Shown piece by piece: positions 1 through 20,183 of a stretch of 20,183 nucleotides of DNA. Under the pieces are notes generated by a model. The model did not search any database, was not told where the DNA came from, and saw nothing but the letters and a program-made list of their open reading frames with translations. Source of the stretch: a virus. The stretch is from the IMG/VR virus record IMGVR_UViG_3300025450_000159, positions 1-20,183 of that record; one strand, written 5' to 3'. The number at the start of each line of letters is the position of its first letter. The stretch's first letter is position 1. Position numbers and translations under genes: made by a program.

Positions 1-707
1 CTAAAAGGTACGTTGTAATAAGTTCCAGAGACATATCCTGATCCTCCAGAAGTAATAGAACCCAACGCAGTAATTTGAGCCTGAATAATACTGTCAGGGT
101 AATAAAAATAATGTAACTCAGTTGAATATGCTTGATCAGGAGTCGGCCCAAGCATAAAGCTAAGATACAAAGGTGCTGAACTCTGAGGGCCAAATAACGC
201 ATAGTGCTTTGGTTTATTTTGATAGCTCGAAGTCGGATAGCACTCACGAATAAAGTTTACATCTTTATTCAATAGATATAAGTAATCCGTTTGGAAAACA
301 ATGTTTCCAGATACTGCACCAATGTTATTCTGAGATAAAGTAATCGTAGTGCCACTTACACTAAGCACTACACATTGATTACCAATGTTTGTACCGCTTA
401 CACTTTGTCCCGCAAATATACCTGTGTTGGATGCAACAGTAATGGTATTTGTGCTGACTGATCCAGTGCCAGTAGTTGTCACACTTGAAAATACCGCCAA
501 TGAATAAGGAGCTAAAAAATCATTGGGGCAAGACAAGTATGCATTACCAGCAGTCACATTGCCCGTCACATTCTTACGCAAAGACGGAAACAAAATAGAG
601 TTGAAAACCCTTTGCTCCGTTTGCGTAATAAACGTATTCATGTCAACCGTAGGAAATGTATATTCCAAATACGAATTGACTTCGTTGACGAGCTGACTAT
701 AGTTCAT
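1..707 (-). CDS. Head-tail adaptor-like virion protein, partial (cut by left edge)
   Basis: I translated the minus strand from the ATG at 707 and found 235 codons open to the window edge, so the C-terminus is missing. The N-terminus (MNYSQLVNEVNSYLEYTFPT, then EQRVFNSILFPSLRKNVTGN) matches my memory of a conserved podophage family annotated as an SU10-like adaptor; its role would be to join portal and tail. The start overlaps the stop of the upstream gene as ATGA (707-704), so translation is probably coupled. Residues about 74-138 are Gly/Thr/Ser-rich and contain a FAGQSVSGTNIG...SGTTITLS repeat that appears to interrupt the conserved core, which resumes at YLYLLNKDVNFIRE. The last visible residues (SGGSGYVSGTYYNVPF) look like the start of a second inserted module. 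The family assignment is from recognition, not a search. Confidence 0.72.
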   Translation of the reverse strand, partial: MNYSQLVNEVNSYLEYTFPTVDMNTFITQTEQRVFNSILFPSLRKNVTGNVTAGNAYLSCPNDFLAPYSLAVFSSVTTTGTGSVSTNTITVASNTGIFAGQSVSGTNIGNQCVVLSVSGTTITLSQNNIGAVSGNIVFQTDYLYLLNKDVNFIRECYPTSSYQNKPKHYALFGPQSSAPLYLSFMLGPTPDQAYSTELHYFYYPDSIIQAQITALGSITSGGSGYVSGTYYNVPF

Positions 708-1027
708 GCAAGCGGGCCTCTGGACATAATGCCACGCTCAGCAGCACCAGCACCACGCATCTTCTCACCAGAAGTTTTAACCTCATGGTTGTTGCCAATG
801 GATACAGTTCCATTCAAAGGAGTCCAGTTCTTGCGAGTAGGCATCTTTACTTCCAAGCCAATGTGATCAGGCAAGTCACTATCAGAATCAATACTTCTGG
901 TAGTCACTGGCTTGTTCTTCATAGTATGGGGTTTTGCATACTCATCAGCATAGCCATTGGTAATACCCTTGGCTTTAACAATTGCTGGACTGTCTTTCTT
1001 GTCAACAGGAAATTTCTTTGCTTTCAT
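704..1027 (-). CDS. Conserved small phage protein, 107 aa, unknown function
   Basis: This is a basic, soluble, probably largely disordered protein (MKAKKFPVDKKDSPAIVKAK...) with a C-terminal GEKMRGAGAAERGIMSRGPLA-type tail. Similar tails (KMRG.GAA..G..SRGPMA) are common in small proteins of phage virion modules. A GTG at 1039 is in frame, but it overlaps the GGAGG sequence that serves as the ribosome-binding site for the ATG at 1027, so the ATG is chosen. The gene begins one base after the stop of the upstream gene and ends in an ATGA overlap with the adaptor gene. Its place among adaptor genes suggests a virion or assembly role, but this is inference only. Confidence 0.7.
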   Translation of the reverse strand: MKAKKFPVDKKDSPAIVKAKGITNGYADEYAKPHTMKNKPVTTRSIDSDSDLPDHIGLEVKMPTRKNWTPLNGTVSIGNNHEVKTSGEKMRGAGAAERGIMSRGPLA

Positions 1028-1028
1028 A

Positions 1029-1253
1029 TTAGCCTCCACGCTGATAACCAGCTCTTGCTAGATTACGTCCTTCGGCTTTCATGCTGTCTTGACTAACACC
1101 AGCTAATCCGCCTTTGGCGTACTTCTTAATCTTGCCACCCTTTTTGAGTTTGCTCAGATCAGTTTTCTCGCCTTTGTGTTCTTGTTTATCATGCATACCA
1201 AAAGCTTTTTTGATTAGCTTTTTATCTTCTTTAATGTCATCATGCTTAGCCAT
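1029..1253 (-). CDS. Small Lys/Gly-rich protein, 74 aa
   Basis: The protein starts MAKHDDIKEDKKLIKKAF and has a Lys/Gly patch at residues 37-49 (KKGGKIKKYAKGG), then a tail MKAEGRNLARAGYQRGG. An AAGGAG Shine-Dalgarno lies 6 bases upstream of the ATG at 1253. An in-frame extension to 1388 is possible but would run back through the zinc-ribbon gene and has no ribosome-binding site, so it is rejected. There is no membrane segment or recognised domain. The KGGK and YAKGG motifs recur in two other small proteins of this cassette (3619-4284, and a YKKGG variant at 2972-3232). Nucleic-acid or capsid-surface binding is possible but unproven. Confidence 0.68.
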   Translation of the reverse strand: MAKHDDIKEDKKLIKKAFGMHDKQEHKGEKTDLSKLKKGGKIKKYAKGGLAGVSQDSMKAEGRNLARAGYQRGG

Positions 1254-1264
1254 TTTTAGCTCCT

Positions 1265-1669
1265 TTAAGATATAGAAATTGTAACTGTACCGACCGCAGT
1301 TGTGGTAACTAAATTGTTGGGTGTGAGTAGCGGAGGATTGAACTGACCGTAAAACTCTTGTGACCCACCAATAGGGTTCCAACCCCACTGCGTATCCCTA
1401 GAACCGCCTGACGGAAATCCTAAAGAATCTAATCCTGACGTTACATATGTCGTATCTGTTCTTGGCTGACGAACTGCCTGTGGATCATCAACTGGGTACA
1501 TACCCAATTGAAGTTGTGGATGATCTGGATCCCAGCACTCAGGACACACTTTAAGTTGATAAAGCTTGGTCTTGATGACTTCAAACTTTAACTGTTTTAA
1601 TTTGTACCTAAAGCCACACCTATCGCACTGGGCAATACTGTACTTGCCAGAAGCGAAACGATTACCCAT
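1265..1669 (-). CDS. Zinc-ribbon virion-module protein, 134 aa
   Basis: Residues 15-45 carry two CxxC knuckles (C15/C18 in CDRCGFRYK and C42/C45 in CPECWDPDHPQ), a clear zinc-ribbon arrangement. The segment CDRCG.RYKLKQL...KVCPEC..P.HPQL is a pattern I recognise from small proteins next to adaptor genes in many podophages, though its function is not known to me. The C-terminal half is Pro/Gly/Thr-rich and ends in a hydrophobic TTTAVGTVTISIS segment that could form a beta strand. The start codon overlaps the stop of the upstream adaptor gene (TAATG at 1669), so translation is coupled. It is probably structural or an assembly factor; DNA binding is an alternative. Confidence 0.75.
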   Translation of the reverse strand: MGNRFASGKYSIAQCDRCGFRYKLKQLKFEVIKTKLYQLKVCPECWDPDHPQLQLGMYPVDDPQAVRQPRTDTTYVTSGLDSLGFPSGGSRDTQWGWNPIGGSQEFYGQFNPPLLTPNNLVTTTAVGTVTISIS

Positions 1670-2625
1670 TACGGACTACCTGATCCAATAAACTGTTGTC
1701 TAGGCACAAACCTAATTGCCGCCTTCTCCCTGTCCTCGCCCGCAGCTATGTCAAACTGCTCATCATAAGCTTGCTTGAGCATTTGGATACGAGGCATCAA
1801 TTCTGGGACTTTCATTGAAATGTGGTACGCCAATCCCGCAGCTACGGCTGGCAAGAATCTGAAGTTCATATCTTGGACATTCGGCCCTGCGCCCGCATCC
1901 TGCACACGCCGTAAACGCCAATATGCAAAGGTATATGTAGTAGTTCCGTCTGGTGTTGGCCATACTGTTATCGCTGGTAGTTTAGGAACATAGACCGCAG
2001 CACCTATTACATACGACTGTGCCGTGGTATTGTTTTGTGCCCTAAAGCAATTTTGTAAAGTGTTACCAGAAATGTATGAATAATAAATAACTTCACCGCT
2101 TACAGAACCTAATTGGATATAGCCATTTGCAGCCAATCCTACGGTGCTAGAAAGCGTTATTGTGGTGTCGGTTGCCGCTACTGCTGCCGCCGTTTGAATC
2201 GTTGTGAAAGCGGTTTCTCCCGACATCCTTTGTACCCAAACCTGGATAGGACGAGATTGAGTAAGCTTGTTAGGAATAGTCGCATAGGTAGAAACACTGA
2301 TACGGGTAATAGTCAGATCAGCTTGGTTGGTTGTGCTATTTGCATTTGTACGAACCACATGATCTAACAAATCAATCGTATCTGTTGGCAGTGGATAAGT
2401 GTTTAGACCCTGTTGCATGGTAATCACACCCTGGTCTATTGTCCACATATTGATGCCACGATTCTGCCACTCGATGGTCATCAGGTTCATTGATCTGCGA
2501 GCAGTGCGCAAATCATAGCCAGAACGCATTTCACGACCAGCCCTCTCCCAAGCCTCCTCTGCTATTTCAGCGAAGTCAAGGTCAAAGGCTGTCGTGCCTG
2601 TAGTAGTTCCAGCATTGATAGACAT
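1669..2625 (-). CDS. Probable head-tail adaptor / tail accessory factor (P22 gp4-like), 318 aa
   Basis: The N-terminal part is helical and highly typical: FAEIAEEAWERAGREMRSGY then LRTARRSMNLMTIEWQNRGI and MWTIDQGVITMQQGLNTYPL. I recognise this pattern from podophage proteins that profile searches relate to P22 gp4 / T7 gp11-type adaptors, which form the ring below the portal. Residues about 140-215 form a Thr/Ser-rich beta segment (TDTTITLSSTVGLAANGYIQ...) like modules in other virion proteins here, possibly inserted. The C-terminus returns to a helical region (FLPAVAAGLAYHISMKVPEL). The start is coupled to the upstream stop by TAATG at 2625-2627 and no strong Shine-Dalgarno is visible. Confidence 0.7.
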   Translation of the reverse strand: MSINAGTTTGTTAFDLDFAEIAEEAWERAGREMRSGYDLRTARRSMNLMTIEWQNRGINMWTIDQGVITMQQGLNTYPLPTDTIDLLDHVVRTNANSTTNQADLTITRISVSTYATIPNKLTQSRPIQVWVQRMSGETAFTTIQTAAAVAATDTTITLSSTVGLAANGYIQLGSVSGEVIYYSYISGNTLQNCFRAQNNTTAQSYVIGAAVYVPKLPAITVWPTPDGTTTYTFAYWRLRRVQDAGAGPNVQDMNFRFLPAVAAGLAYHISMKVPELMPRIQMLKQAYDEQFDIAAGEDREKAAIRFVPRQQFIGSGSP

Positions 2626-2975
2626 TATGCACTAGGCTGTTCTACAGCAGGTGAGGCTGATTCGACAGAGGTATCTGCAACAGATTCGTCAGAAGCCACG
2701 GCAACAACAGTATTATCAACACTATCATCCACGGAGCTATTTGTTTCAGTATCTTCATCAAATTGTTCATGTGGCACATCATCCATAAATGCTGCTACCG
2801 CCTCCTGCGGAGCTTCTTCAATCGCATCTTGAACTGGGTAAATCTGTGCATCCAAGTCATTGATAACTCCTTGCAAATCTTCGCTAATAGCGCCCCAAGA
2901 ATTAATCTGATGTTGTGCTCTTTGGTTCAATTCATTAAGAATAAAAGCCGCATCTTCTTTGCTAATTTGAATCAT
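2625..2975 (-). CDS. Acidic small protein, 116 aa, unknown function
   Basis: The N-terminal 45 residues look helical (MIQISKEDAAFILNELNQRA, then QHQINSWGAISEDLQGVIND). The remainder is very acidic and Ser/Val/Thr-rich without Lys or Arg, so probably disordered. Acidic disordered tails occur in assembly chaperones and DNA-mimicking phage proteins, but nothing here shows either role. The gene overlaps the preceding one by ATGA (2975-2972) and hands over to the adaptor gene by TAATG. It contrasts sharply with its very basic neighbour, which suggests the two could interact; that is speculation. Confidence 0.65.
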   Translation of the reverse strand: MIQISKEDAAFILNELNQRAQHQINSWGAISEDLQGVINDLDAQIYPVQDAIEEAPQEAVAAFMDDVPHEQFDEDTETNSSVDDSVDNTVVAVASDESVADTSVESASPAVEQPSA

Positions 2976-3232
2976 TTCTTTTTCCTCGTTTTAGCGGATT
3001 TAATAAAGTCTGCTTTTGATGGAGCACCTTTAGATCCTGGCTTGCGCATATGCTCGCCAGAACCCTCTGCTATCCTCTCCTGCTTTGCATGGATGTTGGC
3101 ATAAAGTCCAGGATGATTAGCCATTCCGCCCTTCTTATACTGCTCAAAGTCAGTATTGTCACGGCGTTTCTTCATCTTTCCTTTGGGCATCTTTGAGGGA
3201 TTCATATCCCCCATACCACGACTTGCCATCAT
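2972..3232 (-). CDS. Basic small conserved phage protein, 86 aa
   Basis: This Lys/Gly/Met-rich protein carries YKKGGMANHPGLYANIHAKQ followed by ERIAEGSGEHMRKPGSKGAP and ends in SADFIKSAKTRKKK-like residues. The pattern (LYANI..K..RI..GSGE.MR.PG.KGAP) is one I recognise as widespread in phage virion-module small proteins without assigned function. The start overlaps the stop of the 58-aa gene as ATGATG, and its own stop overlaps the next start (ATGA). It is strongly positively charged, so binding to DNA or to the acidic neighbour is possible. No transmembrane segment is present. Confidence 0.68.
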   Translation of the reverse strand: MMASRGMGDMNPSKMPKGKMKKRRDNTDFEQYKKGGMANHPGLYANIHAKQERIAEGSGEHMRKPGSKGAPSKADFIKSAKTRKKK

Positions 3233-3405
3233 TTGTGCATCCCCTTTAAGGTTTCTGCTAAACGTGCTCTTTGACCTAGCTTGCCAGGTTTCTTAGCTGC
3301 TTTAGCAAGTTTCTTGGCTGGAATCTTTTCACCTTTTGGTACGCCCAACTGCTCATGCAATGCACCAGCTCTTTTGATTGCGTGTTGAATCCATTTTTCA
3401 GCCAT
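3229..3405 (-). CDS. Small basic protein, 58 aa, conserved type
   Basis: I found this gene by translating the minus strand from ATG 3405; it is below 60 codons and easily missed. The protein begins MAEKWIQHAIKRAGALHEQL, continues GVPKGEKIPAKKLAKAAKKP and ends GQRARLAETLKGMHK. The pattern W(I/L)..A(I/V)K..GALH..LGVP.G..IP..KLA.A....G.L..RA.LA.TL is familiar from many phage small proteins. The upstream sequence TAAGGATTTATC gives a Shine-Dalgarno, and the stop overlaps the next start (ATGA at 3232-3229). It fills the otherwise unexplained space between two cassette genes. A 64-codon frame at 3276-3470 covers much of the same stretch in another phase and is rejected. Confidence 0.75.
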   Translation of the reverse strand: MAEKWIQHAIKRAGALHEQLGVPKGEKIPAKKLAKAAKKPGKLGQRARLAETLKGMHK

Positions 3406-3414
3406 GATAAATCC

Positions 3415-3609
3415 TTAAGCTTTACCGCCGTGGCACATGCTTTCCTGATGCTTATGTAAATGCTCAACAACTTCGTGATGCTTTACATGACCAGCAGCAT
3501 GATGACCATAGTGGTGATGGTGATGAACGTGACCATTGGCTTCATGCTCCTTTAAATGGTGAACCATGTGTTTATGTTCTGTGTGGTGTTCGTGATGTTC
3601 GTGTTTCAT
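3415..3609 (-). CDS. Extremely histidine-rich small protein, 64 aa (39% His)
   Basis: By direct count 25 of 64 residues are His, with a run of five at residues 29-33 and many HH or HxH pairs; most of the rest is Glu, Lys, Val and Gly. It has one Cys (C59) near the C-terminus. The Shine-Dalgarno AAGGA lies in a leader (TAAGGATTTATT) almost identical to that of the following 58-aa gene. It has no signal peptide or membrane segment. The composition predicts binding of divalent or transition metals (Zn, Ni, Cu, Co, Fe), a chemical expectation rather than proof. It sits directly downstream of a second His/Met-rich gene, so the two may have diverged from a shared low-complexity ancestor or act together. 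Confidence 0.75.
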   Translation of the reverse strand: MKHEHHEHHTEHKHMVHHLKEHEANGHVHHHHHYGHHAAGHVKHHEVVEHLHKHQESMCHGGKA

Positions 3610-3618
3610 AATAAATCC

Positions 3619-4284
3619 TTATTTCTTATGATGAATCTTACCGCCATGCTTTTTAGCATTAACGATTGGGCCGTCACCTACTGTATTACCCTTCATCTTT
3701 TCCTGAAGAGCACGAGTATGTCCACGTTCTTGGATAGAGTGTTCGCCGTGTCCTTTGTTTCCACCAGCTTTAACTTTTTCCATCTTTTCACCCAATGGGT
3801 ATTGACCAGGAACATGACCGCCTTTAGCATAATGATGCTTAGCTTTACCGCCGTGTTTCAAAGCCTTTTCGCCCATGTCTTTTGTATGTGGCTCATGCAT
3901 CTCACCGCCCTTATGCATATGCATATGGTGCTCAGCCATCGCCAAATGGTGATGAGCTAAATGCTTATGGTGAGTCTTTGTCAAACCACCATGTGCCATT
4001 CCAGGAGCACCCATAGCGCCAGGAGGCATACCACCTGGAGCAGCCACAGGAGCAGGAGCTGCCATAGGCTTTGGACGATTTCTACTTGCTTTCATTAATG
4101 CGGACATTGCCATAGCCGCTTTAGGATTCATTGCCATATCACCACCTCTTTTAAAATGTTTGCCTTTATCGGCTTCCGCAAAATCACGACCCACGGATTG
4201 TGGAACGTGCACCTTCTTTGCAAAAGCCTTATTATGGGCTATTGCTTCCATAAAGTCATGTTGTTTCTTACTACTACTTGGCAT
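3619..4284 (-). CDS. His/Met-rich low-complexity protein, 221 aa
   Basis: The N-terminus (MPSSSKKQHDFMEAIAHNKA, then FAKKVHVPQSVGRDFAEADK) matches a small conserved phage motif I recognise in virion cassettes, function unknown. The rest is low complexity: a Met/Ala/Pro/Gly stretch at about 50-98, a His/Met cluster at 105-124 (HHKHLAHHHLAMAEHHMHMH), then KHGGK at 143-147 and 212-216 and YAKGG at 152-156. By count it has 27 His and 18 Met. His/Met clusters suit copper or other soft-metal binding, but no enzyme motif is present. The stop precedes the His-rich 64-aa gene by only nine bases. It could be a virion surface protein, a metal buffer or a disordered assembly aid. Confidence 0.7.
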   Translation of the reverse strand: MPSSSKKQHDFMEAIAHNKAFAKKVHVPQSVGRDFAEADKGKHFKRGGDMAMNPKAAMAMSALMKASRNRPKPMAAPAPVAAPGGMPPGAMGAPGMAHGGLTKTHHKHLAHHHLAMAEHHMHMHKGGEMHEPHTKDMGEKALKHGGKAKHHYAKGGHVPGQYPLGEKMEKVKAGGNKGHGEHSIQERGHTRALQEKMKGNTVGDGPIVNAKKHGGKIHHKK

Positions 4285-4289
4285 CCTTG

Positions 4290-4529
4290 TCAGCCTCTTT
4301 GACGAATAAGGAGATCAATTTTTTCTTCAAGCTTGTTAAAGCGTTGGTCAATGTGGTCTGTAATTCGATTAACTTCTGCATTGGTGACATATTCACGAGC
4401 AATCTCCTCTCTGGTTTTGTTCAACAGAATATCAATTCTTTTGACTTCTGCAAGTTTGTCTTTTACAAAGAAACCAATTATCCCTATGACTAAAGACAAT
4501 ATAGCATTCCATACAACCATCGCATCCAT
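4290..4529 (-). CDS. Small membrane-anchored coiled-coil protein, 79 aa
   Basis: Residues about 5-22 (VVWNAILSLVIGIIGFFV) form one hydrophobic transmembrane segment. The remainder is a charged amphipathic helix with heptad-like spacing (VKRIDILLNKTREEIAREYV, later RFNKLEEKIDLLIRQRG) that probably forms a coiled coil. Proteins of this shape are frequent in phage tail and lysis regions and are sometimes called holin-like or spanin-like, but no lysis enzyme is visible next to it, so I do not call it a holin. An inner-membrane or virion-internal membrane-contact role is plausible. It lies one base downstream of the DUF6321-like gene. Confidence 0.66.
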   Translation of the reverse strand: MDAMVVWNAILSLVIGIIGFFVKDKLAEVKRIDILLNKTREEIAREYVTNAEVNRITDHIDQRFNKLEEKIDLLIRQRG

Positions 4530-4530
4530 G

Positions 4531-4770
4531 TTAACACTTCCACTTTCTTAGGCTTTTATTGATGCGGCTATCTGGATCTTTTGCTGTTTCAGATCCAGTT
4601 AGCTCCCTCTTCATTCCTTCCATGCGGGCACAAAATGATTTCTTGCGTGATCCGCCTTCAGGCTGAGGAGGCTTAATGTTATGCCCCTCTGCCTTGAGAC
4701 TGGCTCGCCCTTTGGCATTTAATCCACCACTGGGATTCTTGCCTTCTTTACGAGTCCAAGCCCCGCTCAT
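4531..4770 (-). CDS. DUF6321-like conserved phage protein, 79 aa
   Basis: The opening SGAWTRKEGKNPSGGLNAKG, followed by RASLKAEGHNIKPPQPEGG and a KKSFCARMEGM segment, is the pattern I recognise as the DUF6321 family, found in phage genomes without a known activity. The protein is basic, Gly/Pro-rich and soluble; the C-terminus (SLRKWKC) has a terminal Cys. The start codon overlaps the stop of the large virion protein (TAATG at 4772-4768). Its reproducible place in phage structural or packaging modules hints at assembly, but the name assignment is from memory and should be checked by a profile search. Confidence 0.72.
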   Translation of the reverse strand: MSGAWTRKEGKNPSGGLNAKGRASLKAEGHNIKPPQPEGGSRKKSFCARMEGMKRELTGSETAKDPDSRINKSLRKWKC

Positions 4771-7700
4771 TACGCCATTGCCTCTTGAGCAACTACGTTC
4801 ACTTGAACCGTAGCACCCGCAGAAGATGTAACCGCAACCGTCAAAATGTCAGCTACGTTACCTCTTACGTTTGTTAATACAGGAAAGAAGTTACCCAAAT
4901 CAAGCTGTTGCAAACCATTAGGAGGAGTTGAGAATGCATATACAACCTCGCCACCAGTACATTGAATTGCACTTAAATCTTGTTCTGCAAATGAGTTATA
5001 TGAACCCAACGTATTCAAAGCAACAAAGCTTGCATTTTGCAATGACAACTGATTAGTAGGTGTACTAGAAATCAACTCAACCAAACAAGTTGCAGATGAA
5101 TTTAACAGTAGTGTTGCAGGTAGCAATTGACCACGATCAATCAATCCAATCTGATAGCTGTTTCCAGATGCAGGAGCATTAGCTAAAGGTTGTCCAGTTA
5201 CTACATCACCAAATGTAATTGCACTTGTTGTATTAGATGTAATACGTCCTGTATATGGAGATACTGCCGATGCGCCAGACACATAAGAACCAGGAGTAGT
5301 AGTACCGAATGTAATTGATGCAGTTGTTGTTGGATTAGTTGCTGGAATAGAAACAGACCAAATACCGTTATAAGTAGTTGGGCTTGATCCAGAAATAATA
5401 ATTACATCACCTTGCTTTAACCCGTGAGCAGAAGCAAAAGTAATCACAGCAGAGTATTGAGTCAAACCAGCAATGGTTGAGCTTGTAGCCGCAGCAATCG
5501 CACTGATGGATGGCAGACTAGCCTGATAGTAAACAAACTTACCAACCCATTGATTCGCGGCCCAATATGTAGCCGTAGGAGTAGATGTCAGTGTTGCACC
5601 GCTTACCAATTGAATTGGTAAAACCATTGTTGTGGTTGTTGGAACTTGCTGAATCAACCAAGTCTGCGCCGCATATGTTGTTGTTCCAGTTACAGTTCCA
5701 GATACAGTACCTTGGTTTGTGCTTAATTGATAAACACCATTGGCCGCTGGAGCTTGAGCTGAATATTGTCCTGAAGCTTGTACAGTAAATGCCTTGTTTA
5801 AAGTAATTGTAGATCCGTTAATCACAGTAATAATTGTGCTATTTGGAACTCCAATTCCTGTAAATATTTGACCTACTGCAAAGTTTGTTCCTGCGGCCAA
5901 TACAACCACGCTAGAACCAACTGCGCCACCGCTTGCATAAGCTTGGCTGGCTGCCATTGAATAGAATGTATAAGTACCTGCGGCTTGAACTGTTAAGTTA
6001 TTACTTAAAGTAACTGTCGCAGTAGCAATAGATTCAACAATAGTTCCAGGAGGAACGCCTGTTCCAGTTACATATTGACCTGCTGAAATGCTTGTACCTG
6101 CGCTGAGCACAATAGTATTTTGACCTGCTGCACCGCCACTAGCAAATGTAGGAGCAACAACAGATGCATTAAACGCTGTCAATTGAGCTGTAATTGTCGT
6201 ACCAGAAGTTACACCAGTTCCACTCAGTGTCATACCTGGTTGGAATGCTCCACTCGCTACGGCTGTTGTTGTCAACAATGTAGATGATGCTGGTGCATAA
6301 ATAGAATATGTACCTGCCGCTTGTGTAGATAAGTTTGCACTTAAAGTAACGATAGCAGTTGTTGGATATACAACACTTAAGCCATCACCTGGATTACTTA
6401 CGGTTCCGTAGTAAGTTACAGCAGAAATTGTTGTTCCTGTAGCAACACCAGTACCATTAACAACTTGTCCAACCGCCAACAAGTTTGGCTGACCTGTAGA
6501 TGCGCTTATTGCGTTTGATACTAAGAATTGATTAGTACCAGATGCACCACTTACGCTAGTGCTACTTTGGAAAGAATAATTTGCCAAAGCTACTGCCGCA
6601 TTAGAGATTGAATAATTAGTGGATGTTGATGTAGCAACTTGAGTAAATGAACTAAGAGTTACATACTGAGCTGGGTTGTTAGCATTGGCTGGGTTAGTCA
6701 CTGCATAGCCATGAGCAGATGCAAATGTAACCAAAGCTTGTCCGCTATTGGGCTGACCAACTACAGAAGATATGGCAGGAGTTGCCGCACTGATTGTTAA
6801 TGTCTGTGGTGATCCACCAGTACAAGCCGCATTGGTCTGATCAAAAATATCAGATCCAACTGCTCTCATCCTGAATGACATTGCAGGATAACGAACAGAA
6901 GATGCGGGAACTGTACGGTTTTGAGTCTTAGCATTATTACCATATGAATAGGTAAATCCACGCTGTTTATCAATTGATCCTTCAATCAATACTGACACAC
7001 CATAGTGAGTCATTAATGAAGCTACTGCACTACCTGTATCTCTTTGCTCATAGCGTACTGGCAAGTTACCTGTACGGCTCCAAGGAGTAGTTTGTGAACT
7101 ACCTGTATATGCGCCATTACCTGCGCCAATTTGGTGGAGGATATAAGGCTCGCCATTAAGAACCACACCCCAACGCAAAGCACCAGCTCCGTACCATGCG
7201 TATTCCATCCATATCATTTGAACCTTAGTCCAGTCCAATGCATCACGGATTTGTTTGTTGCCGTTCCATGTATCTGCTGAAAAAACAGTATCTACTGGTA
7301 AACCACCAGAGTCAGAACGAACTACTACGTTCATTGCATATGGATTGGTTGGCGTTGGTGTTCCATACTGCATAAAGAATATGCCATTGGAATCATCAAA
7401 AATACCTACACGCTGATACTGTCCAGTTACAGAAGTACCAAAGTTAACGTTAGATGCCATGTAAAAAGTTTTACCTGGCTGGTATCTATGGTAAGGACGG
7501 CTTTGACGAATCGTAATATCGCCTGGAGTATTACCTCCACCAATGTTCATTGATACGCCGCCAAGACCAGGGTTCTGAACTATATAGGCTTGACCTGATA
7601 CGTTTTGAATAACATTTTCCCAACGCAGTGGTTGAACGCCGTATTCAAAGTCAGCATCATAGATGTTTTGAGATTGAGATATTTTTAACTTACCAACAAC

Positions 7701-7856
7701 GTCACGCAAACGTTGGGGCGCAATGAACTGCGCTGATCCATCAATACCTTCCCAATCCATCGTAGGAGTTTGCACACCCTGATTTGCAAAACCAATAGAA
7801 TTACTATTGACATTGCCTGATTTAGAAAAGAAATAATTGCGTAATGACAAACCCAT
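4770..7856 (-). CDS. Large beta-rich virion protein, 1028 aa
   Basis: The N-terminal 345 residues look like a folded domain (DWEGIDGSAQFIAPQRLRDV, later FYMASNVNFGTSVTGQYQRV and WTKVQMIWMEYAWYGAGALR). Residues about 350-900 are Ala/Thr/Ser/Gly-rich beta modules. Four copies of a G-(Q/M)-x-(V/F/L)-x-G-x-GV-x-x-(G/S)-T motif occur near 463, 541, 593 and 662, and two copies of a different ITFASAHGL/VTFASAHGY module near 377 and 806. A more conserved C-terminal domain follows (LNTLGSYNSFAEQDLSAIQC...). Such mosaics are typical of tail-fibre, neck or head-decoration proteins. An AGGGG Shine-Dalgarno precedes the ATG. A receptor-binding or virion-surface role is likely but the exact structure is unknown; no chaperone or lyase motif was seen. 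Confidence 0.75.
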   Translation of the reverse strand: MGLSLRNYFFSKSGNVNSNSIGFANQGVQTPTMDWEGIDGSAQFIAPQRLRDVVGKLKISQSQNIYDADFEYGVQPLRWENVIQNVSGQAYIVQNPGLGGVSMNIGGGNTPGDITIRQSRPYHRYQPGKTFYMASNVNFGTSVTGQYQRVGIFDDSNGIFFMQYGTPTPTNPYAMNVVVRSDSGGLPVDTVFSADTWNGNKQIRDALDWTKVQMIWMEYAWYGAGALRWGVVLNGEPYILHQIGAGNGAYTGSSQTTPWSRTGNLPVRYEQRDTGSAVASLMTHYGVSVLIEGSIDKQRGFTYSYGNNAKTQNRTVPASSVRYPAMSFRMRAVGSDIFDQTNAACTGGSPQTLTISAATPAISSVVGQPNSGQALVTFASAHGYAVTNPANANNPAQYVTLSSFTQVATSTSTNYSISNAAVALANYSFQSSTSVSGASGTNQFLVSNAISASTGQPNLLAVGQVVNGTGVATGTTISAVTYYGTVSNPGDGLSVVYPTTAIVTLSANLSTQAAGTYSIYAPASSTLLTTTAVASGAFQPGMTLSGTGVTSGTTITAQLTAFNASVVAPTFASGGAAGQNTIVLSAGTSISAGQYVTGTGVPPGTIVESIATATVTLSNNLTVQAAGTYTFYSMAASQAYASGGAVGSSVVVLAAGTNFAVGQIFTGIGVPNSTIITVINGSTITLNKAFTVQASGQYSAQAPAANGVYQLSTNQGTVSGTVTGTTTYAAQTWLIQQVPTTTTMVLPIQLVSGATLTSTPTATYWAANQWVGKFVYYQASLPSISAIAAATSSTIAGLTQYSAVITFASAHGLKQGDVIIISGSSPTTYNGIWSVSIPATNPTTTASITFGTTTPGSYVSGASAVSPYTGRITSNTTSAITFGDVVTGQPLANAPASGNSYQIGLIDRGQLLPATLLLNSSATCLVELISSTPTNQLSLQNASFVALNTLGSYNSFAEQDLSAIQCTGGEVVYAFSTPPNGLQQLDLGNFFPVLTNVRGNVADILTVAVTSSAGATVQVNVVAQEAMA
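5760..6536 (-). repeat. Four degenerate beta-repeat units within the 1028-aa virion protein
   Basis: Residues about 441-699 contain four related units. The core motifs are VGQVVNGTGVATGTTI, PGMTLSGTGVTSGTTI, AGQYVTGTGVPPGTIV and VGQIFTGIGVPNSTII. Units 1, 3 and 4 then continue through a TVTLS-type strand to QAAGTY or QASGQY; unit 2 is shorter. Units 3 and 4 are most alike, both opening ASGGA. The same core appears once in the adaptor protein at the left edge. Repetition at protein level suggests stepwise duplication. Confidence 0.75.
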
Positions 7857-7881
7857 ATAAACCCCTAATTAAGCCAAAGAA

Positions 7882-7897
7882 AGGGGCCGTAGCCCCT
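7882..7897 (-). terminator. Short GC stem-loop between virion genes, weak terminator candidate
   Basis: On the minus strand AGGGGC-TACG-GCCCCT forms a perfect 6-bp stem with a four-base loop, followed by TTCTTT. It lies seconds after the stop of the 237-aa gene (TAA at 7905-7903) and before the Shine-Dalgarno of the 1028-aa gene. The T tract is interrupted, so it may only partly terminate and could instead lower expression of, or protect, the downstream or upstream message. Confidence 0.5.
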
Positions 7898-7902
7898 ACT
7901 GA

Positions 7903-8616
7903 TTAGTCGTAGTTACCGTATGGGTAGGTAGTTGCGTTACCAACGTTAACTGATGGGTCATTCTGTACATACTGAATAATGATGTTTAATTTACCAGCAT
8001 TAACAGAAGTCAAACTTGATACAGTCATAGCCAAGTTAACAACCACTTGTGAGAACCATGTAGGTTGCTGACCAGGTTGTAAGTTCTGTACATCTTGCAA
8101 TGTAGACTGTGCATTAGCGTACTGAGCAGCAGTAAATGTTGCTGTTGAACGACCAATGCTTGAACCTGTAATGGCTGCAACAGTAGCATATGTTCCACCA
8201 GTTGTTACAAAGTTGTTTGCAATGTATGGCTGAATAGATGTTACTGCGTGAGTACCGTCTGTAGGCTGAACAATGTTATCAATAAAGATATTTTGGATGT
8301 AAGACTGGTAAGGCAGTAAGAATACTGCGCCACGATAGTTTGTACCAGATGCATCAGCAGTTGGAGCCGTTGCCGCTGTTGGGCCTGTATTTACAAATGC
8401 ACCAGCTTGTGGTGTGTAAATAGTAGCTTGTGAGTTAGGTAATGTGTTAGATGTAACAAATATACCAGATGCTCCACCGTATCCAGCAGTACCAACAGTA
8501 GTGTTGGAAAAGTCTAATAGGCAAGATTGTGATAGTAAAACTGGGCCAACGTTACGTTGTGCGCCAAAACGGTTATCGCCCGATAGGATTGGGCCTTCAA
8601 AGGTGGAACGTGCCAT
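7903..8616 (-). CDS. Virion structural protein candidate, 237 aa
   Basis: The sequence is Ala/Thr/Gly/Asn-rich with few charged residues, typical of beta-rich virion proteins: MARSTFEGPILSGDNRFGAQ at the start, then alternating hydrophobic and Thr/Gly segments, ending NATTYPYGNYD. A segment FSQVVVNLAMTVSSLTSVNA, then LNIIIQYVQND looks like paired beta strands. It is the first gene after the capsid-gene terminator and the strong promoter at 8733-8706, with an AAGGA site upstream of ATG 8616, so it is probably highly expressed. It could be a head-decoration or minor capsid protein; I cannot assign a specific family. Confidence 0.65.
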   Translation of the reverse strand: MARSTFEGPILSGDNRFGAQRNVGPVLLSQSCLLDFSNTTVGTAGYGGASGIFVTSNTLPNSQATIYTPQAGAFVNTGPTAATAPTADASGTNYRGAVFLLPYQSYIQNIFIDNIVQPTDGTHAVTSIQPYIANNFVTTGGTYATVAAITGSSIGRSTATFTAAQYANAQSTLQDVQNLQPGQQPTWFSQVVVNLAMTVSSLTSVNAGKLNIIIQYVQNDPSVNVGNATTYPYGNYD

Positions 8617-8705
8617 TATAAGTTTCCTTATGCAAAAGATACCTTGTTAATCGTTGCATCGTCTGCTGGGCCAGTGGCAACAAGGTTGAATTCCCAGATG
8701 CATAG

Positions 8706-8733
8706 ATAATACATCAAATAAATAAATTGTCAA
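8706..8733 (-). promoter_or_regulatory. Strong sigma70-like promoter for the second structural operon
   Basis: On the minus strand a perfect TTGACA (8733-8728) is followed by a 16-base AT-rich spacer and TATTAT (8711-8706). The predicted start near 8699 leaves a leader of about 80 bases before the ATG at 8616. The -35 box lies just after the terminator of the capsid gene, so transcription would be restarted here. It indicates use of host RNA polymerase for late genes. Identification is by consensus match only. Confidence 0.75.
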
Positions 8734-8734
8734 C

Positions 8735-8763
8735 AAAAAAGGGAGCCGAAGCCCCCTTTTTTT
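8735..8763 (-). terminator. Intrinsic terminator after the major capsid gene
   Basis: On the minus strand GGGGGC-TTCG-GCTCCC forms a 6-bp stem closed by a UUCG tetraloop, flanked by seven A before and six T after. One pair is G-U in the minus-strand RNA but A-C in the plus-strand RNA, so the structure is best on the minus strand. It begins 13 bases after the stop codon of the capsid gene. A run of A upstream would extend the stem with A-U pairs. Confidence 0.88.
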
Positions 8764-8776
8764 ACTGATCAAAAGA

Positions 8777-9679
8777 TCAATATGTACCGTAGATTCCTAG
8801 TGGATCTGACCAACCAAAAGAGTAACGCTCTCTTGATTTGTAACGTACGTTCCCTGTATCAAAATCTCCGTCCATTGAATTTTGCAGGGGTGTACGCTCG
8901 AAGTGTTTCATACCGTTAGGTACATCGGTTAACAAGAACCAAGCATTAGGCGCTGTCAAGAAGTGATTGATTGTGTATCCTTCTGGGATAGAACCATTGT
9001 TCTCGATAGCGTTAATGTCGTTGTTGTTTGTACCAACACGCAATTTAGTTTCGAGCAAGCGAGTTGCAACGAACTGTAGTGCAGGTGGAACAATCAACTT
9101 CTTGGGCTTAGCGGCGATCAAAAGACCACGCTCATCTGTCCAAGCTGCGATCTGAATAACTGCGTTTTCAAGCGCTGTTTCGTTCAGGTCAGCAGGTGTA
9201 GATGGTGCGTTGGAGTTTGTTCCACCGTTAACCAATGGGTGTGAAGAGTTAAACAAAGATACACCGTCACCACCAACATAAGCGGAGTTAAATCCGTTAT
9301 TAAGTGGAGCAGCAGCTTTTACCTGCTTTGTGTATGCCATAGCACGGGCAAGACCCTTGGTGTAGCGAGCAGACAAGCTGTCGTACAAGTTATCCTCAAT
9401 CGCCTCTTCGGTGATTGCGAATCCAAGAGCAATAGTCTCATGGTTATAGCGAGTTGTCCATGCCTCTTGCGCATTGTCGTAGCTGATGGCTGTGCCCTCG
9501 GCTTTGACTGGTGCTGCTGAGAAACCAGACAGTTTTGTTTCCTCTTCAAAAGAACGCTCAGAGGTTTCTGTTTCATAGATCTCTTTGTGCTCTTCTCCGT
9601 ATCTTGCATACTCTAAACCAAACAATGCGTTTAATCCAGGAAGCAATTCCTTCAATAGTTGTGCTCTTGAAATAGCCAT
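8777..9679 (-). CDS. Major capsid protein, Mu gpT-like HK97 fold, 300 aa
   Basis: This is the shell-forming protein. The N-terminal helix MAISRAQLLKELLPGLNALF leads into an acidic E-loop-like segment (IYETETSERSFEEETKLSGF). Residues about 84-125 (LGFAITEEAIEDNLYD..., GLARAMAYTKQVKAA) and DGVSLFNSSHPLVNGG at 138-153 are typical of Mu-type gpT major head subunits. The C-terminus (YKSRERYSFGWSDPLGIYGT) also fits. There is no separate protease domain here, and 300 residues is normal for the family. It is preceded by a virion protein and a scaffold-like gene, and followed by a strong terminator, as expected for the most abundant product. An AAGGAGC site lies upstream of the start. Confidence 0.88.
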   Translation of the reverse strand: MAISRAQLLKELLPGLNALFGLEYARYGEEHKEIYETETSERSFEEETKLSGFSAAPVKAEGTAISYDNAQEAWTTRYNHETIALGFAITEEAIEDNLYDSLSARYTKGLARAMAYTKQVKAAAPLNNGFNSAYVGGDGVSLFNSSHPLVNGGTNSNAPSTPADLNETALENAVIQIAAWTDERGLLIAAKPKKLIVPPALQFVATRLLETKLRVGTNNNDINAIENNGSIPEGYTINHFLTAPNAWFLLTDVPNGMKHFERTPLQNSMDGDFDTGNVRYKSRERYSFGWSDPLGIYGTY

Positions 9680-9694
9680 TTAATTGCTCCTTAA

Positions 9695-10618
9695 TTAAGC
9701 GGTTTGAGTACCAGTAGCATTGTAGTAAGAATTCAAACCAAAGTTCATCTTAAAGAGTCCTTCTGGGTACTGAGTAAATACTAATGTACTGTTTGCTGGG
9801 ATGGTAATACCTGTAGAGGATGTACCTGCGGGAGAAACAACTGTTGCTGCCTGTGCGTTAATAGTAACGGCAGTTGCACCAGCCGCTGCTGCGGTAGCTA
9901 CAAAAGAACCTGTTCCAATGTATTGACCGTTAGCTGCTAAGTAACCAACTTCTGTACCAATAGGCAAAGCCACTGGTAATGCGCTGGTAACAAGTGATGT
10001 ACCGCCGCCGCCGCTTGTTAAAGTAGCAGTTGTAGCAGTAGCTGTATCACGAACTAGGTCAACCAAACGGAATGGGAATGTGCTGGTTGTTGCATATGAT
10101 GGTGTGCTTGTTACGGCAATACCGTTATATGAATCGCCAGTATTAATGTTTCCACCAACCGCTGCTGTAGAACCTGAGTAGTCTGAACCATAGAAGTTCA
10201 AACCAATCATAGGTGTAGAGATTGAACCTACTGTAATGCTAGTTGTACTTGTGGTAGCAACTGCTTTAAAGAGGACATCTGGATCATCAGTAACGTAAGC
10301 AAATGCGTCACCAGCCAATGTATTGGCGGGCCAATATTGACTGAAACGTTTTTGTTTAGATACTGGATCTGTGAATGTACAACCCACGAAGATACCGACT
10401 TGACCGTAACCTGCTCCACCAGTTGTTGCTGATGCGCCTGTAGTCATTGTTACACGAGTTACATAGCCACGGGTAATTGCAACCATATCGCCAAAGTAAA
10501 TATTGGTTCCAAAGTTATACTGAATCGGCAATTGTCTTGTCGATGCTGCATAAAATTGTCCACCAATAAGACTTACTGGCTTAAACCCGTATGGTGCGGG
10601 AATTGTTGGATATGCCAT
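9695..10618 (-). CDS. Virion protein next to capsid gene, possible decoration protein, 307 aa
   Basis: The N-terminus MAYPTIPAPYGFKPVSLIGG, then FYAASTRQLPIQYNFGTNIYFGD, resembles a family I recall from aquatic phage virion modules immediately before the major capsid gene. The middle and C-terminal parts are Ala/Thr/Gly-rich beta sequence with a Gly run (SGGGGTS at about 201-207), and the end LFKMNFGLNSYYNATGTQTA. It lies 15 bases upstream of the capsid gene in the same operon. Position and composition suggest a capsid-stabilising or decorating protein; a tail component is an alternative. No enzymatic motif is visible. Confidence 0.66.
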   Translation of the reverse strand: MAYPTIPAPYGFKPVSLIGGQFYAASTRQLPIQYNFGTNIYFGDMVAITRGYVTRVTMTTGASATTGGAGYGQVGIFVGCTFTDPVSKQKRFSQYWPANTLAGDAFAYVTDDPDVLFKAVATTSTTSITVGSISTPMIGLNFYGSDYSGSTAAVGGNINTGDSYNGIAVTSTPSYATTSTFPFRLVDLVRDTATATTATLTSGGGGTSLVTSALPVALPIGTEVGYLAANGQYIGTGSFVATAAAAGATAVTINAQAATVVSPAGTSSTGITIPANSTLVFTQYPEGLFKMNFGLNSYYNATGTQTA

Positions 10619-10634
10619 TTAAATCTCCAAAAAA

Positions 10635-11084
10635 TTAACTTTTACCGAATGTCACCTCGGAACGTCTGTCTTTAAACAGAGGCATCCTTGGATCACTATT
10701 GCGCATGAAAGTATTGTCAACAGATTCCATTTGAGCTTTGTTTTGGTTAGCGTAGTATTCCTGCGCTTGCTTAACAAACTCAGCAGGGATTCTGCAAAGC
10801 AATAATCCACCGACTTCAATGCCACCTTTAAATCGTCCATCTTGAACTTCATGCATCATTAACTCAGGATAATCTTCAGACTTGCAAGGCTCATAACCTT
10901 CACGAAGTCTCATAGAAATATTCTTAGGATCTGCTTGACCAACCATACTGATGCGGATGTACCTGTGTTCCCAACCTGGTCGTGGATCAGGCATTGGTAA
11001 CTGCTCAGGTGGCCTCCATGCATCTGGACGTTGGAAAGCTGCACGAGTTTCTACTTCTCTTGGTTTACGATTTTGTTCTGACAT
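10635..11084 (-). CDS. Conserved head-module protein of unknown function, 149 aa
   Basis: The central block (HRYIRISMVGQADPKNISMR, then LREGYEPCKSEDYPELMMHE) followed by GGIEVGGLLLCRIPAEFVKQ matches a conserved phage pattern (W.R....G..D..N...RLREG.EPV...DYP......G...GGL.L...P.E). These proteins commonly lie between scaffold and capsid genes, as here, and have no assigned function known to me. The N-terminus is Pro/Arg-rich and probably flexible. The gene starts two bases after the scaffold stop codon, so translation is probably coupled. A role in shell assembly or scaffold exit is an inference from position. Confidence 0.7.
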   Translation of the reverse strand: MSEQNRKPREVETRAAFQRPDAWRPPEQLPMPDPRPGWEHRYIRISMVGQADPKNISMRLREGYEPCKSEDYPELMMHEVQDGRFKGGIEVGGLLLCRIPAEFVKQAQEYYANQNKAQMESVDNTFMRNSDPRMPLFKDRRSEVTFGKS

Positions 11085-11086
11085 GA

Positions 11087-12010
11087 TTAAGCTCCTTTTC
11101 TTTCTTTAGCAACCTGACGGGCATAGTCCTCTAATGAGACACCAAGCCGCTTGGCGATATTTACCTGACTCTGGGTTAGTACGATTTTTTTAGACGCTGT
11201 ACTCCTAGACGCAGGTGCTACTATCGACTTCTTGGGTGGAGGAGATGCATCCACTTCAGTATCGCTATCAAAAGCATCTGGAAACCTAGTACGCATTTCG
11301 GAATCAATTCTTCGGTAATACTCTTCGCTCGATGGATTTAAGCGCTCATCTTGCGTGAGTTCCTCGTGTATGGCAAGCGCATAACTGGTCATGCGCCGAT
11401 CTGAGCCGAACCAAGGATTCTTATCTTTCCAGGCCTCCGCCTTTCGGTCTAGCTGCGCTGGTTGCGTTACCTGCGTTTGTACCTCATTCTTTTCCTCTTG
11501 TAAAGGGGTAGGCTTAAAATTATGTAACCTTTCTGCCTTAATCGTAACGGCAGTTAGTTCACTTTGTGCCTCAGCCAAAGCCTCTGCATCCCCCGTCTCA
11601 TAAGCAGCTTTGTACTTATTTTTGGCAGTTTGGATCTCATTGTCCACAACCTTTTTGGCTTGTTCTAAGAGAGCAGTTTGCCCTTGATTCAATGAACCTT
11701 TGAGCTTTTTGTTTTCTTCAACAACGGACTGAGCCAGCTTTAAAGCTTCCTCACGTTCACGATAAGCCGCTTCTTTTGCACGGCGTTCATCGTGATATCC
11801 CTTGGTGAAATGTTTAATTCTTTTCTTGACTGATTCGTTGTATGTTTCCAACTCATCATCAGAAAATTCTTTGGGCGGTTCGTCTGCGGGCTTGCGACCA
11901 CGATCTGGTTCAGGTGTATCGTCAATGATCTCAAGTTCTGGAGTCTCCTCCACTTCGACCTTGCTATCCACCTCATCAGGAAATTGAAATGTTCTTTTTT
12001 CTGTTGACAT
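11087..12010 (-). CDS. Scaffold-like protein, 307 aa
   Basis: The protein is highly charged and predicted mostly helical. An acidic N-terminus (VEVEETPELEIIDDTPEPDR) leads to a long Lys/Glu/Ala-rich coiled-coil region at about residues 55-175 (ERRAKEAAYREREEALKLAQ, VVEENKKLKGSLNQGQTALL). The basic C-terminus (TQSQVNIAKRLGVSLEDYAR, then QVAKERKGA) could be the capsid-binding tail. Composition, length and place between portal and capsid genes fit a podophage internal scaffold that guides procapsid assembly and then leaves. No sequence motif proves it, and no protease gene is visible. The start is nine bases after the GroES-like gene, with AAGGA upstream. Confidence 0.75.
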   Translation of the reverse strand: MSTEKRTFQFPDEVDSKVEVEETPELEIIDDTPEPDRGRKPADEPPKEFSDDELETYNESVKKRIKHFTKGYHDERRAKEAAYREREEALKLAQSVVEENKKLKGSLNQGQTALLEQAKKVVDNEIQTAKNKYKAAYETGDAEALAEAQSELTAVTIKAERLHNFKPTPLQEEKNEVQTQVTQPAQLDRKAEAWKDKNPWFGSDRRMTSYALAIHEELTQDERLNPSSEEYYRRIDSEMRTRFPDAFDSDTEVDASPPPKKSIVAPASRSTASKKIVLTQSQVNIAKRLGVSLEDYARQVAKERKGA

Positions 12011-12019
12011 AGTTTTTCC

Positions 12020-12424
12020 TTATGCTGCTCTTTGAATACCACGGGGGTCTTGCACGGTAGCCTCAACTTGATCGTCTTTGATCAAGCGAAATTCTTTGCC
12101 GTGTATCTTGATCCGTGTACCAGTATTGGGACGGACAATAACAAAGTCACCGACTTTGCATGATGGCCCAGATGGGAATCTGGTTGCATCTTTGTATGCA
12201 TCAGGCCCCATCTTCACTACGAATAATACTGGTGTCAGTACCTCTTCAAAGTGCATGGTCTGTGATGATTTAACTAACTCTCCTTCTCCTTCAAACTTCT
12301 CATCCACTTCAGGCAATACCGTCAGCAAATGAAACGTTTTAGGTTCGGGAAGTTGAGTAGCTTTGTCCTCCGCTTTCTTATTAAGAATGCCAGACAAGTC
12401 TACGGCTTGAACATTAAAGTCCAT
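12020..12424 (-). CDS. GroES-like phage co-chaperonin, 134 aa
   Basis: The core LLTVLPEVDEKFEGEGELVK (33-52), VLFVVKMGPDAYKD (66-79), FPSGPSCKVGDFVIVRPNTG (83-102) and TRIKIHGKEFRLIKDDQVEA (103-122) follows the Cpn10 fold: paired beta strands, a mobile loop near 41-60, then the GD-V-(hydrophobic)-G-(K/E)-(L/I)-x-x-(D/E)-D-(hydrophobic) signature of GroES-type proteins. It is longer than bacterial GroES (about 97 aa) because of an N-terminal extension and an insert. T4 gp31 is the established example of a phage co-chaperonin replacing GroES for capsid folding. No GroEL gene is visible, so host GroEL is the expected partner. A GGAGG site sits directly below a predicted leader pseudoknot (see 12431-12482). 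Confidence 0.82.
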   Translation of the reverse strand: MDFNVQAVDLSGILNKKAEDKATQLPEPKTFHLLTVLPEVDEKFEGEGELVKSSQTMHFEEVLTPVLFVVKMGPDAYKDATRFPSGPSCKVGDFVIVRPNTGTRIKIHGKEFRLIKDDQVEATVQDPRGIQRAA

Positions 12425-12430
12425 AATTTT

Positions 12431-12482
12431 CCTCCGCAGGGGGCTACAAAATAGCTTACCGATACGCCCCCGCCATATCGGT
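12431..12482 (-). promoter_or_regulatory. Predicted H-type pseudoknot against the GroES-like gene ribosome-binding site
   Basis: Read on the minus strand, ACCGATA (12482-12476) pairs with TATCGGT (12464-12458). The loop contains GGGGGC (12471-12466), which can pair with GCCCCC (12444-12439) just downstream. This gives a 7-bp stem 1, a 6-bp stem 2 (extendable by two pairs with a bulge) and a 13-base AT-rich linker. The GGAGG Shine-Dalgarno (12435-12431) begins three bases after stem 2. Folding could block ribosome loading. Base pairing is read directly; function is inference. Confidence 0.55.
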
Positions 12483-12490
12483 TCACTTCG

Positions 12491-12694
12491 TTATTCGTTG
12501 TCTTCGTCTTCCTTGAAACGTCTCATCATGGTGTCTATCTCGCCTTTGCAAAGGGACAAGCCCTTGAAAACACCACACATTTCAGAATACTCGGCATAGT
12601 CCCTGGCACTTTTGCCAGACAATGCAACTGCATATTGGTCTTCAATCTGCTTGATCTTTACCAATAGATGTTCAAGTATTTTTGCTTCCATCAT
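12491..12694 (-). CDS. Small helical protein, 67 aa, unknown function
   Basis: The protein is short, charged and likely all-helical (EAKILEHLLVKIKQIEDQYA, later EMCGVFKGLSLCKGEIDTMM, RRFKEDEDNE). It has two Cys residues in a CGVFKGLSLC spacing but no zinc pattern. Similar tiny helical proteins (with a CG.(I/F).GL motif) often follow phage portal genes. The start ATG overlaps the portal stop as ATGA (12694-12691), so translation is coupled. It may help portal or scaffold assembly, judged only from position. Confidence 0.65.
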   Translation of the reverse strand: MMEAKILEHLLVKIKQIEDQYAVALSGKSARDYAEYSEMCGVFKGLSLCKGEIDTMMRRFKEDEDNE

Positions 12695-15282
12695 TCACCT
12701 TTCTTTGGTTCAGGCTTCTTAGGTTGTTTAGCCTGTTGCTCTGCTTGACGTTTACGAATCTCATCCATCTGCTTGGCGGAATCTGCCGCAATTTGCATAC
12801 GCTGCATTTCTTGAGACGCTCTCATGCGAGCCATCTGTTGTTGCTCAGCCAAACTCTGCTCATGTTTTTGCTGCAACATCCTTAAGTTAAGTTGATGCTG
12901 TTGCTCTTGCTGAGTTAAGCTTTGCTCATGTTGTTGCGCCGCAGTCTGAAGATTTTGTTGTGTCTCAGCAATCTTTGCGTGCTCTTCAATCGCAGGATTA
13001 GGCCCAGCTTTTTGTTGTGCTTGTTGTGCTTTAATCTGCAACTCAGCCTGTTTGATTTGTAAATCACCCTGGACTTTTTGCGCTCTGGTCTGTGCATCCA
13101 TTTGTGCAATCTGCAATTCTTTCTGTTGCATTTGTACCAAAGGATCTTGAGCTTGTTGGGCTGCTTGTTGTTGTGCCGCCTGTCCTTTGCTTTGTGCAAG
13201 AACCTGTTGCGCCGCTTGTGCAGTGAGCTGAGATATCTGCACTTCCAACTCTTTAGGCATATCAACATCTGGCTCTGGCAACATAGCACCAAGTTGTTGT
13301 TGAATCTTATTCCTATATTGGAAAGCCAAGTGTTCAGATATATGCGCCATGATTGCGGACTGCATCTGTTGTCCCATAGGACTTTGACCAACCTGCGCCT
13401 GAAGCAAAGGATCTTGCATCATCGCTTGGTGAACCGCAATATGCGCATCGTGATCTTGATACATAAACGCTTTGGTAGGTTTTCCTTTTAAGAAAGCCAT
13501 GTTCTCTGAGATTGGATCTCTTGGTTTTTGATCGTCTTCAGTTGGAACAATGTCCTCGGCGTTCGGTATTCCAATTACATCTAACATCTGTCTATGTAAC
13601 TTGGGAAGATTATAAATTTGGGGCGCTTGCTGTGCCATCTGCATTGCAGCTTGGTACTGCATAAGCCTTTGCGCCATCGTAGAACTGTTAGGATCACTGA
13701 CGGGTATGACTTCAACCAAATCATAATCGCTTTGCTTTGCGCTTTTATCCGCCTTCTCTGGATCATATTCATAATCTTCTGGTGCAAAGTCACGGATCAT
13801 TGGCTTGAGCAGTTTGAATTCCTGCTTCATAGAGTAATGAACCCTGGCTTGTACCGCACTCATGGTCTTAAGCTGTCTCTCTAAGAGAGCAAGCGTAGTT
13901 CCTACTGGAGCATTGGCTGACATATCGCTGATATTCATGTCAGCAATTGATCCAAGCTTCCTTGCCTCGTCAGTAATCGTAGCAAGTAGCGAAGCCAACA
14001 CTTGACTTGGCTCTTTGTACGGCAAAGTCATGATGTTGTCTTTGATTGACCCGCCAGGAACGTCTACATCCCTAAATTCCCCTGGTGCAATTGGTGTATC
14101 GTCCCCTTTTACACGCAAACCTCTGGCTTTTAGACCGCCAGGTAAGTTAGCAAGTGATCCTGCGTCCACCAATTGGCGAATAATCATCGTTCCAGCCCTG
14201 GCATAACCACCAATCAGGTGAATTAAACCAAATCCGTACGCTCCAAACCCAGGAATGTAGGTATATTGGATGAAATGCTGACGCTTAAGGAACTTTTTAT
14301 CGCCCTTTTCCCAGTTTCTACGGATAGAAAGTACCTTTCTTGACCCTCTTTCTATCGTAATCACATAAGGTTTTGGTATTTCATCCTCATCCTCATCCCC
14401 TGGCATGACACAATCCACATGAATTTCAGCCAAGTGGTATCTATCGTCATCCGTTATAGAGTATCCAGACTCATCCGCCTTCTTCTTTTCGATATCCGTG
14501 GGTATATGCATGGGTTCACCCAGCTCTATATCCCTGTAAAACCCAGCAACTTGTAGTTTATGGATTTCGTTTTTGGTCTTTCTCATCAAATGAGTGACCC
14601 GCTCGCAGTGCATCACCCCACTTGACCCATACGGCATGATCAAATCTTCTGCGCCTACATACATAGATACAGGTCTACCCAAATTTAAGTCTGGATAAAC
14701 TTTCTTAAACGCAGATCCAATCAATCCTAGATTAAGCAAAAGCCTTTCATGCTCTGGTCGATACTCTGGCATCTTCTCTACCAGATAATAGTTCATGTGG
14801 TTTTGAACCCGCATGGACGCTTCCATCTTGAGGCGATCTATCGCCCCCATAATTTCCGTCTTTACTGGGCCAGCCGCAGGAAACGTTTCAGTAATCGTTT
14901 CTGCTTGGAAACGAATGGCAGCTTCTGTGAGCACCGTGCTAAATACACCACAAGCGCCGTTCCAAGGTTCCGTTCTTTCTTCATATTTCATCCCCAATAC
15001 TTCAAGACCTTTGACATATGTTTCAGCCCAGTCCTTGCGGGAATGGACATCCTCATCCACTTCTTCTATCAACTTGCCCGCCAAAGATTGGAGTTCACCC
15101 TCATCCATCTCTTCAGCCAAGTTTGCATCAAAGTCATTCGACAGTTCATGGTGTGGCATTAGATCAATTTCAATTCCACCAATGCCAACCTTCACATCTT
15201 CTGGATCTTCTACTTCAATTTCTATATCAGGCTCAACCGTATTGAGTTGAGGTACATTTGAATACAATGCTTTATCTAACAT
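12691..15282 (-). CDS. Portal protein, P22-like, with Gln-rich C-terminal extension, 863 aa
   Basis: The portal forms the ring at the capsid vertex through which DNA passes. Residues about 80-560 carry the recognisable body: RKDWAETYVKGLEVLGMKYE, the WNGACGVFSTVLTEAAIRFQ block, FIQYTYIPGFGAYGFGLIHL (337-356), ARAGTMIIRQLVDAGSLANL (361-380), then a long helix region ending TLALLERQLKTMSAVQARVH. From about residue 690 to 863 the chain is a Gln/Ala/Lys-rich coiled coil (QQQAAQQAQ, QQEQQHQLNLRMLQQKHEQS), the expected position of the P22-type barrel, but much more Gln-rich. The stop overlaps the next gene (ATGA). It lies one base after the Tat-signal gene, between packaging and scaffold genes, as is normal. 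Confidence 0.88.
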   Translation of the reverse strand: MLDKALYSNVPQLNTVEPDIEIEVEDPEDVKVGIGGIEIDLMPHHELSNDFDANLAEEMDEGELQSLAGKLIEEVDEDVHSRKDWAETYVKGLEVLGMKYEERTEPWNGACGVFSTVLTEAAIRFQAETITETFPAAGPVKTEIMGAIDRLKMEASMRVQNHMNYYLVEKMPEYRPEHERLLLNLGLIGSAFKKVYPDLNLGRPVSMYVGAEDLIMPYGSSGVMHCERVTHLMRKTKNEIHKLQVAGFYRDIELGEPMHIPTDIEKKKADESGYSITDDDRYHLAEIHVDCVMPGDEDEDEIPKPYVITIERGSRKVLSIRRNWEKGDKKFLKRQHFIQYTYIPGFGAYGFGLIHLIGGYARAGTMIIRQLVDAGSLANLPGGLKARGLRVKGDDTPIAPGEFRDVDVPGGSIKDNIMTLPYKEPSQVLASLLATITDEARKLGSIADMNISDMSANAPVGTTLALLERQLKTMSAVQARVHYSMKQEFKLLKPMIRDFAPEDYEYDPEKADKSAKQSDYDLVEVIPVSDPNSSTMAQRLMQYQAAMQMAQQAPQIYNLPKLHRQMLDVIGIPNAEDIVPTEDDQKPRDPISENMAFLKGKPTKAFMYQDHDAHIAVHQAMMQDPLLQAQVGQSPMGQQMQSAIMAHISEHLAFQYRNKIQQQLGAMLPEPDVDMPKELEVQISQLTAQAAQQVLAQSKGQAAQQQAAQQAQDPLVQMQQKELQIAQMDAQTRAQKVQGDLQIKQAELQIKAQQAQQKAGPNPAIEEHAKIAETQQNLQTAAQQHEQSLTQQEQQHQLNLRMLQQKHEQSLAEQQQMARMRASQEMQRMQIAADSAKQMDEIRKRQAEQQAKQPKKPEPKKGE

Positions 15283-15283
15283 A

Positions 15284-15937
15284 TTAAATCCTTGTAGGCT
15301 GCTCGCCCTCTAATTTATAAGCGTTTATTTTTTCAAAATTTACTTCTGGCATAGCCAATCTCATTCTCATCTTGTGAAGATAATAAGATTTTTTTACATA
15401 CTTATAACTGTTAGTGTTGAAATCATATTGAACACCTTCTGGTATTTCCAAATTATCTGTTTTTATGTCGCTATAAGATCTATCTTCCAATTGCTCAGAA
15501 GTTAAATATGTATCTCCCCATTCACGAACGTAGTCGGATGCAAATTGAGGTTTAACTCTCCATACGATTTGTTTTCTATCGTTTTCATCTAGCTCTTTAA
15601 AACCTTCATAGAAATTTTTTGCCAGCATTGCTTCGGCTTCTTTGGCTGTATATCCTTCTACCGCATAAGCCAAGGTGTCGTATGAAATTCTAATTACCTG
15701 CGCATCTCCAGCAGAATCTAAAGCCTTCAATGAAGCATCTGTAAAAAACTTATTTGCATCATGCCTTGGCAAGTCCATAAATGCCGTGGGTTCACCCATG
15801 ACACAATAAAATTTTGACTCCATCCATTCAGTCAAACTTCTTGCGCAAGTAGGGCCGCTCCATTCAGAATAAACAACTGGCGCAGCCAGTGTGATTGCGC
15901 CCGCACCAATTGTCTGTAAAAAACTTCTACGCTTCAT
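15284..15937 (-). CDS. Protein of unknown function with twin-arginine (Tat) signal, 217 aa
   Basis: The N-terminus MKRRSFLQTIGAGAITLAAP matches the Tat consensus (S/T)-R-R-x-F-L-K closely (R3-R4-S-F-L-Q) followed by a moderate hydrophobic region and a plausible cleavage near VYS. The protein would be exported folded to the periplasm by the host Tat system. The mature part is soluble and charged (WMESKFYCVMGEPTAFMDLP, later YVREWGDTYLTSEQLEDRSY) with no family I recognise and two Cys near its start. The ATG at 15937 is chosen: a TAGGAG Shine-Dalgarno ends five bases before it, whereas the in-frame GTG at 15943 overlaps that site. It begins eight bases after the terL stop and ends one base before the portal gene. 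Confidence 0.72.
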   Translation of the reverse strand: MKRRSFLQTIGAGAITLAAPVVYSEWSGPTCARSLTEWMESKFYCVMGEPTAFMDLPRHDANKFFTDASLKALDSAGDAQVIRISYDTLAYAVEGYTAKEAEAMLAKNFYEGFKELDENDRKQIVWRVKPQFASDYVREWGDTYLTSEQLEDRSYSDIKTDNLEIPEGVQYDFNTNSYKYVKKSYYLHKMRMRLAMPEVNFEKINAYKLEGEQPTRI

Positions 15938-15945
15938 ATTCACTC

Positions 15946-17427
15946 CTAGTAATACGCTTTCTTGCGTCTGAAATATTTAGGTTCATCTTCCTCATCGCTT
16001 GGAAGTCTTAAGAACCCACCCTGCCTAAACCTGATCAACGCCTGACTTGAGCTATCTACATAGTCATCATGTTCCGCATTTGGAAACCGTGCCATCTCTT
16101 CAATCAAATCATCAGCCCATCTCTTATCAGGCGCCCACACTTTTCCTGAATTAAATAAATCAGCCACGCTATTTAAACGTACAAATTTATCATTGCCACG
16201 AGTAGGAGTGTACTCCGATACAGGTATTCCCATAGACCTTAATTCAAACACCAGTGGCGCACCAGCCGCTTTAGCCTCAACAATAAACGCATCAGGTTGC
16301 CATTCTTTATATCCCTCTAGCGCCGCTTTCTTTAGTGCAGGAAATTCCAATTTATCTCTATACGCATCAAGGAGAATAATATGCTTATCGGTCGGATCTT
16401 CATTTAAACTAAACACACCCCAAGTCGTACACGCAGAATAGTCCGCCCGCTCAGATTTTGTAAACGCCGTATCCCAACTCTGAATAATAAAATCACAAGG
16501 AGGCGGCATCTCACTCTTCCATCTCTTCCACGACTCCCGCTTAATAATCGCACCCTCTTCACCAGTCGGCTGCTGCTGATACTGGGCGTTCCATTTATAA
16601 ACACCAATCTCTTCCTTGACCGACATCAATTCTTTGAGCGGCCAAAACTCAGGCCATAGCGGATTACCTGACGGCATAATCGCAGGTAACTCAATTACCT
16701 CCCAATCCTCCCCCGCCGCATTTCTTAATATCTTTCCCGTCAAATCTTTATCCGACCAACGGGTCATCACAATTACTATCCTTCCCCCTGGTTGTAAACG
16801 CTGCCTTGGCCCAGACGTATACCATTCAAACACGGAATCAAAAACAGTTGGATCACCCTGGGCTAATCTCGCCTCCTGTTCCGAGTGAGGGTCATCAATG
16901 ATCATCAAGTCCGCACCCTTACCCGTCATCGTACCGCCCACGCCAATCGCTATATATTCACCCTGAGCATTGGTATTCCACTTACCCGCGGCCTTACTAT
17001 CCGCCGCAAGTGCTATGCCAGGGAATATAGAATCGTACTGCTCGCTATCAACAAGATTCCTAACCTTACGACCAAACCCCACCGCCAAGTCCGCCGTGTT
17101 ACTAGACTGTATAACTTTCTTATCAGGATAATTCCCCAAGAACCAAGACGGCAAAAGATAGCTTGCAAACTCAGACTTAGTATGCCGAGGAGCCATATTG
17201 ATAATAAGACGTTTAAGATTGCCATGTACAACCTCCTCAAATTTCTTAGCCATCACAGCGTGGTGTCTTCCGTGCACAAACCCAGGCCACATAAATTTTA
17301 CATACTCTAAAAAATTAGCCTGACACTTCTCCCTCGTCAACGCTTCCTTATACTGCGTCATCTGCTTTAAAAATTTCTCCTGCTCATTCACAGGCAACTT
17401 AGACAACAACTCTTCAATCTGCGACAT
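15946..17427 (-). CDS. terL: Terminase large subunit, 493 aa
   Basis: This is the ATP-driven DNA packaging motor and headful or cos nuclease. The ATPase domain has a Walker A-like loop APRHTKSE (79-86), a Walker B segment LMIIDD (174-179) and a MTRWSDKDL coupling segment (221-229). The C-terminal RNase H-like nuclease has D319 in QSWDTA, E384 in IVEAKAAGA and D455 in HDDYVDS, the expected acidic triad. Length is normal. The start at 17427 has AGGA upstream and overlaps the winged-helix gene by 14 bases. It acts with TerS and docks on the portal encoded just downstream. It is complete, with no frameshift. Confidence 0.95.
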   Translation of the reverse strand: MSQIEELLSKLPVNEQEKFLKQMTQYKEALTREKCQANFLEYVKFMWPGFVHGRHHAVMAKKFEEVVHGNLKRLIINMAPRHTKSEFASYLLPSWFLGNYPDKKVIQSSNTADLAVGFGRKVRNLVDSEQYDSIFPGIALAADSKAAGKWNTNAQGEYIAIGVGGTMTGKGADLMIIDDPHSEQEARLAQGDPTVFDSVFEWYTSGPRQRLQPGGRIVIVMTRWSDKDLTGKILRNAAGEDWEVIELPAIMPSGNPLWPEFWPLKELMSVKEEIGVYKWNAQYQQQPTGEEGAIIKRESWKRWKSEMPPPCDFIIQSWDTAFTKSERADYSACTTWGVFSLNEDPTDKHIILLDAYRDKLEFPALKKAALEGYKEWQPDAFIVEAKAAGAPLVFELRSMGIPVSEYTPTRGNDKFVRLNSVADLFNSGKVWAPDKRWADDLIEEMARFPNAEHDDYVDSSSQALIRFRQGGFLRLPSDEEDEPKYFRRKKAYY

Positions 17428-17821
17428 CTAATTTCCTAAAGTTTATATACACTGGCCTGACACTCCTCTCCATCCCCTTCATTTTCTTCAATACGCCAAG
17501 CTTTATCAGCCGCTCTATTATTTCATGCGTACTCCCCAAACTCCTACTATTCCTGTACTCCATCACCTCCCGAACTGTCGGGCCATATCCATACTTTTTC
17601 CAATACTCATCAATAAATATAAATACGTTTGCTTGGTTCTTTGTCATCTTAAGTTCTAAACACTCTTCGTAATTTAGATCCTTTTTGCTTGCAATCATTT
17701 TAGTATTTAATACTTTCGTGGGGGGTGACGCACAACGTTTAGTGTGACCCCCTAAAATAGTTCTAATTAAACGCTTTCTTTTGCGCTCCATTAATATTAA
17801 ATACTTACTAACTTGATCCAT
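17414..17821 (-). CDS. LexA-type winged-helix DNA-binding protein between terS and terL, 135 aa
   Basis: Residues about 59-125 match the LexA N-terminal DNA-binding domain: TKNQANVFIFIDEYWKKYGY, then GPTVREVMEYRNSRSLGSTH and EIIERLIKLGVLKKMKG. The GYGPTVREV turn and the S...H..I..L...G.(L/I) recognition-helix region are characteristic. There is no LexA peptidase domain. The N-terminal 58 residues are basic (LILMERKRKRLIRTILGGHT). The ATG at 17821 has a GAGGAGC site five to six bases upstream, so the full 135 aa is preferred, though M42 or M59 are alternatives. It overlaps terL by 14 bases. It could regulate late transcription or recognise a packaging site alongside TerS. Confidence 0.72.
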   Translation of the reverse strand: MDQVSKYLILMERKRKRLIRTILGGHTKRCASPPTKVLNTKMIASKKDLNYEECLELKMTKNQANVFIFIDEYWKKYGYGPTVREVMEYRNSRSLGSTHEIIERLIKLGVLKKMKGMERSVRPVYINFRKLDVAD

Positions 17822-17851
17822 CGTTTTGCTCCTCAGTCCTAAAGTCCTGCA

Positions 17852-17872
17852 TTTTTTTTATATATTTTTTTT
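17852..17872. repeat. AT mirror repeat between terS and the winged-helix gene
   Basis: On the plus strand eight T, ATATA, then eight T form a perfect 21-base mirror repeat. It lies in the 53-bp gap after terS. On the minus strand it reads as A-tracts around TATATA, which may bend DNA and contains a poor -10-like element; no good -35 box is visible, and no hairpin supports a terminator. Confidence 0.5.
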
Positions 17873-17874
17873 GG

Positions 17875-18603
17875 CTATGCTGATTTAATACCAAGGGGGT
17901 CATCCTCTATGGATGGTGATTGAGGGAGTGGAATAGTATGCTGTGAAGCTGGGGGACTTTTGTCTGAATTTGGGGGGGTCGGGGTGGGGTGGGGTTGCCC
18001 AGCGCAGGGAAAGTTTTCCGATGCCTCGCCTTCTAGCTCGGGATTGTTTTCTTCTGTGGTTTGGGTTAGCTCGGACAGTAGTGACGATGCATCTCTTGCG
18101 ATGACATCTTCTGCATTGGTGTTCATCAATGAGCCGATCTCTTTGAGGATCTTTGCCTTGATGTCTTCTGATGAGTGGATCACCTTTGATTCTGTTCGGT
18201 GGGTGAAGAGCGATACTTCTGTCATCGTGCCGATTGTCTTGGCACATTGCACACGCACGGCAGGAGATGTATCGGGGTTCGTGATGACTTCAACCAGAGA
18301 ACTGATTGCCAATGAGCGAAGCCCTTCAGCCGTTTGGTATTTCATGACCTCATTAGCTCGTTCGATGGCATCTATTGTCGCTTGGATGTCTGTGCGGTTC
18401 TTGAGTTGGTAAGCGTTGTTTGCCACAGTTGATGCCTTTGCTTTGGTGTTATATGCTTTTCGGTAGGCATGAGATCCCTTCTCTCCTTTCGCTATTTCTT
18501 CTGCAAAGCGTTTTTGTTTTGGGGTCAAGCCTTTTCCTAGACCTCCTAAGACATCTACAAAGGGATTTTCTTTTAGTGTTTCTCTTACTGATTCTCTTGT
18601 CAT
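17875..18603 (-). CDS. terS: Terminase small subunit-like protein, 242 aa
   Basis: TerS binds the packaging start site and loads TerL. Residues about 25-80 carry the typical segment GLTPKQKRFAEEIAKGEKGS, AYRKAYNTKAKASTVANNAY, QLKNRTDIQATIDAIERANE: the small-subunit helix-turn-helix with the LT.KQ.RF..E...G......Y..AY pattern. A helical oligomerisation region follows (about 84-178) and a Pro-rich, probably disordered tail (200-232). It is first in the leftward packaging operon and precedes terL by one gene. The 3' part of the gene holds a G-rich run on the plus strand (17972-17994). The ribosome-binding site before the ATG is weak. Confidence 0.8.
   Translation of the reverse strand: MTRESVRETLKENPFVDVLGGLGKGLTPKQKRFAEEIAKGEKGSHAYRKAYNTKAKASTVANNAYQLKNRTDIQATIDAIERANEVMKYQTAEGLRSLAISSLVEVITNPDTSPAVRVQCAKTIGTMTEVSLFTHRTESKVIHSSEDIKAKILKEIGSLMNTNAEDVIARDASSLLSELTQTTEENNPELEGEASENFPCAGQPHPTPTPPNSDKSPPASQHTIPLPQSPSIEDDPLGIKSA
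17972..17994 (+). other. G-quadruplex motif inside terS (template strand)
   Basis: The plus strand reads seven G, TC, four G, T, four G, T, four G. This fits a four-tier G-quadruplex with loops of two, one and one bases. It codes for the Pro/Thr-rich tail of TerS on the opposite strand, so the amino-acid bias may explain it, but runs of four or more G in every repeat exceed what Pro codons require. It is in the template strand of terS. Confidence 0.65.
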
Positions 18604-18636
18604 GATTGAGCCGTTTCGCTTCGCTAATAAGGGCGG

Positions 18637-18665
18637 ATCTTACAGGAACAAAGCCCGAACATCAA
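18637..18665 (-). promoter_or_regulatory. Tentative promoter for the packaging operon
   Basis: On the minus strand TTGATG (18665-18660), a 17-base spacer, and TAAGAT (18642-18637) match 4/6 at each box. The predicted start lies about 25 bases before the terS ATG. Matches are modest, but the spacing is ideal and it lies just downstream, in the leftward direction, of the hairpin at 18716-18693. Confidence 0.35.
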
Positions 18666-18692
18666 GCCCCCACAGAGGAGAATTAAAAAAAA

Positions 18693-18716
18693 CTATCAAT
18701 TGCTGCAAATTGGTAG
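18693..18716. promoter_or_regulatory. Dyad in divergent control region: operator or leftward terminator
   Basis: CTATCAATT-GCTGCA-AATTGGTAG is a 9-bp inverted repeat with one G-T pair. On the minus strand the hairpin is followed directly by eight T, which resembles an intrinsic terminator with a weak stem. It lies between the leftward terS promoter candidate and the rightward promoter, so it may stop antisense transcription entering from the right, or be a repressor site. Confidence 0.5.
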
Positions 18717-18739
18717 AAAAATATCATCGCCATAAAGTA

Positions 18740-18767
18740 TTTACAAATCAACCAAAGACCCGATAAT
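18740..18767 (+). promoter_or_regulatory. Rightward sigma70-like promoter for the early small-gene block
   Basis: TTTACA (18740-18745), a 16-base spacer and GATAAT (18762-18767) each match the sigma70 consensus in five of six positions. The predicted start near 18774 gives a leader of about 59 bases before the first ATG at 18833. No better rightward candidate was found in the 229-bp divergent region. Confidence 0.6.
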
Positions 18768-18773
18768 AACGCT

Positions 18774-18806
18774 ATGCAATATGAAAACACAAGCAATGTA
18801 TTGCAT
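18774..18806 (+). promoter_or_regulatory. Inverted repeat at the rightward transcription start
   Basis: ATGCAATA (18774-18781) and TATTGCAT (18799-18806) form a perfect 8-bp inverted repeat separated by 17 bases. The left arm coincides with the expected +1. It could be an operator for a dimeric repressor or a 5' stem-loop of the early message. Confidence 0.5.
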
Positions 18807-18832
18807 CAATATCAACAACCAAAGGGAGCACC

Positions 18833-19024
18833 ATGACGGAACAACAAGCCTACAAGGAGATTCAAGAGATACACGATCAAATCGACTCAACCAAAACTAG
18901 CCCAAAATTTACCTACATCAATTCAAAGACAGGAGCAAAGGAACTAAAACCAAACGGAGAAAACAAGATTAAAAAACTTAGAGAAAAAATCATTCACTTA
19001 GAACAATTCATTCAGGAGCAATAA
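18833..19024 (+). CDS. Small charged protein, 63 aa, first early gene
   Basis: MTEQQAYKEIQEIHDQIDST, then LKPNGENKIKKLREKIIHLE and QFIQEQ: two amphipathic helices joined by a beta-like turn (KFTYINSKTGAKEL), possibly a helical hairpin. No family is recognised. A GGGAG Shine-Dalgarno lies five bases before the ATG and the predicted promoter ends about 65 bases upstream. Small early phage proteins often modify host factors, but nothing here shows a target. Confidence 0.6.
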   Translation: MTEQQAYKEIQEIHDQIDSTKTSPKFTYINSKTGAKELKPNGENKIKKLREKIIHLEQFIQEQ

Positions 19025-19026
19025 AC

Positions 19027-19242
19027 ATGACAGACGAACAACTACTTCAAAACAAAAAATGTGATGCGTTCAGACGATCAGCGAATCGCATGGAGAGAGC
19101 AAACGCAGGAAGCTTTGCAATCGCTATTGCACAAGCTTACTACTATGCAGACTTGAACAATGCCAAAAGGTTGGAGGAGTCATTCTCTGATCTGTTTCAG
19201 CGTTTCATGTCACCCGAGGAATTGAATTTATTTAAAGCTTGA
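19027..19242 (+). CDS. Small helical protein, 71 aa, early block
   Basis: MTDEQLLQNKKCDAFRRSAN..., then a helical core SFAIAIAQAYYYADLNNAKR, LEESFSDLFQRFM. The segment (I/A)A.AY..AD..N...LE..F..LF is a pattern I recognise in small uncharacterised phage and bacterial proteins. It starts two bases after the previous stop, with AGGAG upstream, so both are one operon. No membrane segment or catalytic motif is visible. Confidence 0.65.
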   Translation: MTDEQLLQNKKCDAFRRSANRMERANAGSFAIAIAQAYYYADLNNAKRLEESFSDLFQRFMSPEELNLFKA

Positions 19243-19251
19243 GGAGACTTT

Positions 19252-19292
19252 AATAAACCATTCGCCCGAGTGGTTTATTGAGGCATTTGCCT
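19252..19292 (+). other. Tandem RNA stem-loops between two early genes
   Basis: AATAAACCATTC-GCCC-GAGTGGTTTATT forms a continuous 12-bp stem (one G-U) with a tetraloop (19252-19279). A second hairpin AGGC-ATTT-GCCT follows at 19281-19292. No T-run follows, so it is unlikely to be an intrinsic terminator; the next gene starts 20 bases later. It may be an mRNA processing or stability element, or a control on translation of the 61-aa gene. Confidence 0.6.
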
Positions 19293-19312
19293 ACAACAAA
19301 AAAGGAAACAAA

Positions 19313-19498
19313 ATGAACCAATCAATTCTGATCGAAGTTAAAGACCAATACGGAGCACAAGTATTTCATCCTGTTTGCCAAGTGTCAAAACTGTTCGCCC
19401 AATTGGCACGAACAAAAACGCTCACAAACGATTCTTTGAAAACTATCAAGGAATTGGGCTACAAGATCGAAATTAAAGCACCACAATATTCAATCTAA
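19313..19498 (+). CDS. Small conserved-type protein, 61 aa, early block
   Basis: MNQSILIEVKDQYGAQVFHP, VCQVSKLFAQLARTKTLTND, then LKTIKELGYKIEIKAPQYSI: an alpha/beta mini-protein with the pattern (I/L)EVK..YG....P.C..(A/S)..FA.L..TKTLT...L..I..LGY.I. I recognise this from small proteins common in phages of Burkholderiales-like hosts, without known function. It has AAGGA 6-7 bases upstream and follows the tandem stem-loops. The conserved single Cys (C22) may be structural. Confidence 0.68.
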   Translation: MNQSILIEVKDQYGAQVFHPVCQVSKLFAQLARTKTLTNDSLKTIKELGYKIEIKAPQYSI

Positions 19499-19518
19499 AG
19501 TATTCAAAAGGACTAAAA

Positions 19519-19755
19519 ATGTACATCCCACGCATTGCCCTCAATCTTGTTGACAAGAAAATGAAAGACGGATTTCCGTATCACCTTGCCTTGTTTTCTG
19601 TGTCTGATCGCTTTGATTTGGACATGACAGAGCTTCGCCAAGCACACGAGAGACGATCACGCATCGGTGAATTGATTGATGATGGGCTTCTTGCCGTTGG
19701 CATGGTTGCCGTTTTCGCTTTCCCTGTTATTTTCTACTTTTTCGCCAAAGGATAA
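19519..19755 (+). CDS. Small tail-anchored membrane protein candidate, 78 aa
   Basis: The N-terminal two thirds is soluble (MYIPRIALNLVDKKMKDGFP, then FDLDMTELRQAHERRSRIGE). Residues about 56-76 (GLLAVGMVAVFAFPVIFYFF) form one transmembrane segment ending with a short AKG tail, so it is probably a tail-anchored inner-membrane protein. AAAGGA precedes the ATG. The soluble part ends in a helix-turn-helix-like Arg-rich segment but this is not a secure DNA-binding match. Superinfection exclusion is a frequent role for small early phage membrane proteins, but that is only a possibility. Confidence 0.62.
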   Translation: MYIPRIALNLVDKKMKDGFPYHLALFSVSDRFDLDMTELRQAHERRSRIGELIDDGLLAVGMVAVFAFPVIFYFFAKG

Positions 19756-19757
19756 AA

Positions 19758-20081
19758 ATGCAAAACTTATTTGAACAATTTCAAGGTGCAGATTTGGACA
19801 GGCTTACAGATTGCATCCAAGCAATCAGAAAAGCAGGGTTGCAAATCGACAAATACACCCAAGCAGGAATAAACGAATATTCGGGAAATGTTTGGGTGGC
19901 TTCTGAGGATTGGGTTGGTTGTGTCTATTGCTCGATTGGGTTTGATGTGCAATGGAGTTACTCTTGCCCCGAGTGCGGAGAGGAACACGATTTTGATACA
20001 TATCAAGAAATGGAAAATTACACAGACCTTTACGAATCACAAGCTTGTGAATCTTGCCAAAAGGTTACGGAGGAAGCATGA
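19758..20081 (+). CDS. Cys-rich putative zinc-binding protein, 107 aa
   Basis: Three CxxC pairs occur at C55/C58 (CVYC), C70/C73 (CPEC) and C97/C100 (CESC). The CPEC...CESC pair is a zinc-ribbon arrangement. The N-terminal 50 residues are helical then beta (DLDRLTDCIQAIRKAGLQID), and the whole is acidic, so nucleic-acid binding is less obvious than metal or protein binding. AAGGA lies just upstream and the gene follows the membrane-protein stop by two bases. Its stop overlaps the next start (ATGA at 20078). No specific family is recognised. Confidence 0.66.
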   Translation: MQNLFEQFQGADLDRLTDCIQAIRKAGLQIDKYTQAGINEYSGNVWVASEDWVGCVYCSIGFDVQWSYSCPECGEEHDFDTYQEMENYTDLYESQACESCQKVTEEA

Positions 20082-20183
20082 AGCACACAGAACACGAATA
20101 TTTTGAAGCAGGATACAAATACGAAAAGAACAAGATCGGGGGCGATGTCCTCCGCAAAATGATCGAAGCCGAAAGGATCGAGG
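20078..20183 (+). CDS. Partial small protein (cut by right edge)
   Basis: The ATG at 20078 overlaps the preceding stop as ATGA, with CGGAGGA upstream. Thirty-five codons are visible: MKHTEHEYFEAGYKYEKNKI, then GGDVLRKMIEAERIE. The sequence is charged and helical with a Tyr/Glu-rich start. Length and function cannot be judged. Confidence 0.6.
   Translation, partial: MKHTEHEYFEAGYKYEKNKIGGDVLRKMIEAERIE

Follow-up and report, generated by a model that had tools for sequence, protein, structure and literature searches.

The region in front of a GroES-like co-chaperonin gene of an uncultured phage folds into an H-type pseudoknot RNA, in which the loop of a hairpin (S1) base-pairs with a single strand further downstream to give a second helix (S2). 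Comparison of related leaders indicates that this RNA structure is under purifying selection. The decisive evidence for the pseudoknot is comparative and does not come from the single sequence. It is plausible that the leader pseudoknot controls translation of the GroES-like gene. Our main reading, to which we give a probability of about 0.55, is that it acts in cis and replaces translational coupling by structure-gated initiation of this gene.

Leader layout and adjacent genes

The leader lies on the minus strand of the window, i.e. the whole 20,183-nt stretch of an IMG/VR virus record analysed here, and occupies a 66-nt intergenic gap (12425-12490). The elements are listed below in the direction of transcription.

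12491-12694 (-): upstream gene, 67 aa, TAA stop at 12493-12491; a family without Pfam or PHROG match
12483-12490 (-): spacer CGAAGTGA from stop codon to S1, 8-9 nt in all leaders, fast-evolving
12476-12482 (-): S1 5' strand, ACCGATA
12472-12475 (-): L1, TGGC
12466-12471 (-): S2 5' strand, GGGGGC
12465 (-): L2, a single invariant G
12458-12464 (-): S1 3' strand, TATCGGT
12445-12457 (-): L3, AAGCTATTTTGTA, 5' part conserved, remainder variable
12439-12444 (-): S2 3' strand, GCCCCC
12436-12438 (-): invariant TGC, linker between S2 and the Shine-Dalgarno sequence (SD)
12431-12435 (-): SD, GGAGG
12020-12424 (-): GroES-like co-chaperonin gene, 134 aa, ATG at 12424

S1 has 7 bp (ACCGATA/TATCGGT) and S2 has 6 bp (GGGGGC/GCCCCC); the GC of L1 can lengthen S2 across a bulged U (GCGGGGGC/GCCCCC-U-GC). 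The 3' end of S2 is located 14 nt upstream of the AUG, and AAAATT separates GGAGG from the ATG. An earlier, sequence-only reading of this DNA had described the 7-bp S1, the GGGGGC loop, GCCCCC and GGAGG, all of which were found where it had placed them, on the minus strand. It had also put GCCCCC immediately before GGAGG, which is incorrect: because TGC intervenes, S2 ends 3 nt from the SD. The gap is indeed 66 nt long, and most neighbouring genes are less than 20 nt apart, but gaps of 46, 53 and 160 nt occur in the window too.

The assignment of the downstream gene as GroES-like, also proposed in the sequence-only reading, is supported by database comparisons. The gene was assigned to PHROG 3188 (co-chaperonin GroES) in 41 of 41 relatives, and the Pfam Cpn10 domain was matched in 37 of the 41; the window protein itself scores 19.6 bits, under the cut-off of 21.1, and matches solved GroES chains in the PDB with E-values of 7e-7 to 2e-6. 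The AlphaFold model of the protein (pLDDT 53) was too poor for use. The upstream 67-aa family has a C-G-V-x-x-G-L motif and adjoins the GroES-like gene in many relatives.

Taken by itself, the window provides modest evidence for the fold. Perfect H-type pseudoknots with 7-bp and 6-bp helices are expected 0.31 times per dinucleotide-shuffled window on both strands, so that one such structure somewhere in the window is unremarkable. The leader pseudoknot is the only one found, and simple arithmetic from the shuffle count gives an expectation of about 0.0005 for one 66-nt gap on the coding strand. Nested folding alone revealed nothing special at the leader (z -1.16).

Distribution and covariation of the leader

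The searches of IMG/VR used both neighbouring proteins, the GroES-like one and the 67-aa one upstream, as well as DNA patterns. The leader was found in about 30 contigs and in two phage contigs of a metagenome-assembled genome (L115 and L120), which collapse to 13 distinct leader sequences, the rows of our alignment. L115 and L120 are different phage contigs binned in one Bacteroidetes genome, probably a binning artefact and not a host link. A relative of the upstream 67-aa protein is encoded by 27 IMG/VR contigs, and every one of them has the leader, which in L238 is truncated by the contig end. Each of 11 leader-bearing records has one copy, at the GroES-like gene only, and a covariance model run over the window and 15 records gave one strong match per leader phage. 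Whole-genome and IMG/VR pattern scans detected no copies at other genes; the remaining pattern matches lack S1 or are coding. The leader is known from one clade of uncultured phages. No covariance-model match was found in named relatives except one at E=0.15, and a blastn search of the leader against 50,697 phage records yielded chance matches only. A search of Rfam (4227 families), suggested in the sequence-only reading, found no family at gathering score in the window and none at E<=10 for the leader.

In the 13-row alignment, 99.4% of helix cells are paired, with 99-100% in both helices. In controls with the 3' partners slid by 1-3 columns, only 35-49% of cells are paired and double changes are absent. 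Three pairs are double-changed, two in S1 and one in S2. In S1, an A-U pair is replaced by G-C in the L021/L256/L257 branch, and a second A-U pair is replaced by G-C in L013 and L014. In S2, a G-C pair is replaced by A-U in L256 (AGGGGC/GCCCCU), a compensating change. The 5' strand of S2 is GGGGGU in 6 of the 13 distinct leaders. Nearly all one-sided helix changes lead to G-U, and G-U intermediates are present at columns 13 and 29. One event on the tree suffices for each double change. The events are therefore few, and the covariation evidence comes from three such changes within one clade.

The significance of this pattern was estimated by simulating evolution without any structural constraint on the FastTree tree of flanking genes, with as many changes as had been observed (5000 runs). 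The probability of at most one broken cell was 0.0002, the probability of at least three double-changed pairs was 0.0026, and the two occurred together in 0 of 5000 runs. The pseudoknot noticed in the single sequence has hence held up in a covariation test, as the sequence-only reading had proposed, that combined 13 leaders, slid controls and the tree simulation.

The rates of change point in the same direction. The number of parsimony changes per column is 0.57 in S1 and 0.42 in S2, compared to 2.0 in the spacer between the stop codon and S1 and about 2.7 at third codon positions; the helices evolve 4-6 times slower than the latter. Among the unpaired elements, the number is 0.5 in L1, 0 in L2 and the TGC linker, and 1.0 in L3.

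Two other candidate elements were rejected. A third helix (GCU/AGC) inside L3 shows no covariation and is lost in L256 and L257. A leader peptide, which reads MAGAYR in the window, is missing from L256, and in L013 it falls out of frame. Pairing of the U-rich L3 with the complete SD is possible in L013 and L014, 35 nt upstream of the start codon of the GroES-like gene.

Proposed control of initiation and alternative readings

The arrangement of the two genes differs between phages with and without the leader. In leaderless relatives, the GroES-like gene and the upstream gene share an overlap of 8 or 14 nt (47 loci entries), whereas the leader phages have a gap of +66 or +67 nt (46 entries) or, in L257, +68 nt; the distribution is bimodal, with entries that include repeats of the same contig. 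The named relatives HTVC027P, 023Pt_psg01, DSL-LC04 and MinM2 are without the leader. The spacing between SD and AUG is conserved, and a strong SD is often missing among the leaderless relatives shown. The end of the upstream protein falls at roughly the same position with or without the leader, so the leader resembles a segment inserted between the stop and start codons; it may have been gained here or lost elsewhere.

We propose the following model. In leaderless relatives, translation of the GroES-like gene would be coupled to that of the upstream gene, as the overlap suggests. In the leader clade, this coupling would be lost and the GroES-like gene would start independently from its own SD, GGAGG. 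A ribosome terminating at the upstream stop codon would halt just short of S1 and leave the knot unmelted: as S1 begins 8-9 nt past the stop codon, the terminating ribosome should not open it. During initiation, the folded S2 would lie at the upstream margin of the 30S subunit, which must accommodate the knot since S2 ends 14 nt before the AUG. S2 would then have to dock on the platform of the subunit, to be either melted or retained there, as with the rpsO mRNA, whose pseudoknot docks on the 30S platform and must be melted by protein S1 (PMC3858243). With such docking and melting, the stability of the fold would set the rate of co-chaperonin synthesis. We lean towards a knot that lowers rather than raises GroES-like output. 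None of the present results supports the sensing of a protein, a small ligand or temperature that had been suggested in the sequence-only reading. S2 consists completely or nearly completely of G-C pairs (stacking of about -15 to -17 kcal/mol), and therefore temperature sensing is unlikely.

The leading rival is a regulated operator, which we consider possible though clearly less probable. Here, a phage protein (perhaps the co-chaperonin or a capsid protein) or a small ligand would lock the knot and shut off translation, in the modes of gp32, S15 and preQ1. Conservation of the unpaired L2, TGC and 5' part of L3 is similar to that of the helices, as would be expected for a binding site; these conserved bases are compatible with such a site and do not prove one. 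The placement adjoining the SD resembles translational H-type riboswitches, and the dosage of co-chaperonin relative to capsid protein could be a plausible reason for feedback. On the other hand, the leader has no Rfam match even at an E-value of 10, and it occurs at a single gene in one clade, whereas metabolite riboswitches recur across genes and hosts. A narrower and rather doubtful form of this rival is feedback on co-chaperonin dosage: the GroES-like protein, or a capsid protein that it helps to fold, would bind the knot on the 30S platform, so that co-chaperonin synthesis keeps step with head assembly.

Less probable again is a roadblock or mRNA-stability element that would block the passage of scanning ribosomes or of exonucleases from one gene to the other and have little effect on initiation. 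Both helices are rich in G+C, and S1 starts 8-9 nt past the stop codon in every leader though the spacer sequence varies. However, the invariant TGC holds S2 tight against the SD, and a pure stability element does not need this.

We also regard as unlikely, to a slightly greater degree, a two-state switch in which the pseudoknot frees the SD and thereby activates translation, while an alternative hairpin between the U-rich L3 and the purine-rich SD, which also uses the 3' strand of S2, closes the ribosome-binding site. The timP mRNA is a precedent for an activating pseudoknot (PMC11295053). The L3-SD hairpin reaches -10.1 kcal/mol in L013 and L014 (P=0.003 versus shuffled L3) and -8.4 kcal/mol in L021 (P=0.03). 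By a crude energy estimate, the pseudoknot and nested alternatives are near-equal, being within about 3 kcal/mol, and nested folds are favoured in L013, L014 and L021, which also counts against our main reading. Nevertheless, only 83.7% of cells in the L3-SD helix are paired, no better than in shuffles (241/500), L008 and L257 have a weak helix or none, and any U-rich loop pairs with a purine-rich SD by chance.

A role of the DNA itself, as a palindrome, a promoter or an intrinsic terminator, is very improbable, and so is a fold that arose by chance. S1 followed by AAGCTATTTT scores as a weak terminator-like signal, with 1.0 expected in shuffles, but L010, L016 and L021 have kept the fold without the T-tract. 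No promoter-like site was found on the strand of the leader. The G-U pairs, and covariation in two helices that interleave, are as expected of RNA and not of DNA symmetry, and a chance fold is excluded by the tree simulation. Finally, we give hardly any credence to a stimulator of recoding, by which readthrough of the TAA or frameshifting would yield a fusion of the upstream protein with GroES: a stop-to-pseudoknot spacing of 8-9 nt is typical of viral readthrough stimulators and the 66-nt gap of the window is in frame and stop-free, but the frame is closed in L021 (TGA), L256 (67 nt, TAA) and L257 (68 nt, TAA), the upstream stops are all TAA, and no slippery heptamer precedes them.

Comparison with known systems

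The closest phage parallel is gene 32 of T4, T2 and RB69, which shares with the present leader an H-type pseudoknot in an intercistronic leader upstream of the SD. The gene 32 pseudoknot is kept among related phages despite sequence divergence (PMC535899). In T4 it is located ~67 nt upstream of the AUG and nucleates gp32 binding on a downstream A+U-rich (UUAAA-rich) tract (PMC3014915, PMC535899). In contrast, the leader described here ends 14 nt before the AUG of a co-chaperonin gene, has no known binder, and has no UUAAA/UAAA repeats between S2 and the AUG, where the sequence is TGC-GGAGG-AAAATT. The parallel drawn in the sequence-only reading is thus apt for an H-type structure in a phage leader and fails for the A+U-rich tract and the distance to the AUG; the comparison is an analogy, not membership. 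Given the missing tract and the lack of an Rfam match, the leader would be a pseudoknot of its own sequence family.

The mRNA of E. coli rpsO (ribosomal protein S15) has a pseudoknot at the ribosome-binding region that is accommodated and melted on the 30S platform (PMC3858243). The rpsO knot pairs with the coding sequence and brackets the start codon, whereas the leader knot is wholly 5' of the SD. The preQ1-I/II, SAM-II and other translational H-type riboswitches are small knots with a 3' end adjoining the SD, as here. However, in those riboswitches the SD is in, or sequestered by, the ligand-bound knot, while here it is outside both helices; neither a ligand nor a metabolic gene is linked to the leader, and the Rfam search gave no match to the preQ1-I/II or SAM-II consensus. 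The 5' UTR pseudoknots of timP and tisB influence how the 30S subunit is recruited, and not simply by masking the SD (PMC11295053), but these are activators in bacterial type I toxin mRNAs of unrelated sequence.

The HTVC023P-type pelagiphages and their relatives belong to the same phage group (terminase 45-57% identical) and have the GroES-like gene; GroES is a core gene of the HTVC023P-type group (PMC9599517). They lack the leader, with no significant match to its RNA model, and their GroES-like gene either overlaps the gene before it or follows it almost directly. The leader clade offers a clean natural comparison: the same two genes are presumably coupled by overlap in relatives and are separated by a knot here.

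No leader-pseudoknot control of a GroES-like or co-chaperonin gene was found described in the literature searched. According to a 2010 review, the T4 gene 32 pseudoknot may be the sole viral one in translational autoregulation (PMC3014915). A second leader pseudoknot supported by covariation, in an unrelated phage group and in front of a chaperone gene, would mean that control of this kind has arisen more than once. Co-chaperonin dosage in phage head assembly is otherwise little understood. The feedback reading, if true, would add a new RNA family and a further case of viral translational autocontrol by a pseudoknot.

Three other features of the window were observed. A protein with a LexA-type DNA-binding domain (PF01726, E 1.8e-8) is encoded at 17414-17821 (-), between the genes for the small and large terminase subunits, an unusual placement for a repressor-like protein. 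A terminator-like hairpin, AGGGGCTACGGCCCCT followed by TTCTTT, is present at 7882-7897 (-) in the 46-nt gap after the 7903-8616 gene. A strong promoter-like site, TTGACA-16-TATTAT (11/12), is located at 8706-8733 (-), in the 160-nt gap that separates the major capsid gene from the next gene.
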